A stretch of 57,402 nucleotides of DNA from Oscillatoriales cyanobacterium PMM_0008. Lineage in GTDB: Bacteria > Cyanobacteriota > Cyanobacteriia > Cyanobacteriales > Aerosakkonemataceae. The stretch is taken from the NCBI GenBank assembly GCA_949128025.1, contig CASBRD010000229.1, forward strand, positions 1-57,402, in the 5' to 3' direction. Of the stretch, positions 1 through 57,402 are shown one piece after another. The notes beneath the pieces were generated by a model that was not told the DNA's origin, made no database searches, and saw only the letters and a list, made by a program, of their open reading frames with translations. Made by a program: the position numbers and the translations under genes. Each line of letters opens with the position of its first letter. Position 1 is the stretch's first letter.

Positions 1-4
1 GGCA

Positions 5-71
5 GGGCGAAGCATTTGGGATATCCAGATCTCTAATTTTTCCGTCAAATTCTCCCCCAAATGCTTCGCCC
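5..71. repeat. Palindromic interspersed repeat, family R1, copy 1
   Basis: Two perfect 16-base arms (GGGCGAAGCATTTGGG at 5-20 and its reverse complement at 56-71) enclose a 35-base centre. The same arms with small changes recur near 17403 and 48566, so this is a dispersed family. It looks like a non-autonomous, MITE-like or REP-like element. It lies just past the broken 3' end of the brnT remnant. Confidence 0.85.
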
Positions 72-88
72 CTACAAAATACTACAAA

Positions 89-319
89 TCAATACAATGT
101 TTTCTGGAGATGTCTAATGTAAGTGACAACCAACAAGCGCCCACTGCTTGATATGCCTACAATCTTAAACGGATCTTCCTCGTCAGAGTGAGCTTCATCG
201 TAATCCTCAAGATAGAGGGGATCGTAGAAAACAGTTGCCGCCTCATCAAAGGAAACCCCATGCTTTTTGATATTAAATTGTGCTTTTTGGTCGTCTCATT
301 CAAACCGTAATGAATCCAT
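89..319 (-). pseudogene. brnT: BrnT-family toxin, interrupted and truncated
   Basis: Translating the minus strand from the ATG at 319 gives MDSLRFE, an in-frame TGA at 298-296, then DDQKAQFNIKKHGVSFDEA and on to RLLVVTY. The KHGVSF and DEAATVFYDP motifs are typical of BrnT, an RNase toxin of type II TA systems. Family members have Trp where the TGA falls (FEW-D), so the stop looks like a TGG to TGA nonsense change. The usual C-terminal part (arginine-rich, with an ISARKA-type motif) is missing: the frame ends shortly after TYIRHLQKTLY, next to repeat R1. No BrnA antitoxin follows. The identification is by motif recall; the broken state is read directly from the sequence. Confidence 0.75.
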
Positions 320-462
320 GCACCCTATATCTGTAACATAAACAAACATTTTCTACCATAAACCCGAAAGACCCGAAAATACCAGACTCTCCTGTGCCAG
401 CAGAGATCGTATAAAATGTATTGTGTATGTATTTTTGTCCTATCGCCTACTGGCATCACGTT

Positions 463-888
463 ATGAATGAGGAACGCATTCAAGCTTACCGGAATCTGAT
501 TCAAGCGCTGCTGAGTTGTCCCAACGGTGAGGAACCGCAGATTTTACAGGCTAACTCGGAATTGCTGGATGCTGGGTTTGTGCAAGTTTGCGAGGCAGTA
601 GCGGCAGGGTTGGCAGAGGAAGGAAAACAGAATGAAGCTGGTTTTTTGCGAAGTGTTGCCAGTCAGCTAGGGGAATTGTTGGGGATGAATGATGGGGGAG
701 ATAGCGATAACTCGGAAGGGGAAAATCCCCGCAAGTATGTAGAGTTTATTCAAGAATTATTGCAGGCAGAACAAAGCTATAGCGGTATTGCGGTAGTTTA
801 TCCGATTCTAGACAGAGGGAAGCATCTCCTCAATGCCCGGTTTGCGGAAATTTTACAGCAAGGGGCTGCGAATTTAATAGCTGAATAG
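463..888 (+). CDS. Hypothetical protein resembling the N-terminal segment of cyanobacterial CHAT/TPR proteins
   Basis: This is a 141-residue acidic, helical protein starting MNEERIQAYRNLIQALLSC, with motifs such as QANSELLDAGFVQVCE and FLRSVASQLGELLGM. The same segment opens many large cyanobacterial TPR/CHAT-domain (caspase-like protease) proteins. Here the reading frame stops soon after it, so the gene may be the leftover 5' end of such a protein or a standalone version. I chose the ATG at 463 because the family begins there; the upstream TTG at 421 would add an unrelated 14 residues. It is immediately followed by an antitoxin remnant with no start codon, which suggests a deletion junction nearby. 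Confidence 0.6.
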   Translation: MNEERIQAYRNLIQALLSCPNGEEPQILQANSELLDAGFVQVCEAVAAGLAEEGKQNEAGFLRSVASQLGELLGMNDGGDSDNSEGENPRKYVEFIQELLQAEQSYSGIAVVYPILDRGKHLLNARFAEILQQGAANLIAE

Positions 889-1139
889 TCAATAATATTG
901 AGGATAAAGATAGGATAGATATTTCTATAGTTAAAGGAGAAGTTGCTGAAAATATCCTAGCAAAAAAGCTGAAAATAATTAGGGAATCAAGGAAAAATAA
1001 ACCGAGCGATCCAGCTAAAATTGATCTAGCTGAAAGATTTCGCCAGTTGTGTCGAGAAGTCCAAGACTTACACGCAGATAATCCTTTATCCGAAGCGGAT
1101 ATTGCAGCAGAAATTGATGCGGTGAGGAGAGGCGAGTGA
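885..1139 (+). pseudogene. Antitoxin-like fragment without a normal start codon
   Basis: An open frame from 885 to the TGA at 1137-1139 encodes a polypeptide ending LSEADIAAEIDAVRRGE. This is a C-terminus commonly seen in antitoxins paired with PIN toxins in cyanobacteria. No in-frame ATG, GTG or TTG is present, and the frame begins just after the stop of the preceding CHAT-like fragment. Either it starts at a rare ATT codon or its 5' end has been lost. Its stop overlaps the GTG start of the next PIN gene, the usual arrangement of a TA operon. Confidence 0.45.
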
Positions 1140-1337
1140 AGATTATCATCGATACTAATGTTTTAGTTTCTGCAACAATTGCCGATGGAAAGCCAGAAGA
1201 TACCATTAATTTTATTTTAGCAAGCGATGATTGGGAGTGGATTGTATCAGAAGATATTTTAAATGAATACCGAGAGGTATTAAATCGTCGAAAATTAAAG
1301 CTAAACGAAACCGTCAAGCTAAAATGGTTAAATATTG
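1136..1337 (+). pseudogene. PIN-domain toxin, 3'-truncated
   Basis: The frame opens with MKIIIDTNVLVSATIADG, the first strand and catalytic Asp motif (DTN) of COG1569-type PIN ribonuclease toxins. It also has the central SEDILNEYREVL motif. PIN proteins of this class are about 140 residues and need acidic residues in the C-terminal half. Here recognisable PIN sequence ends near residue 67. The frame continues to 1639 only as the antisense of the STAND gene that ends at 1338. The toxin therefore lacks its C-terminal acidic residues and is probably inactive. The junction falls almost exactly on the stop codon of the convergent gene. Confidence 0.7.
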
Positions 1338-2696
1338 TTATCGATTTTTTAGATAATTTTTCACCAAAACTGGCACAGCGAATAGCAGCGATCGATTATC
1401 GCTTGCTTTTTCGATTAAACCCCGTTTCCGCAAAGACTGTACTGCTTTCAAAAAATCAGTATCAGATAACGCTAAATCTGCTGGTTTGTGGAAAATATCG
1501 GCTGCATCTTGGTTGGCTAACCAGAGAATTACCAGTTTCTCAGATGCCGATAACCGTTGATAATATTCTTCTAATTTGGGTTCTAAGTCTCCTAGAAATA
1601 AACTGGGATAGGATAGGTAGCGATCGACACTACCGTTAAATAAATCTTCGATCGTAGAAGCTATTATATTTAACCAGGAAGGGTTGCCGCCGTAAAGTTG
1701 GATCAGTTCCCCCCATTTATTCTCATCAGTTAACCCTTTGTTGGTTAAGATTTCTGCCGCCGCTTCTCCCAAACTGCCAAGTTGTAGACTGCGACAAGGG
1801 CGATTTTCTCCTTCTAAGGTAGCAATTTCTGTGGGTTTTTCCCAACTTAGGAGTAGTAAACAACTGTTGTGAGGAGAACAGGCTATTTCTTTTAAGAATT
1901 TACCGTAATTTCGGCAGTCGGGTAGATAATTTCCTGCTAATTCTTCACTGATAAATAGTTCTTGGAAGTCGTCGAGAATAATTAGACAGGAATGAGAACG
2001 CAGATAGTCGATCGGGGATGGCAGTTTAGTTTCTGTATTTTGGGATAAAAACTGTATTAAATTGGTTTGTAGGGATTTCAGGGCGAGGGTGTTGGTACAG
2101 TTGCGCCAGATGATATATTCAAAGTTATCTTGAATTTGTTCGACGAGTTCTCTAGCGAGGGCGGTTTTGCCAATTCCCGGTAATCCAAAGATGGTGATGA
2201 TGCGGATATTTTCTTGCAGTATCCATTGTTTCAGGGTTGTTATTTCTGCGGTGCGGTTGTAAATGCGATCGTATTCGGGTGCTTCGGTTAAATCTTGGTG
2301 TTTTTCTGATTCGTTGGTGGTGGATGTGGGCGATCGATTTTTTGCGGCTTTTTTTGCTTTGGGATAGGGGCAAATTTCGCTACAGATATTGATGTTGCTC
2401 AAGATTTGCATATCTGCGCCAAAATTTGAAATATTGGAAAATTCTATTCGTTCTAATGTAGATTTAAGGTTTGCTTTTTTAACATCCTCTCCCAACACAT
2501 CCGACAAGAGTTTCCATAATTCCGAAGCCGTCTTTCTGACATGATCCACAGTACAGTGATAGTTCTCAGCCATGTCCTTGTATTCTTGACGTTCCCAGAC
2601 ACCCTCCAAAATAGACCTCTGTAAAGAGTCCAAATGCTTTCCTGTCTTGGCAAAAATCAAATCATCCGTCCAATTTAAAGCTTCTTGAATTTCCAT
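1338..2696 (-). CDS. vMAP-type HTH plus NB-ARC STAND ATPase
   Basis: This 452-residue protein has an N-terminal vMAP-like (vWA-MoxR-associated) helix-turn-helix region (about 1-85), which cyanobacteria often place in front of NB-ARC modules. A linker leads to a P-loop NTPase with Walker A GLPGIGKT (171-178) and Walker B LIILDD (238-243), then a winged-helix-like end. STAND proteins are ATP-driven switches that normally carry a sensor (WD40 or TPR) and an effector; neither is fused here. It could be a minimal switch, a regulator, or a C-terminally shortened member, though its natural-looking end argues against recent truncation. It converges on the truncated PIN gene. Repeated motifs in the 140 bases upstream may be its operator. 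Confidence 0.85.
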   Translation of the reverse strand: MEIQEALNWTDDLIFAKTGKHLDSLQRSILEGVWERQEYKDMAENYHCTVDHVRKTASELWKLLSDVLGEDVKKANLKSTLERIEFSNISNFGADMQILSNINICSEICPYPKAKKAAKNRSPTSTTNESEKHQDLTEAPEYDRIYNRTAEITTLKQWILQENIRIITIFGLPGIGKTALARELVEQIQDNFEYIIWRNCTNTLALKSLQTNLIQFLSQNTETKLPSPIDYLRSHSCLIILDDFQELFISEELAGNYLPDCRNYGKFLKEIACSPHNSCLLLLSWEKPTEIATLEGENRPCRSLQLGSLGEAAAEILTNKGLTDENKWGELIQLYGGNPSWLNIIASTIEDLFNGSVDRYLSYPSLFLGDLEPKLEEYYQRLSASEKLVILWLANQDAADIFHKPADLALSDTDFLKAVQSLRKRGLIEKASDNRSLLFAVPVLVKNYLKNR

Positions 2697-2732
2697 AGAT
2701 TGTAGATTGTGTTGTAGTTTTGTCTACTTGCA

Positions 2733-2790
2733 CCCCACATTATCCCACATTTTCCCATTTTTATCTATAAAATCCCACATTATCCTATTT
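2733..2790 (-). promoter_or_regulatory. Repeated GGATAATGTGGG motif upstream of the STAND gene
   Basis: On the minus strand the element GGATAATGTGGG occurs twice and a close variant (GAAAATGTGGG) once within 58 bases, 37 to 94 bases upstream of the STAND start codon. Spaced direct repeats in this place suggest an operator bound by a repressor or activator, possibly the protein's own HTH. The regulatory role is inference. Confidence 0.45.
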
Positions 2791-2835
2791 TTTTAGTTTT
2801 GAAACGATTGGGAAATACCCCCCAAAATGCCATCT

Positions 2836-3126
2836 TCAGGAGTTGTATAATCTAGCTCTTTCAACCGCGTGCCACGTCGCGGCGTCAACATCATAAGGTA
2901 GAATCGGAATAGTAAGACGAATTATCTGATTCAAATACCTTTCTAAAAATCTCCGTTTCTTAGAATTTGGAAGGCGTTCGCACCCAAAAACAAGTTCCTG
3001 CCACACAGTAGTTGAGGTAGCAATTTCTCCTTCGTGTTGTTGTAGCTTTGCTATAACATTTGGGTGTGGACGTTGACGGGTTGCTTCCGAGAGAATGTTA
3101 GTATCCAGTAAAAAGCGCAAACTCAT
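2836..3126 (-). pseudogene. VapC-like PIN toxin, C-terminally truncated
   Basis: The 96-residue frame begins MSLRFLLDTNILSEATRQ and contains the TTVWQELVFG motif, both typical of VapC-type PIN ribonucleases. Complete members are about 130-140 residues and carry DGQIAAIA and VTRN-DF type motifs at the C-terminus, which supply acidic metal ligands. Here the frame stops after RARLYNS. A shifted frame continues with TTPEDGILGGI, which resembles the missing segment, so a frameshift or local deletion is likely. Its ATG overlaps the stop of the antitoxin gene by four bases (ATGA), showing the pair was once a functional operon. Confidence 0.7.
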
Positions 3127-3344
3127 AAAATTACTTCCCGACCGGGCGACGAATCTCGCACTCCCTCAAAAACTTCTGGTTCGATCCATATTCCCTCAGA
3201 ATCAAGTTCTTGTCGAAAGCGAGCGAGACTCTTCCAAAACCCTTTATCTGTCTCAATAGCCAGCATAATTTCTTGACCATCAGGGATATCTATATCCTCA
3301 AATATTTCGATATTTCTACCTCGTTTTATGCCTTTAATGTGCAT
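3123..3344 (-). CDS. VapB/AbrB-like antitoxin
   Basis: This 73-residue protein begins MHIKGIKRGRNIEIFEDI and continues IDIPDGQEIMLAIE. This is a short swapped-hairpin-type DNA-binding region followed by a toxin-binding tail, seen in cyanobacterial VapB antitoxins. Its stop overlaps the start of the truncated vapC. With the toxin apparently inactive it may be a leftover, or it may still repress or cross-neutralise. Confidence 0.75.
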   Translation of the reverse strand: MHIKGIKRGRNIEIFEDIDIPDGQEIMLAIETDKGFWKSLARFRQELDSEGIWIEPEVFEGVRDSSPGREVIL

Positions 3345-3442
3345 TAGATATCCTTTTTAATTGGAGAGTTGATAGTTTCTACTATCAGCATAGCATAATC
3401 CAGAGCGATCGCTATTTGATGACTCAGAAAGGCGATCGCGTT

Positions 3443-3865
3443 CTAATTTTCGGGAAAATACTGATTCAGAAAATCCCTAGCTGTCACAATAGCAATCCCC
3501 TCATATTCCTGTAATACTAATAAATCGCGATCGCCCGTAACAATCAGATCGACATGAGCCGCGATCGCGGTAGCTAAAATCATATTGTCATTCCGATCGC
3601 GTAAATCAGGTACGTTGATAGCTGCAATAGGATAAACTTCCACTAATTCTCGTGTTCCACTCATTAAATATTCAACAGTAAAACCCAAAGATTGTAATTT
3701 ACCCCGGAGTTTCTGTTTGCTCAAAGTCGTTTCTAATTCTGCCAACATCGGTTCGGATGCACAAATTATGAGTTGACGATCTCTTGCCAATCTAAATAAA
3801 CGAGCGGGGATACCTCCCCACAGCCAACCAGATACAAAGAGATTAGTATCTATGATAACTCTCAT
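3443..3865 (-). CDS. PIN-domain toxin (COG1569 type)
   Basis: This is a complete 140-residue PIN protein. It has the first Asp in MRVIIDTNLFVSG, a central ASEPMLAELETTL motif, and the C-terminal acidic motifs DLRDRNDNMILATAI and VTGDRDLL. PIN toxins are Mg-dependent endoribonucleases that cut tRNA, rRNA or mRNA and are held inactive by a partner antitoxin. The partner lies two bases upstream on the same strand, so the two are co-transcribed. Among the TA genes at the left edge this is the only one with an intact toxin. Confidence 0.85.
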   Translation of the reverse strand: MRVIIDTNLFVSGWLWGGIPARLFRLARDRQLIICASEPMLAELETTLSKQKLRGKLQSLGFTVEYLMSGTRELVEVYPIAAINVPDLRDRNDNMILATAIAAHVDLIVTGDRDLLVLQEYEGIAIVTARDFLNQYFPEN

Positions 3866-3867
3866 TT

Positions 3868-4140
3868 TTAAGGCTCCGTTTGAGAACGTTTCTCGCGGCG
3901 CACCTCCCGAACAATTTCACAAATCTCCTCCGTTGTTAATTGATCGGGATCGGGATTAGCCGCTTCTACGCGCCGTTCCCATTCCTCCCAGTCAAAACCA
4001 CCTTTCACTTTCTCAAAAACAATCTTATCGGCTGTCACTATCACTTGATATCGATCCCCAGGCTTCAGTTGATTTTCAATCTCAGCCGGAATTTCTAATT
4101 TACCATCGGCACTCACACAAACAGTAATATCTGATTTCAT
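3868..4140 (-). CDS. SpoVT/AbrB-type antitoxin
   Basis: This 90-residue protein has an N-terminal swapped-hairpin AbrB region (TVCVSADGKLEIPAEIENQL, about residues 6-25, then KPGDRYQVIV). A charged helical tail follows, expected to occupy the toxin active site. It is the first gene of a two-gene operon with the PIN toxin downstream. Such antitoxins usually repress their own promoter, with the toxin as corepressor; that regulation is inferred from the family. Confidence 0.85.
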   Translation of the reverse strand: MKSDITVCVSADGKLEIPAEIENQLKPGDRYQVIVTADKIVFEKVKGGFDWEEWERRVEAANPDPDQLTTEEICEIVREVRREKRSQTEP

Positions 4141-4253
4141 ATTCCATTTCTCTTCGACTCATCAAGATACTCAGATATTTTAACACAATCTCTCAACGCG
4201 ATCGCTCTTTTATTGAAACCAATTTTCTATTTTCAGAGCCAAAAAATCAGCAT

Positions 4254-4304
4254 TGCCACACAGTAGTTGAGGTAGCAATTTCTCCTTCGTGTTGTTGTAG
4301 CTTT
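4254..4304. repeat. 51 bp exact duplicate of an internal vapC segment
   Basis: Bases 4254-4304 are identical to 2999-3049, which encode the central part of the truncated VapC. The copy is in the same orientation about 1.2 kb away and joins directly to a different gene fragment at 4305. It has no coding role of its own. It looks like a scar of recombination or templated repair. Confidence 0.9.
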
Positions 4305-4437
4305 CTCTCTGCTATTCAGCTTAGGCGCTGGTTTAGTGGGAGTTGCGATCGCGGCGAGAGTAATTAGATATATTCAGGAACATGAGAAAAGTCGAATTGC
4401 GCGGATTGTTAATTTCATTTTAGGCAATAGTTTATGA
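4303..4437 (+). pseudogene. C-terminal scrap of an unidentified membrane protein
   Basis: An open frame with no start reads SLLFSLGAGLVGVAIAAR and continues VIRYIQEHEKSRIARIVNF to a stop at 4435-4437. The first part is a membrane-spanning helix and the rest a basic cytoplasmic tail, so this resembles the end of a larger membrane protein. Its 5' part is replaced by the duplicated vapC segment. I cannot name the parent gene. Confidence 0.4.
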
Positions 4438-4528
4438 ATAAATTTTAATAACAAAAGAGCAGTAAGAGTACCGAAAATAGGATATTGCGATCGCACTTTA
4501 CAAAAAAGCGATCGCACTCCCTATACCC

Positions 4529-4762
4529 TCAATTTTCAGCCTCTTTCTTTTTTGTCTTCTCGTCAACTATCCGTTTAAATAATTCAAATTGTTCTTGTTC
4601 CTCTTCTTTCGTTTTTGGCGGGTGGAATAAGATCGTTTCTGAATCTGGTTTACGGCGACTAAATAGCACGCGCAAAGCCTCAAGATCGTCATCACCGCCG
4701 CGATGTGCAAGTGCATAAGCTTTCAATTCAGCGTTAGTCATTGCTTCAAAATTTGGTTTCAT
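4529..4762 (-). CDS. DUF6887-like small protein
   Basis: This 77-residue charged protein begins MKPNFEAMTNAELKAYALAH, a pattern (MSNxELKxYxLxHR) typical of the cyanobacterial DUF6887 family. I chose the ATG at 4762 because it overlaps the stop of the upstream gene as ATGA; an upstream ATG at 4774 would give four extra residues. The gene forms a tight two-gene operon with the DUF6888-like gene. The pair is widespread in cyanobacteria and small and conserved in order, which resembles a TA-like module, but no function is established to my knowledge. Confidence 0.7.
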   Translation of the reverse strand: MKPNFEAMTNAELKAYALAHRGGDDDLEALRVLFSRRKPDSETILFHPPKTKEEEQEQFELFKRIVDEKTKKKEAEN

Positions 4763-4977
4763 AGAAAATACCAAAGTCCACTAGGAGGTACAATTATTTG
4801 CAATTCGTCGCCTGCGAAAATATAGGCATCCCCTGTCTGGTAATCGAAACGGAATAGCTGAATATCTTTGTAGCCGTTGGATAACCACTGACAGACTCGC
4901 AGACAGGCTTGAGCTTGTTCGTTAGTTGGGTTAATGGTTGTTTCCTCAATTCTGACACAGAGATTAAAATACAACAA
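4759..4977 (-). CDS. DUF6888-like small protein
   Basis: This 72-residue protein has the core PTNEQAQACLRVCQWLSNGY, then LFRFDYQTGDAYIFAGDELQI, which matches the DUF6888 pattern (P-x-QA, VC--LSN-Y, R-D--TG-I-I-AGEE). It is the upstream member of the pair with the DUF6887-like gene, with a four-base ATGA overlap that couples translation. The N-terminus before TTINPT may be over-extended. Function unknown. Confidence 0.7.
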   Translation of the reverse strand: MLYFNLCVRIEETTINPTNEQAQACLRVCQWLSNGYKDIQLFRFDYQTGDAYIFAGDELQIIVPPSGLWYFL

Positions 4978-5028
4978 ATTAGGGTCGATTACAAGCTACT
5001 ATATCTTGTCTGACGCACCCTACAGACT

Positions 5029-8000
5029 TTATTCTCCTTTAGATAAAATCAAATTCAACACATTCAACTCATTGGAAGTCAATAAATATTTATCGGTATA
5101 AATCTTTTCTCTCATTTCTTCTAAACTGTAACTGCTAAAAACTACAAAGGGAAAATCTCGATATTTATAACCAATTGGCAATGTTTTATCGGCTGGATAA
5201 AGGTGATGGATATAGGTAGCGAGAATATCCCTAAATTGTTCATCTTCTGGTTCTTCTGGTTCATCGGCAAAATATTCACTCATCGCCTCACCGCTGATAA
5301 AGGTAAATAATGGTAACGCATAATATTGGTCGAGGCGTTGGTTATTCTGCTCTAAAAATTGGGTTCGATGGTTGTAATCACGAACTTTATCCACTAATTC
5401 TATAGCATTTTTAAGGGCCGATCGCAACCTGCTAGGATAATTATTACATTTGCTAATTCCCCACATTTTATCCAACAGTTCTTTGTTGGCGTGATTCGCA
5501 ATATCCATCAGACGCATTTCGTAAGTTTCTTCTAATCTTTGTTCGGCAATTGGTACGACTAATAAGCTACCATTAATCAGACCGGGTTCTATTTTACTGA
5601 AGTCTAGTAATTTATCAAAACTATCGGCAATTAACTGAGAAAATTTGCTGTTGAAAACTTCTCGTAATTTCAAATAGGAATAACTTTCAGAAACCCGGTT
5701 TCCTGAATTTAACACAAACTCAGCGCGACTTAGGAGTTGTTCTAAACTTATATAAACTTCTTTTAAGAGTTTATGACTAGGACGCCTGCGGTGTTCGTTT
5801 TTGAGGTCTTTAATTAGGTTAGCCATTTGTCCGCTAAATGTCTGACCCGCCGCCGATACGGATTTTCCTCCGATGGGAATCATCAAGAATTTTTCCCTAC
5901 CTAGTTGTCCATATCCCTTAATTCTTGTCATAACACAAGTTTTGACAATTAGCAAGATATTTAATAAATTGATCGTACTTTCTCGCAATGACAGTTCTTT
6001 GTCATCGGCGTAATAAATAGCGCGATCGCTCAAATAAAAAATCAGTTCTTTTTCCTTATCATCCAGTGTTTTTTCTTCTCCATTTTCGATATATTGACCG
6101 CGACCTCTGTAAATAACCTGTATTATTTCCATCAGGTTACTTTCCACCCGAAATCGAGGAATTTCTACTAAAATATGCTTCGCTTTGGGAAACGATAAAC
6201 CGCGACTCGCAGAGGAAGTCATAAATATAACTTTCACTTTATTTTTGTATTGATGTATTTCTGACTTATCTCGATCGGAAAGGTTGGCGTGTATTTCTAG
6301 ATAATCCTTTTTCTCATCAAATTCTCCCCGCTGCTTTTTAATTCTTTCAATTAATTCTTGCAATTTCCGCTTATCTTGAATATATACTAGAATTTGACCT
6401 GCATCTGGTTGTTTCCAGAGAGTGTTGATATCTTGAACAATTTGCGTTTGGACAGTCTTTTTTAGGTTATCTTTTTTCTCCGCAAAAGTATCTTCATCAA
6501 ACTTTACCGACTCGATAAATACCTTATATGTAATAGTTAGACTGCTTGCTGGATAAGAGTTAGCGTTGATAATAATTGCTGGCGATCGCTTAAACTCAAA
6601 TTCCTGTGATGAAAGTGGATCATCTGCTTGGGAAGATGCACGCCTAAAGAATATTTTATCTGGTTCTGGTGATATTTCAGATAAATGTTGCTTGATCACA
6701 TCTGGCGCGACGATCGAAGCATCTGCTACAATAACTTTAGTGTTAAAACCGTGTTGCAAATCGGTTAATTTATAACGATTCAAAATCGTACTTATTCCAT
6801 TTAAAAACTCTACGCCGCTATCATCGCCAGTTATTTCATCTATCATAATGAATAAATGCTTGATGCGGGTCGATATTTTGATCATCTCAGCAGGAATAAC
6901 CTTACCATCGCGCTTGTTATAAGCACTTTTGAAGATATTCTCAAAATGCTCTAAGGTGTTTGCACCGTGTTCAGTCTTTTTTAAAGATTGGATACAAGCT
7001 GTCGCGACAATATTATTGGATATTTCGTATTTTATCGTTGTATATATTGCTTCGCAAAGACTAGATAAAACTCCTTTACTGCGGCGATTTGTAGGTTCAA
7101 TTTCATCTTCAGTTCTTCTGTTAAGTGCTTGCTGTCGCGATGCTTGGCGTTGAATTTCCTGCGCGGGGTCAAGAAAAATAACTGGATTTTCGATAAAATC
7201 ACCATGATGTTTTTGGGAGTGGTAATTGACGACAGTAGAACGAAAGTTATCTTTGATAATTTCCGCGTTAGTGTTGATACAAAATAGGCGACTATCAGTT
7301 AACTGTCCTGTTTCTGAGTCTGTGAATTTCTCGATGATATCCAAATTGACTTGTTTGCGGGGACTGACGTAGAAAAAGAGAAAACCTTCGTTGATATGAG
7401 CTTTCAGAAAGTCTACGATCGCAGTAGTTTTGCCAATTCCAGGATTACCAGTTAAAAATAGATAAGTTTTGTCGGAATTGAGTACATCTTTAATCATTTC
7501 AGCGTGAGGTTCCCTTAGTTCTAATGTTGAACTGAAGTTATCGATTTTTTCGGTATGAGATATAATAGTTGTGGTGTCGCTAGGTATTTCTAATAGTTGC
7601 TTGACAAAAGTTTTCCCATTGTCGAAACTCCGACCTGCATTAAGTTGAATCAGATTTAAAACTTCCTTTCGCGCTAGATCGATCTCCTGTTCTTTTGGTT
7701 CATTCTTATAAATCTGCGAACAGGTAGTTAATACGTCTAAGTTTTCAGGACGGAGGGACATGGCGCTGATACCGCGATCGCTATATCCCACCACATTAAA
7801 CACCACCGACGATTGATTATTGAGAATACCAATTTCGCCTAAAAATTCATAAAAACTGCGAGCATAAGAACCAGCTTGAATTAATTTAGCACTTTCTTTA
7901 TCCTTCCGCTTAAAAGCAGTAAAATATCTAGTCAAATCCGCCGCAAAAGTAAAACTAAAATCATCAGTAGCGCCAGTATCTATCCGCAGCTTAGAAAAAA

Positions 8001-8655
8001 CGCTTTTTGAGCGTAAATAACTAATCTCGCGCATCAACAAACGCCGCTGATTCTGCATATCTTTATCTTCAAAATCTAAGAGGTCTTTCGCTGATTTAAC
8101 GGAAAATATCGATAAGTCTACGGCGAGAATCCTAAACTCTTGGCGATGTTGTAACAACATTAAAGTGTCTGCATATAAGAATTCTCCTCCTTTACCTAAA
8201 CCTGAATATTTGAGTATGTAGCGATCGATATCATCTTTTTTAAGAAGATCGAACTGAGACAATAACTCGACAAATTCTTGTTTTTGATCCCTAGTGTTAT
8301 TTCCGAAGCTGTTATTACCGCCAAAACTGCATTGGTAGTACAAAATTTCGATTGGCGATCGCGTACTGTCTTTCCATCCAGTAGATTTAATGTACTCCCC
8401 AAAGAAATTCAATCCAGACAGAAAACCCTTCTGCAATAAATACAAACACCACTTTTCAATTCTTTCGATATCTTTCTGACTGATTGTTCCGTCTTCACTC
8501 ACTATCCGCTTAAACATTTTGGCAAATTTCAAATGCTGCAAATCTCGCCGATATAAATTGCCAAAATTGTGCTTGAGTTGGTGCTGTTCGATATAAGTAA
8601 GAATCCCAATATTGAAACCAACCTCAAATAAACGACCCAAATTTTCTGCTATCAT
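5029..8655 (-). CDS. Large SF2-type helicase/ATPase of unknown system
   Basis: This 1208-residue protein carries a DEAD-like helicase core in its middle: Walker A GNPGIGKT (403-410), a nearby FFYVSPRKQ motif Ia region, Walker B IMIDE (603-607), VIVADAS (641-647), motif V TSSASRGLSF (813-822) and motif VI QVIYRGRGQ (846-854). The first about 400 residues contain no family I recognise; a stretch around 155-190 (GGEFLYADTLMLL, then RILAVDLSIF) has the hairpin-like layout of some nuclease folds but no clear catalytic lysine. A 350-residue C-terminal region is also unassigned. Residues 985-991 (GNRVSES) are encoded by a dispersed DNA repeat. The gene lies 144 bases downstream of the 1004-residue gene on the same strand, and the two probably act together, perhaps in defence. 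Confidence 0.75.
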   Translation of the reverse strand: MIAENLGRLFEVGFNIGILTYIEQHQLKHNFGNLYRRDLQHLKFAKMFKRIVSEDGTISQKDIERIEKWCLYLLQKGFLSGLNFFGEYIKSTGWKDSTRSPIEILYYQCSFGGNNSFGNNTRDQKQEFVELLSQFDLLKKDDIDRYILKYSGLGKGGEFLYADTLMLLQHRQEFRILAVDLSIFSVKSAKDLLDFEDKDMQNQRRLLMREISYLRSKSVFSKLRIDTGATDDFSFTFAADLTRYFTAFKRKDKESAKLIQAGSYARSFYEFLGEIGILNNQSSVVFNVVGYSDRGISAMSLRPENLDVLTTCSQIYKNEPKEQEIDLARKEVLNLIQLNAGRSFDNGKTFVKQLLEIPSDTTTIISHTEKIDNFSSTLELREPHAEMIKDVLNSDKTYLFLTGNPGIGKTTAIVDFLKAHINEGFLFFYVSPRKQVNLDIIEKFTDSETGQLTDSRLFCINTNAEIIKDNFRSTVVNYHSQKHHGDFIENPVIFLDPAQEIQRQASRQQALNRRTEDEIEPTNRRSKGVLSSLCEAIYTTIKYEISNNIVATACIQSLKKTEHGANTLEHFENIFKSAYNKRDGKVIPAEMIKISTRIKHLFIMIDEITGDDSGVEFLNGISTILNRYKLTDLQHGFNTKVIVADASIVAPDVIKQHLSEISPEPDKIFFRRASSQADDPLSSQEFEFKRSPAIIINANSYPASSLTITYKVFIESVKFDEDTFAEKKDNLKKTVQTQIVQDINTLWKQPDAGQILVYIQDKRKLQELIERIKKQRGEFDEKKDYLEIHANLSDRDKSEIHQYKNKVKVIFMTSSASRGLSFPKAKHILVEIPRFRVESNLMEIIQVIYRGRGQYIENGEEKTLDDKEKELIFYLSDRAIYYADDKELSLRESTINLLNILLIVKTCVMTRIKGYGQLGREKFLMIPIGGKSVSAAGQTFSGQMANLIKDLKNEHRRRPSHKLLKEVYISLEQLLSRAEFVLNSGNRVSESYSYLKLREVFNSKFSQLIADSFDKLLDFSKIEPGLINGSLLVVPIAEQRLEETYEMRLMDIANHANKELLDKMWGISKCNNYPSRLRSALKNAIELVDKVRDYNHRTQFLEQNNQRLDQYYALPLFTFISGEAMSEYFADEPEEPEDEQFRDILATYIHHLYPADKTLPIGYKYRDFPFVVFSSYSLEEMREKIYTDKYLLTSNELNVLNLILSKGE
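5689..5702. repeat. GAAACCCGGTTTC near-palindrome, copy inside helicase gene
   Basis: The motif AGAAACCCGGTTTC, found elsewhere in intergenic DNA (12824, 46701, and a split form at 48366), lies within the helicase reading frame. There it encodes part of SGNRVSES. Its presence in frame shows the repeat can enter coding DNA without breaking the protein. Confidence 0.75.
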
Positions 8656-8691
8656 TTTGCACTCCTGTTAGATCAAGTCTATTGTCTGATT

Positions 8692-8758
8692 GTAGGGGCG
8701 GGTTTTGTTGATAGATTGTCTGTTAAACAGAAGGGTGATCTGCTAAACCCGCCCCTAC
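8692..8758. repeat. Palindromic interspersed repeat, family R2, copy 1
   Basis: Fourteen-base inverted arms (GTAGGGGCGGGTTT at 8692-8705 and its complement at 8745-8758) enclose a 39-base centre. It fills the gap between the two large minus-strand genes, so it would be transcribed as a hairpin in their mRNA and could lower read-through. A second copy lies at 54470-54557. Confidence 0.8.
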
Positions 8759-8799
8759 CATGCAATACTAATGCTACCCTACCGGACACGATATTATAC

Positions 8800-11700
8800 C
8801 TATACGTTTAAAACTCTCCTAACTTCGGTCAAAAATGCCAACGAGTTAAAACCCACCTCTCCTCTGATATGGTTAAACACGGACAATTTACTAAATGATT
8901 CCTCACCCATAATATTCTCATAAGGATCGAGTTTTAAACTAATGTCGCTGGTTTTCTCGAATCGCGAAAAATGAAAAAGTGTCAGATATTGCAAAATGTC
9001 ATTTTTCAGGGTGCTATCATCGTCTATCAAAGCTGAGCGAATATATTTGTCATCCAAAATTCCGGGATAAATGTTCAACAGAGTCGAGTAGGAAATCACA
9101 CCATTGTAAAAGCGATCGTCCCCCTTACCTACACTAATCCCATTAAACAAATTGAAAAAAACTACCGCTTGCTGCGCGGAATCTTGCGCTACATTCAGCA
9201 ATTCGTTTGTGTCCTGAATATAAAAAGAAGTTGCTTTAGGATTTCCTGCTTTCCGTACATAGTATTTATCAAAAAATACCGGATAGATCTTGATGTCGTC
9301 GCGGTTTCCTTTCAACTCCTTTATTAATGCAGGCGACATAAAATATAGGCGATCGTCATCCTCACTTTGAGTTATATTCAGGTTACTCGTAAAAGGTGCT
9401 TGTGCAATATACAAAAAGTCTCGGTATCCCTGCTGATAAAGATTGTTCACCGTGTCTATGAGAATTGGCGGATCTTGATACAAACGTCGATTGCTATAGT
9501 TATCAGAAAAAGTTTTGATAATATGCAACCGAATAGCACCATCTGGTTGACGTGCGATCGCGATCGCTTCTCCTACCAAATTAGATATTCTACCTTGGCG
9601 GTTTCTGTTACCTGTTCTGGCGTCGCTTTCCAAACTGGAAACAATTATAATAGCTAGTTTATCCAGGTTTGGAGTATCTAAGTTATCGGTAAACGTAAAC
9701 TTTCTAGGTAATACCGAATACAAAGAACTCAGACCGTTCTTAACTTTCAAATGATTTGCACCTCGGACGCGGAAACCCTGAGAACTACACCGATGGTTTT
9801 CGTTCAACAAATGACACAATGCTTTAGAAAGATGCGCTATGAACTTTTCAGATGGTGCGGGATTTTGGTGGTCGCCTTCGTGCAATCTTACCATCGGAAC
9901 AAATAATCTTTTATTAGCAGCATCTAGCAATATTTTTAGGCAAATATACGCTAACAAAGAGATAGTAAAGCGATAAATAAAGCCTTGATTAGCATCAAAT
10001 CCCTTTGGATCTAAGCGTCGATTATTGTAGCGAAATAATACCAATTTATTATTTCCCATGAAATATTTTTGATACGAATTCATACAACTTTCGGGAACCC
10101 ACATTACTGGTAAAGCATTAACACCTCTGATATCATATTCCATCCTAAATTGTTGGCGTTCTTCTGTCGGAAAATAGCGGATGTCTTCAATAGTAATACT
10201 CGCAGGTAGCTGACAGACAGCATTTTCTTCGACGTGCGCTTCTCCAATAGAAATGTATCTCAAACATTCTTTGGGATTGCGTCCTACAACTTCTCTGAAA
10301 AAGATACCATTGAAAATTCTATTTTCGTCGTTTTCCAGAATACCTCTTTTTACACTAATCTGGATTGGATAAGTTCTGGTTGGCAAAATACTCTGGGTTT
10401 TAATAAATTCTCTCAGCAATTCCCTTAGTACTTTGATTTTATCTCGAACTTTGTATTCATTCAAGCCTCGTATAATAGCGTTTAAAAGCCTCTTTTTTAT
10501 TTCCTCGTTATTACCCTTTAAATCGGTTAATATTTTTTCAAAAGGGATGATAGGGTTATAATTTAGATCGTCATTAGGATTATAACCATCTACGTTGGGG
10601 TTATTGCAAGCAAATACAAAGAAGTACAAAAATGCGAGTTTTAATACTTTTGCTCCGAAGTTGGGATTTTTGGCAAGTTCCTGACGGTGTTCAGCACTTT
10701 CTGGATCGAGAAGATTGAGATTGTAGTCAAAAACTTCTCGACCGTCAAGTGCTTGTACTGGATTACCAAACTTCATTTTGAAACCGCAAATAAATTTGCG
10801 CTCTCCCTTGTTAGTGTTTGTACTTTCGCCCAAGTTACCTGTTACAATGGGAATGATCGGAAGAGAGTCTAATACTTCCGATCGCGAAAACACATCTTTG
10901 TAATTAATCTTCACTCCAGCATAGTTCACCTCATAATAATCATCCGCTTTGTCCTGGTTAATAAAATCTTCTATTAATCTGAGACGGCGAATCAAATCTT
11001 GCAGATAAATAAAACCAATGCTGTCTTTATTATCGATGTTATCTCTAAGATATTCCAAATATCTTATCTTTGCTTCTTTCTTCAATTTACCCAGTGTTTC
11101 CGTGTCTACAATTCGCTTTAGGCGGTTGAAGTCAGAATACTCGTCTTCTATCTTGTCTTGAACCGTATCGTGCAGTTCTTTTCTGTCAGATTCGCTGTCA
11201 AAAGTAACTCGGTCATCAATATGATTTTCCAATCCCTCTCTCAAATATTCGGGAAATCGATCGATCTCCCTTACTGTAATAGTCAGTTTGTGAAATTTGA
11301 GTAGGGAAGCACTACCGGGACGGCTGCTATCCAAACAAAGTTTTTGCTTCTGTAAATTAGAAGAAGAATTGTTAAAATTATAAGTGAACCCTAACTGAGT
11401 TGCATCTCCCTGGAAAGATTGCAAAGGTGTAATCAAACTGGTAACAAACTTCTCAATCGCTCCATTTTCTCCTAGACTAGACTGTAGTAGCTGTCTCAAA
11501 CAATCTCTTATTTCTCCAACCTTATTGGGAAAGCTGTCTCGGAATCCCGCCGTAAAATTAATGGTAGCAGAACGTACCCCCTGAGAGGATGATAGAGGAT
11601 TTTGAACTTGGGAAGTTGCGACCTGACTAGCTACGGTGTCAATATCAATCTGCAACCGTTGGCCATTTTCCGATAGGCGAAACGGCTGCTGATTCCTTAA

Positions 11701-11814
11701 GTTTTGTAAGAGCTTCTCCAGTAAATCGCTGTAGTCTACTGGGACTAGCTCGTTGTCACCCTGTTCTAAACTGTTAACCATGTAGTGTCTTTTGGCTGAT
11801 GTTATTTCATTCAA
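8800..11814 (-). CDS. 1004-residue protein of unknown family, partner of the large helicase
   Basis: I do not recognise this family. The N-terminal 300 residues are mainly helical and charged. A Cys/aromatic-rich helix lies at 391-405, and there are further segments with FREVVGRNPKECLRYIS (506-522) and FRYNNRRLDPKGFD (594-607). The last third shows alternating hydrophobic strands and helices: KLAIIIVSS (719-727), SNLVGEAIAIARQPDG (744-759), IRLHIIKTFS (761-770), a helix ILIDTVNNLYQQG (784-796), then YRDFLYIAQAP (797-807) and IKIYPVFFDK (841-850). That order is reminiscent of an RNase H/PIWI-like fold, but no DEDX-type catalytic set is evident. This is only a hypothesis. The gene is first in a two-gene unit with the SF2 helicase. 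The ATG at 11814 was used; ATG at 11781 (codon 12) is an alternative. Confidence 0.7.
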   Translation of the reverse strand: MNEITSAKRHYMVNSLEQGDNELVPVDYSDLLEKLLQNLRNQQPFRLSENGQRLQIDIDTVASQVATSQVQNPLSSSQGVRSATINFTAGFRDSFPNKVGEIRDCLRQLLQSSLGENGAIEKFVTSLITPLQSFQGDATQLGFTYNFNNSSSNLQKQKLCLDSSRPGSASLLKFHKLTITVREIDRFPEYLREGLENHIDDRVTFDSESDRKELHDTVQDKIEDEYSDFNRLKRIVDTETLGKLKKEAKIRYLEYLRDNIDNKDSIGFIYLQDLIRRLRLIEDFINQDKADDYYEVNYAGVKINYKDVFSRSEVLDSLPIIPIVTGNLGESTNTNKGERKFICGFKMKFGNPVQALDGREVFDYNLNLLDPESAEHRQELAKNPNFGAKVLKLAFLYFFVFACNNPNVDGYNPNDDLNYNPIIPFEKILTDLKGNNEEIKKRLLNAIIRGLNEYKVRDKIKVLRELLREFIKTQSILPTRTYPIQISVKRGILENDENRIFNGIFFREVVGRNPKECLRYISIGEAHVEENAVCQLPASITIEDIRYFPTEERQQFRMEYDIRGVNALPVMWVPESCMNSYQKYFMGNNKLVLFRYNNRRLDPKGFDANQGFIYRFTISLLAYICLKILLDAANKRLFVPMVRLHEGDHQNPAPSEKFIAHLSKALCHLLNENHRCSSQGFRVRGANHLKVKNGLSSLYSVLPRKFTFTDNLDTPNLDKLAIIIVSSLESDARTGNRNRQGRISNLVGEAIAIARQPDGAIRLHIIKTFSDNYSNRRLYQDPPILIDTVNNLYQQGYRDFLYIAQAPFTSNLNITQSEDDDRLYFMSPALIKELKGNRDDIKIYPVFFDKYYVRKAGNPKATSFYIQDTNELLNVAQDSAQQAVVFFNLFNGISVGKGDDRFYNGVISYSTLLNIYPGILDDKYIRSALIDDDSTLKNDILQYLTLFHFSRFEKTSDISLKLDPYENIMGEESFSKLSVFNHIRGEVGFNSLAFLTEVRRVLNV

Positions 11815-11945
11815 CCACTAGATATGAATTTTAGTCAAGCGATTTTAGATTATTTGTACAGAACCATAAGAAAGCGGAACGCAGGTCACGCTGCTGAATT
11901 AGCCTCTAGGTAGGTTCGGCAAATGAGCAATGACCCAAAAGGTAT

Positions 11946-12641
11946 TCACCCTAAGTTTTTCTTGACCCAATCTCGTAAAGCCTGCTCCGTATTTACACCG
12001 AAAATAGAGTGGGGACAATCTGTTTTTCCTCTGTTGTGTTCCGTAAATCTATGGCCTGTAACATTATCCGGCGATATCCCATATTCTACCATCAGCCATT
12101 TGTGGAGTGCGATCGTTGCCTCTTCTTGCTTTGGCGCTAGTCTTTCGCCAGCTTTGGCAATATGTTCGATGCCAATGGAATCGTTATTCTCTCCTGGTGC
12201 GTGCCACGCCTTGTCGGCATCTTCCACCATTTGATAAATAGTGCCGTTTTTATCGACAATGTAGTGTGCGGAAATCTGGGATTGAGAATTTTGATACCAA
12301 CTAATTGTGCTTGCTAAGTTAGCCACATTTGTGTAATGATTGATGATCCGCTTGATTCTTTTCCCGTTGCGGCTAGAAAAATTTGGCGAGGCGACCCATT
12401 TTACTTCAGGCTTAAGAGGTGCTGAAGTACTGGGTGCATTAGGGGCAAAGTCTCCTAGTTCATCAGTGGCAATGAGCGATGGTTTTGGTTTGTCTTTTGG
12501 GGCGAAGCTGAACTTATTCGCGACACTAGAATCGAGAATTTTTTGCAGTTGCGCTACCTGCATTTCGGTATCCCATTTTTGAATCGCTTTATCGCCATAC
12601 ATTAAAAATACAGTCCCATCTTGAAAAATTTCAAACCACAT
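11946..12641 (-). CDS. N-acetylmuramoyl-L-alanine amidase (Amidase_2/PGRP type)
   Basis: The C-terminal domain (about 85-231) has the zinc amidase signature. The likely metal ligands are His102 (IINHYT), His197 (TGHRF) and Cys209 (TDCP), with SIGIEHI and the HYIVDKNG motif between. These enzymes cut the amide bond between MurNAc and the stem peptide. The first 70 residues form a short unrelated region (MWFEIFQDGTVFLMYGD) and no signal peptide is visible, so the protein may act in the cytoplasm, be released by lysis, or be a prophage- or bacteriocin-like lysin. It is on the same strand as the large two-gene unit and 132 bases from it. Confidence 0.88.
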   Translation of the reverse strand: MWFEIFQDGTVFLMYGDKAIQKWDTEMQVAQLQKILDSSVANKFSFAPKDKPKPSLIATDELGDFAPNAPSTSAPLKPEVKWVASPNFSSRNGKRIKRIINHYTNVANLASTISWYQNSQSQISAHYIVDKNGTIYQMVEDADKAWHAPGENNDSIGIEHIAKAGERLAPKQEEATIALHKWLMVEYGISPDNVTGHRFTEHNRGKTDCPHSIFGVNTEQALRDWVKKNLG

Positions 12642-13019
12642 TTTATTTGCCTCTAAATCGAAGGAATCTTGACCACCTTTTAGGGTAATATAAAAATGTT
12701 ATTTGTTAAATGCGCTACTTACACTAAGTTGCATTTAACTGACTTGGGGACGTCCTTGACATCGGGACACGGCGAATCCCGGCAACACGCAATACTGCTA
12801 GGGTTTTGGATATTGGTAGGCCCAGAAACCGGGTTTCTTTTAGCTCAAGAAGAGCAGTATTGCGGCTACACGGTATTAGCAATACAGTACTTGCTCCATC
12901 CGATCGGGACAGAGTTTCTGAGCGATCGCAGATCTAACCTTAAAGCTTTTCTATCAGAAGTAGGAACCCGAAACCTGGGAATAGCTGTACCTTGACAATA
13001 AAGAGCTAGCAAGTGATTT
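12642..13019. other. Intergenic region with GAAACC repeat
   Basis: This is a 378-base gap between divergent genes. It contains AGAAACCGGGTTTCT at 12824-12838, a dispersed palindromic repeat, and a partial variant near 12962. A 100-codon frame here has no coding character. Promoters for both flanking genes probably lie here, but I cannot pinpoint them. Confidence 0.6.
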
Positions 13020-14477
13020 ATGCAGATTAATACTCCAGATTGGGTCAAACACGCTGTTTTCTACCAAATTTTTCCAGATCGGTTCGCCAAAAGCAAGCAG
13101 CCCCACAAGCGGCTGTTGAAGAATGCCTCGTGGGAAGCCTGGGACGATATGCCAACGCTGCAAGGCTACAAGGGCGGCGATTTGTGGGGTGTGATAGAAC
13201 AGCTGGATTACTTGCAGGATTTGGGGATTAACGCGATTTATTTTACCCCCATTTTTCAATCGGCTAGCAATCATCGTTACCACACTCACGATTATTACCT
13301 GGTCGATCCGATGTTGGGGGGAAATTCGGCTTTTAAAGAATTGCTAGATGCAGCCCACCAACGGAATATCAAGATTGTTCTGGATGGGGTGTTTAACCAC
13401 GCCAGTCGCGGCTTTTTCTTTTTCCACGACATCCTGGAAAATGGCCCCCATTCTCCCTGGTTGGATTGGTTTAAAGTTGAAGGTTGGCCGGTATCTCCTT
13501 ACAATGGTGAGTTCCCGGCTAATTATATCGGTTGGGGTGGAAATCGGGCGCTGCCAGAGTTTAACCACAAGAATCCCGAAGTGCGGGAATATATTATGGA
13601 GATTGCCGAATATTGGATTAAATTCGGCGTCGATGGTTGGCGCTTAGATGTGCCGTTTGAGATTAAAGCAGCTGGATTTTGGCAGGAGTTTCGCGATCGC
13701 GTCAAAGCTGTCAACCCCGAAGCCTACATCGTCGGCGAAGTCTGGTTAGATGCTCGCGAATGGCTGGATGGCACCCAATTTGATGGAGTGATGAATTACT
13801 TATTTGCCGCACCGACGATCGCATTTACAGCAGGCGATCGCGTAGACATTGAGCAAGTACAAGATCGTTCCTACCATCCCTACCCGCCCCTATTTGCCAA
13901 AGAGTACGGCGAAAAAATTACCCAAGTACTAGAATTATACCCCTGGGAAATTCAGCTTACCCAGCTTAATCTACTAGCCAGTCACGATACGGCGCGTTTA
14001 ATTTCTATTGCGGGAGGCGACAAAGCCAGTGTGGAATTGGCAACGTTGCTGCTATTAACTTATCCCGGTGCAAGCAGCATTTACTACGGCGATGAAGTTG
14101 GCTTACCGGGTAAGTTAGATCCAGACTCGCGTCGCGGCTTTCCTATGGAAGCCCACTGGGAACTTGATGTTCTAAAATATCACCAGAAACTGATAGGATT
14201 GCGTCACAAATACCCTGCTCTCAGAACGGGTTCCTACAACATTTTGTATGCTGAGGGAACGGTTTATGTGTTTGCTCGCGTTTTAGGATCTGAGGAATTA
14301 ATTGTTGCCGTTAACATCGGAACTGCACCCGCAAATGCCAGCTTTGAAGTAACCGCTCTGCAATCCTTACCTAGCCAAATGTTGTATGGTACTGGAGAAG
14401 TATCGTGGAACGATGAGGGAGAATCTAATCAACTAACATTGGATCTTCCGGCTCGGAGTGGCTGTATCTTAGGTTGA
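13020..14477 (+). CDS. GH13 alpha-amylase family glycosidase (neopullulanase/cyclomaltodextrinase-like)
   Basis: This 485-residue (beta/alpha)8 enzyme has the GH13 conserved regions: DGVFNH (122-127), GWRLDVP with the nucleophile Asp210, GEVW with acid/base Glu240, and SHDT with Asp323. It opens WVKHAVFYQIFPDRFAKS, the style of neopullulanases and cyclomaltodextrinases, but lacks their separate N-terminal starch-binding domain. It ends in a short beta-sandwich. No signal peptide is seen, so it probably acts on intracellular glycogen-derived maltodextrins. It is transcribed alone, upstream of a histidine kinase with a 240-base gap. Confidence 0.92.
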   Translation: MQINTPDWVKHAVFYQIFPDRFAKSKQPHKRLLKNASWEAWDDMPTLQGYKGGDLWGVIEQLDYLQDLGINAIYFTPIFQSASNHRYHTHDYYLVDPMLGGNSAFKELLDAAHQRNIKIVLDGVFNHASRGFFFFHDILENGPHSPWLDWFKVEGWPVSPYNGEFPANYIGWGGNRALPEFNHKNPEVREYIMEIAEYWIKFGVDGWRLDVPFEIKAAGFWQEFRDRVKAVNPEAYIVGEVWLDAREWLDGTQFDGVMNYLFAAPTIAFTAGDRVDIEQVQDRSYHPYPPLFAKEYGEKITQVLELYPWEIQLTQLNLLASHDTARLISIAGGDKASVELATLLLLTYPGASSIYYGDEVGLPGKLDPDSRRGFPMEAHWELDVLKYHQKLIGLRHKYPALRTGSYNILYAEGTVYVFARVLGSEELIVAVNIGTAPANASFEVTALQSLPSQMLYGTGEVSWNDEGESNQLTLDLPARSGCILG

Positions 14478-14719
14478 GTAAATCGGTTAGTCAGATTCCC
14501 TGATTGGAGATCCTCCCAACCCCCCTTCAAAAGGGGGGCAGAGGGGCAGAGGGGCAGAGGAGAAAAGAAATAAAAATGTTCTTAATTATGAACAAAAGCA
14601 TAACAACTCTTTCGGAGTTGTTAAAAAAAAGTTTAGTTCACAAATCAATTAGGGCTTTTGCTGGTTGCTATATACTTGATTGGTGTATAAATAGTTTATA
14701 ATAAACCAATTAATAGTAT
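14478..14719. other. Short intergenic region with GGGGCAGA repeats
   Basis: The gap holds tandem copies of an octamer-like unit (GGGGCAGA, about 14535-14561). The same unit occurs at the right edge of the window. A short A/T-rich stretch before 14720 probably contains the promoter of the kinase gene. No gene is seen. Confidence 0.5.
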
Positions 14720-17374
14720 ATGTCATCCTCACTAGGTTACGACCCTAGCCTGGATCAACCAATTGATGAAGCAGATCCAGCCCAGCAGTCCCTAAGAGAT
14801 CGTCAATTGCGGACACTTTTTGAAACAGCCCTGGATGGGATGGCGATCGCAGACGACCAAGGGCGCTACCTAGATGTCAACCCTGCCGCCTGTGAATTAT
14901 TTGGTCTAGAGAGAGATGAACTTCTGGGACGCAGTATCGTTGAGTTTGCGGAACCGGGGTTGAATTTCCAAGCAGTTTGGCAAGAATTTCAGCAACAAGA
15001 GAAAGTGCGCGGTGAGTTCAGCTTAGTGCGGGCCGATGGGGATATTCGCATAGTGGAATATGCGGCGACGGCCAACTTTTTACCCCACCGCCACCTATCC
15101 GTGATGCGAGACATTACAGAGAGTAAACGAGCAGAGGCACAAGTCCGGGAACTGACACAACAGCTAGATATGTCTCCGACACGCTTAGGCGAACGGCAAG
15201 TTCGCGAACCTGTCAGCGAACTGGAGCAAACCCAAGCCCAATTACGGGAATCTCAGCAACGACTGGAAAGCATTTTGAATTCCGTTGAGGGAGTGGTGTG
15301 GTCAATCCACCCGGAAACCTTTGAGACGATTTACATCAACCCCGCAGTAGAAGAAATATTCGGTTGCTCAGTGGCAGAGTTTTTTGCTAATCCTAACTTC
15401 TGGTTTGAAATCATTCATCCCGACGATAAAAGTAACATTGCCAATGTTTTCGCCAGACTCAAAGAAAAGGGGAGAAGCAGAACAGAATATCGCATTATTC
15501 GCCGGGATGGACAAGTGCGCTGGTTGTCTGTTAACTCTCATCTGGTCTATGACGAAACCGGAAAACCGATTCGCATTGATGGCATTACCACCGACATCAC
15601 CGATCGCAAACAAGCTGAAATAGAGTTAGCCGCCTCTCAAGCCGAATTAATGGCACTATTTAATGCCATGCAAGATGTCATTATTGTGCTGAATTCAGAG
15701 GGACGCTATCTAAAAATCGCTCCTAGTTCTGCTCCCCTGTTATACTTACCTTCAAATACAATGTTAGGCAAAACTCTCCACGAAGTCCTCCCCCAAGATG
15801 CCGCAGATTTTTTCCTCAATACTATTCACAAAGCTATTATTAATCAATCCCTGATGCCGTTGGAATACTCATTACCTATAGGCGATCGCTTAGTCTGGTT
15901 TGATGCTAGTATTTCTCCCATGTCTGAAGATAAAGTTGTTTGGGTAGCTAGAGATATCAGCGATCGCAAACATCAAGAACAATCTCTCCGCTTAATCGTT
16001 GAAGGTACAGCGGCAAAAACTGGTGAAGAATTTTTCAAAAGTTGCGTCCAATATCTCGCCCAAGTATTAGAAGTCCGTTATGCTTTCATTGCTGAATTTG
16101 TTAACTCAGAAAAAGTGAGCGCGAAAACTCTAGCATTTTGGGCGGGAAATGACTTTGGTGATAATTTTACTTACAATTTAGTCGGGACACCCTGTAACAA
16201 TGTTTATATTCAAGGTGATTTATGTCGATACCCAAATTCAGTTCAAACCCTTTTTCCCGAAGATAATGATTTAGTCACCCTCCAAGCCCAAAGTTATGCT
16301 GGTTTGCAGATTATTGATACTGCTGGAAATCCCTTGGGATTGATCGCAGTTTTAGATACTAAACCGATGGTGCAAAATGTAGAAATGCAGTCAGCCATCT
16401 TAAGAATATTTGCCACTCGTGCGGGTGCGGAAATAGAGCGGATAGAGGCGGAAGCAGCAGTGCGTCGATCAGAAATTCAACTGAGGCTACAATCTGAAGA
16501 ATTAACAGCAACCCTCAAAAAGTTGCAAAATACTCAAACTCAGTTAATTCAAGCGGAAAAGATGTCAAGTTTGGGGCAGTTAGTAGCAGGAATTGCCCAT
16601 GAAATTAATAACCCCGTGAGCTTTATTTATGGCAATCTTCAACCCGCTGCTGATTATGCCAGTGACTTAATTGAGCTAATTCACCTTTACCAAGAGCATT
16701 ATCCGACTCCACCCCAGGCAATCTCTGATTTTACAGAAGATATTGACCTTGAGTATCTGATCACTGATTTTTCTAAGTTGCTAGCATCAATGAAAACAGG
16801 AGCCATACGCATCAGTGATATTGTTAAGTCTCTGCGAACATTTTCACGCCTGGATGAAGCGGATTTAAAAGAAATAGATATTCACGAAAATATCGAGAGT
16901 ACCTTAATCATTTTACAAAATCGCTTGAATAGTTCGACCGGAAAAACAGCAATTACAGTGATTAAAAATTATGGCAATCTGCCTTTAGTTGAATGTTATG
17001 GTGGTTTACTAAATCAGGTGTTTTTGAATTTGTTAGTCAATGCTATTGATGCGATTGAACAGCAGCGAAACAGCCTAGATTTAACCGAGCGATCGGATTA
17101 TATTGGCTGTATTACAATTACCACTTCTATCAATTTAGGAAATCAGGTGATCATATCCATTCAGGATAATGGTTGTGGGATGAATCCAGAGGTACAAGAA
17201 AAGATATTTAATCCATTTTTTACCACTAAACCTGTCGGTAAAGGTACAGGAATGGGATTAGCCACCAGCTATCAAATTGTAACGGAGAATCATCGCGGTA
17301 ATTTGCGGTGTTGTTCTACACTTGGAAAAGGGACTGAGTTTAGGACTGAGTTGCCGATTAGCCAGCCGAAATAA
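14720..17374 (+). CDS. PAS-PAS-PAS-GAF sensor histidine kinase
   Basis: The 884-residue protein has three PAS units (about 28-138, 180-300 and 308-418), a GAF-like domain (about 430-572), a coiled-coil linker, then the kinase core. The phospho-acceptor is His627 in GIAHEINNP. The ATP-binding domain shows the N box ([12 protein letters not shown], 768-779), DNGCGM (816-821), the FFTTK motif and GTGMGLA (842-848). No transmembrane segment or receiver domain is present, so it is a soluble, multi-input sensor that needs a separate response regulator. No regulator gene lies nearby, so it is an orphan kinase. The HisKA-like part has an about 60-residue extension between the H box and the next helix, common in cyanobacterial kinases of this type. 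Confidence 0.93.
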
Positions 17375-17402
17375 GCGATCGACCCTAATTATAGCTAGGG
17401 AC

Positions 17403-17467
17403 GGGCGAAGCATTGCGGGATTAAGCTTAACTCAAAACCGAAAAGTTAATTCCGCAATGCTTCGCCC
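17403..17467. repeat. Palindromic interspersed repeat, family R1, copy 2
   Basis: Inverted arms GGGCGAAGCATTGCGGGA (17403-17420) and its near complement (17451-17467) enclose a 30-base A/T-rich centre. It sits between the convergent histidine kinase and ABC genes and could also act as a bidirectional terminator. Confidence 0.85.
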
Positions 17468-17546
17468 CTACATAATCTTGTGGCGGGAACGGAGTAAGCG
17501 CGATCGACCCTTGTAAATCTTACCGCTTCCTCTTTTGTTTGTTCAA

Positions 17547-18527
17547 TCAACTGCTGGCACGAATACCTCGCTTTTGCAGTTCCTGCATGAAAAACTCTTC
17601 CAGTGAGGGACGAGCTAGATTCAAAGAGGTTATTTGTGCGTCCATTAGGCGCAGGCTGGCTAGAAAATCTTGGAGGTCGCCTTCTAAATGACCTCGCCAA
17701 CCGCTTTGGTCAAATTCTAAGTCTGGTATCCATTTTTCCAGAACTTCCCGATTTCCGCCTTTGCCTTTGATGTGGTAGAAGTCAGTGGTGCCGAGAAGAT
17801 CGTCCAAAGCGCCGATGCAAATCAGTTCGCCTTGGGCGAGGATGGCGATGCGATCGCAAATCATCTCCACATCGGACAAGACGTGGCTGTTGAAAAAAAT
17901 CGTTTTGCCTTGCTGTTTGAGCGATAATATAATCTCGCGGATTTGGTAGCGTCCCATCGGGTCAAGTCCAGACATCGGCTCATCCAGAAACACCAATTCC
18001 GGGTCGTTGATTAATGCTTGCGCCATGCCAATTCGTTGCACCATCCCCTTAGAATATTGACGCAGTTGCTTTTTCTTGGCGGCAGATTGGGCAAGTCCCA
18101 CCATATCCAGCAGTTGGGGGATGCGCTCTTTTTGCACGGATTCTGGGATTTCAAATAGTCCTGCTGTCATCTGCAACAATTCCCAGCCGGTTAAATTGTC
18201 GTAGTAATAGGCGTTTTCGGGGAGATAACCGATTTTTTGCTTGACGGCCCGATCGCCCAACGGCTCTCCAAATATTGTCCCATGTCCGGAAGTCGATCGC
18301 ACAATGCCCAGCAGCGTCTTGAGCAGCGTGGTTTTCCCGGCTCCATTTTGCCCCAAAAGACCAAAAGTTTCGCCTTTATAGACGTTGAGGGTGCATTTCT
18401 TGAGAGATTCGATTTTTTGATTGAGCCAGAAGCCAGTGCGATAAACCTTGCTCAGGTTATAGGTTTGCACGACTGGCTGACGTGCAAGTACGATCGCTCC
18501 CTCTTGGGTATCTTCAACGAAAGTCAT
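17547..18527 (-). CDS. ABC transporter ATP-binding protein (CcmA/NatA type)
   Basis: This is a 326-residue ABC ATPase with Walker A GQNGAGKT (59-66), the signature YSKGM (158-162), Walker B ELVFLDEPMSGLDP (177-190) and the H-loop in FNSHVLS. An about 90-residue C-terminal extension is typical of the multidrug/Na-type exporter ATPases (ABC-2 class). The matching ABC-2 permease would normally be the next gene but is not present on this strand here, so the ATPase is an orphan that must pair with a permease elsewhere. It is convergent with the histidine kinase. Confidence 0.9.
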   Translation of the reverse strand: MTFVEDTQEGAIVLARQPVVQTYNLSKVYRTGFWLNQKIESLKKCTLNVYKGETFGLLGQNGAGKTTLLKTLLGIVRSTSGHGTIFGEPLGDRAVKQKIGYLPENAYYYDNLTGWELLQMTAGLFEIPESVQKERIPQLLDMVGLAQSAAKKKQLRQYSKGMVQRIGMAQALINDPELVFLDEPMSGLDPMGRYQIREIILSLKQQGKTIFFNSHVLSDVEMICDRIAILAQGELICIGALDDLLGTTDFYHIKGKGGNREVLEKWIPDLEFDQSGWRGHLEGDLQDFLASLRLMDAQITSLNLARPSLEEFFMQELQKRGIRASS

Positions 18528-18778
18528 ATCAGTTCGGCTATATGCGGTAACTGAGAGTGATTATTCCTTATTTTGCAGGGTTTTGTCTCAGTTGAGGAAG
18601 TCTGGCATTACTCACCAGATGAGTATATAAAACATGACTATGACGGATAATTTTTGAAAAAATAGGAGCTTAACCAGCAAATGTGATGTTGAATACATAG
18701 TTGGGCTACTTCACGTTATCTGTGGGGACAGCAGTTTGAGAGCTATCCGTAGGACAGCATTTAGAGTTTGGTGGTAAG

Positions 18779-19126
18779 TTGAGCAATATTGAGCTAGCAT
18801 TTCAACCCATAATATTGGAAGTTGCGATTCTTGAGGTTAAACCTGATTTGACTGAAGAATTTGAAGCTGCATTCAAAACAGCCTCAAGGATTATTGTTTC
18901 TATGTCAGGCTATATCTCCCATGAGCTTCAACGATGTCTAGAAACTACAAATCGTTATATTCTGCTTGTACGTTGGCAGCAATTAGAAGACCATACGGTT
19001 GGATTTCGACAATCGCCAAAATATCAAGAGTGGCGCTCCCTACTCCACCACTTCTACGATCCATTTCCAACTGTGGAGCATTATGAAAGCGTTTTGTTTA
19101 ACTCTGGCTCTGAGTTTTGCCCATAG
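18779..19126 (+). CDS. Antibiotic biosynthesis monooxygenase (ABM) fold protein
   Basis: This 115-residue alpha/beta protein matches the dimeric ferredoxin-like ABM pattern: ILEVAILEVKPDLTEEFE for strand 1, a helix, SMSGYISHELQRC, then RYILLVRWQQLEDHTVGFR and the terminal EHYESV. Members include small quinol monooxygenases and heme-degrading relatives, so the substrate is uncertain. The start is TTG at 18779; I see no better one. Its 3' end overlaps the 3' end of the convergent DUF433 gene by 46 bases. Confidence 0.85.
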   Translation: MSNIELAFQPIILEVAILEVKPDLTEEFEAAFKTASRIIVSMSGYISHELQRCLETTNRYILLVRWQQLEDHTVGFRQSPKYQEWRSLLHHFYDPFPTVEHYESVLFNSGSEFCP

Positions 19127-19365
19127 TAAGCTGCTATATCTGCCTCAATAGCATCTCTATTTGCATGATAATAAGCTAGCGCCGCATAAACTTGTGCTAA
19201 CGTCAAGTGCGGTCTGGCGTCGGTGATTTCTTCTGGAGTCATCCCCGCCTTGTAATCGATGGCTATGTTTTGGACAGAAATCCTCGTTCCCCCAATTCGA
19301 GGACGACCGCCACAGGTTTCTGGAGTTTGGACAATTAGCGTTCCGATGTCGATCGCAGTTGACAT
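19081..19365 (-). CDS. DUF433 family antitoxin-like protein
   Basis: The 94-residue protein starting at the ATG at 19365 has the DUF433 core: PETCGGRPRIGGTRISVQNI, then GMTPEEITDARPHLTLAQVY and AALAYYHANRDAIEAD. DUF433 proteins are small HTH-containing antitoxins usually followed by a DUF5615 PIN-like toxin. Here no toxin follows; the gene runs tail-to-tail into the ABM gene. I rejected the longer frame up to 19509 because its extra N-terminus is antisense to the next gene and unlike the family. Confidence 0.88.
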   Translation of the reverse strand: MSTAIDIGTLIVQTPETCGGRPRIGGTRISVQNIAIDYKAGMTPEEITDARPHLTLAQVYAALAYYHANRDAIEADIAAYYGQNSEPELNKTLS

Positions 19366-19477
19366 ATTCACCTCTTGGGGAGTTACTTCTAATTCTAATT
19401 TGCTAGAAAATGCCTGTGACTTGTTGAATTCGAGTAAGTTTAAGATACTAAATATAAGTAAAACTCCAAGGAAACGG

Positions 19478-19687
19478 ATGGATCGGTCAAAAATTATTGC
19501 TGTAATCACGGGTGCGATTTCTTTAATTCTGGCGATCGCATACCTACTCCTCGTTCAACTGCTAGATTTTCGTGGCCCAATGCAACCCGCACCTCAAAGC
19601 CAAGTGCCCCAAGCAGTAAGATTTATTTCTTTTCCTCCCCCCGTTGCGGGGGGATTGAGGGGGGTAAAAATGCCGCTAACCAGCTAA
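19478..19687 (+). CDS. Small single-pass membrane protein
   Basis: This 69-residue protein begins MDRSKIIAVITGAISLILAI, then AYLLLVQLLDFRG, giving one membrane helix followed by a short proline-rich tail. Similar short proteins are common and unnamed in cyanobacteria. The last about 18 residues (PPPVAGGLRGVKMPLTS) are encoded by a G/C-rich interspersed repeat, so the natural C-terminus may have been replaced. It overlaps the convergent PRK-like gene by four bases. Function unknown. Confidence 0.6.
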   Translation: MDRSKIIAVITGAISLILAIAYLLLVQLLDFRGPMQPAPQSQVPQAVRFISFPPPVAGGLRGVKMPLTS

Positions 19688-20659
19688 ACGCTACTACCCT
19701 CTAAGGGTACAGCCTTAGTCGATTCCAAGTGGGTAGCCTTGATCATGTGATAAGCGATCAGTAGCTGCGTCAGCGCCAGAGGGTAACTCTGGAGAGTTTC
19801 CCCAGTTGTCCCCGTAAGTTTGCCAATGTCTGGATTCCCTTCGCGGCTACAGAAAGGCAATAAGTTAGGTATTTCGCTACAGATCATCCTCTCTATCTTG
19901 CTGACTTGTTCGCCAGTAGCGTGACTATCGATTTCCAGAACATCAACAGGCTTACTCATATCGCGATCGAGTTCTAGGCGGATTGCTTGCATCGAATCGA
20001 CTTTGCTTTGCTCTAAAATCTCAGTCAAATCCGGGTGGGGAATAGTAGGTCTGAGTACCAAGCGCACATTCAGATGCGAACTGTCTTCCCCAGACGCTTC
20101 TTCAGGCGGGTAGAAACTGACCACCACATCTGCCCACTGGCGCTGAGGACGAATGAACTGTTCCGAGTCCGGTTCGCGTTTTTCCATTTCGGCGAGAACT
20201 TGTTGGGCCGTGTAGCCCCGCTTGATGGTATCCCGCTTAACCTTCCAGTGGGCACGCAGCGATTCCGGCGGTGCCAGATAAACCTTCACATCGTAGCAAT
20301 CTCGTGCAAGGCGGGTTGAATAACCGAGCAATCCCTCAACAATGACAAATCTGTTGGGCTTGATGTAGTGCGGTGGCTGAAACGTACCCGTTTTGTGACT
20401 GTAAACTGGCTTGAGAATCGGTTCTCCAGCTCGCAACTACATTGATGTGCTGCTGCATGATATCAATGTAGTTGCAGTCCGGGTGGAGGGCTGTAATGCC
20501 AAGTTCGGCACGCTGAGTGCGATCGTAGCGGTGGTAATCATCGGTACAGATAACTGTAACATTCTCTGGCCCCAATACCTGAGCAATGCCTCCAGTCAGT
20601 GTTGTTTTACCGGCAGCGCTATCACCGACGATGCCAAGGATAACGGGACGAGAACTCAT
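19684..20659 (-). pseudogene. PRK/uridine-kinase-like P-loop kinase, broken by +1 frameshift
   Basis: The 5' part (20659 down to about 20440) encodes MSSRPVILGIVGDSAAGKTT with Walker A GDSAAGKT and TDDYHRYDR. The 3' part continues in another frame from LRAGEPILKPVYSHKTGTF through VIVEGLLGYS to the end. Together they make a full-length, about 325-residue phosphoribulokinase-family protein of the second cyanobacterial type, distinct from the canonical Calvin-cycle PRK. Aligned by motif, the join should read QQH-four residues-LRAG, but one extra base (around 20437) shifts the frame. A perfect 14-base inverted repeat straddles the site. The alternatives are a recent mutation, a programmed shift or a sequence error. 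Confidence in the family is high; in true inactivation, moderate. Confidence 0.8.
20433..20475. repeat. 14 bp perfect inverted repeat at the kinase frameshift
   Basis: GCAACTACATTGAT (20433-20446) and its exact complement (20462-20475) flank a 15-base spacer. One arm encodes CNYID; the other covers the frameshift, where family members do not conserve such a sequence. This is the pattern left by template switching at a quasi-palindrome. Confidence 0.85.
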
Positions 20660-20785
20660 AGTTTCTGCTCTATGGATAAGAAAAGAATTTTTAATAGGTT
20701 TAATTTTAAAACGCCTGGGGGATCAATAGATAGCACTCCAGTACAAGAAGTTTTGTATGATTAAGGGCGGCTAGAGGAAAAGTTG

Positions 20786-21790
20786 ATGGAATCGTTTACC
20801 GATTACGCACGCGATCGCACCTACGCCATCCTTGGCACTGGTGCTGTAGGCGGTTTCTACGGTGGCTGCTTGCAAAAAACAGGTGTGGATGTCCACTTCC
20901 TGCTGCACAGCGATTACGAATACGTTAACAAGCATGGCTTAATCGTGGAGTCAAAAGATGGCGACTTCACCCTTCCCCATGTCAAAGCTTACCGCGATGT
21001 AGAAACGATGCCGCCTTGCGATGTGGTAGTCGTCGCCCTCAAAACCACCCAAAATCACCTACTGCCGAAATTGTTGCCTAGTGTGGTAAAGGATGATGGC
21101 GTAGTTCTGGTGCTGCAAAATGGATTGGGCGTAGAAGATGAAATCGCCCAAATTGTTGGCTCAAAAAGGGTTATGGGCGGACTGTGCTTTCTGTGTTCCA
21201 ATAAAGTGGGGCCGGGATATATCCGCCACCTAGACTACGGTGAAATTAAGTTAGGTGAATATGCTCCCGATTATCAATCTTGTGGTATAACCGAACGAAT
21301 GCGTCAGATTGCCAGTGATTTTGAACGTGCAGGCATTCCCATTAAGTTAGCTGAAGATTTGCTGCTGGCACGTTGGCAGAAATTAGTCTGGAATATACCA
21401 TACAATGGCCTTTCTGTGGTTCTCAATGCTAGAACCGATGAGTTGATGGCGGATGTTCACACACGCGCTTTAGTCGAACAATTGATGTGGGAAGTTGTGG
21501 CGGGGGCAAAAAGTTGCGATCGCGCAGCATTTCCCCAGAAGAATCGCATTATCCTCGATAGCTTCGTTGAACTGATGCTCGATTACACTTTGAAGATGAA
21601 ACCATACCGAACCAGCATGAAAATTGACTACGACGAAAAGCGTCCGCTGGAGGTAGAAACTATGTTCGGCAATCCATTACGTTTGGCTCAACAAAATGGT
21701 GTCGATTTACCGCAGATTACCATGCTTTATCAGCAACTGAAATTTCTCAATGCCAGAAATAGCAACTTTGGCAATAACGCAAGTTGCTAG
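20786..21790 (+). CDS. panE: 2-dehydropantoate 2-reductase
   Basis: The 334-residue enzyme reduces ketopantoate to pantoate with NADPH in pantothenate/CoA synthesis. It has the N-terminal dinucleotide-binding motif ILGTGAVGG (15-23), ALKTTQNH (83-90) and VLQNGLGVED (108-117). The catalytic Lys198 and Asn202 lie in WQKLVWNIPYNGLS (196-209). I chose ATG 20786 over the adjacent TTG because a GAGGAAAAG ribosome-binding site lies at a good distance. A palindrome after the stop separates it from the convergent GTPase gene. Paralogues in this fold reduce other 2-keto acids, so the exact substrate is likely but not certain. Confidence 0.88.
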   Translation: MESFTDYARDRTYAILGTGAVGGFYGGCLQKTGVDVHFLLHSDYEYVNKHGLIVESKDGDFTLPHVKAYRDVETMPPCDVVVVALKTTQNHLLPKLLPSVVKDDGVVLVLQNGLGVEDEIAQIVGSKRVMGGLCFLCSNKVGPGYIRHLDYGEIKLGEYAPDYQSCGITERMRQIASDFERAGIPIKLAEDLLLARWQKLVWNIPYNGLSVVLNARTDELMADVHTRALVEQLMWEVVAGAKSCDRAAFPQKNRIILDSFVELMLDYTLKMKPYRTSMKIDYDEKRPLEVETMFGNPLRLAQQNGVDLPQITMLYQQLKFLNARNSNFGNNASC

Positions 21791-21814
21791 TTATATAGTT
21801 AAGGCTCGTATTAG

Positions 21815-21880
21815 GTACGTTGTTGCGCTTTAGCGCTCTTATCCCAGTTGTAATAAGAGCGCTAAAGCGCAACAACATAC
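21815..21880. repeat. Palindromic repeat, family R3, copy 1
   Basis: Nearly perfect 28-base arms (21815-21842 and 21853-21880) contain the core GTTGTTGCGCTTTAGCGC. It lies between the convergent panE and GTPase genes. A shorter perfect copy lies at 41822-41859. It could serve as a bidirectional terminator, though U-runs are weak. Confidence 0.85.
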
Positions 21881-21920
21881 CAAATATTTAACTAGGGCTA
21901 ATCGACCGGACATGATATAA

Positions 21921-23609
21921 TTACCAATCATCGCGTTTAGGAGAAGGATCGGTCCAATCATCATATGCGTGTTTTGGTTCTAATTTCCGATCTTCTTTCT
22001 CTAGTTCCTCTTCTTCATATTGCTCCTCTAATTCCTCTTCTTTCTCTCGTTCTGGGGGGAAATTGTCTGTCAGTGGTTTAACTACTTTTGCGATCGCTTC
22101 CTGCACAAACGCCTTGACAAATTCATCCTTGCGGTTTAGCTGAAACTGTCGCTGCACCACCTCAGTAATACCGCCATCGCCCCAATCTTGATCGTGACGA
22201 AAATATTCAATAAAACTTTTACCAGCAATCCTGGTAATATAAGCAGCAGTAACACCCTGAATTGCCTTACCGACTAAATAGGTAGCGAGATTTAGCTGAA
22301 GTGCCCTTGAAAGTAATTCGATCGCACCTTTAACAATACCCAAACTTGCCAGGGTTTTTCCCAGGGAAAGCGCCAACTCTCTTCCCCGTTCCATATTCAA
22401 CTCACAGCCGTAGATTTTGCCGATTTCTACCACCATTTGGGCATTAACAGCCGCTGTTGCCAACAAATCTACCACAGGCAAAGGCGTAACAGCAATTACA
22501 CCAGCACCAATCCACTGAAATCGTTCCACCACTTTATCAGCTTGACGCCGCCGCTGAGCATCGATGAGTTTCCGCGCCTCTTCTCCCAGACGTTGAGATT
22601 GCAGTAAAATGTTATCTGCCATCAAGTCGTCTCCCTCTGCACGCAGAACTATTGCCAGACGGCGGATTAAAGGCATTACGTCTGGTTCCGCTTGGAAGAT
22701 ATCGCCATTTTCCAGTTTGACAGTTTTGGGATTAGCTGCGATCGCAACTATATCCGATGTAGCGATAAACCCCCGGATTCGTTCCCGCAGTCGCGCCTGA
22801 ATACTTTCCTTATCCTCATCTGTATAGAGGTCGGTTTTGTTGAGGACGAGGAGACTTCGCTTACCAATTTCTGCCAATGCTCGCAGCGGTTCATATTCCG
22901 ACCTTCGCAAATCATTATCTACCACAAACAACAACAAATCTGCTTCCGTCGCCAGTTGACGCGCCAGTTGTTCCCGTTCCGTTCCCGCCACCCCAGCTTC
23001 TAAAATTCCAGGCGTATCCGTAATCAGAATTTCTCGTTCCAATCCTTTCAACTTCAGATTATAAGTTTCTCCCACCTCCGTCGTTCCCATCGGCGCATTC
23101 ACCTGTCCTACCATTCTCCCCATCAGCGCATTCACAAGGGAAGTTTTACCCGCCGAACCAGTACCAAACACCACCACTTGCAGGTTACCGCGAGATAGGG
23201 TCGCCTCAATTTCGCGGGATCTCGTCAGTAAAGCTTGTCGCGACACCTCATCCTGAATCTGCTTCACCTGTTTTCGCACAGCGCGGAGAGTTTCTGCTGC
23301 TGCTTCCGTTTTCGCTTCAGGGACTTTCGGTTGAATTTTGCGACGGCGCGGCTTATTTTGCCCCTCCCAAAACATCATCGCGTAATAGCCGAAAGCGGCA
23401 ATTAACATCGCCAGCAGCACAATCAGCAAAAACAGCAGCAAATTGGCTAGCAGCGGTGGTGATGACCAAGCTATATTGCTGTAGAGGCGAGTTAGAGAGC
23501 TAATTAGCCAAATTACCAGCCCCAGGAGTACGGTGAAGCTAGCAACCAGCGGGAGAAGGCGAGACAGACGCATGAACTTGGCAGGGAGTATTCTGCTGTT
23601 TGGAGGCAA
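21921..23609 (-). CDS. Membrane-anchored GTPase with DUF697 domain
   Basis: This 562-residue protein has two N-terminal membrane helices (about 17-39 and 53-80) and a coiled linker. The GTPase domain follows, with G1 GTGSAGKTS (149-157), G3 DTPG (198-201) and G4 NKTD (257-260). A C-terminal DUF697-like region (about 360-480) has amphipathic or membrane-associated segments, followed by a highly acidic Glu-rich tail. Cyanobacteria carry several such Era/dynamin-like GTPases of undefined role, presumably in membrane or envelope maintenance. The ATG at 23573 (MRLSRLL) is an equally good start. It is transcribed alone. Confidence 0.88.
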   Translation of the reverse strand: MPPNSRILPAKFMRLSRLLPLVASFTVLLGLVIWLISSLTRLYSNIAWSSPPLLANLLLFLLIVLLAMLIAAFGYYAMMFWEGQNKPRRRKIQPKVPEAKTEAAAETLRAVRKQVKQIQDEVSRQALLTRSREIEATLSRGNLQVVVFGTGSAGKTSLVNALMGRMVGQVNAPMGTTEVGETYNLKLKGLEREILITDTPGILEAGVAGTEREQLARQLATEADLLLFVVDNDLRRSEYEPLRALAEIGKRSLLVLNKTDLYTDEDKESIQARLRERIRGFIATSDIVAIAANPKTVKLENGDIFQAEPDVMPLIRRLAIVLRAEGDDLMADNILLQSQRLGEEARKLIDAQRRRQADKVVERFQWIGAGVIAVTPLPVVDLLATAAVNAQMVVEIGKIYGCELNMERGRELALSLGKTLASLGIVKGAIELLSRALQLNLATYLVGKAIQGVTAAYITRIAGKSFIEYFRHDQDWGDGGITEVVQRQFQLNRKDEFVKAFVQEAIAKVVKPLTDNFPPEREKEEELEEQYEEEELEKEDRKLEPKHAYDDWTDPSPKRDDW

Positions 23610-23811
23610 GGCCCGTGCAAGTACGAGTTGCTTAAGGCTCTAAATTCTAGCCTACACCCGCAGCCACAGTCTGCATCGGTCTTAAGCGGTTTATTCCTGA
23701 CAAACTAGGCATAACTTGGCTCTTTTACTTCCACATAATGAGAACTTTTCAGGTTTCTGAGTCAGAAGCAGAGTATATTGTTGGGAAAAATATTGGGATC
23801 GAGTAAAAACC

Positions 23812-24048
23812 TCATTCCAATTCCTCTCTAATTTCCAGACTGGGTTGTTCTCGGTTTTCCATAAAGTCTTCAGAAAATAGGCTTAAGCTATCAAACATAG
23901 CTTGCCAAGGGTTATCTTTAGGAATTAGAGCGATCGCCCTGCCAATTTTTTTGATATAAACCTCACTGCCTTGAAACTGAAATTCTTTAGGTAAGATAAC
24001 GGATTGATTTTCGCCGTTCGACCACAATTTAGCTGTTTCCATAGTCAT
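23812..24048 (-). CDS. Orphan VapB/AbrB-type antitoxin
   Basis: The 78-residue protein has the VapB pattern: TAKLWSNGENQSVILPKEFQF, which spans two lines of the fold, then GSEVYIKKIGRAIALIPKD and a charged tail. VapB proteins bind DNA as swapped-hairpin dimers and inhibit a VapC toxin encoded just downstream. No PIN-coding frame exists downstream in the 200-base gap, so this is an orphan. It follows the TPR gene on the same strand by about 45 bases and may be co-transcribed with it. Confidence 0.75.
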   Translation of the reverse strand: MTMETAKLWSNGENQSVILPKEFQFQGSEVYIKKIGRAIALIPKDNPWQAMFDSLSLFSEDFMENREQPSLEIREELE

Positions 24049-24093
24049 AGTGTGTTTTTAGGTGGTTAGGTTAAATTCCAATCATCAGGAAAA

Positions 24094-25413
24094 TCACTGA
24101 CTTCTATTCTTGCGCCGAAACCCAATCCAGAGAGGCAATAACTCGTAAGATAACCTAAGCATTCGTAAAATTCTGCGGTGATTTAAAACCCCCACTTTCT
24201 GATATAGCATTAACCCTTGAATTAGAGTTTTTATGAATTTCAATAAACGTCCTTTACGCAACGAAACAACTGCTAAACCCATTAGACAACTAGCTGCTCC
24301 CTGAAGCTTACCAGTATCTTTTCTTCTTTTTAATGCAATTTCAAAGTTTCTAGCTGCATCATCAACTTTGCCTTTTTCCAGAAAAATAAATCCTAGCTGT
24401 TCATAAGAATCCGTGATTCCCCTTTGATCTTCTATTTTATTATATTCCTCAAAAGATATCAGGCATTCTACTTCTGCCTGATGATATTTTCGCTGATTAA
24501 GGTAAACCCAAGCTTTATGATGGCCAATCCCTATATTAGCGTTTTCATCCCCAATTTCTTCAGCTTTTTTTCTCGCTTGCTCCAAATTAAAAAGAGACTC
24601 ACTATAATGACGTTTTTTCCTTAGTATAACGCCTTGATGTATTAAGGGATTAACAAGCTTATAAAACATCCCGTTTTGGCTACATATTTCGATCACCTCT
24701 GAATATAAATTTTGGGCTTTTTCGAGGTTTAGTTTCTTCATTTCCCAGTATGCCATATTACTTAATATATCAGCTTTTAATCCTAAACAAATTAAACTCC
24801 TTTCCCAGTCAGGATTATAATTTATGTAGTCTTCCATCATTTTCAATGCGTTATTAAGATTTAATATCCCTTCCTCGTAAAGTTCAGACTGAACCTGAGA
24901 CATTCCTAAACGCCCTGTAGCTTCTATATAAATCTCTGAATTGTTCCATGAGTATGAACGTACTTGCTCAAACAAAACGCAAGACTCTGACAATCTATCT
25001 AAACTGTACAATGCTCTAGCTTTTAAGATAATAATTTGGCTAAGATCTATATTTGTATCTTGCAATGATATTAGGATATCTTCACCAACCTCAAGTAAAT
25101 TACGTGAAAGTAATTTAAACATTAAATATTCATATAGTGGTAGGGAGAAACTCACAGATTTAGTATCGATCCTGATAGATTCATCAATAACAATTTTCAT
25201 TTGTTCCCATACTTGTAATTTACAGAGATGGTATAAAGCTTCTAAATAACGCTTCACCTTCTCCAAATTAGTCGCATCTGACGGCGGTTCATCTTCAACA
25301 GTCAGGAAGTATTTAACTGCTGTGTAATTTTGGCGTTTCTCAAGTGGAATTTTCCGCGAATCTATACCTAACCTGGCATAAAGTAATTGTCCCGGTGTTG
25401 CCGAATCACTCAT
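24094..25413 (-). CDS. TPR-repeat protein, probable sensor half of a split STAND protein
   Basis: This 439-residue all-helical protein has about seven to eight tetratricopeptide repeats (clear units around 165-375, e.g. LYEEGILNLNNALKMM and GKVDDAARNFEIALKRRK). Its N-terminal stretch EPPSDATNLEKVKRYLEALY, then HLCKLQVWEQ, closely resembles the segment that follows the winged helix in single-chain cyanobacterial NB-ARC-TPR proteins. Upstream on the same strand are uma2 and an HTH-NB-ARC gene that lacks a sensor. I infer that it supplies the ligand-sensing repeats for that ATPase. The C-terminus is basic. Confidence 0.8.
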   Translation of the reverse strand: MSDSATPGQLLYARLGIDSRKIPLEKRQNYTAVKYFLTVEDEPPSDATNLEKVKRYLEALYHLCKLQVWEQMKIVIDESIRIDTKSVSFSLPLYEYLMFKLLSRNLLEVGEDILISLQDTNIDLSQIIILKARALYSLDRLSESCVLFEQVRSYSWNNSEIYIEATGRLGMSQVQSELYEEGILNLNNALKMMEDYINYNPDWERSLICLGLKADILSNMAYWEMKKLNLEKAQNLYSEVIEICSQNGMFYKLVNPLIHQGVILRKKRHYSESLFNLEQARKKAEEIGDENANIGIGHHKAWVYLNQRKYHQAEVECLISFEEYNKIEDQRGITDSYEQLGFIFLEKGKVDDAARNFEIALKRRKDTGKLQGAASCLMGLAVVSLRKGRLLKFIKTLIQGLMLYQKVGVLNHRRILRMLRLSYELLPLWIGFRRKNRSQ

Positions 25414-25472
25414 AATTTCCTACCCCTAAGATTTTGAAGCTTCGATCTAAATTAACGCTAATTTCCAGACAC

Positions 25473-26066
25473 CTACAGCTTTACTCTGAGAACTTGTTCA
25501 GCAGTTAAATTCAAATCGGGAAAAGTTGCAGAGATAATCCGTTCACCACCCCTAAACTCCTGTTTCTGGTAAACTTTATTTTCCAACTGGTGAACTGTCA
25601 CCCGCTTATCTCGCTTCGATTCAGGATTTACTACCCAATATTCGGGAATTCCTAAAGCTTGATACTCCCCTAATTTTTCCTTGTAATCATCTCCTGAAGA
25701 ACTGGGACTGACAATTTCCACTACTAACAAACTGGGAACTTGCAAAACTGCTGAACAATCCATCAAAGTTTCCGCAACTTCTAGCAGTACAATCAACACA
25801 TCGGGAAGTCGTGCGCTATCTTCCCCAGTTTGCTGTCCGACTTCTCTAAATGCTTCCCAAGGATAGCCTAATCGCTCTATTTCTAAATCAAATTGGCGTT
25901 CTAAAAACTTAGCAATTCTGATATGTAGAAGTGTAGGAGGATTCATCAGTTTCAGTTGTCCCTGTACCAATTCATAGCGGTTATCAGTTCCATTATCGTA
26001 GGTAAGATATTGTGCAAAAGTCAACTTTGGTATAGTGGTATTCATGGTATTTATGGTGTGATTCAT
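25473..26066 (-). CDS. Uma2 family endonuclease-like protein (DUF820)
   Basis: The 197-residue protein has the Uma2/DUF820 PD-(D/E)XK-like core: LTYDNGTDNRYELVQGQL near the start, ARLPDVLIVLLE, SLLVVEIVSPSSSGDDY and EYQALGIPEYWVVNPES. The Asp of LPDV and Glu of VVEIVSPS are the expected metal ligands. Uma2 proteins are numerous in cyanobacteria and presumed nucleases, but most are uncharacterised. Start at 26066 (MNHTINTM) or 26045 (MNTTIPKL). The frame opens further upstream but only as overlap with the STAND gene. It sits between the two halves of an apparently split STAND protein, 26 and 59 bases from each. Confidence 0.85.
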   Translation of the reverse strand: MNHTINTMNTTIPKLTFAQYLTYDNGTDNRYELVQGQLKLMNPPTLLHIRIAKFLERQFDLEIERLGYPWEAFREVGQQTGEDSARLPDVLIVLLEVAETLMDCSAVLQVPSLLVVEIVSPSSSGDDYKEKLGEYQALGIPEYWVVNPESKRDKRVTVHQLENKVYQKQEFRGGERIISATFPDLNLTAEQVLRVKL

Positions 26067-26091
26067 GCTTTTCAATCGTGCTAATTTTGCC

Positions 26092-27543
26092 TCAGCTTTC
26101 AGAGCAACTTTGCAATAACTTTCTGTTGTGTTCCAGCGACACACTACGAACTAAGTTATGTTGTCCCAAAACTAGCTTTTGATTATGGTTAAGTGATTCT
26201 TCAACTAAATATCGATTCCTTAACTCATCTAAAGCTTTCTCTTGTCGCTCTTGGCTACATTCTCGGTCTTCTAAACATTCTACCAAGTCTGCCAACTGCA
26301 TCAGCCAACCTTCTTGTTGTACGGGAATGCGATATACTGAAGCAGCGCAAATCAAAATGTAAGCATCCTTCACCTGCTTTTCCAATCGATTAAATACATC
26401 TCTAAACCGATTTATATTGACTTGTATTCGCACTTGACTGGTAAGCTTATGTAATTCCCATTCATCTTTTTCGCCTACGATTATTCCTCCTTCTGCTTCC
26501 GCCAATGCGTTTTCTACATCTACTATCTTACTGCTGACTTCATTCCAATATGCTTGCACTTTTCCATCGAAAGATTCCCAAATTTCCCCGATAATCACCC
26601 GCAAAACTAGGGGATGTCCTTTGTAAGCTTTGCCAATTCGTAATAATATATTTCTATCTGGTGAATTCTGACTGATATCTAAACCTGTGATATCGAACAA
26701 AGCCTCTTGTTCGGATTGGCTTAGTCCATATAAAACTTGACGATGCCAAAAACTTTTGTAGCGGAAATCTACCAGCTTAACTGGCAAATCCAGAGAAGTA
26801 ACTATTATCCGACTTTGGCAAGATTCTGCTGACAATAAGCTCAGAAAAAATTTTTCCCACCACTCGTCAGCAAAATCACCCCAGCCGTCTTCGTGATTAC
26901 CAGTCAGCAGTCTTTCCAAAGAATCAATAAGTACTAGCACTTGATTCTCTCGTAGGTGCTTCACTAACCTCTGCAATAATCTTTCTGGATTTTTATCCTC
27001 TGGTGCAATTTTGTATCCCCACTCGATCAGCCATGAAGCAGCAACGCTTGCAAAGTCTCTGGCTTTATCTTCGTAGTCAAAATTTGCTCTACAAAATCTG
27101 TTTTTCCAGTCTTCCTGAAACCAGTCTTGCAACTTCAAAGCCAATTTTTCAGCCAGAGTAGTTTTGCCCATTCCTGTCAGTCCAAGAATGAGTAATAGAC
27201 GACAGGAACCGCGAATTTTTTCGCTTAGTTCTTTGACCAGGTTTTCGCGACCTACCCAAGAAGAATCATAGGCAAAAAAATCTTCTGGTAAACTAAACTC
27301 GGACAAATTACCGCCATTCTGCTTAACTGATTTGGTAATTTCTCGCTTATCTAGTCCCAGCGCTTCACAAATTTCTTCAAATTTCGAGACATAGACAGGT
27401 TTGCTGTTGATGAAGTTGCTAATGGTCGATAGAGCTATCCCTAGATGCGCGGCTAAGTCTCCCTGCGTCAGAAAACCGTTACGCTCAAGCGCTGATAAGA
27501 CATCTGGCTTGTGGTCTGGATGGATCTTGATTGAGCGTGGCAT
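26092..27543 (-). CDS. HTH plus NB-ARC STAND ATPase
   Basis: The 483-residue protein starts with an Xre-like helix-turn-helix (about 10-70: LTQGDLAAHLGIALSTISNF). An NB-ARC P-loop domain follows, with Walker A GLTGMGKT (121-128), Walker B VLVLIDSLERLL (about 215-226) and winged-helix-like sequence to the end. No effector or repeat sensor is fused. Downstream genes encode a Uma2 nuclease and a TPR protein, so the complete STAND machine may be spread over three polypeptides. An array of TCAG-centred repeats lies 55-115 bases upstream and could be bound by its HTH domain. Confidence 0.85.
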   Translation of the reverse strand: MPRSIKIHPDHKPDVLSALERNGFLTQGDLAAHLGIALSTISNFINSKPVYVSKFEEICEALGLDKREITKSVKQNGGNLSEFSLPEDFFAYDSSWVGRENLVKELSEKIRGSCRLLLILGLTGMGKTTLAEKLALKLQDWFQEDWKNRFCRANFDYEDKARDFASVAASWLIEWGYKIAPEDKNPERLLQRLVKHLRENQVLVLIDSLERLLTGNHEDGWGDFADEWWEKFFLSLLSAESCQSRIIVTSLDLPVKLVDFRYKSFWHRQVLYGLSQSEQEALFDITGLDISQNSPDRNILLRIGKAYKGHPLVLRVIIGEIWESFDGKVQAYWNEVSSKIVDVENALAEAEGGIIVGEKDEWELHKLTSQVRIQVNINRFRDVFNRLEKQVKDAYILICAASVYRIPVQQEGWLMQLADLVECLEDRECSQERQEKALDELRNRYLVEESLNHNQKLVLGQHNLVRSVSLEHNRKLLQSCSES

Positions 27544-27597
27544 GGCTCATCCCGCCAAATTTACCAAAAATGGATCAATCTCTATTCTAAACGCAGG

Positions 27598-27658
27598 TCA
27601 GTCACGAAGTCAGGTATCAACTCAGTTATCAACTCAGGTAGCTCAGATTCGTACTCAG
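27598..27658. promoter_or_regulatory. Array of six TCAG-centred repeats between divergent genes
   Basis: TCAG occurs at 27598, 27610, 27622, 27634, 27643 and 27655, spaced 12, 12, 12, 9 and 12 bases. The unit TATCAACTCAG(T/G) is repeated exactly twice. The array lies between the STAND gene and the divergent small gene at 27740. Regular spacing near one helical turn suggests cooperative protein binding on one DNA face, or simply a short tandem repeat. Confidence 0.45.
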
Positions 27659-27739
27659 TAAATCCTTAACCATAATCGAATAGTGCAGCTAAAAAGCTAT
27701 CAGTTGTTGATCGCTATCTCAGGAAGCGCTTAAGAAACA

Positions 27740-28015
27740 ATGCTTGTCACGACTAAAGATATCGAAAAGTTGATTCAAGACGCTAAGGCCGCAGGCGCTG
27801 ACCTTGCGGAAATTGATGAGCTTGAAGATCACTTATCAGAAATTAAGTCTGGAAAGTTGATGTTTATCCCAGATAGTGCTTTCAGTTATCAGAAAATTGA
27901 AAAAGACAGTACTAAGGTTATTTGTTTGTCCACTGTCCCAGTCTCAGCAGATGATGACGATGATTTTGAGGGAGTAAGTTTCAAGCCTCTTAAACCTCCT
28001 TTCGCTCCCAAGTAA
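27740..28015 (+). CDS. Acidic 91-residue protein of unknown function
   Basis: The protein begins MLVTTKDIEKLIQDAKAAGA and is helical and charged for about 40 residues. A short hydrophobic patch follows (KVICLSTVPVSA), then a run of five Asp (DDDDD) and a Pro/Lys tail (KPLKPPFAPK). A helical leader-like front with a distinct tail is reminiscent of precursor or substrate proteins, but no known family is recognised. It is followed by a terminator-like hairpin and then a zincin gene on the same strand. Confidence 0.6.
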   Translation: MLVTTKDIEKLIQDAKAAGADLAEIDELEDHLSEIKSGKLMFIPDSAFSYQKIEKDSTKVICLSTVPVSADDDDDFEGVSFKPLKPPFAPK

Positions 28016-28048
28016 CATGATAACTTGAAAATATCAAAAAATATAAGT

Positions 28049-28079
28049 ACCTAGCAAATGTACCTAATACTTGCTAGGT
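28049..28079 (+). terminator. Terminator-like hairpin between the small acidic gene and the zincin gene
   Basis: Nine-base arms ACCTAGCAA (28049-28057) and TTGCTAGGT (28071-28079) with a 13-base loop are followed by a T-rich TGTTTTAT. As an intrinsic terminator or attenuator it would make the first gene more abundant than the second. The loop is long, so strength is uncertain. Confidence 0.5.
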
Positions 28080-28110
28080 TGTTTTATAGTTTGCAAATGG
28101 AGAATAGGCA

Positions 28111-28710
28111 TTGCGCGTAATAGACCATACTGGCAATTTTAGCCAACCAGAGTTACAAGAGTTAGCTAATTTTGTCCTCAACGATTTACTCTCTACGAAT
28201 GTAGATATTGAATGGCTTGATGTCATAAGAATTCGCGAAGATACTCGCAGTGGTTATCGAGGATATTGGAAGTTTAAATTACATTTTGATGACCAAAATC
28301 GAATTGACGGAATTGTAGCTGTAGTTGTCCTAAACTATTACTATGTAAAAACACTCTCTCCACCAAGTAGACTGGACGTTCTAAAAGAGGTATTAGCTCA
28401 TGAGTACGGACATCACTGGACTCTATCATACTTTCTAATAAATCAACATATTATCGATTTATGGAAGGAAAGGATGCCGATAGAATACTATCAGCTTCGA
28501 GGTTTAAACAATCAAGATCATGTTTGTGACTACTCCCAAGGTTGGCACTGTTGTGACAAAGAGATTATTGCTGAAGATTATCGAGTGCTATTTTCTCCAG
28601 CACCTTACAACGAGAATCATAGAATGGTAGGCAATTATGGTTATGCTAGTATACTTGCTCTGCCTAGCCCGGAAGTTGAAAATTACATAGAGAATCTAAA
28701 TACTCTGTAA
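28111..28710 (+). CDS. Small zinc metallopeptidase-like protein (HEYGH)
   Basis: The 199-residue protein has a zincin motif HEYGH (97-101) within VLKEVLAHEYGHHWTLSYF. A downstream EIIAEDYRVLF (151-161) could give the third zinc ligand (Glu151 or Glu155). A Cys-containing segment (HVCDYSQGWHCC, 137-148) lies between them. It lacks a signal peptide and is close to a minimal peptidase domain. The start is TTG at 28111, with a GGAG-type site upstream. Pairing with the acidic small protein suggests that protein could be its substrate or regulator; this is inference. Confidence 0.7.
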   Translation: MRVIDHTGNFSQPELQELANFVLNDLLSTNVDIEWLDVIRIREDTRSGYRGYWKFKLHFDDQNRIDGIVAVVVLNYYYVKTLSPPSRLDVLKEVLAHEYGHHWTLSYFLINQHIIDLWKERMPIEYYQLRGLNNQDHVCDYSQGWHCCDKEIIAEDYRVLFSPAPYNENHRMVGNYGYASILALPSPEVENYIENLNTL

Positions 28711-28829
28711 ATAGTCTGTCGTTCCCCCACCCATCTATCCAATTTCCCCCAATTCTCTACTATTAGCTAGAGGCGATCGGCCCTTAAATGTGGCATATTT
28801 GCCTAAATAAAGTACAAAGAGCCACAATT

Positions 28830-29354
28830 ATGGGACTTTTAGACCAAATCTTGAATTCAGTCAGCAATTCCGACCAACAAGGCAGTACAGGTCAGCTTGC
28901 TACCATTCTCAGCACCGTGCAGCAGCTCGGCGATGGCTATGGTGCCGACCCCTCAACCGTGCAAACCGCCTTGTCTGTGGTGGGAAATCATGTTCGCTCC
29001 GCCTTACAGCAGAAGCAAGCCACAGAAGGCTTTGAGCAAGCGCAGAGCCTTGTGAATCAATATAGCGGCACTTACCCTAACTCCCAAGCCGTCGATGCTC
29101 TTTTCGGATCTCATCAGGTGCAGCAAATCGTGCAGACAATCACACAAAGGACGGGATTCGATGCTGGCATGATTCAAGAAATGCTGCCGGTATTGGTTCC
29201 CCTGGTACTGAATTTACTGCAAACTGGCTCAAATTCTCAAAATCCTCAGCAGGGGTCAAATCCAGTGCTGAATTCTTTCCTAGATGCTGATAAAGATGGC
29301 GATATCGATATCGCTGATGCTATGGGGATGGCAGGTCGCTTTCTGAGTCAGTAG
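28830..29354 (+). CDS. DUF937-type protein with a Ca-binding loop
   Basis: The 174-residue protein begins MGLLDQILNSVSNSDQQGS and has helical repeats of DUF937 style (ATILSTVQQLGDGYGADPS, VQQIVQTITQRTGFD, MLPVLVPLVLNLLQ). It ends with an EF-hand-like loop DADKDGDIDIADAM. DUF937 proteins are bacterial proteins of unclear role, some secreted or cell-surface. The ATG at 28830 was preferred over an upstream frame start at 28788, which lacks family similarity. Confidence 0.8.
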   Translation: MGLLDQILNSVSNSDQQGSTGQLATILSTVQQLGDGYGADPSTVQTALSVVGNHVRSALQQKQATEGFEQAQSLVNQYSGTYPNSQAVDALFGSHQVQQIVQTITQRTGFDAGMIQEMLPVLVPLVLNLLQTGSNSQNPQQGSNPVLNSFLDADKDGDIDIADAMGMAGRFLSQ

Positions 29355-29663
29355 CTGTTAGATCGATTTTGTCAAAAGTCATTGGTCATTAGTCATTTGT
29401 TGACTACACTCACTCCGAGTCTAGTTTGAGGTCAACACTCAAGAGTTGATTTCGTCCTACATGGCGAGGGATGTAGCAAAAAGGAATGACTTTTGACTCT
29501 TGACTAATGACAAACTAATCAAATCTTCGTTAAATTTTAGCTAGATAATTTTGGATTTTGGACTATTGCTTATTTAATCCAAAATCCTCTCTTGCGAAGG
29601 TGGGCATCGTGACGGGAACCGCCAAGACGCCCACTTCGCGCAAAATCTAAAATCTAAAATCCA
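29355..29663. other. Intergenic region with heptamer repeats and a hairpin
   Basis: This is a 309-base gap between convergent genes. It contains dispersed copies of cyanobacterial heptamer-type repeats (GTCATTA / TTTTGAC units near 29380-29400 and 29485-29515). An imperfect hairpin lies at 29594-29639 with arms GCGAAG(G)TGGGC and GCCCACTTCGC. Short AAAATCT repeats surround the hairpin. No gene is seen. Confidence 0.6.
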
Positions 29664-30575
29664 CTACCAATGGGCTTGTGGCCCTGCCCAGGTATTAGCG
29701 ACGCTGCGACCGAAGACGATCGGTTGATCTTTTTTTGCCGCCACAGTTTGACCGCCCAGATTAACTGCCCATAAGGGCGGCTTAACGTCACCTAATTCGC
29801 CAGCACGGAAAAGAACTTGGTCGGGTTTGGTTTGACTCCAACCTAACAAGACGGCTTGGCTGTATTCGATTTTACTGGGAGAGAGGGTTTTGGCACGATT
29901 CTGCTGCCGATCCCAGACAACGGCGTAGTCGGAAGCATCGGATGTGTTAAATTGGCCTTCAAATTGCCGTGCCAAAAGCCGATCGCCCTTTTGAGACCAA
30001 GAGACAGGCATCAAAATCGAAATCACCCCTAGCATATCGGCTGGTTCATTTTTCTTCAACGGATTATTTGCCAAGGGAGAATTAGCACTCACCGTCCGCA
30101 AATTCCCTGTAGCCAGATTTTCCACAAACATCACGCTACTGACGCGACTCTTGTACATTTCCGACTTCACTTGGATTTGAATGCGGCTGTAGGCTGCGTA
30201 CTGACCATCTGGGGAAACCAGGGACGGGGTGCGATAGAAGCGTACCCCAGCACCTTTGGCTGAACTGACCTGTTCTTGAGTTGTCAATATCCAATTCCAC
30301 GGAACGGGATGAGGGCTATCAAGCGGGTCAGTTTGCTGTGGTTCGGAGCTAGTAGGAGCGGCAGTAGGGACTGCTAGAGCGTAGCGGGACGCCCCTGCGA
30401 CCTTCGCTTTTTGCAAGCGCAGCTTACCGGGTGACGCGCCCTCCTTGACAAGCTTTTTAGCCAAGGCAGATGAGTTAAAGCTGACTATCCCCGAAACCAT
30501 GAGGAGTATAGCCGCCAGGGTTACCTGGTATGGTTTTGTGGGTCGCCATCCACGAAGCAATGGGTGTTGGAACAT
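29664..30575 (-). CDS. Exported TolB-like/PD40 protein of unknown function
   Basis: The 303-residue protein has an N-terminal signal or anchor helix (about 18-38: YQVTLAAILLMVSGIVSF) with an Ala-Leu-Ala region after it, so it is probably periplasmic. The rest contains beta-propeller-like segments (SLVSPDGQYAAYSRIQIQV, PVSWSQKGDRLLARQFEG, LLGWSQTKPDQVLFRAGEL), as in TolB/PD40 proteins. Similar unnamed proteins are found across cyanobacteria. It is transcribed alone and divergently from the OmpA-like gene. Confidence 0.75.
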   Translation of the reverse strand: MFQHPLLRGWRPTKPYQVTLAAILLMVSGIVSFNSSALAKKLVKEGASPGKLRLQKAKVAGASRYALAVPTAAPTSSEPQQTDPLDSPHPVPWNWILTTQEQVSSAKGAGVRFYRTPSLVSPDGQYAAYSRIQIQVKSEMYKSRVSSVMFVENLATGNLRTVSANSPLANNPLKKNEPADMLGVISILMPVSWSQKGDRLLARQFEGQFNTSDASDYAVVWDRQQNRAKTLSPSKIEYSQAVLLGWSQTKPDQVLFRAGELGDVKPPLWAVNLGGQTVAAKKDQPIVFGRSVANTWAGPQAHW

Positions 30576-30813
30576 TTATAAATCTCTATAAAGCGTTTTT
30601 TTGTGTGAGGACGAACACCCAAGCGCTCTTTGAGCTTGTTTATCTTTTATTTATATCAGGCGAAGGATGTTTTAACTTGCAAATTCCATAATCTTTTTAA
30701 TTTTTTAACTGCTGTTTGCCAAACTAAATACATTCAGGATCGGATGCCAACATCAGCGAATTAGAGATAATATCGCAGATGCTAGGTTGGCTTTATTGTT
30801 CAAGAGTGTTCGG

Positions 30814-31701
30814 ATGAGGGAAACGAACGTGAAGGAATATTCAGATGAATCAACAGGCTTTGGCCGATTTTTACTGGTTTTGCTATTCAGATTGCTACTT
30901 TTGGCAGTAGGAGGCGTAATAGCGGCGCTTTTGGGGGTGGCGATCGCAACTGTGCGTCCCGGTACGACACCAAATAAGCCAATGGTTGCGAAATTGTTGC
31001 AACTTCCCGGCGATATGAAAAACCCGCCTACTACCCCCAACAATGCTACTCCCACAGAACAGACCAGTCCTGAGTCTGAAGCGGCGGCTGTTCCGACCGC
31101 ACCAAAGCTGACGGCAGAACAGAGACAGAAATTGCAAGCGGAACTAAACCAGTTGCAGGCACAGTTGAAGAGTTTGCGCGATCGCACCGCCGCCTTGGAA
31201 AGCAGGGTGGGCAGCAGTGCTTCCACCGAAGCCCTGGAAACGCGAATCCAAGTTCTCACCCAGCAACTCAAAGCAACTCCCAAACCGCAACAGACTAGGG
31301 AAGCAGCAGCAGAAGTCGATCGAGTACCTTCCACCATTTCCACGTCTCTGATTTCTCCAGACACCCTGACAGCGACACTGCCCAGCGACGCCTTGTTCCA
31401 AGACAGCGATGCTACTTTGCGTCCAGAGGCACGCCTAATTTTGGACAAGCTGGTCGCCGAATTGCAAAATTACCCAACCGCAACTATCCGCATTGCTGCC
31501 CACACCGATGGCGCTGGAGAAGCAAAGAACAATCGAGTCCTATCCTTTCGGCAAGCTCAAGCGGTTGAACAGTATCTATCCCGTCTTAAAAACCGCTTGT
31601 TTGTGGTGGGGTACGGAGAAACTCGCCCTCTTGCTCCCAACGATACCAAAATCAACCTCCAACGTAACCGCCGGGTGGAAATTTCCGTTGAGAGTCAATA
31701 G
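30814..31701 (+). CDS. OmpA-family peptidoglycan-binding protein
   Basis: The 295-residue protein has an N-terminal membrane helix (about 19-45), a Pro/Thr-rich linker and a coiled coil ([20 protein letters not shown]). The C-terminal OmpA-like domain has [20 protein letters not shown] and [22 protein letters not shown]. This domain binds diaminopimelate in peptidoglycan, so the protein likely links the inner membrane to the cell wall. ATG 30814 was preferred over the TTG at 30787. It precedes fmt by 20 bases and may share its transcript. Confidence 0.88.
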
Positions 31702-31721
31702 TCATTAGTCATTTGTTCTTT

Positions 31722-32726
31722 ATGAAAGTAATCTTTTTCGGCACTCCTCAGTTTGCAGTGCCTAGCTTGGAAAACTTGTTAAACCATCCCGATTTTGAGG
31801 TTGTGGCAGTTGTCACCCAACCGGATAAACGTCGGGGTCGCGGTAACGAGCTGATTCCCTCACCAGTGAAAAATGTTGCCTTGGCTCATCAATTACCAGT
31901 CTGGCAACCCCAGCGGGTTAAAAAAGATCCTGAAACGCGAAATCTGCTCAGACAAGCGCAGGCAGATGCGTTTGCAGTTGTAGCCTATGGGCAGATCCTT
32001 TCCCAAGAAATTCTGGATATGTCCAAGTTGGGTTGCATCAACGTTCACGGTTCGCTGCTGCCCAAGTACCGAGGTGCTGCACCGATTCAGTGGTGTCTCT
32101 ACAATGGCGAGATGGAAACGGGGATCGCCACGATGCTTATGGATGCTGGCATGGATACGGGTGCGATGCTGCTAAAAGCTAATTTACCCATTCTGCTGAT
32201 GGACAACAGCGAACAGCTAGCCCAGACGTTATCTGTGTTGGGGGCAGATTTGTTGGTGGAAACGCTGCTGAAGTTGGAAAGCGGGTCGCTTACTCCTATC
32301 CCTCAAGATTCGTCCCAAGCTACCTACGCACCGTTGATTAAAAAAGAAGATTACTGGCTTTCTTGGTCGCGATCGGCTTTTGAGTTACACAATCAGGTCA
32401 GAGGATTTTTCCCTGATTGCGTGGCAACTTTTCGGGGTGCGGCGTTGAAGATCTCCAGCACAGCACCCATTGCACCTGATTTTTGGTCACAGTTGCCCTC
32501 AGAATTGAGAGTGCTGGAGGAAAAATGGTTCGAGCTGTCTTCTGGTGCGGCACAACCGGGCGAGGTAGTGGCTATTGTTAAGGGAATTGGCCCGATCGTG
32601 CAAACGGTTGAGGGACTTTTGCTACTGCGGAAAGTGCAAGTGGCTGGTAAACGTCCGAAATCTGGTTTGGAGTTTGCCAACGGGATGCGTTTAGCAGTGG
32701 GAGAGGTCTTGGAAAACGGCCATTAG
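31722..32726 (+). CDS. fmt: Methionyl-tRNA formyltransferase
   Basis: The 334-residue enzyme formylates initiator Met-tRNA using 10-formyl-THF. The catalytic triad residues Asn107 and His109 ([19 protein letters not shown]) and Asp145 (DAGMDTGAM) match the known positions in the E. coli enzyme, and the C-terminal tRNA-binding barrel (about 210-334) is complete. The start codon is ATG 31722; an upstream in-frame TTG at 31713 is less likely. Confidence 0.97.
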
Positions 32727-32742
32727 GGTAGGCGTCCATCTA

Positions 32743-33132
32743 CTATGCTGAGGATTTTTCGTAGAAGCGGCAGCGATCGCACGGCCCCTCTGGATTGACG
32801 GCACAGCGAATTAGTTCTGAACGTGCATTGAAGTGGCAATTGGCATCTCCCAGCACCCAGCGTCCCTCGATCAGGCTTCTTTCTGTAGGGCGCGGTGCAG
32901 ACTGTACGTACAGGGCAATTTTGTGCAACTTGTAGCGCCCTGACTTGAGTTGATAGCGGTGACGACGTTCTAAAACGGCGTAGGTTTTACCTTCCAAATC
33001 GAGATAGTTACCGGGTTGCGGTGTCCAGTCGAGATTCACGTTACCGAGGGACTGACGCGGATGCGTCAGAATCACCTCGGTTGGCAAAGAGTCTGGCTCC
33101 ATAGCTTCCTCTGGATGTATTGCAGACGACAT
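32743..33132 (-). CDS. DUF6464 family protein
   Basis: The 129-residue protein has the DUF6464 pattern: VILTHPRQSLGNVNLDWTPQ, PGNYLDLEGKTYAVLERRH, YQLKSGRYKLHKIALYVQ, and a C-terminal Cys cluster CAVNPEGPCDRC that could bind metal. It is found only in cyanobacteria as far as I know, with no assigned role. It is convergent with fmt, 16 bases away. Confidence 0.8.
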   Translation of the reverse strand: MSSAIHPEEAMEPDSLPTEVILTHPRQSLGNVNLDWTPQPGNYLDLEGKTYAVLERRHRYQLKSGRYKLHKIALYVQSAPRPTERSLIEGRWVLGDANCHFNARSELIRCAVNPEGPCDRCRFYEKSSA

Positions 33133-33198
33133 CTTTTAAGGTATCGCACTCAAAGCCTAGAGCCAGAGGGAAGAGGGAAAATGGTTACGGAGTAAGGG

Positions 33199-33396
33199 AT
33201 GGAAAAACCAGAGGTAAGAGTTGGAGTTGTCCTAACCGACGAAAGCGGTTGCTATACAAAAGATAAATTTACTGATGCGAAATACATGAAGGAATAATTG
33301 GCTGCAATGGCTAGAGAGCCAAATATCCAATCAGAAATCGCAGTAATTAACGAAGAGTTTGTCCTTGCTGAAATGGATGGTTTAGAAGGGCTATGA
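33199..33396 (+). pseudogene. Antitoxin-like remnant with an internal stop
   Basis: The ATG at 33199 opens a frame that stops at TAA 33295-33297, then continues LAAMAREPNIQSEIAVINEE, FVLAEMDGLEGL to TGA 33394-33396. The second half matches the C-terminal pattern of cyanobacterial antitoxins (EIQxEIxxINxEF--TEMDGL). The next frame starts ATGA-overlapped with MTIKR, the usual first residues of a MazF-type toxin, but then becomes antisense of the neighbouring gene. So this looks like the stump of an antitoxin/toxin operon. Recognition rests on short motifs only. Confidence 0.35.
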
Positions 33397-33434
33397 CCAT
33401 TAAGCGCGTGGTGGCGCGATCGCACATCCTCAAA

Positions 33435-33692
33435 TTAAGCATTTCCGTTCTCGATCGAGAAGGGATGCTCGCCTACTCCCAACTGCTTTTTGGTATTTTC
33501 CAACTGTTCCCAGAGCGCTTCAATGTCACTAAATGCCTGCTCTATCGAAAGCTTACCATTGCTTGCCAAGCAACTGATATAATTCACTCGTTGAGCAAAT
33601 TCCTGTAAATTCGCATTGAACACTAAATTTTCTGGGCTAACATCACCGTAGTATCGGCTTTTAGGATATAAAAAACTATAAATAGGTAACAT
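33435..33692 (-). CDS. DUF7219-like small protein
   Basis: The 85-residue protein MLPIYSFLYPKSRYYGDVSP, then ENLVFNANLQEFAQRVNYI, matches a small cyanobacterial family (FLYPxSRYxGxxxPENLxFNANLQEF). The C-terminal part has helical LSIEQAFSDIEALWEQLENT. Function unknown. I am moderately sure of the DUF number and more sure that the gene is real, because the sequence is well conserved in my memory of related genomes. Confidence 0.7.
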   Translation of the reverse strand: MLPIYSFLYPKSRYYGDVSPENLVFNANLQEFAQRVNYISCLASNGKLSIEQAFSDIEALWEQLENTKKQLGVGEHPFSIENGNA

Positions 33693-33905
33693 CTTTACCT
33701 CCTGGCATAAATTGCTTTTTACTTATACTTCTATTATTAGTCTCGTTCCGGATATTAATTAGTGATAGCAGTCAAGTGGTGTTGTGATAATAATCACCAT
33801 CTAAGCATTAGTAGCAGATTGCCGCTACCATCTGCCAAAAGTACCAAGGCACACCTAAAAGATCGATCGCATATTGTCAAGTTAGCATTGCTTAAGTTTG
33901 GTGAA

Positions 33906-33930
33906 AGCGATCTGGTTTCACCAGATCGCT
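33906..33930. terminator. Terminator-like hairpin near the 3' end of ald
   Basis: An 11-base perfect stem (AGCGATCTGGT / ACCAGATCGCT) with a three-base loop lies 26 bases past the ald stop. On the plus strand it is followed by CGCTCGTGATTTTTT. It may terminate transcription in either direction. It resembles the GATCTGGG palindromes near the VapBC cassette. Confidence 0.45.
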
Positions 33931-33955
33931 CGCTCGTGATTTTTTATGCCGAAAA

Positions 33956-35089
33956 TCAACGCTTCTTCTTACCGCCACCAGAACTACCTTTTTTGTCAGA
34001 AGGCTCAGCTAAATCTGGAAACACCTCCCGCACCGCCGGATGCACCAACTTGTGCTTCTGAACATTCAAACCCTTACCTAGCGCTGGGTCTAATTCCAGT
34101 GCTTTCATGCCACGATTAGCCAGTTTCAGAACATAGGGTAAAGTACTATTATTCAGAGCCTGAGTGGCAGTCCAAGGAACGGCTCCTGGCATATTTGGGA
34201 CACCGTAATGGACGACTCCTTCGTCGATGTAAACTGGATTGGTGTGAGAGGTGGGATGCAATGTTTCTATACAACCACCTTGGTCTACCGCCACATCGAC
34301 AATTACAGAACCGGGATACATTTTTTTGACAAAATCTCGCGATACGAGGATAGGGGCTTTCTTTCCCAGTACCAAAACCGCACCGATTAATAAATCGGTG
34401 TCTGGAACATTGGCTTCGATCGCAGATGGATTACTGTATAGCAATTCCACTCTGGAGCCAAAAAGTGTTTCCAGATAAGCTAAACGGTCTACATTCACAT
34501 CTAAAATTTGGACTCTAGCACCCATACCTATAGCAATCTTGGCAGCTTCCGTACCTACGACGCCACCGCCTAAAATCATTACTTTGCCCGGTCTGACTCC
34601 AGGAACACCTCCCAGGAGGACGCCTCGACCTCCTTGCTGTCTCTCCAGAAACCTTGCTCCGAATTGCACGGCTAGGCGTCCGGCGATGATGCTCATTGGG
34701 GTGAGGAGGGGGAGTTTGCCATCTGGCAATTCTACGGTTTCGTAGGCTATAGCACTGACTCCAGAATCAATTAGATGCTCGGTCAATACGCGATCGGCAG
34801 CCAAATGCAGATAAGTAAACAGTAACTGCTCTTTTTGGAGAAACTGGTACTCTGGTTTTAGCGGTTCTTTCACCTTGACCACCAGTTCCCTATTCCAGGC
34901 TTCTTCTGCTTTAGGCACAATTTTAGCCCCTGCCTGGATATAATCTTCATCCTTAAAACCCGCACCAGCACCGGCTGCTGTCTCTACAAACACAACATGA
35001 CCCGCTTCGTGCAACACCCGCACGCTACTCGGACTCAACCCTACCCGAAATTCCAGATCCTTCGTTTCTTTGGGAACGCCAATTTCCAT
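33956..35089 (-). CDS. ald: Alanine dehydrogenase
   Basis: The 377-residue NAD-dependent enzyme interconverts L-alanine and pyruvate plus ammonia. It has the N-terminal signature MEIGVPKETKDLEFRVGL, pyruvate-binding Lys74 (KVKEP) and catalytic His95 (YLHLAAD). The nucleotide-binding motif is GGGVVG (175-180), and catalytic Asp270 lies in DVAVDQGG. The C-terminus carries a short Lys/Gly-rich tail (SDKKGSSGGGKKKR) that is not part of the catalytic fold. It is divergent from the HLIP gene, separated by about 200 bases. Confidence 0.96.
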   Translation of the reverse strand: MEIGVPKETKDLEFRVGLSPSSVRVLHEAGHVVFVETAAGAGAGFKDEDYIQAGAKIVPKAEEAWNRELVVKVKEPLKPEYQFLQKEQLLFTYLHLAADRVLTEHLIDSGVSAIAYETVELPDGKLPLLTPMSIIAGRLAVQFGARFLERQQGGRGVLLGGVPGVRPGKVMILGGGVVGTEAAKIAIGMGARVQILDVNVDRLAYLETLFGSRVELLYSNPSAIEANVPDTDLLIGAVLVLGKKAPILVSRDFVKKMYPGSVIVDVAVDQGGCIETLHPTSHTNPVYIDEGVVHYGVPNMPGAVPWTATQALNNSTLPYVLKLANRGMKALELDPALGKGLNVQKHKLVHPAVREVFPDLAEPSDKKGSSGGGKKKR

Positions 35090-35169
35090 TTTTTACCTCA
35101 ATCTGACCTATACTTCCAGCTTAAGTCGGCTAGCCTTATCCCGGCTTTATGGCAGAGTGTCAATACTGG

Positions 35170-35198
35170 TTAACCTTCTCTACAATAGAGAAGGTTAA
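35170..35198. promoter_or_regulatory. 12 bp inverted repeat between ald and hli
   Basis: A perfect 12-base stem TTAACCTTCTCT / AGAGAAGGTTAA with a five-base loop lies in the divergent promoter region, about 80 bases upstream of ald and 95 upstream of the HLIP gene. It could be a regulator-binding palindrome or an RNA hairpin in a leader. It is not a classical terminator because no T-run follows. Confidence 0.4.
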
Positions 35199-35292
35199 GA
35201 TTTGTAACTAGGCAACCCTGAGTAACACCTCTGGTTGGCAGCCAATCTGGCCTGGTGGAGAACAATTTGATTCAGAAAGGGTTAAAAAGTTT

Positions 35293-35487
35293 ATGGCGCA
35301 AGGGTTCCAACCAAAAACAACACAACCGCAACCAACTACCACTCCGAAGCTGGAGGAACCAAAGTTTGGTTTTAATGAGTATGCAGAACGCTTGAATGGC
35401 AGAGCAGCTATGATCGGCTTTGCCCTCACCCTGCTGATTGAATACGTCACGGGTCAAGGTCTGCTGTCCTGGCTGGGCCTAAATTAG
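35293..35487 (+). CDS. High-light-inducible chlorophyll-binding protein (HLIP/Scp)
   Basis: The 64-residue protein has the single-helix chlorophyll a/b-binding motif ERLNGRAAMIGFALTLLIEY (about 32-51), with Glu, Asn and Arg as pigment/salt-bridge residues, preceded by a Pro/Thr-rich thylakoid-stroma-facing segment. HLIPs protect photosystems and help chlorophyll-protein biogenesis under high light. It is preceded by an AGAAAGGG ribosome-binding site. Expression is usually induced by high light; no recognised HLR1 box is visible. Confidence 0.95.
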   Translation: MAQGFQPKTTQPQPTTTPKLEEPKFGFNEYAERLNGRAAMIGFALTLLIEYVTGQGLLSWLGLN

Positions 35488-35508
35488 GGGCTAGGGGCTA
35501 GAAAAGTC

Positions 35509-35608
35509 ACTCATTCAAAAGTCAAAAGTCAAAAGAAAATAGGGGCAAGGAAAAAAGCATTGATGCAAAAGAGAGAATTGTTCACTTTTGACTTTTGACT
35601 TTTGACTT
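35509..35608. repeat. Inverted arrays of AGTCAAA-type heptamers
   Basis: Three AAAGTCA-type units (about 35517-35535) and three TTTTGAC units (about 35587-35606) face each other, so the RNA could fold into a long stem. Such short tandemly repeated heptamers are common between cyanobacterial genes. Confidence 0.7.
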
Positions 35609-35695
35609 CCCCAGTTCCATCTCTCCGATCGGGCTGGGAGTTCTACAATAGGAAGCGTTAATATCAGATCAAAAAGAGGAATAGTACCAATTGTG

Positions 35696-35992
35696 ATGAA
35701 TGCTGCTTGGGCGCGGTTTTTGAAGTCAGCCTACCGCAGGGAACCGATTACTAGCTTTGTGGTTACCGTTGGGGCGGTCGATGCTGCGATCGGTGGTTTG
35801 GGCGAGCGGTGGTCTTTATTCACCATCGGACTCGGAGCGGTAGGATTAGCGATCGCACTGCGTTGGTGGATGATTCACCGTAGCACCGCTGAAGTTCCCT
35901 CAGAAGCACCCGAATATTATTTACCCCCTAGCCCGTCTCGACCTCAGTTACCTAATTTGAGCGTTTCCAACCGGAAACATCCACCCCGCTAG
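35696..35992 (+). CDS. Small membrane protein of unknown function
   Basis: This 98-residue protein has two hydrophobic helices (about 19-36 and 42-60: ITSFVVTVGAVDAAIGG and SLFTIGLGAVGLAIALRW). A Pro-rich cytoplasmic tail follows. Homologues are short, unnamed and cyanobacterial. The start is the ATG at 35696, adjacent to a GTG at 35693. It may be co-transcribed with the downstream merR gene, 59 bases away. Confidence 0.65.
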   Translation: MNAAWARFLKSAYRREPITSFVVTVGAVDAAIGGLGERWSLFTIGLGAVGLAIALRWWMIHRSTAEVPSEAPEYYLPPSPSRPQLPNLSVSNRKHPPR

Positions 35993-36058
35993 ATGAGCGG
36001 GTGAGCGGGTGAGCGGGTGACTAATGACTAATGACTAATGACTAATGACTAATGACTA
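35992..36058. repeat. Tandem GTGAGCGG and CTAATGA repeats overlapping the merR start
   Basis: Three tandem GTGAGCGG-like octamers (about 35997-36020) are followed directly by about five tandem CTAATGA heptamers (36021-36056). The last heptamer contains the ATG used by the merR gene at 36052. Copy number changes would alter spacing to the ribosome-binding site and the number of in-phase starts. Confidence 0.8.
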
Positions 36059-36495
36059 CAGCTGTTGTAGGCAAACTGCTTAAGATCGGTCAAGTTGCCG
36101 AGTCAAGCGGGTTGCCGGTAAAAACTATTCGATATTATGACGATCTCGGCTTACTATCCACAGTTGCGATCCGATCTGACTCAGGCTATCGTTTGTTTAA
36201 TCTTCAGGTACTCAAAAGACTCGATTTCATCAAACGATCGCAGTCTCTGGGGATGAGTCTAAAAGAGATTCAACTATTTCTAGAAATTCACGATCGAGGT
36301 AAATTACCTTGTAGCGAAGTAAAGCAACATTTAGAGGCAAAGATAGAAGCGATCGCCAACAAAATCGAAACTCTAGAAATCCTGCGTTCAGAATTGCAAG
36401 AATTATTATCTAGTTGGCAAGAACAACCATCAGCCGACTACCTAGACAAAATCATCTGTCCCAACATTCAATCCGAACAGGATGAAACCTCATAA
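36052..36495 (+). CDS. MerR family transcriptional regulator
   Basis: This 147-residue regulator has the N-terminal winged helix (KIGQVAESSGLPVKTIRYYD) and a long dimerisation helix. It has only two cysteines, Cys87 (KLPCSEV) and Cys136 (IICPNIQ), in the positions used by metal-sensing members. A copper-, zinc- or heavy-metal-responsive role is plausible but unproven. The start codon lies inside a tandem heptamer array. Its end overlaps the following WD40 gene by 14 bases, which suggests co-transcription. Confidence 0.88.
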   Translation: MTTAVVGKLLKIGQVAESSGLPVKTIRYYDDLGLLSTVAIRSDSGYRLFNLQVLKRLDFIKRSQSLGMSLKEIQLFLEIHDRGKLPCSEVKQHLEAKIEAIANKIETLEILRSELQELLSSWQEQPSADYLDKIICPNIQSEQDETS

Positions 36496-37603
36496 AGTTA
36501 AATCCAAAAGGCCAAAACAGAACAACCCGATCCTCTTAAATCTTTCTTTTATCTTTTGCCTTTTGACTTTTAACTTTCTCAGTCAAGGGCAGTCGAATAC
36601 TACTGCCCAGTATAAACCATTGCCCGTTCCAGTTCCGCCTGGGCCTGTCGTCGTTCCAGTTCCACCTTTTCTCAGTACTGGAGGATGGCAAAACGTTAAA
36701 TTACTGCACGTTCTCAAAGCTCATTGGGGTCCCGTTTATGCCCTTACCTTTAGCCCCGATGGAAAATTTATGGCTAGCGGCGGAACTGATATTGACACCA
36801 AAATTAGGTTGTGGAATCCCATCAAAGGCAAAAATATTCGCACCATCCAAGCTCATAGCAACAGGGTACTTAGTCTTGCCATTACTCCTGATAATCTAAC
36901 TATTGCCAGCGGTAGCGAGGACACCACGCTCAATCTCTGGAGTCTCAAAACTGGACGATTAAGTCGTAGTTTAACACAAGATTTTAGTAATATTTTGTCA
37001 CTTGCTATTACGCCGGATGGTCAAACATTAGTCAGCGGCGGTTTGGATGGAATAAAATTAATAGATTTGCGGACGGAACGATTGCTTTACACTCGCGTTC
37101 CTTTGTCTCAACCACTTGTTTATACACTGGCGATTAGTCCCGACGGTCAGCTTTTGGCTACTGGAGGTAGGGATAAAGTAGTTCAACTGTGGAACTTAGA
37201 GACTAGCCAATTTCTCGGTGCTATACCGGGTCATCTGGGTGCTATTACTTCTGTGGCATTTACTCCTGATGGTGAAAACTTAATCAGTAGCAGTTACGAT
37301 CATACGATTAAAGTATGGAATCTCAGAAAAAAGAGATCTTATACACTTTTAGGACATCAAAATATAGTTAATTCTATAGCTGTTAATCCAGATGGGCGTA
37401 CTTTAGCTAGTGCAGGTAGAGATGGTTTAAAACTTTGGGATTTGCAAACGGGGCAGCTAATCGGCTCGGTTCCGCTAGATACAGACTGGGTGCAGTGTGT
37501 TGCTTTTAGTCCTGATGGGCAATTGCTAGCGAGTGGTGCGTATGATGGCACGATTAAGATTTGGCAAGCTAACTCTAATTTCGTCCCGCCCAATTTTAGA
37601 TAA
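36482..37603 (+). CDS. Exported WD40-repeat protein
   Basis: The 373-residue protein has a signal-like hydrophobic segment (about 16-36) and then seven WD40 repeats forming one propeller. Each repeat has VxxLAFSPDG-like and IKLWxL motifs (e.g. VYALTFSPDGKFMASGG, VQCVAFSPDGQLLASGA). It probably acts as a periplasmic or membrane-anchored scaffold. It overlaps the merR gene, an unusual partner. No Ser/Thr kinase or STAND domain is fused. Confidence 0.88.
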   Translation: MKPHKVKSKRPKQNNPILLNLSFIFCLLTFNFLSQGQSNTTAQYKPLPVPVPPGPVVVPVPPFLSTGGWQNVKLLHVLKAHWGPVYALTFSPDGKFMASGGTDIDTKIRLWNPIKGKNIRTIQAHSNRVLSLAITPDNLTIASGSEDTTLNLWSLKTGRLSRSLTQDFSNILSLAITPDGQTLVSGGLDGIKLIDLRTERLLYTRVPLSQPLVYTLAISPDGQLLATGGRDKVVQLWNLETSQFLGAIPGHLGAITSVAFTPDGENLISSSYDHTIKVWNLRKKRSYTLLGHQNIVNSIAVNPDGRTLASAGRDGLKLWDLQTGQLIGSVPLDTDWVQCVAFSPDGQLLASGAYDGTIKIWQANSNFVPPNFR

Positions 37604-37795
37604 AAAATTAGGGAGGGAACTAATATTCCCTCCCTTTGAGTCTTTCTTGTTTTCTGTTTCAGACTGTTCTTTGAGTTTCTTGCGTAGCATCTGTTGTTGC
37701 TTCTTGAGTTGTCGCCCACGTGCGGAACCGCCTCTGCCTTTGTCGTTTCTGCCTTCTCGGCGGGGTGACTCCCAGCGCTTGAGTAGTCGAGCCAT
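37526..37795 (-). CDS. Small basic protein, possibly with a lost stop codon
   Basis: The frame from ATG 37795 gives MARLLKRWESPRREGRNDKG, then RGGSARGRQLKKQQQML, very basic and probably nucleic-acid binding. Only the first about 55 residues look gene-like; the frame then runs through a terminator hairpin (37610-37635) and antisense to the WD40 gene. On the minus strand that hairpin is followed by AATTTTTTA, as expected for the end of this transcript, so the original gene may have stopped earlier. No known family recognised. Confidence 0.45.
   Translation of the reverse strand: MARLLKRWESPRREGRNDKGRGGSARGRQLKKQQQMLRKKLKEQSETENKKDSKGGNISSLPNFLSKIGRDEIRVSLPNLNRAIIRTTR
37610..37635. terminator. 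Intrinsic terminator, strong on the minus strand
   Basis: A 10-base stem AGGGAGGGAA / TTCCCTCCCT with a six-base loop is followed on the minus strand by AATTTTTTA and on the plus strand by a moderately T-rich run. It could end both the WD40 transcript and the opposing small-gene transcript. Confidence 0.7.
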
Positions 37796-37994
37796 TGTTT
37801 TTGCCTTTTTATAGTATGGTTTAGCAACTAAATTCTAGTGTAGTTCAATTGTAGCACATTGTCAAATCCATCGAAATTAGTGCGATCGCCTACTTGACTT
37901 TGTTTGAAATTTGGTTTATATTTATAGAATGGTAATCTGTGGGCTCATATATACTAAGTTTTATTACTAAAGCAAATAGCCATCTTGCGATCGC

Positions 37995-38237
37995 ATGACT
38001 CAAACCACTAACCCTGGCATTCCCTTTGAAGTGGAGGGAGAAGTTACCTATCTAGCCCCAGACTCTGCGGAGGGTAAAGCCTTGCAGCGTATCCGCAACC
38101 CTATCCCTGAAGATGAATGGTGAGCAGTAGGAGAGATTGGGGAAGACATTGATATGGAAACAGTTAGGGAGCGGATTAAACAGCGTGGCTACAAAATCCA
38201 GGTATCTTCTGAAGATTCATCCACTGGTAAACAGTGA
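37995..38237 (+). pseudogene. Small conserved-looking gene interrupted by an in-frame TGA
   Basis: From ATG 37995 the frame reads MTQTTNPGIPFEVEGEVTYL and on to NPIPEDEW, meets TGA at 38121-38123, then continues AVGEIGEDIDMETVRERIKQ and RGYKIQVSSED to a stop at 38235. Codon use and content run smoothly across the TGA, suggesting a former Trp codon (TGG). An about 80-residue protein would result. I do not recognise the family. It may be a recent pseudogene or a site of recoding. Confidence 0.5.
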
Positions 38238-38300
38238 AGATAATCCCCAAAAGCACAATACTCTTCGACAGACGCGCTTCCCCAAAGTAAAAGCTACAAC

Positions 38301-38312
38301 TGGTATAGTGCA
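38301..38312 (+). promoter_or_regulatory. TATAGT-type promoter box shared by the two pentapeptide genes, copy 1
   Basis: TGGTATAGTGCA lies 26 bases before the start codon. The same box with the same spacing precedes the second paralogue at 39451, and flanking bases are also conserved. TATAGT fits an extended -10 element. The conservation could reflect duplication rather than function. Confidence 0.5.
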
Positions 38313-38326
38313 GTAGAAAAAGTGCC

Positions 38327-39373
38327 ATGCCAGAGAATCCCGATCGGCCCAAAGAATACGATGCCGTTCTTGGCGGACAAATCCCATCCTTATTGAGTGG
38401 GGCAGTTTTGGGAGGACTAGCAGGAGCCAAGCATCGACTGAAAAGCGAAGTAGTAGAGTATCGCATTGGGGCGCTAAGGGAGGCGCTGAACTATGGAAAT
38501 GCAGGCTTAGAATTGATAATTCCGATGCTAGAGGACAAAGCACGGGAAGTAAGGGATGCTGCTTGCTTGCTGTTTAGAAAGTCAGAACAGATTATCCTAC
38601 TTACTCATGGTGTAGCTGTTTGGAATAAGTGGAGGGTGCGTTCCATACATCTGGAGGGTTGCGATGTAGACCTCAAGGAAGTCAACCTCAGCGGAGTTGA
38701 CCTCAGCGGAGTTGACTTCAGCAAAGCTGACCTCTGCGGCGCGAACCTCTGCGGCGCGAACCTCTGCGGTGCGAACCTTTGCGGTGCGAACCTCTGCGGA
38801 ACTAACCTCTGCGGCGCTAATCTCAGGAAAGCTAACCTCAAGGGGGTTAACTTCAAAGGGGCTGACCTCAGCAAAGCTAATTTCCAAGAAGCTGACCTCA
38901 GTGGGGCTGACCTGAGAGGGTTTAACCTTAGTTACCTTAATTTCAGATGGGGGAAACTCAACCAGGCGAACCTCTGCGGTGCTGATTTACGCTGGGCGAA
39001 CTTCTTTCAAGCAAGCTGCAAGGGGATTAATCTCAGCGAGGCTAATCTCTACACGGCTAATCTCAGGGAGGCTAACCTGAGTGAGGCTAATCTGAGTGAG
39101 GCTAACCTGACGATAGCTAATCTGGAAAAGACGTACCTGAGCGATGCTAACTTCAGTGGGGCTAACGTCAGCGGGGCTAATTTCAGAGAAGCGAACGTCA
39201 GTGGGGCTAACTTTATGGGGGCTGACCTGAATAACACGGATCTCAGTGACGCTTTCCTATATAGGGCTAACTTTAAAGGGGTTGACCTCAGCGACGCTTT
39301 TCTATATAGGACTAACATGGAAGGGGCTGACTTCCAAGGTGCAATTATGCCTAATTGCACAATACATGAATAG
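38327..39373 (+). CDS. HEAT-like plus pentapeptide-repeat protein, paralogue 1
   Basis: The 348-residue protein has an about 95-residue helical N-terminal part resembling HEAT repeats (VEYRIGALREALNYGNAGLE, MLEDKAREVRDAACLLF). About 40 pentapeptide repeats (A(D/N)Lxx) follow, giving a right-handed quadrilateral beta-helix. The repeat DNA includes a run of 15-base tandem units with CGAN motifs (LCGAN x5). It ends ...CTIHE. Pentapeptide proteins have diverse roles, including DNA mimicry; none is assigned here. It shares its N-terminal MPENP start, box and ending with the next gene, so they arose by duplication. Confidence 0.9.
   Translation: MPENPDRPKEYDAVLGGQIPSLLSGAVLGGLAGAKHRLKSEVVEYRIGALREALNYGNAGLELIIPMLEDKAREVRDAACLLFRKSEQIILLTHGVAVWNKWRVRSIHLEGCDVDLKEVNLSGVDLSGVDFSKADLCGANLCGANLCGANLCGANLCGTNLCGANLRKANLKGVNFKGADLSKANFQEADLSGADLRGFNLSYLNFRWGKLNQANLCGADLRWANFFQASCKGINLSEANLYTANLREANLSEANLSEANLTIANLEKTYLSDANFSGANVSGANFREANVSGANFMGADLNNTDLSDAFLYRANFKGVDLSDAFLYRTNMEGADFQGAIMPNCTIHE
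38729..38820 (+). repeat. Six tandem 15 bp units inside the pentapeptide gene
   Basis: The unit GCGAACCTCTGCGG(C/T) is repeated about six times with few changes, encoding LCGAN five times and LCGTN once. The near-identity at the DNA level, against diverged repeats elsewhere in the gene, shows recent expansion. Confidence 0.85.
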
Positions 39374-39450
39374 CGATCGCGATTTCCCACAACAACAATT
39401 CTTTTGCAAAGATGCTCTCTTCAACGCTCTGACGAAGTAAAATCTAAACC

Positions 39451-39462
39451 TGGTATAGTGCA
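39451..39462 (+). promoter_or_regulatory. TATAGT-type promoter box, copy 2
   Basis: TGGTATAGTGCA is repeated exactly, 26 bases before the start of the second paralogue, with matching flanks (AAGTAAAA upstream and AGAAAAA downstream). See copy 1. Confidence 0.5.
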
Positions 39463-39476
39463 AAAGAAAAAATGCC

Positions 39477-40124
39477 ATGCCAGAGAATCCCTCAGAACCC
39501 AGACACTATGATGTTGTGCTTGGTGGTAAAACTCCACCTCCCTTGACTGGCGCGGTTTTGGGAGGATTAGCAGGAGTCAAGCAGCGACTGAGGAGTGTAG
39601 TAGCAGAACATCGAATTGCAGCGCTAATGGAAGCACCCAATTATGGGGAAGCAGGTTTGGATTCGATAATTCAGGCATTGGATGATAAAGCAGAGCAGGT
39701 GCGGGATACTGCTTGTATACTATTGCAGGGGAAATTAGCAAAACTCACCCTTCTTAAAAAAGATGTTGCTACTTGGAATAAGTGGAGGGCGCATTCTATC
39801 CGCTTAGAGGAGGGTATTAATGTAGACCTTAGCGCAGTGAACCTAAGCGGGTTTAACTTGAGTGGGTTTAACTTCAGCAGTGCTAATCTGATGGGGGCAA
39901 ACCTCAGCGGTGCTAACCTGAGAGGGGCCGATCTCAGGGGCGCTAACCTCAGCGAGGCTAACCTGACAGGGGCCGATCTCACGCAGACTAACCTGACTTT
40001 CGCTGGCTTCTGGAAAGCTGACCTCAGACAGGCTAATCTCACAGAAGCTAACCTCACACAGGCGGATCTCCGGCGGGCTAACCTGGGCGGTGCAACTATG
40101 GCTGATGGCACAATACATGAATAG
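39477..40124 (+). CDS. HEAT-like plus pentapeptide-repeat protein, paralogue 2
   Basis: The 215-residue protein repeats the architecture of its upstream neighbour: the same MPENP start, GAVLGGLAG motif, HEAT-like helices (GEAGLDSIIQALDDKAEQVR) and then about 16 pentapeptide repeats (e.g. LSGANLRGADLRGANLSEAN). It ends MADGTIHE, like the first copy's NCTIHE. It is shorter by about 130 residues, all in the repeat region. A loose ATG at 39472 is out of frame. It is likely transcribed from its own duplicated box. Confidence 0.9.
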   Translation: MPENPSEPRHYDVVLGGKTPPPLTGAVLGGLAGVKQRLRSVVAEHRIAALMEAPNYGEAGLDSIIQALDDKAEQVRDTACILLQGKLAKLTLLKKDVATWNKWRAHSIRLEEGINVDLSAVNLSGFNLSGFNFSSANLMGANLSGANLRGADLRGANLSEANLTGADLTQTNLTFAGFWKADLRQANLTEANLTQADLRRANLGGATMADGTIHE

Positions 40125-40178
40125 CTAGGGGCTAGGGGCTAGGGGCTAGGGGTTTCAGGAATTAAGAAGCTCCAGCAA

Positions 40179-40211
40179 GCAATTATCGCTGATGGCACAA
40201 TACATGAATAG
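40179..40211 (+). pseudogene. 3' end of a third pentapeptide paralogue
   Basis: GCA ATT ATC GCT GAT GGC ACA ATA CAT GAA TAG encodes AIIADGTIHE and a stop, almost the same as the ends of both genes before it, followed by the same GCGATCGC. It is preceded by a tandem GGGGCTAG array. It is all that remains of a third copy or of an unequal crossover. Confidence 0.75.
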
Positions 40212-40283
40212 CGATCGCACCCACTACACCTCCCCAAACCATAAAATTAATCAAATAGCTTAAATAACAGGGGCAGTAGGGTT

Positions 40284-41819
40284 GTGAAATCGTCCTCAAA
40301 AGGTATTTATAAAGTCCAAAATCAGACAAAAAACAAAGAAATTTTACCTAAAAACAAGGACATAGCTTACCCGTTACTGGAAATCAACAAACTGTTATCG
40401 GTAGCTGCATCTAAAGGTACTTACCATCTATCGCAGGGAAAGCAACTACCACGGGGATGTCCCAGGATACCGCCGTTGCTACAGTTGCGGGGATATCAGC
40501 AACAAGCGATCGCCAGTTGGTTTGCCAATAAGGGAAGAGGTACGCTGAAAATGGCGACTGGTAGCGGTAAGACGATTACCGCATTGGCGATCGCAACTGA
40601 ACTCTACAATAAAATTGGTTTGCAAGTCTTGCTTGTCGTCTGTCCCTATCGTCATTTAGTAACCCAGTGGGCGCGAGAATGCGAGAAATTTGGCCTAGAG
40701 CCAATCTTAGCATTTGAGAAGCGGGACAGTTGGCAAACTCGACTTTCCACACAACTATATAATGTGCGTTCTGGCAATGAGTCTTTTCTCGCCGTCATCA
40801 CTACCAATTCCACTCTCATAAGTGAAGGTTTGCAGTCGCAGCTAAAATATTTCCCAGAAAAAACCTTAATTATAGGAGACGAAGCTCATAACTTGGGCGC
40901 ACCTCGGTTGGAAGAAAGTTTGCCTCGCAATGTGGGGTTGCGATTGGCTTTATCTGCAACGCCAGAAAGGTATTTTGATGAAGATGGCACCCAATCGCTA
41001 TTTGATTATTTTGGGCCTGTTTTGCAACCGGAATTCACTCTCAGAGATGCGATTCAACAGGGTGCTTTGGTGCATTATTTGTACTATCCCATTTTGGTGG
41101 AACTGACAGAATCGGAAAGCCACGCTTATATTAAATTAACGAAAAGTATTGGGCGCGCGCTACTATATCGCCAACGAGAAGGACAAGCAGATGGAATATC
41201 GGATGAGGAGAATCAAGATTTAAAGCCATTGTTGATGCAGCGGGCGCGTTTAATTGGGGCTGCTGCTAATAAATTAAAGGCTTTGCGCGATTTAATGTTT
41301 ACTCGTTTGGAGAGTAGTCACACTTTATTTTATTGCGGTGATGGTTCGGTGGAAAGCACGCACCAACTCAAGGCGGTAACTAAGATTTTGGGAACTGAAT
41401 TGGGTTATCGGGTAAACACTTACACCGCTAAGACTTCTTTAGATGAAAGAGAGGATTTGCGGCGTCAATTTGAGACGGGTGAATTGCAAGGTTTGGTGGC
41501 AATTCGCTGTTTGGATGAAGGGGTGGATATTCCGGCAATTAAAACTGCCGTAATTTTGGCGAGTAGCGGTAATCCCCGTCAGTTTATTCAGCGCCGGGGA
41601 CGAATTTTGCGCCCTCATCCGGGTAAGGAACGGGCTACTTTATTTGACATGATCGTACTCCCTCCAGAACTCGACAGAGAAACTTTGGAAGTCGAACGCA
41701 ATCTGCTGCGAAAGGAGTTGCGGCGATTGGTGGAATTTGCCGATTTAGCAGACAATGCGGGGGAAGCGCGGATGAAGTTGTTGAGTCTACAAAAACGTTA
41801 TGGTTTGTTGGATATTTAA
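40284..41819 (+). CDS. SF2 DEAH helicase, probable phosphorothioation-system restriction protein
   Basis: The 511-residue protein has the complete SF2 core: the Q-like LRGYQQQAI, Walker A ATGSGKT (91-97), DEAH (199-202), SAT (LALSATPER), a motif V region LVAIRCLDEGVDIPAIKTAV and motif VI QRRGRILR (436-443). The compact length and style match the helicases that accompany DNA phosphorothioation (Dnd) genes in cyanobacteria and are annotated as restriction enzymes of that system. The downstream DndD and DndB genes support this. No nuclease domain is fused. It is followed by a perfect palindrome and a 337-base gap before the next gene. Confidence 0.8.
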   Translation: MKSSSKGIYKVQNQTKNKEILPKNKDIAYPLLEINKLLSVAASKGTYHLSQGKQLPRGCPRIPPLLQLRGYQQQAIASWFANKGRGTLKMATGSGKTITALAIATELYNKIGLQVLLVVCPYRHLVTQWARECEKFGLEPILAFEKRDSWQTRLSTQLYNVRSGNESFLAVITTNSTLISEGLQSQLKYFPEKTLIIGDEAHNLGAPRLEESLPRNVGLRLALSATPERYFDEDGTQSLFDYFGPVLQPEFTLRDAIQQGALVHYLYYPILVELTESESHAYIKLTKSIGRALLYRQREGQADGISDEENQDLKPLLMQRARLIGAAANKLKALRDLMFTRLESSHTLFYCGDGSVESTHQLKAVTKILGTELGYRVNTYTAKTSLDEREDLRRQFETGELQGLVAIRCLDEGVDIPAIKTAVILASSGNPRQFIQRRGRILRPHPGKERATLFDMIVLPPELDRETLEVERNLLRKELRRLVEFADLADNAGEARMKLLSLQKRYGLLDI

Positions 41820-42156
41820 GGTACGTTGTTGCGCTTTAGCGCTAAAGCGCAACAACGTAGCAAATCATAAATTTTATGTTTCGTTACATAGTTTAGTTTT
41901 TTATTGCCGATTTGGAACTTTCCGATCGATCGCGCATAACAACGAGGAGTTGATTTTTTAAATCTTACAACGTAAAATTGCCCTTTTTCGAGAAAAAGGA
42001 ATCAGGGTAATATGTGTAAGCACGCAAGCATCCTCGTTACCGCGTTTACGCGCTATTATAACTGCCAGGGCTGACGATCGTCCGCAATTGCTACACTCTA
42101 CGCACTTACGTTCTAAGATCGATCGAATAAGCACAAATTTTCAGGGTAGGGACGAG
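41820..42156. other. Intergenic gap in the Dnd locus
   Basis: After the palindrome this 337-base stretch has no supported gene. A frame in phase with the next gene is open from about 41964 (it reads KIALFREKGIRVICVSTQ, then low-quality sequence), which could be a fragment of a lost gene or chance. In related loci dndC often lies in this position. Confidence 0.5.
41822..41859. repeat. Palindromic repeat, family R3, copy 2 (38 bp perfect palindrome)
   Basis: Bases 41822-41859 are their own reverse complement, with the core TTGCGCTTTAGCGCTAAAGC. The same core forms the longer arms at 21815-21880. It begins two bases after the helicase stop codon, so it may stabilise or terminate that transcript. 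Confidence 0.9.
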
Positions 42157-42330
42157 ATGAGTGAGGAAGTCAGCCTAAGTTACGTACAAGAGCCTCTAGC
42201 GACGGCTCCACCAGAGGTACGGCAAATTATTGAGCGGGTGAGACAAGCTGAGAAAGATAAGCTTTATATGTCAAAACCCAAAGGCATTAACGACGACATT
42301 CTCGCAATTATAAAGGAATGCGTCAAATGA
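42157..42330 (+). CDS. Small DNA-modification-associated protein
   Basis: The 57-residue protein MSEEVSLSYVQEPLATAPPE, then QIIERVRQAEKDKLYMSKPK and a short helix, resembles the small proteins that precede dndD in cyanobacterial Dnd clusters. The ATG at 42157 has an AGGG site ahead of it. Its stop overlaps the dndD start (ATGA), so translation is coupled. Function unknown; perhaps a DndD cofactor. Confidence 0.6.
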   Translation: MSEEVSLSYVQEPLATAPPEVRQIIERVRQAEKDKLYMSKPKGINDDILAIIKECVK

Positions 42331-44390
42331 AATTAATTTCTCTCAAAATTTGTAACTTTCGCTGCTTTTATGGGAAAATGCCAGAAATTTTACTTTCTGG
42401 GGAAGAACAGCGAAACACGACGATTATTCACGGTAACAACGGATCGGGAAAAACGACGTTGTTGAATGCCTTTACATGGGTGCTGTATGAGAAGTTTACA
42501 GCGGCTTTTGCTTCGGAAGAACAGTTGGTGAATAAAAGAGCGATCGCCGAAGCAAAACAGGGAGAATCTGTAGAATGTTGGGTGGAAATTGTTTGGGAAC
42601 ACGACGATAAACGCTATCGTGCCAAACGAGAATGTCGCGCCTACAAAGGCGAAACCATCGAACAAGGCGAAAGTAAACTGTATATGCAGATAGCTGGAGA
42701 AGATGGGAGATGGAACCTTCCACAACAGCTTCCCGAAGATATAATTGGGCGAATTTTACCGGAAAGTTTGCATCAGTATTTCTTCTTTGACGGAGAGAGA
42801 ATCGAGAGAATTGTGCGTTCTGACAATAAAGTAGAAATTGCGGAAGCAACTAAAACGATGCTGGGAATGAAGGTATTAAATCGTTCCATTGAGCATCTAG
42901 GGAACGCCAAGAAAACCTTGGAAGAAGAGTTAAAATCAATTGGCAATACGGAGACGCGCCAAATATTAAAGCAGAAAGAACAAAAAGAGAAAGAGACTGA
43001 GAAATTAACTAATCGCCAAACTGAGATTAGCCAGGAGTTATCGCACCAAGAAACACTCAAAAAAGAAACCAGCAACCGTTTTCGGGATGTTAGCGGTGCC
43101 AAAGATTTAGAAGAGAGACGCAAAGAGTTAGAAACTCAAAAAACCACAAACATAGACAGACTAAAACAAAGTAAAGAAGCGTTGCAACGAGCTATTTCAA
43201 CCAGAGGTTACGCGGTTTTCCTACCAGAAGTAACCGCTGAGTTTCGTGCGATCGTAAATGATTTGAAACAGCGAGGTGAGTTAACTGGTGGAATTTCACA
43301 GGAATTTGTTAATGAGTTACTGAATTCCAAACGCTGTATTTGCGGTGCAGAGTTACACGAGGGAAATCACTTCCACGAAAATGTCAGCAGTTGGTTAGAT
43401 AAAGCTAGCATAGCTGCTGTGGAAGAAACGGCTATCCGCACGATCGCACAGGTGGATGAAATTGATAAACAAACGCCGAAACTTTGGGAGGATATTGACA
43501 AAGAACAAGCTAATATTAATCAGTTCCGTCAAGAAATTTCCCGCGTTGAGACGCAGTTAGATAATATTAGCGAAGAATTAAGAAAGAATCCGGCAGAAGA
43601 GATTCGCAACTTGCAAAAGCGATTGGATGAAATTGAAGGTAAAATCCGAGAATTAACTTTAGAAGAGGGAGAGAATAAGCAGAAGATTGCGGATTTAAAT
43701 ATTGAGATAGAAAATCTCGGTAAGCAAATCGCCAAACAGGAATTGAATGAGGCAAAGCAAGCGATCGCACAGCGACGTATTGCCGTTACTCAGGATGCGA
43801 TCGAACGTTTAACGGATTTTAGATATCGTTTAGATAAGCATTTTCGGGTGCAATTAGAAAAGCGAGTTCAGGAGATTTTTAGTTCGATTTCATTTAAGAA
43901 TTACCTGCCAAAACTCACCGATAAATATGAGCTAACGCTAGTAGAAAATACGGCGGGTAGAGAAGCCCCTGTCGCCGCATCGACGGGAGAAAACCAAATT
44001 CTCAGTCTATCATTTATCGGTGGCATCATTGACAGAGTGCGAGAGTGGACTAAAGATGAATTGATGGTGCCAGATAGCAGCACATTTCCAATTGTGATGG
44101 ATTCGCCGTTTGGCAGTTTGGATGAAATATATCGCAGGCAAATTGCTAATATTATTCCCAAATTGGCGAATCAATTGGTGGTTTTAGTTACTAAAACGCA
44201 GTGGCGGGGTGAGGTGGAAAAGGAAATGACTAATCGTATTGGTAAGGAGTATGTGCTGACTTATTACTCTTCTAAACCAGATTGCGAAGAAGATATAATT
44301 GAGTTAGATGGTATTCCCTATTCCTTGGTACGTCAAAGTCCGAATGAGTATGAATATACGGCAATTACAGAGGTGGAGTATGAGTTTTAG
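42327..44390 (+). CDS. dndD: DndD-type AAA ATPase of the phosphorothioation system
   Basis: The 687-residue protein is SMC/RecF-like. An N-terminal ATPase half has Walker A GNNGSGKT (36-43) and YFFFDGERIE (151-160). Two long coiled coils flank a CxC hook (Cys337, Cys339). The C-terminal half has the signature STGENQILSLSFIGG and Walker B VMDSPFGSLDE (590-600). DndD supplies ATPase/nicking-like activity to DNA phosphorothioation in Dnd systems, working with DndC and DndE. I chose ATG 42327 because it overlaps the previous stop and has AAAGGA at the right spacing; ATG 42318 is an alternative. Confidence 0.85.
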   Translation: MKLISLKICNFRCFYGKMPEILLSGEEQRNTTIIHGNNGSGKTTLLNAFTWVLYEKFTAAFASEEQLVNKRAIAEAKQGESVECWVEIVWEHDDKRYRAKRECRAYKGETIEQGESKLYMQIAGEDGRWNLPQQLPEDIIGRILPESLHQYFFFDGERIERIVRSDNKVEIAEATKTMLGMKVLNRSIEHLGNAKKTLEEELKSIGNTETRQILKQKEQKEKETEKLTNRQTEISQELSHQETLKKETSNRFRDVSGAKDLEERRKELETQKTTNIDRLKQSKEALQRAISTRGYAVFLPEVTAEFRAIVNDLKQRGELTGGISQEFVNELLNSKRCICGAELHEGNHFHENVSSWLDKASIAAVEETAIRTIAQVDEIDKQTPKLWEDIDKEQANINQFRQEISRVETQLDNISEELRKNPAEEIRNLQKRLDEIEGKIRELTLEEGENKQKIADLNIEIENLGKQIAKQELNEAKQAIAQRRIAVTQDAIERLTDFRYRLDKHFRVQLEKRVQEIFSSISFKNYLPKLTDKYELTLVENTAGREAPVAASTGENQILSLSFIGGIIDRVREWTKDELMVPDSSTFPIVMDSPFGSLDEIYRRQIANIIPKLANQLVVLVTKTQWRGEVEKEMTNRIGKEYVLTYYSSKPDCEEDIIELDGIPYSLVRQSPNEYEYTAITEVEYEF

Positions 44391-45036
44391 TTCATCGCCG
44401 ATGTTGCATAATTTGGTAACTGATACCTGGGTGAAGGTGAGTTGGGAAGAGTTTTTGGTATTAACTGAAAAGCCTGAGTATGAGGATGCTAGATTTTATT
44501 ACGATGATGGTTATATGAGGGTTGAAACTATGGCAATAGGGCCTACTCACGGTCAAGATAATGCTATCCTTTCTAAGGTAGTAAGTCTTTATGCAACGAT
44601 GAAGAATATTCGCATTAAGGAATTAGCTAATACAAGTTTTAGGAAAGCAGGTATGGCTGAATGTCAGCCAGATTTGGCTTTCTACATTGGGGCAGATTTT
44701 CAGTTTCTTCCTCGGAATAATTCTCCCATAGATTTAGATAATTTTGAGCCACCAACTTTGGTAGTAGAAATAGCATCAACTTCTCTAAATGATGATTTAG
44801 GTCGGAAACGGTTACTCTATGAACGGTTAGGAGTGAAAGAATATTGGGTTGTTGATGCTAGTGATGATGATGTAATTGGGTTTGAAATTTCGGAAAGGCG
44901 TAGTGGTGAAATTCAAGATTCAAGGGTGTTGCCAGGTTTATCTATTGCGATGGTTGAAGAAGCATTACAACGCAGACAGACACAGGATGATGGAGAAATA
45001 AATCGCTGGTTAATTCAAACTTTCAGCCAAAGTTGA
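44380..45036 (+). CDS. Uma2 family endonuclease-like protein
   Basis: The 218-residue protein carries the Uma2/DUF820 core: a start near MSFSSSPMLHNLV, RVETMAIGPTHGQDNAILSK, ECQPDLAFYIG (Asp), PTLVVEIASTSLNDDLGRKR (Glu) and ERLGVKEYWVVDA. It begins 11 bases before the dndD stop, so the two are translationally coupled. Uma2 genes are usually mobile, presumed nuclease genes; here it could be cargo or a functional effector of the Dnd locus. A C-terminal extension (RRQTQDDGEINRWLI) is seen in other family members. Confidence 0.85.
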   Translation: MSFSSSPMLHNLVTDTWVKVSWEEFLVLTEKPEYEDARFYYDDGYMRVETMAIGPTHGQDNAILSKVVSLYATMKNIRIKELANTSFRKAGMAECQPDLAFYIGADFQFLPRNNSPIDLDNFEPPTLVVEIASTSLNDDLGRKRLLYERLGVKEYWVVDASDDDVIGFEISERRSGEIQDSRVLPGLSIAMVEEALQRRQTQDDGEINRWLIQTFSQS

Positions 45037-45094
45037 AAGAAAATTTCATCTATGCTAAGATTGAAGAATGAGTGATTAATAGGAGTCCAATACA

Positions 45095-45391
45095 ATGGAA
45101 AAACTAATTGTGAAAAGCCCATATATGGAAAGGGCAACTAAAATGATTAAGGATGCGATCAGTAAAAAAATTGCCCTTTTAGAACATAGCAGGCAGCAAT
45201 ACCACAAAAGATTGGATAAGTTTGAAAAAAAATACAATGTTACATCAGAGCATTTTATCAAGGAATGGGCGGCTGAAGATTTGGAGGGAAAAGATATGGA
45301 GTATGTAGAGTGGGCGGGGGAATATAAGTTATATTTGTTATTGGAGGAAGATTTGAAGATACTGAAAAGTTTAGAATATGTCGCTAAATGA
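45095..45391 (+). CDS. TumA-like antitoxin
   Basis: This is a 98-residue helical, Lys/Glu-rich protein (MEKLIVKSPYMERATKMIKD, then KIALLEHSRQQYHKRLDKFE). It is encoded directly upstream of a TumE-family (DUF6516) toxin, with a 14-base overlap. The position and size fit the antitoxin partner. It contains no obvious DNA-binding motif. The name is by context. Confidence 0.6.
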   Translation: MEKLIVKSPYMERATKMIKDAISKKIALLEHSRQQYHKRLDKFEKKYNVTSEHFIKEWAAEDLEGKDMEYVEWAGEYKLYLLLEEDLKILKSLEYVAK

Positions 45392-45758
45392 GTACATTGA
45401 GGCAGTAAAGACAGCAGTTCAAAAACTAGATGATTATAATTTGTCTGAGTCGATTGAATCTCAATCAGATGTGAGAAAAGATCAAACAGCAGTTTTGCAT
45501 ATCAAAGTTATTCTCATCGATAAGTCTGAACTTTATGTCAGGGAGTATCTAGATGGACGAGATAGAGTAACGAAAGTTAGCTATTCCTATCAGTATCAGG
45601 CAGATGATAAGTCTCTGCTTTTTAGATATGATAATTCCCAACACAAACCGCTTTTAGGATTTGAGGAACATAAACATCAGCGAGATGGTTCTATTATTCC
45701 CAATCCAATGCCAAGTATTGAGGCAATTATAGATGAAATAATGGATTTATTTGGTTAG
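45378..45758 (+). CDS. TumE-family (DUF6516) toxin
   Basis: This 126-residue protein has the family pattern: VLHIKVILIDKSELYVREYL, then DRVTKVSYSYQYQ, LLFRYDNSQHKP and HKHQRDGSI. TumE-type proteins are toxins of type II TA modules found widely in cyanobacteria. The start overlaps the end of the partner gene. This looks like an intact TA pair inserted in the Dnd locus. Confidence 0.8.
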   Translation: MSLNEYIEAVKTAVQKLDDYNLSESIESQSDVRKDQTAVLHIKVILIDKSELYVREYLDGRDRVTKVSYSYQYQADDKSLLFRYDNSQHKPLLGFEEHKHQRDGSIIPNPMPSIEAIIDEIMDLFG

Positions 45759-45779
45759 GTCAAGAAAGGATTAATTTTA

Positions 45780-46100
45780 ATGCGAAAAGAGTATAAAAAA
45801 CTGGTGCGCGACTTTATCCCCGAAATCATCCACCAAAATGGTTTAAACTGCGGCATTACCACCTTAACAGAAACAGAATATCAGCAAGCTTTACGCCAAA
45901 AGTTAATCGAAGAAGCGCAAGAAGCTGCCGCCGCTAACAAGCAAAATTTAGTAACAGAATTAGCAGATTTATATGAAGTTATGGATGCGATTATGGTAAA
46001 ATATGATATTAGTCGAGAATTAGTCATTGCCGAACAGTTGCGGCGACGCAAGGAAAGAGGCGGTTTTGAGAAGCGGATTCAGTTATTATGGACTGAGTAA
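45780..46100 (+). CDS. Nucleoside triphosphate pyrophosphohydrolase (MazG-like)
   Basis: The 106-residue protein begins MRKEYKKLVRDFIPEIIHQN. It has the all-alpha NTP pyrophosphohydrolase motifs KLIEEAQEAAA (about 38-48, with the E..E pair) and ELADLYEVMDAIM (61-73, with ExxD). Such enzymes hydrolyse non-canonical or signalling nucleotides to NMP plus PPi. The gene follows the TA pair closely and is on the same transcript. A role in nucleotide-based defence signalling is possible but unproven. Confidence 0.85.
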   Translation: MRKEYKKLVRDFIPEIIHQNGLNCGITTLTETEYQQALRQKLIEEAQEAAAANKQNLVTELADLYEVMDAIMVKYDISRELVIAEQLRRRKERGGFEKRIQLLWTE

Positions 46101-46106
46101 AAATCA

Positions 46107-46577
46107 ATGAGTGCCACTAAAATTAGAATTGCCAAAGATAAAGCTGATTTAGTAAAAGCCTTAACTCTCTCCAAAGAAACTACTGGGCCCTTTCAAACTT
46201 ATGCTGATGTAATGGTATTTGCAGCAGCCTTGGGTGCAAAGCGCAAAAAGCGATCGCCTCTGGGTGAAATCTCCAAAAGAGATCCCCTACCAATTGGGAT
46301 AGAAATTTTTATATCAAGGGGATATGATGCGGTAATTAAGCTGTTAGCGATCGCAGAAACTAAAAACACACAAATCCTTTCCCCAACTGATGAAAATTCC
46401 GAAGAACAACGCATCCATATTTTTGAAGAATATGCTAATGGTGGACTGGAGATTTTGCAAGATGAATTAAGAGGAACAGTAAACTATTCTGAAACACTGC
46501 TGTTACTGCTAATTTCGGAAAAAGGGAAGCGAGAGGAAATAGAAGGCGAGTTCGATCTCACCAGATTCCTGTCTTGA
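46107..46577 (+). CDS. Dnd system-associated protein 4
   Basis: The 156-residue protein contains the family pattern: GPFQTYADVMVFAAALGAKR near 30-50, SPLGEI, a short beta part (IEIFISRGYDAVIKLLAIAE), and the strongly conserved IFEEYANGGLEILQDEL. The family is found next to Dnd genes in many bacteria; its function is not defined. It starts six bases after the MazG-like gene, at the end of the plus-strand operon. Confidence 0.85.
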   Translation: MSATKIRIAKDKADLVKALTLSKETTGPFQTYADVMVFAAALGAKRKKRSPLGEISKRDPLPIGIEIFISRGYDAVIKLLAIAETKNTQILSPTDENSEEQRIHIFEEYANGGLEILQDELRGTVNYSETLLLLLISEKGKREEIEGEFDLTRFLS

Positions 46578-46578
46578 A

Positions 46579-46697
46579 CACACCCCGCACCCTGAAGGGT
46601 GGGGCTACACAAACAAAGCCTGCCTACGCAGGCTAAATAAAGACCGCGTAGGCGGTCTTTGTTCGTATAGCCGCGCCTTTAGGCGTTAGGCTGTGGG
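46579..46697. repeat. Nested multi-hairpin interspersed element
   Basis: Four hairpins follow one another: CCCC...GGGG around 46583-46603, AGCCTGCCTACGCAGGCT (46617-46634), AAGACCGCGTAGGCGGTCTT (46640-46659) and CGCCTTTAGGCG (46674-46685). A GAAACCCGGTTTC repeat follows at 46701. This kind of composite is dispersed in Oscillatoriales genomes. It separates the convergent Dnd plus-strand operon and dndB. Confidence 0.75.
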
Positions 46698-46737
46698 TTG
46701 AGAAACCCGGTTTCTGACTCCTGTGAGTAACTCCTAA

Positions 46738-48339
46738 TTAATTCAAAACTGGCGGTAATCCCACTTCCTTTGGTGCAACGAATTTACCATTAAATCCTAT
46801 CGCTTTATCTTCAAAAGTTCTCGCTTCAGCAAGATCCCGGCGCAAATCCGCACGTTCCAAATCATCATTAATTCCCCCTAAAATATACACCAATAATTTC
46901 GCCGCCAAATCTTTCCCCGCTACTAATATTCTCTTCTTATTCGGGTCATACAAAACGCCATACCAAAGTGATTCAGGATAATCCATATTGCTAAAACCTT
47001 CATCCGTATCGAATTTGCGGAGTTTCTCAAAAACAGTTTTCAGCGACAACTTTTTCCGAAATACCACAATTCCCAAAGCTTGCGCCAAAGCAACTTGTCC
47101 CACCGGACGGAAAAGTATATTCCCTTCCCCCCCATCTTTCTCAAAACTGAAGCGGCGCAATTGGGGGGTTTCCTCACCGGATTCCAATCTCTGCAAACTC
47201 GGTAAATTTGCTAAGTTATCGAATAATTTATGAAATTCTGCCACCCCTTCTTCCAGTTCCTCATCATCGGGACGCATGGGAATTAAACCTTTATCTTGGG
47301 AAGGTTTCCAATAGGGAAATTTTTGCCCCAAATAGCGTTCCGACATCTCTGTTAGGGCTTGCAAAGTTGTTAAAACTGTTGCTTTTGATGCGACGGTGGC
47401 GCTATCCCAATTCACGCGAGGATTGCGATTTTCCTTATCTTTGAATAGCGGATGAGTGACGGAAACTTTTCTGGCAATAATCGCAAAACCGTTATTTTCA
47501 TCTAATTGCGCTAACTGTCCTTTTGTTAAAGGTGCTGCCATCAAGTTGACGTGAACAAAAATAGACCTGACTCGCCTTCTTGCTTCTTCGCGGGTTTCCC
47601 CTGGAACAATGGCGGAAATAAATTCAATGCCAATCTTTTCTTTAGCTAAGTTTTGCAAATAAGCAGGGTCTACTTGGTATTCCTCTTTGAGGTCATCAAC
47701 TGTAATTACCGCGCCTGTAGGTTTCTTCTCCTTTTTATATCGCTGGAGTTTCCCAGTTTGGATTAACTCCATTAATCCCTGTACTCCCATGAGGCGATGT
47801 TGACCGTCTAAAGCAAAAATAGTTACATCTTCGGAAACGTTCAATAAACCAACTTTCGCATCTTTATCTAATGGCATAAAATCAGCGGCAGATTTAATTG
47901 CCTTTCCGTTTTCTCCCCACTCGTCAGCTTTGGGGTTATCTACCCAAGGTTGATTTATTACTACTAAAACTGGTGGGAATTTGTGATGTTTTCGCGCTGC
48001 TAAATACTGCGCTAAAGGTGCTTGACGCGACCAATCTAAAGGACGTTGTTGAATTTCTTCTATGGTTTCGGCGTCAATTTCAATATTTTGGGTGTCGGGA
48101 TTGAATTTGGGACGGAAAAGCGGGAGGCGGGAGGCGAAGCGAACTCGACTGGCAAACCATTCGAGGGTGACTGAACCGATATAAGCTTCGCTACCACCCA
48201 TTTCGATTTTTTGGACTAAAATTTGGTCGTTTCGGCTCAGAAATCGGTTTAAAAGGAGGGCTAGCGCTTGTTTTTCTTGGTTTTCTCTCTCCAGGATTTG
48301 ACTGGCGAGGTCTGTGGCGGGATTGCTGGGAATGTTCAT
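46738..48339 (-). CDS. dndB: DGQHR-domain protein, DndB
   Basis: The 533-residue protein has the diagnostic DGQHR motif at 178-182 (IFALDGQHRLMG). Before it is a strand-rich region, and after it REEARRRVRSIFVHVNLMAA, also typical of the family. DndB is the regulator of the dnd genes: it represses their expression and limits phosphorothioation. Here it is convergent with the rest of the locus, so it has its own promoter, upstream in the 520-base gap. The sequence appears intact. Confidence 0.88.
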   Translation of the reverse strand: MNIPSNPATDLASQILERENQEKQALALLLNRFLSRNDQILVQKIEMGGSEAYIGSVTLEWFASRVRFASRLPLFRPKFNPDTQNIEIDAETIEEIQQRPLDWSRQAPLAQYLAARKHHKFPPVLVVINQPWVDNPKADEWGENGKAIKSAADFMPLDKDAKVGLLNVSEDVTIFALDGQHRLMGVQGLMELIQTGKLQRYKKEKKPTGAVITVDDLKEEYQVDPAYLQNLAKEKIGIEFISAIVPGETREEARRRVRSIFVHVNLMAAPLTKGQLAQLDENNGFAIIARKVSVTHPLFKDKENRNPRVNWDSATVASKATVLTTLQALTEMSERYLGQKFPYWKPSQDKGLIPMRPDDEELEEGVAEFHKLFDNLANLPSLQRLESGEETPQLRRFSFEKDGGEGNILFRPVGQVALAQALGIVVFRKKLSLKTVFEKLRKFDTDEGFSNMDYPESLWYGVLYDPNKKRILVAGKDLAAKLLVYILGGINDDLERADLRRDLAEARTFEDKAIGFNGKFVAPKEVGLPPVLN

Positions 48340-48862
48340 GGTTGGGAAATGGGACGGGACTCGTCAGAAACCCGTTCGCTGGGTTTCTTGGGTAATTTTT
48401 AAAGAGTAGTAGTAAAAAAGAGGTTAGTCAAGATTCTTTTTAAAAATATTTGTGCTATAATTATAGCAACCGCCTTGGCGGTTAGGACATTATGAATTGC
48501 TGAAACCCTTGATTATAAACCCTTCTTCCCCTAGTGCGTGTTTGCAAACTACAAATTTGGTGTAGGGGCGAAGCATTCGGGTGATAAATTCCGGCTTTAA
48601 ACCAGTGTTTTGTTCCCGAATGCTTCGCCCTTCGAGGGTTTGCAAACACGCCCTAGTCCCTAGCAAGAGAGCCCCTAGTCCCTAGCTATAAGTTATGATG
48701 GGGCGACAACTATGGCCCAAAAGTAGACCCGATCGGCTTTTCGGCTTTTATGTATAGCCCTTATAAGGTAGATGAGGTATGACTGACAGCTTATATAACC
48801 ACTAAATTAAGAGGGCTAAAGCCCAACTACGTACCTCACTTACTTGAGAACCGCTATATAAG
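48340..48862. other. Repeat-rich intergenic region
   Basis: This 523-base gap has no gene. It contains AGAAACCC...GGGTTTCT (48366-48388), the short palindrome AACCGCC-TT-GGCGGTT (48468-48483), a composite R1 element (48531-48656), CCCTAGTC-type tandem repeats (48651-48685) and a partial R3-like motif GCTAAAGCCCAACTACGTAC (48816-48835). The dndB promoter should lie in the first 200 bases. Confidence 0.7.
48531..48656. repeat. R1 repeat nested inside a second inverted repeat
   Basis: Outer arms CTAGTGCGTGTTTGCAAAC (48531-48549) and its near complement (48638-48656, one mismatch) flank a complete R1 copy with 16-base arms at 48566-48581 and 48615-48630. The arrangement suggests one element inserted in, or captured by, another. 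Confidence 0.8.
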
Positions 48863-49609
48863 TTAAAACGGTAATTTTAGCAACCTCACGACACCGAGTT
48901 CTTTCGTTTCTTCAATCAATCCTATTTTGATAGTTTGGGGATTTCTGCTATAGCCGAAAGTTTGAAAAACTCTGTCCCATACGCTGAGAAGACTGGCATA
49001 ATTAGAGTTAGTTTCTTTGACAATTTGAGAGTGATGTAAGCGATGATAGTTTGGCGTAACGATCAGATAACTTAAAACTTTATCTACACGATATGGTAGA
49101 TGCCAATTGCTATGGTGAAAAACTACAATAATTGTAAACACTAATTCATAAACTACTGCATGAATTGGCCTGATGCCAAACAGCCAAATCAAAAATATCT
49201 TAGGCAAATTGGATAAAAGCACCTCAACAGTGTGAAAACGATAAGCTGTAGAAATATTCATCGACATTTCAGTATGATGCACGCGATGAAAGCGCCACGC
49301 TATAGGCCAAACGTGCATTAATCTGTGCCAAAAATAGAGATACGCATCTAGAAGGAAAAAAGATAAAATACCTACCAACCAAAGTGGTTTAATTCCTTGA
49401 AATAAACCTAACCAAATGTTTTGCTGCCAGACCCATTTTAAAAGTAAAATAGTCGTTAAGCTAGTGGCGATCGCATTCAGCACCCCCAGAGCAAAATTGT
49501 GAGATATTCTTTTATAAAAACTCTGCTTATATTGGAAAAACGGAAACAAATTTTCCAATATGCCGAACATGAAAATACTGCCTAAAACTGCGGTCAACTT
49601 AGCGTCCAT
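48863..49609 (-). CDS. Fatty acid hydroxylase/sterol desaturase superfamily protein
   Basis: The 248-residue membrane protein has about four to five helices and the diiron histidine motifs HRLMH (95-99), HRVHH (108-112) and HRLHH (189-193), with more His residues at 165-170. These enzymes use O2 and a non-haem diiron centre to hydroxylate or desaturate lipids or carotenoids. The lipid substrate cannot be read from sequence. It is 20 bases downstream of the rhomboid gene on the same strand, so the two may be co-transcribed. Confidence 0.9.
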   Translation of the reverse strand: MDAKLTAVLGSIFMFGILENLFPFFQYKQSFYKRISHNFALGVLNAIATSLTTILLLKWVWQQNIWLGLFQGIKPLWLVGILSFFLLDAYLYFWHRLMHVWPIAWRFHRVHHTEMSMNISTAYRFHTVEVLLSNLPKIFLIWLFGIRPIHAVVYELVFTIIVVFHHSNWHLPYRVDKVLSYLIVTPNYHRLHHSQIVKETNSNYASLLSVWDRVFQTFGYSRNPQTIKIGLIEETKELGVVRLLKLPF

Positions 49610-49628
49610 AGCAATAGCCTTTATATTC

Positions 49629-51242
49629 TTAACTCTTACTTCGCCAGTTAATCTGCAACAAACTACCTATTAAAAAGCCAATTATTAGCCCGGAGTTGTG
49701 ACCAAGCATACTAACTTGTGGAGTTATTAAGTCAAAAATAGCTTGCAGCCCAATAATAGATAAAATGCTTTGCAAACCCTTAGCTGCAACACGGGATTTG
49801 TCTCTCAGCCAGCCTCGCAACATAATCGCTGCTATGACGCCAACCAAACCCATAATAGCTCCAGATGCGCCCACCGTAATTTGATCTTGAGAAGGCACAA
49901 ATCTAGCCAATATACCGATCGTCTGAGCAGGCACAAATCTAGCCAAAATAGCGATCGCGAACATAGACCCCATCCCACACACAAAGTACGAAATCAGGTA
50001 TCTCCAAATGCCTAGACTGCGTTCCACAAAAGAACCAAGAACATACAGAGCCATCATATTCATCCCTAAGTGCAAAAAGCCAAAGTGCAGAAAAGTTGCA
50101 CTAAGCAGACGCCACCATTCTCCAGCCCAAACCGCTTTTGGAGACAATGCACCTAGATTATATAAATTATTAAGATTCTCGCTGCCACCCGATCTTATTT
50201 CTAACGCAAATACGAGGAAATTTATCAAAAGTAGCGCGTAAGTAGCATAAAATTTATTCCCGCTTAAAATTACAGATCTGCCGTATTGACCTTCGTGTTT
50301 TAATTCATTAGCAACACGAGAGAGAATTTTTCTTGATGACTCAGTGAGTACCAAATCGGGATCGATGGAAGGTTGGGACAAGCGAAGTGCGATCGCATTA
50401 CTCAAACCAATATCGCCGCTATGAGAAAGAGCCAACAGTCGATCGCGAGCCATATCCTCATTTCCAGCCGCCATTTCAGCAGTTGCTAACCAGAATTGGC
50501 AGATATTCTGGGTAAAAATTGCCGCCATTGGGCCAGACAACAATTTTTGCAAATGTTCGGTTTGACCGCAAAATGCCAAAATGAACATTCTTACCGTATT
50601 CACCCCTGCCCCATCACCCGTCTTCTCTAAAAAAGATTCAAAGCGATCGAACTCATGCAGCAAACCATTCAAATCCCCCGTTTCCCCTAAAGCTCGCAAG
50701 TAGTAAGACACCACAGTCGAGTCTTTAAATAACACCTTTTCTGATAAATTATTACGTATCCACAAGAGTAACTCTTCCCAGCGAGATCCCATTCGATACA
50801 GTAAAACCGTGGCATTTCGACCGATCGGAGTAGCATTAGTCTGATAGCGATTTAAGATTTTCATCGCATCAGCCATATTGCCACGTTGCCCCATTTCCAG
50901 CGCCCGTAATAATTCCGGTTGTTCGATCCATCCATCAGCAGGATGCAGCCAGCGCAAGCGTTTCATCAGTTTGCTAGCTTCACCGTAGCGCCCCACAGAA
51001 ATCAATTGGCTAGCCTTCTTCATACCATTGAGGGGAAGCAGCACTAAAATCATCCACAAACTGCCACCAATCAAACCAGCTATATTAGGAGCCAGATATA
51101 ACATTCCTCCTGTTACCGCCACAATAAATAGGGTAACTATCACCCAGCCACGCAATTGGTGAAAAGGAATTCGTGTCAGCCAAATCAGTAGCACAAGGCA
51201 CCAAAATCCGATCATCCAGATCAGCAAATGATTAAGATCCAT
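49629..51242 (-). CDS. Rhomboid intramembrane serine protease with N-terminal repeat region
   Basis: The 537-residue protein has two N-terminal membrane helices and a long soluble TPR-like helical region (about 75-305). The six-helix rhomboid domain follows: FLHFGFLHLGMNMMALYVLG, then the catalytic Ser460 in GASGA and His515 in LGHNSGLIIG. Rhomboids cleave membrane-spanning substrates within the bilayer. A 12-residue duplication (ILARFVPAQTIG/ILARFVPSQDQI) lies just before the active-site helix, encoded by two near-identical 36-base units (49893-49964). No frameshift results. Confidence 0.9.
   Translation of the reverse strand: MDLNHLLIWMIGFWCLVLLIWLTRIPFHQLRGWVIVTLFIVAVTGGMLYLAPNIAGLIGGSLWMILVLLPLNGMKKASQLISVGRYGEASKLMKRLRWLHPADGWIEQPELLRALEMGQRGNMADAMKILNRYQTNATPIGRNATVLLYRMGSRWEELLLWIRNNLSEKVLFKDSTVVSYYLRALGETGDLNGLLHEFDRFESFLEKTGDGAGVNTVRMFILAFCGQTEHLQKLLSGPMAAIFTQNICQFWLATAEMAAGNEDMARDRLLALSHSGDIGLSNAIALRLSQPSIDPDLVLTESSRKILSRVANELKHEGQYGRSVILSGNKFYATYALLLINFLVFALEIRSGGSENLNNLYNLGALSPKAVWAGEWWRLLSATFLHFGFLHLGMNMMALYVLGSFVERSLGIWRYLISYFVCGMGSMFAIAILARFVPAQTIGILARFVPSQDQITVGASGAIMGLVGVIAAIMLRGWLRDKSRVAAKGLQSILSIIGLQAIFDLITPQVSMLGHNSGLIIGFLIGSLLQINWRSKS
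49893..49964 (-). repeat. 36 bp tandem duplication inside the rhomboid gene
   Basis: Two copies of AGGCACAAATCTAGCC(A/T-rich)CGATCG, offset by exactly 36 bases (starts at 49893 and 49929), give two near-identical 12-residue units just before the catalytic Ser. Being in frame, it lengthens a loop. Confidence 0.85.
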
Positions 51243-51437
51243 AAAAAATTAAAGTGTATAACTGTATAGCTTTTTTCTCTATTCTTGTTAATATCGCACA
51301 TATTTCAAGTTGCGATCGCAATCCGCCAATACGTAGGGTGCGTATAGCCGATCTCAACCTGGGAACGAGTCTAAGTAAGGAGAGGCGCTTCTCTTCCCCC
51401 CCCTCCCTGTGGACGGGGAGGGGGCAGGGGGGTGGGG

Positions 51438-53528
51438 TCAGCTTACATCCAAAGTCCGCACCAAAAAAGCCCACTTATCAGCCGCCTCCTCAATAATTTT
51501 AGCCGTAGGCTTCCCAGCACCGTGACCAGCCTTAGTTTCAATGCGAACTAACACCGGCTCAGATCCAGCGTGCGCCGCCTGCAAAGCCGCTGCAAACTTG
51601 AAACTATGCGGGGGTACTACCCGGTCATCACGATCGGCTGTAGTAATCATCGTAGCCGGATAAGCCGTGCCAGATTTGAGGTTGTGCAGAGGCGAGTAAG
51701 CATAAAGCACCTCAAACTCCTCTGGATTGTCAGCCGAACCATACTCAGAACACCAAGCCCAGCCGATCGTAAACTTATGGAAGCGTAACATATCCATCAC
51801 CCCCACAGCTGGTAAAGCCGCCGCAAATAAATCGGGACGTTGAGTCATGCACGCACCCACCAACAATCCCCCATTGCTGCCACCTGCTATCGCCAGTTTA
51901 GCAGGAGACGTATACCCATTGGCAATCAGCCACTCAGCCGCCGCAATAAAATCATCAAAAACATTCTGCTTTTTCAGCTTAGTTCCTGCTTGGTGCCAAT
52001 CTTCACCGTACTCGCCACCACCGCGCAAATTGGCAATAGCCAAAACCCCCCCCAACTCCATCCACACCAATTGACTAACCGAAAAACTGGGTGTCAGCGA
52101 AACATTAAAACCGCCGTATCCGTACAGATAAGTGGGATTATTCCCATTTAATTGCAAACCCTTCTTGTGGGTGATAAACATCGGCACTTTCGTACCATCC
52201 TTGCTGCTGTAAAATATCTGCTTCGTCTCATAATCATCTGGATTTAAATCAACATTCGGCTGACGGAAAAGCGTACTTTCACCGCTCACCATATCGTAGC
52301 GATAAATACTTGCTGGTGTCGTGAAACTTGTGTAGCTGTAAAAAGTTTCTCTATCGTGACGCTTACCGCCAAAACCACCCGCCGAACCGATTCCCGGTAA
52401 CTCCACTTCCCGGACATAAGCGCCGTTGAGATCGAAGATTTTGATTTGAGTGTGAGCATCTTTCAAGTAATCAGCAACAAACCAATTATTCAGCAAACCC
52501 AACCCTGACAAAACTTCCTCTGCCTGGGGAATGATTTCTTGCCAATTCTCGCGAGATGGGTTGCTGATGTCTATTGCAATAACTCGACCTCGCGGTGCAT
52601 CCAAATCAGTTCGGAACCAGAAAACTGAGCCATCATTGTCGATGAAACTGTAGCTAGCTTCAAATCCGTTGATTAGTTCGACTACTTCAGCATCTGGGTT
52701 AGTCAAATCTTTGTAAAAAATCAGATTTTTTGGATCTGTTCCCTGCCAAACCGAGATAATCAAATATTTTCCATCTTCGCTAACACCACCGCTAAATCCC
52801 CATTCTTTTCGATCGGGCCTGTCATAGATCAGAATATCTTCTTCTTGAAGTGTTCCAATCCGATGGTAGAAGAGTTTTTGAAAGTAATTAACATCTTCAA
52901 ATTTAGTTTGTTCGTTAGGTTCGTCGTAGCGACTGTAAAAAAATCCTTGATTGTCGTGCGTCCAAGAAGCACCGGAAAACTTAATCCATTTTAAGCAATC
53001 CGGTCTGTCTTCCCCTGTTTCCACATCGCGGACTTTCCATTCTTGCCAATCAGAACCGGAACTAGACAAACCATAAGCCATTAAGTTACCATCTTCGCAG
53101 ATCGCTATACCGGAAAGAGCAACTGTGCCATCTTCCGAGAGTTTGTTGGGATCGAGCAGTAGCCTTGCTTCGGCTTCGCTCAGCACAAGTGGTTCGGCGT
53201 CGAGGGAAGTTAAGGTATAAAGTACACTTTGGTTTTGCAAACCATCATTTTTAAAATAGAAGTAGCGGTTACCTTCTTTAAAGGGAATGCTATATTTTTC
53301 ATAATCCCAGAGTTGGGTGAGACGCTGCTTAATTTTTTCCCGAACTGGAATTTCATTGAGGTATTGAAATGTGACTTGGTTTTGCGCTTCCACCCAAGCT
53401 TTTGTTTCATCGGAGTCAGGGTCTTCTAACCAACGATAGTAGTCGGATACTTTTGTACCGTGATAGTCGTCAACTACATCAACTTTTTGACTGGTAGGAT
53501 AAGTTAGGGGCCGATCTGAATAAGGCAT
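51438..53528 (-). CDS. Prolyl oligopeptidase (peptidase family S9A)
   Basis: The 696-residue protein opens with the typical YPTSQKVDVVDDYHGTKVSD, then a seven-bladed propeller, and ends with an alpha/beta hydrolase fold. The catalytic set is Ser551 (GGSNGG), Asp near 634-635 (DDRVVP) and His669 (AGHGAGKP). These cytosolic enzymes cleave proline-containing oligopeptides after Pro. No signal peptide is seen. A G/C-rich tract (51395-51437) follows the stop codon. It is single and divergent from the VapBC cassette. Confidence 0.95.
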   Translation of the reverse strand: MPYSDRPLTYPTSQKVDVVDDYHGTKVSDYYRWLEDPDSDETKAWVEAQNQVTFQYLNEIPVREKIKQRLTQLWDYEKYSIPFKEGNRYFYFKNDGLQNQSVLYTLTSLDAEPLVLSEAEARLLLDPNKLSEDGTVALSGIAICEDGNLMAYGLSSSGSDWQEWKVRDVETGEDRPDCLKWIKFSGASWTHDNQGFFYSRYDEPNEQTKFEDVNYFQKLFYHRIGTLQEEDILIYDRPDRKEWGFSGGVSEDGKYLIISVWQGTDPKNLIFYKDLTNPDAEVVELINGFEASYSFIDNDGSVFWFRTDLDAPRGRVIAIDISNPSRENWQEIIPQAEEVLSGLGLLNNWFVADYLKDAHTQIKIFDLNGAYVREVELPGIGSAGGFGGKRHDRETFYSYTSFTTPASIYRYDMVSGESTLFRQPNVDLNPDDYETKQIFYSSKDGTKVPMFITHKKGLQLNGNNPTYLYGYGGFNVSLTPSFSVSQLVWMELGGVLAIANLRGGGEYGEDWHQAGTKLKKQNVFDDFIAAAEWLIANGYTSPAKLAIAGGSNGGLLVGACMTQRPDLFAAALPAVGVMDMLRFHKFTIGWAWCSEYGSADNPEEFEVLYAYSPLHNLKSGTAYPATMITTADRDDRVVPPHSFKFAAALQAAHAGSEPVLVRIETKAGHGAGKPTAKIIEEAADKWAFLVRTLDVS

Positions 53529-53567
53529 AGCATGGGTTATAGCAACATTGTCCAGTGTAGCGTCTGC

Positions 53568-53595
53568 GATCTGGGTCTTACCCAGATCTGTTCCA
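53568..53595. repeat. Palindromic repeat upstream of the VapBC cassette
   Basis: GATCTGGGT-CTT-ACCCAGATC followed by TGTTCCA. A copy with the loop reversed (AAG) but the same TGTTCCA end lies at 54383-54410, after the cassette. The two bound the TA genes. Confidence 0.85.
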
Positions 53596-53635
53596 ATCCT
53601 CTACTCTAGAGAGTATAAAGGTTGTAGGTATAGAT

Positions 53636-53932
53636 ATGACCGCACAAACTCAACAATCTCAGATTCTTCTGCCACCCGAACAATATGAGACGCTGGCCCA
53701 GATAGCAACTAAGCAAGGTCGTACCATTTCGGAAGTGGTACAGGAAATGGTGCGTCTGGGGCTAGAATCTTTCGAGGAACAGCATAAAATACGTCAAATG
53801 GAAATCCTCGAACGGTTAAACCAGAGGCGACTGGAAGACTACCGAATGCACGGTATGTATCCAGGTGATATAGTTGCCGAGGTACGGGCGGAACGGGAAA
53901 AGCAAATTGACAGGGTAATGAGAGGTGAGTGA
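53636..53932 (+). CDS. Ribbon-helix-helix VapB-type antitoxin
   Basis: The 98-residue protein has an RHH DNA-binding N-terminus (ILLPPEQYETLAQIATKQGR, TISEVVQEMVRLGLE) and a long charged C-terminal helix that should bind the toxin. It forms an operon with the PIN toxin, whose ATG shares the A of this gene's TGA stop. It probably represses its own promoter, perhaps through the palindrome at 53568. Confidence 0.88.
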   Translation: MTAQTQQSQILLPPEQYETLAQIATKQGRTISEVVQEMVRLGLESFEEQHKIRQMEILERLNQRRLEDYRMHGMYPGDIVAEVRAEREKQIDRVMRGE

Positions 53933-54369
53933 TGAAAGTTATGCCAGACTCGAATATTGTCTTGGCGTTAGTAATTACACTACCCTATTCAGAAGCAGCC
54001 ATCCGCAAGATGCAACAGTGGGAGCAGCAGAAAGCTGAATTTGTAGTGCCGACTTTGTGGTCTTATGAGGTGGTTTCCACTCTCCGAAAGGCAGTTGCAA
54101 GCGGTAGAACTTCTCCTGAGACTGCGGCTGCTAATCTCCAAGATATTTTGTCTATGGAGATTCGGCAAGTTCCGCCGACTCCTGCACTTCATCAGCAGGC
54201 TCTAGACTGGGCGGCTCGATTAAATCAGATTGTAGCTTATGATGCTGCCTATCTTGCTCTAGCTGAATCTGAAGGGGCAGAATTCTGGACAGCTGACCAG
54301 AGACTTGCTAATGCCGCTCTACAGGCAGGCGCTCTATGGGTTCACCATATCAGTGAGTCATTATCTTGA
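53932..54369 (+). CDS. vapC: VapC-type PIN toxin
   Basis: The 145-residue PIN protein has the first Asp in VMPDSNIVLALVI, Glu in LWSYEVVSTLRKA, and Asp residues in VAYDAAYLALAE and EFWTADQRLANAA. All expected metal ligands are present, so it should be an active ribonuclease. The ATG at 53932 overlaps the antitoxin stop (TGATG); a GTG at 53929 would add one residue. This is the second complete PIN pair in the window. Confidence 0.9.
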   Translation: MKVMPDSNIVLALVITLPYSEAAIRKMQQWEQQKAEFVVPTLWSYEVVSTLRKAVASGRTSPETAAANLQDILSMEIRQVPPTPALHQQALDWAARLNQIVAYDAAYLALAESEGAEFWTADQRLANAALQAGALWVHHISESLS

Positions 54370-54382
54370 CAAGTAGAGGAGC

Positions 54383-54410
54383 GATCTGGGTAAGACCCAG
54401 ATCTGTTCCA
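54383..54410. repeat. Palindromic repeat downstream of the VapBC cassette
   Basis: GATCTGGGT-AAG-ACCCAGATC followed by TGTTCCA, 14 bases after the vapC stop. The stem-loop is the exact reverse complement of the upstream copy while the TGTTCCA tail is in the same orientation. It may double as a terminator. Confidence 0.85.
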
Positions 54411-54469
54411 CAAATCGATCCCCAAAAGCCAAAGTAAAAAGCCATCCTTATTTTTTGACTTTTGAATGA

Positions 54470-54557
54470 GTACGGGCGGGTTGAGCCCTTGTACTGAGCG
54501 AAGCCGAAGTACACACATCTGGTTACCAACAGAATATTTTACAAAACCCGCCCCTAC
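54470..54557. repeat. Palindromic interspersed repeat, family R2, copy 2
   Basis: GTACGGGCGGGTTG at 54470 and AAACCCGCCCCTAC ending at 54557 form the outer arms. Inside is a second inverted motif (TTGTACTGAGCGAAGCCGAAGTAC). It lies between the convergent vapC and CheA-like genes. Confidence 0.75.
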
Positions 54558-54572
54558 TGACTTTTGACTTTT

Positions 54573-57402
54573 TTAGACGTTGCTACTGCTAGTAACCAGC
54601 ACCTCACCTTTGAGCATCCGCGAAGCCGCATCCAGCAAAGCTTCTTCCAAATAAGGTTTGGTGAAGTAGCCCCTCGCGCCCCGCTCAACTGCCATTTGGC
54701 GATGTTTTTCCGCACCGCGAGAAGTGAGCATAGCCACCGGCAAATGATTCAAATCCGGGTCTTTTTGTAAGCGAGACAGCAACTCCAGACCGTCCATCCT
54801 GGGCATTTCGATATCGCAGAAGACAATTTCGCAAGGCAGACCGGACTTGAGTTTATCCCAAGCTTCTTGACCGTCGCGAGCTTGTTCCACCCGATATCCA
54901 GCCTTATTAAACGTCATCGAGAGCAGTTCCCGCACGGTAATCGAATCATCGACAATCAGCACAGTAGGCTCGACTGGCTTCTCCTCGATCGTAATACCCG
55001 TACTGCGATCGCGCCAAATATTCCCACCCTGTTGAATGCGACCCAGCGAGAGGTCAATCAGTTCCAAAACATCACCAATAGGCATGATCCGACCATCCCC
55101 CAGCACCGTCGCACCAGCAACGCCCAGCGGCTTGGGTATCGGCCCTTCGATTTGCTTAATCACAATTTCTTGTTCGCCCAACACCTGATCCACTTGCAGA
55201 GCGATGAAGTTGCCAGCAGTACGCAGCACTACGATCGAAATTGTATCCTCCTCCTTACTGCCGCCATAGACACTGCCCCTCCCCAACTGACGATGGTAAG
55301 TCATCAGATCGGAGAGAGGTCTAAAGGGCAATATCATATCGCGCCACGGAACACATTGATTCCCCTCCTCATTAATTTGGATGCGATCTTTTTCTATATC
55401 CAGCGCGTCTTCCACACCATCCATCGGGAAAGCGATCCGAGCCTTCTCGCTTAGGCAGCACAGCGCCTTGCAAATACTCAGAGTTAGGGGCAGCCGAATA
55501 GTGAAAGTAGTTCCCTTCCCCGGAGTGGAATCGGTCGTAATAGTGCCGCGAATTTCGCTGAGACTGGTGAGAACCACGTCCATACCAATCCCTTTACCAG
55601 CGAGCAAATCCGCTTCATCTTTGACGCTAAAACCAGGATGGTAGATGAGTTGGTGTACTTCATGACGGGTAATGGTTTTGCCCTCTTCCCGTGTAATCAG
55701 CCCTTTTTCGATCGCCTTAGCTTTCACCCGTTCCACATCAATCCCGGCACCATCATCAGAGAACGAGATGACCGTCTGGTTGCCTTGGTGGAACGCACCG
55801 ATCGAGATCCTACCTACAGGTGGTTTACCAGCGCGTTGCCGCACTTCTGGACTTTCAACACCGTGGGCCAGAGCATTATTAACCAAATGCTTCAGCGGGT
55901 CGGAGAAATGTTCCAGGATTAGTTTATCAATCAGCGTCTCCCGACCTTCAATCCGAATCTCAGCGACTTTACCCGACTCTGCGGCTTTATCTCGCACGTA
56001 GCGAAGTAGTGGAAATACCCGTTCGATCTCTCCGAATGGCACCATCCGAGCGCGAGTCAAACCTTCTTGGAGTTGAGTGCTTACCTGTCGGAACTGACGG
56101 CTGACTTGCTCGGTATCATCTGTAACGAATTCAATATCAGAAGTGGACTCTCGCACACGGACAATTAGCTCGATCATTTCTTGCGAGAGGGAGTGGAAGC
56201 CGGTAAACCGATCCATTTCCAGAGGGTCATAGTCTCCACTGCCCAATTGATGTGCAAACAGGGAGCCTTCCGACAGGGAGGAGCGATAGTTCTTGCGGCT
56301 AGCCAGTAGAGAGGCTTCCAGGAGTGTTCGCTCATACAGATCCTGCATCCTAGCTCCCACGTCGCTCAGTTGCTGCACTTGGTTGAGTAAGTTATCCAGA
56401 CATAGCCGTAGCCGTTCTTGATCCTGCTCTAGGGTGTTGCGGTTCACTACCAGTTCCCCAACCAGGTTGCTGAGGTTGTCCATGTGCTTGACTGGCACTT
56501 TCATGGTTTGTTCAAACCAGGCTCTGGTCTGACGCTTCTGCGGAGTAGCCGAGGAATTGGTCTTGTGTTTCTGTCCGGTCATTCCCCCTGGTCCCTTGTC
56601 CGCATCTGCCACCATTCGCTCCAGCTCGTCAAAGTCAAAGTCCAAGTCGTCTTTAAACTTATCCACCTTTTCCGTAGCGCGACTAGGGGCTGGCGAGGTT
56701 GATGGGGGGACGGGATCTGCTGGAGGGGGTGTTTTAAGTTTCCCTAGCGATTCGCTGTCCAACAAGGCTTCCAGTTCGGCAAAGTCATCTAATTCATTGA
56801 CTGTTGACGATCGGGTGTTGACCGATCGTTCTTGTGTAAGGGACGGTGAACTCTCATCACTTAGCAGCCCCTCTAATTCGGCAAAATCATCAAGTAAGCT
56901 ATCGCCTCCCGCTTGCGCTTCGCTATAGACTAGGGGAAGATTATGCTCCTCTGTTTCCCTAGTCTCTTCTTCATTTATCGTAACTGCAAACACAGCCCCA
57001 TTTTCAAAATCGAATTCTGCTCGCGAGTCGTTGCCTTCTAGTTGGAAGTCCTCAATACTGGATTGAGATTCCCCGCTTTCACGATCGGTTTCTAGATTTA
57101 GAGAAAAGTCTCGATCTTCATCTTCAGGATTTTGGAACAGAGCGAGAAACGCATCGTTTTCTTGTTCGTCGCTATCTTCTTGTGCTAGTTCCGGCGAGGT
57201 TTCTAGCTCTGTTGAGAAGTCCTCTTCTAACCACGCCAATGTTTCATGTTCGTCAGACTCCATTTCGATCGGCATTTCGGTTTGGGGAAGATCTAAGAAA
57301 TCCATCCCTGTTGCTGTTGAGCTGTCGAAGAGGTCGGAAGTTTCAAAGTCGTCTGGTGCAACGTCTCCAACAGGCGCTTCTGTCTCCTCTGCCCCTCTGC
57401 CC
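54573..57402 (-). CDS. CheA-type hybrid histidine kinase (partial, runs off the right edge)
   Basis: The reading frame stays open beyond the ATG at 57305 to the window end, so the N-terminal HPt part is outside. Visible domains in order: an acidic linker, the CheA dimerisation helices (HMDNLSNLVGELVVNRNTLE), the HATPase domain (PLKHLVNNALAHGVESPEVR, FSDDGAGID, GKGIGMDVV), a CheW-like coupling domain (FPMDGVEDAL to GATVLGDGRIMPIGD) and a C-terminal receiver (VLIVDDSITVR, the phospho-Asp in FCDIEMPRMDG, TKPY). Such CheA/CheY fusions control pilus motility or phototaxis in cyanobacteria. Chemotaxis partner genes must lie to the right. Confidence 0.93.
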   Translation of the reverse strand, partial: GRGAEETEAPVGDVAPDDFETSDLFDSSTATGMDFLDLPQTEMPIEMESDEHETLAWLEEDFSTELETSPELAQEDSDEQENDAFLALFQNPEDEDRDFSLNLETDRESGESQSSIEDFQLEGNDSRAEFDFENGAVFAVTINEEETRETEEHNLPLVYSEAQAGGDSLLDDFAELEGLLSDESSPSLTQERSVNTRSSTVNELDDFAELEALLDSESLGKLKTPPPADPVPPSTSPAPSRATEKVDKFKDDLDFDFDELERMVADADKGPGGMTGQKHKTNSSATPQKRQTRAWFEQTMKVPVKHMDNLSNLVGELVVNRNTLEQDQERLRLCLDNLLNQVQQLSDVGARMQDLYERTLLEASLLASRKNYRSSLSEGSLFAHQLGSGDYDPLEMDRFTGFHSLSQEMIELIVRVRESTSDIEFVTDDTEQVSRQFRQVSTQLQEGLTRARMVPFGEIERVFPLLRYVRDKAAESGKVAEIRIEGRETLIDKLILEHFSDPLKHLVNNALAHGVESPEVRQRAGKPPVGRISIGAFHQGNQTVISFSDDGAGIDVERVKAKAIEKGLITREEGKTITRHEVHQLIYHPGFSVKDEADLLAGKGIGMDVVLTSLSEIRGTITTDSTPGKGTTFTIRLPLTLSICKALCCLSEKARIAFPMDGVEDALDIEKDRIQINEEGNQCVPWRDMILPFRPLSDLMTYHRQLGRGSVYGGSKEEDTISIVVLRTAGNFIALQVDQVLGEQEIVIKQIEGPIPKPLGVAGATVLGDGRIMPIGDVLELIDLSLGRIQQGGNIWRDRSTGITIEEKPVEPTVLIVDDSITVRELLSMTFNKAGYRVEQARDGQEAWDKLKSGLPCEIVFCDIEMPRMDGLELLSRLQKDPDLNHLPVAMLTSRGAEKHRQMAVERGARGYFTKPYLEEALLDAASRMLKGEVLVTSSSNV

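Follow-up and report, generated by a model that had tools for sequence, protein, structure and literature searches.

Two adjacent, co-oriented genes, B and A (Table 1), in the 57,402-nucleotide stretch of Oscillatoriales cyanobacterium PMM_0008 analysed here (contig CASBRD010000229.1; the window) appear to form one more branch of the guide-directed, plasmid-destroying systems. We propose, with a probability of about 0.58, that B is a non-cutting guided Argonaute that senses foreign DNA and that A is a recruited helicase, the DNA then being cut or handed on. Specifically, B would be an Argonaute/PIWI protein without catalytic activity, carrying a short nucleic-acid guide and recognising foreign DNA, probably that of plasmids; it would then recruit A, which would load onto the opened DNA, translocate along it as an SF2 helicase, and either cut it through an N-terminal PD-(D/E)XK-like domain or hand it to host nucleases. 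The proposal is built on the pairing of the genes, the predicted PIWI fold of B, the helicase in A, their co-inheritance and purifying selection. In this proposal the pair would work like DdmDE and ApsAB, as these are described in the accessible parts of their papers, from protein families with no sequence link found to theirs. Plasmid control is the likeliest role, and the initial annotation's preference for anti-phage or plasmid control is supported.

Table 1. Features of the gene pair, in window positions
Feature	Position	Strand	Residues	Description	Basis
Gene B	8800..11814	−	1004 aa from TTG	Divergent Argonaute/PIWI-superfamily protein	ORF, predicted structure, relatives
MID domain	9691..9906	−	B ~637–708	Guide 5′-end domain	DSSP order, residue counts; boundaries are ours
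PIWI domain	8803..9672	−	B ~715–1004	RNase H fold	Fold search; catalytic mapping by eye
Repeat	8689..8761	none		MITE-like dispersed palindromic repeat in the B–A spacer	
Gene A	5029..8655	−	1208 aa, ATG start	SF2 helicase	ORF, Pfam, predicted structure
PD-(D/E)XK-like region	7621..8655	−	A 1–345	Inferred nuclease-like region	DSSP order, alignment, residue counts
SF2 helicase core	5878..7524	−	A ~378–926	Helicase core	Pfam, predicted structure, residue counts

B lies upstream of A across a spacer of 144 bp, which is widened by the palindromic repeat; the mechanism gives this repeat no role. B probably starts not at the TTG but at the ATG at 11781, which is residue 12 and would make the protein 993 aa long, because residues 1–20 have a pLDDT below 50 in the AlphaFold model and because of where its relatives begin (n = 54: at window residue 11–13 in 29, at 6–10 in 13 and at 1 in 12). 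At one related locus (L139), B begins 4 bp past the preceding YciI-like gene. A search for a non-coding guide source next to the pair gave no Rfam match and no tRNA within the window.

B matches no family in Pfam, NCBIfam or PADLOC, and the initial annotation had taken it for a protein of no known kind; the predicted fold does not support this view. The AlphaFold model (pLDDT 85, pTM 0.81) is that of a divergent Argonaute/PIWI protein with MID and RNase H-fold PIWI domains. All three Foldseek matches in the PDB at E ≤ 0.001 are Argonautes (5awh at 3.1e-5, 9ij3 and 3dlb); the next matches are NurA-type nucleases, the best of them at E 0.015. In the VIA structural search, 50 of 50 matches listed are Argonaute/PIWI proteins (Z 10.7–9.4), and the best of those listed aligns 348 residues at 4.4 Å. 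We reject an unrelated enzyme as the identity of B, since Argonautes account for every structural match listed at E ≤ 0.001 or Z ≥ 9.4. At the level of profiles, neither the Pfam Piwi model (PF02171) nor PF13032 (RNaseH_pPIWI_RE) matches at E ≤ 1 any of the B proteins scanned, namely the window B, 19 members of A2, five type-2 proteins, four plasmid proteins (two from Acinetobacter, one from Acetobacter and one from Nostoc N6) and that of Ktedonobacter; PF13032 itself matches in 6 of 194 phylum genomes.

B appears to be catalytically inactive, with its cleavage positions lost. We compared three aspartate positions of the DEDX tetrad, aligned by eye; the columns that we took for them (726–727, 804–805 and 990–991) are non-acidic in the 16 diverse members apart from one Glu, at 726 in Acetobacter. 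Because other acids are conserved in the PIWI region (E953 in 16/16 diverse members, D849 in 15/16, D731 in 13/16), an alternative active site is possible. In the MID domain, Q679-G680 is present in all 16 diverse members and nearly throughout type-1 (Q in 54/55, G in 55/55). The Y...K of the guide-binding motif, sought in the stretch 640–682, occurs in none of the 55 type-1 proteins and in three of the 16 diverse members, all three proteobacterial.

A is an SF2 helicase, with two RecA-like domains, Walker A, DExx and motifs V and VI. The core motifs read GNPGIGKTT (403–411), DEITGD (606–611), SRGLSFP (817–823) and QVIYRGRG (846–853), within which K409, D606-E607, R818, Q846, Y849, R850 and R852 are invariant in 16/16 diverse members. 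The protein matches Pfam Helicase_C at 30.3 bits (cut-off 23.5), and the VIA search aligns 341 residues to Prp2 (6fa5) at 4.5 Å with a Z of 14.8. As the initial annotation described, the core has large unassigned flanks; by our count these are ~375 and ~280 residues long, and Pfam places neither in a family. In the N-terminal flank, the secondary structure order in the predicted structure (DSSP) is alpha-beta-beta-beta-alpha-beta, and from this strand order and the marker residues E11, E87, D163, D/E180, S182, K253, K257, Q260 and Y264 we infer a PD-(D/E)XK-like nuclease domain. D163, D/E180, K253, K257, Q260 and Y264 are present in 16/16 diverse members, and a QxxxY is present. The position of the PD-(D/E)XK lysine is Ser182 in all 16, and no nuclease profile matches the N-terminal region; A may therefore not cut. 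Residue counts in the same 16 members reveal no conserved D/E/K set in the C-terminal region after residue 930, where just Y1165 and N1198 pass a 15-of-16 filter for acidic, basic or polar residues.

The two genes are inherited together. B is present in 42 of 386 phylum genomes and A in 53, a recurrence far beyond chance, although some copies are broken or split; A is found in 42/42 genomes with B. A weak 43rd listed B match (genome G355) is an unrelated protein judging by its sequence. Among 80 named loci, we set aside seven in which a contig end less than 1.5 kb from A leaves B out of sight; three that end equally early (L112, L115 and L177) were counted since B is visible, which introduces a slight bias. 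B lies upstream of A on the same strand in 71 of the remaining 73, which bears out the claim of a regularly paired, co-oriented two-gene unit; the other two, L151 and L167, contain A but lack B. The B–A distance is at most 400 bp in 56 of the 71, 401–1300 bp in 10 and greater in five. With duplicate genomes kept, 117 loci have room for B or contain it; 114 of them show it upstream of A on the same strand, and 92 of these 114 fall between −120 and 400 bp (median there, 14.5). At L116 and L138 a second B lies downstream through tandem duplication. Relatives of the pair occur in Cyanobacteria, Ktedonobacter and Proteobacteria, and six cyanobacterial plasmids carry it, all six typed as conjugative. 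The phage and viral collections yielded no relative to an A alignment or to the window B as a single query, a weak scan in the latter case, as the same query missed known relatives in the first genome collection.

Trees of the two proteins, built with five duplicate genomes removed and from loci with full-length A and B, have strongly correlated distances (r = 0.993 for the full set of 99 loci and 0.925 for the 87 type-1 loci), a value reached in 0 of 999 permutations; of the well-supported splits, 73 in the A tree and 71 in the B tree, only 39 are common to both. Both genes are under purifying selection, with dN/dS of 0.12–0.30 in the close pairs compared, 13 of A and 12 of B; the thirteenth B pair (L116/L138) consists of diverged copies that gave no value and was dropped.

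The nearest working analogues of the pair are DdmDE and ApsAB, in which, according to the portions of the papers available, an Argonaute-like sensor acts with a plasmid-eliminating helicase-nuclease. In DdmDE, from Vibrio cholerae and others, an inactive DNA-guided Argonaute brings the helicase-nuclease to plasmids; as here, two adjacent genes encode an Argonaute-like protein and an SF2 helicase protein; the first is reported to be catalytically inactive, as B appears to be, and the second has a PD-(D/E)XK superfamily domain, as A may have (PMC12409362, PMC12904381). However, DdmD is described as having its helicase N-terminal and its nuclease C-terminal, whereas the nuclease-like region of A is N-terminal with Ser for Lys (PMC12409362, PMC12904381). 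The initial annotation held that none of the named two-gene systems it considered fits both proteins; it listed Hachiman, Gabija, Dnd and BREX but omitted DdmDE and ApsAB, which by their published descriptions resemble the pair in make-up.

Could the pair belong, as an outlier, to the published ApsAB/DdmDE family and be among its reported cyanobacterial sequences already? This is possible, if rather unlikely, and it is compatible with our preferred explanation. ApsAB of E. coli ST38 likewise combines a helicase/nuclease with an Argonaute-like protein; the MID motif of ApsB, in which K413 is required for activity, contains QG, and the paper reports ApsAB-like systems in some cyanobacteria (PMC11096173). 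The Y...K in three proteobacterial members points the same way. Against this, the available text of that paper describes apsA followed by the Argonaute-like gene downstream, where we find B then A; a C-terminal ApsA nuclease with canonical D1420..DVK1435, where the nuclease-like region of A is N-terminal; and helicase motif gaps of 314, 291 and 317 residues, compared with ~203, 38 and 202 in A, given our choice of motif III (PMC11096173). In addition, the PIWI RNase H fold of ApsB is said not to be conserved but is present in the model of B, and of the MID motif Y[X]3K[X]nQG[X]nK, B keeps QG while type-1 B proteins lack Y[X]3K (PMC11096173). The pair is set apart by published descriptions of gene order, nuclease position and motifs, not by direct sequence comparison. 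DdmD, DdmE, ApsA and ApsB are absent from the 50 matches listed in fold searches of A and B, too short a list for their absence to count against a link, and the PADLOC and PDB sequence searches named none of them, although inclusion of these proteins in those libraries is unconfirmed. The PADLOC scan matched neither A nor B, in agreement with the initial view of an uncharacterised pair.

Two other published groups invite comparison. The pPIWI-RE triad also co-encodes a PIWI protein, a helicase and a restriction-like domain, but in three genes in the order REase, DinG helicase, pPIWI-RE, according to the accessible part of its description, in contrast to the two-gene order of PIWI then helicase here (PMC3702460). 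The sizes of A and B are near those in cyanobacterial triads; however, B lacks a PF13032 match, A may not be DinG-like, and it lacks conserved iron-sulphur cysteines, with Cys in at least 25 of 49 sequences at a single column (534) across residues 378–929. Profile-profile comparisons of B with pPIWI-RE and pAgo, and of A with the triad helicase and REase, were uninformative, since the positive control of pPIWI-RE against pAgo, which are published relatives, failed too. The inactive long-B pAgos resemble the pair in having a PIWI domain apparently without the DEDX tetrad and helicase or PD-(D/E)XK partners, as far as the accessible text describes them (PMC6299218), but B has no Pfam Piwi match and type-1 B proteins have no recognisable YK motif.

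We put forward, at a little short of even odds, a more specific version of the guided-sensor proposal. B may represent a separate prokaryotic PIWI lineage, distinct from classical pAgos, pPIWI-RE, DdmE and ApsB, whose sole travelling companion is its own helicase; the latter would bear an N-terminal nuclease in which the catalytic lysine has moved, to K253 or K257. The pair may have settled at stable chromosomal positions in filamentous cyanobacteria, where it would act under guide direction as a resident guard against plasmids and other mobile elements; the plasmid-borne, type-2 and proteobacterial relatives would still be mobile. If this is correct, the control of plasmids through an inactive Argonaute with a helicase-nuclease partner would extend to a separate pair, widespread in filamentous cyanobacteria, and a PIWI lineage invisible to the profile libraries applied would be added. 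This would concern relatives of the research and culture genera Nostoc, Anabaena, Arthrospira and Trichodesmium, and would offer one explanation for barriers to plasmids and transformation in filamentous cyanobacteria. The Ser-substituted nuclease, degenerate guide pocket and housekeeping location would also be natural variants for testing target choice and host avoidance.

The genomic setting bears on a different explanation, that this is a resident chromosome-maintenance pair (replication finishing, chromosome separation or R-loop resolution in filamentous cyanobacteria) with defence secondary, a role of the kind proposed for PsPIWI-RE and some Argonautes. The initial annotation described a defence- and toxin–antitoxin-rich neighbourhood; this holds in part in the window, which contains three ORFs with PIN-domain matches and a STAND-type NTPase, but not in general, as the pair follows purS-purQ or pheT genes in 34 of the 80 named loci (purQ upstream in 16, pheT in 18, both in none; many other loci are end-truncated by contigs). 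These sites would fit a resident chromosomal function equally well. Of the independent occurrence in housekeeping contexts that the initial annotation set against its own reading, the contexts are thus seen, and independent occurrence is rare (A without B in 2/73 loci). The long co-inheritance and low dN/dS also suit a maintenance role, as do reports that cyanobacterial Argonautes aid division of E. coli under topoisomerase inhibitors, at least in the portions accessible, and that PsPIWI-RE deletion affects cell division (PMC10991935, in part). However, B occurs patchily, and in eight f6-family genomes picked for absence of B, purS-purQ is kept without the pair (trpE-psaD is still close in two), so this site does not need it. 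The plasmid copies and the defence-type neighbours at the five type-2/proteobacterial loci checked, out of 13, further argue against a maintenance pair, which we consider unlikely. All five of those loci have at least one neighbour matching a PADLOC model (PDC-S37, PDC-M26A, mad3/mad8, IetA, HNH/PtuB or WYL), in a set of 10 hand-chosen proteins of which three had no match; the type-1 neighbours put to PADLOC came from L073 and the window only, so that a contrast of type-1 with type-2 has no control.

An RNA-directed pair, in which B with its guide would tag transcripts of foreign origin and A would remodel RNA or break it down, would suit the RNA helicases Prp2, RIG-I, Brr2 and HrpA among the closest structural matches listed for A, but is improbable, as the DNA helicases or translocases WRN, Snf2h, FANCM, RECQL5 and UvrB are also listed and score within 1 Z unit or at similar E-values, a common fold reveals no substrate, and the published analogues DdmDE and ApsAB target plasmid DNA in the accounts accessible (PMC12409362, PMC12904381, PMC11096173).

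Among the 14 largest clusters of neighbouring proteins there is one nuclease family, Uma2 (PF05685), found at 18 loci; in 17 of the 18 it lies upstream on the opposite strand.

Gene B, which encodes a predicted member of the Argonaute/PIWI superfamily, is accompanied by gene A, which encodes an SF2 helicase, in all 42 of the 386 phylum genomes that carry it (one of the 43 matches listed for B was spurious), although some copies are broken, split or on a separate contig. A occurs in 53 of these genomes; the remaining 11 hold a distant A or remnants. A wider scan gave 234 relatives of A, and the best 80 of these, our named loci, are almost all cyanobacterial, one being from Ktedonobacter robiniae. 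With seven loci that end within 1.5 kb upstream of A set aside, B lies upstream of A on the same strand in 71 of 73, within 400 bp in 56. L151 and L167 have a full-length A with no B found upstream. Outside type 1, the group that includes the window pair, all nine A genes retrieved from the more distant type 2 have a same-strand ORF upstream (eight of 1055-1070 aa; 344 aa in L067). The type-1 B profile matches seven of the nine; a second profile, built from the eight long ORFs, aligns end to end with type-1 B at 98.6% probability.

Eleven plasmid records bear A. Six cyanobacterial plasmids, all typed conjugative, carry the pair, and a Stanieria plasmid has a partial A; plasmids of Cupriavidus, Acinetobacter (two) and Acetobacter carry distant pairs, matched by the combined profiles at 3.5e-273 to 5.7e-128 for A and 9.8e-116 to 1.5e-28 for B. 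Distances in the A and B trees are correlated (r 0.993 over 99 loci, 0.925 over 87 type-1 loci), and none of 999 permutations reached the observed value. The agreement is strong, though incomplete, because 39 well-supported splits are identical out of 73 for A and 71 for B. Both genes are under purifying selection.

Sequence profile searches gave no family match above a cut-off for B, and a search of PDB sequences with a profile of 55 B proteins gave nothing up to E 10. The model built from 55 homologues (mean pLDDT 85.4, pTM 0.81) had three Foldseek matches in the PDB at E up to 0.001, all of this superfamily (RsAgo 5awh, MILI 9ij3 and Argonaute 3dlb); NurA-type nucleases came next, at E 0.015 and weaker. 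All 50 VIA matches listed were Argonaute/PIWI proteins, one inside SPARTA (Z 10.7 to 9.4), many covering residues ~157 to 999. From the secondary structure we delimited a MID-like stretch (~637-708) and an RNase H/PIWI stretch (~715-1004). Conservation was judged in 16 pairs picked for diversity. The columns apparently equivalent to the Argonaute catalytic aspartates, mapped by eye using human Ago2 numbering, are non-acidic, the sole exception being a Glu in Acetobacter. Q679, G680, H948, E953, L962 and P964 are invariant. The PIWI region may nevertheless contain an alternative active site, because D849 (15/16) and D731 (13/16, Asn in the other three) are also conserved.

The A model (residues 1-1200; pLDDT 83.1, pTM 0.81) is an SF2 helicase over ~378 to 926 in fold searches, which hardly probed its ends. 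Pfam Helicase_C matches at 30.3 bits (cut-off 23.5), alongside weak matches to other P-loop models. No Pfam or PDB sequence match identified the N-terminal region as a nuclease. DSSP assigns it helix 60-91, strands 103-108, 164-170 and 173-182, helix 253-275 and strand 283-292, with additional helices interspersed, an order that we take to be that of the PD-(D/E)XK core. All 16 pairs have D163 where the second strand begins, D/E180 and S182 where the third one ends, and K253, K257, Q260 and Y264 in helix 253-275; E11 occurs in 15 and E87 in 14. QxxxY is a hallmark of RecB/Cas4-type nucleases; the position of the usual PD-(D/E)XK lysine is a serine in 16/16. We think this region fairly likely to be a PD-(D/E)XK-like domain, which may or may not be active.

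In the DdmDE system (described in PMC12409362 and PMC12904381), the inactive DNA-guided Argonaute DdmE is reported to bring the autoinhibited helicase-nuclease DdmD to plasmids; one account has the identical scheme with the two names swapped. The B-A pair shares its make-up with DdmDE and with ApsAB, a related antiplasmid pair that was active against plasmids and not against eight phages in its authors' tests (PMC11096173); ApsAB-like systems are also reported there from cyanobacteria. Because the make-up is identical in kind, a DdmDE-like scheme is the best explanation by analogy: B, as an inactive guided Argonaute, would recruit the helicase-nuclease-like A to plasmids, with guide, target and recruitment all presumed. 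Set against the published descriptions, the pair has another gene order, a nuclease-like region at a different position and helicase motifs spaced otherwise, and it departs from the Y[X]3K motif; for now we file it as neither DdmDE nor ApsAB. PADLOC matched neither window gene, nor one type-2 pair, one Acinetobacter pair, one Acetobacter pair or the Nostoc N6 B. Judged by Pfam, gene order and cysteines, the pair is not pPIWI-RE (PMC3702460). Four cyanobacterial loci (L207, L208, L209, L211) have the ORF sizes and order of REase-helicase-pPIWI-RE triads, the L208 REase matches pPIWI_RE_REase, and PF13032 was found in 6/194 genomes. Searches of mainly open-access journal literature gave no description of the pair; the chief threat to its novelty is the cyanobacterial ApsAB-like systems already reported, together with literature outside that scope.

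Two conserved chromosomal sites recur among the best 80 of 234 relatives, with neighbour identities confirmed by Pfam on one example of each. At the first, in 16 loci all from Nostocales-type genera, the pair follows purQ, accompanied in 15 by purS and a Fur-family gene; in seven, trpE and psaD come after the pair. The second, in 18 loci from Microcoleus, Tychonema, Arthrospira and related genera, places the pair downstream of pheT and a YciI-like gene; 14 of these also have a peroxiredoxin gene on the downstream side. Eight genomes selected for absence of B all still have purS-purQ (trpE and psaD nearby in two), so the pair seems to be gained or lost at a site that is otherwise stable; one of the eight, G064, has a type-2 pair elsewhere. 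A ninth such genome, G103, gave no purQ match. Uma2-family genes, common in cyanobacteria, lie near the pair in 18 loci, on the opposite strand in 17.

PADLOC on chosen neighbours of five type-2 or proteobacterial loci (L064, L065, L181, L182, L183) gave at least one match in each, to IetA, mad3/mad8, PDC-M26A, PDC-S37, HNH/PtuB and WYL models. The contrast between these defence-type neighbours and the two chromosomal sites is a lead only, because among type-1 loci PADLOC covered the neighbours of L073 and the window.

Features of the window and of related loci
Feature	Locus	Position	Strand	Remark
Gene B	window	8800-11814	-	from the TTG
Gene A	window	5029-8655	-	downstream of B
Dispersed palindromic repeat	window	8689-8761		in B-A spacer; also at 54544-54557
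Three ORFs with PIN-domain matches (toxin-like)	window	1136-1639, 2836-3126, 3443-3865		within 3 kb
Small antitoxin-like ORF	window	3868-4140		no Pfam match; PIN ORF 3443-3865 just downstream
STAND-type NTPase gene	window	1338-2696		
Type IIG restriction-modification gene	L073 (type 1)	10679-13843		between B and A
PIN-like ORF (by eye)	L073	8173-8592		inserted between B and A
Uma2-family putative restriction endonuclease gene	L127	5951-6523		near the pair, likewise in 17 other loci, mostly on the opposite strand
Tandem duplication of unit	L116	511-10683		B-A-B-A
Tandem duplication of unit	L138	6083-15794		B-A-B
Single 1116-aa ORF	L072	4787-8137		first ~600 residues of B fused to A from ~residue 700
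A 5' end repeated three times	L133 (Okeania MAG)	5786-7295		~662 bp apart

In the window, the more likely start of B is the ATG at 11781, not the TTG. The 144-bp spacer before A contains a dispersed palindrome, whose 14-base half-site GTAGGGGCGGGTTT has 68 + 69 exact copies in the genome (137 total); its reversed control has 0 + 0. The median B-A gap is 14.5 bp (92/117 loci, gaps of -120 to 400 bp). Among the rearranged copies, the L072 fusion has the form expected from an internal deletion, and the L133 repeats are either a true duplication or an assembly artefact.
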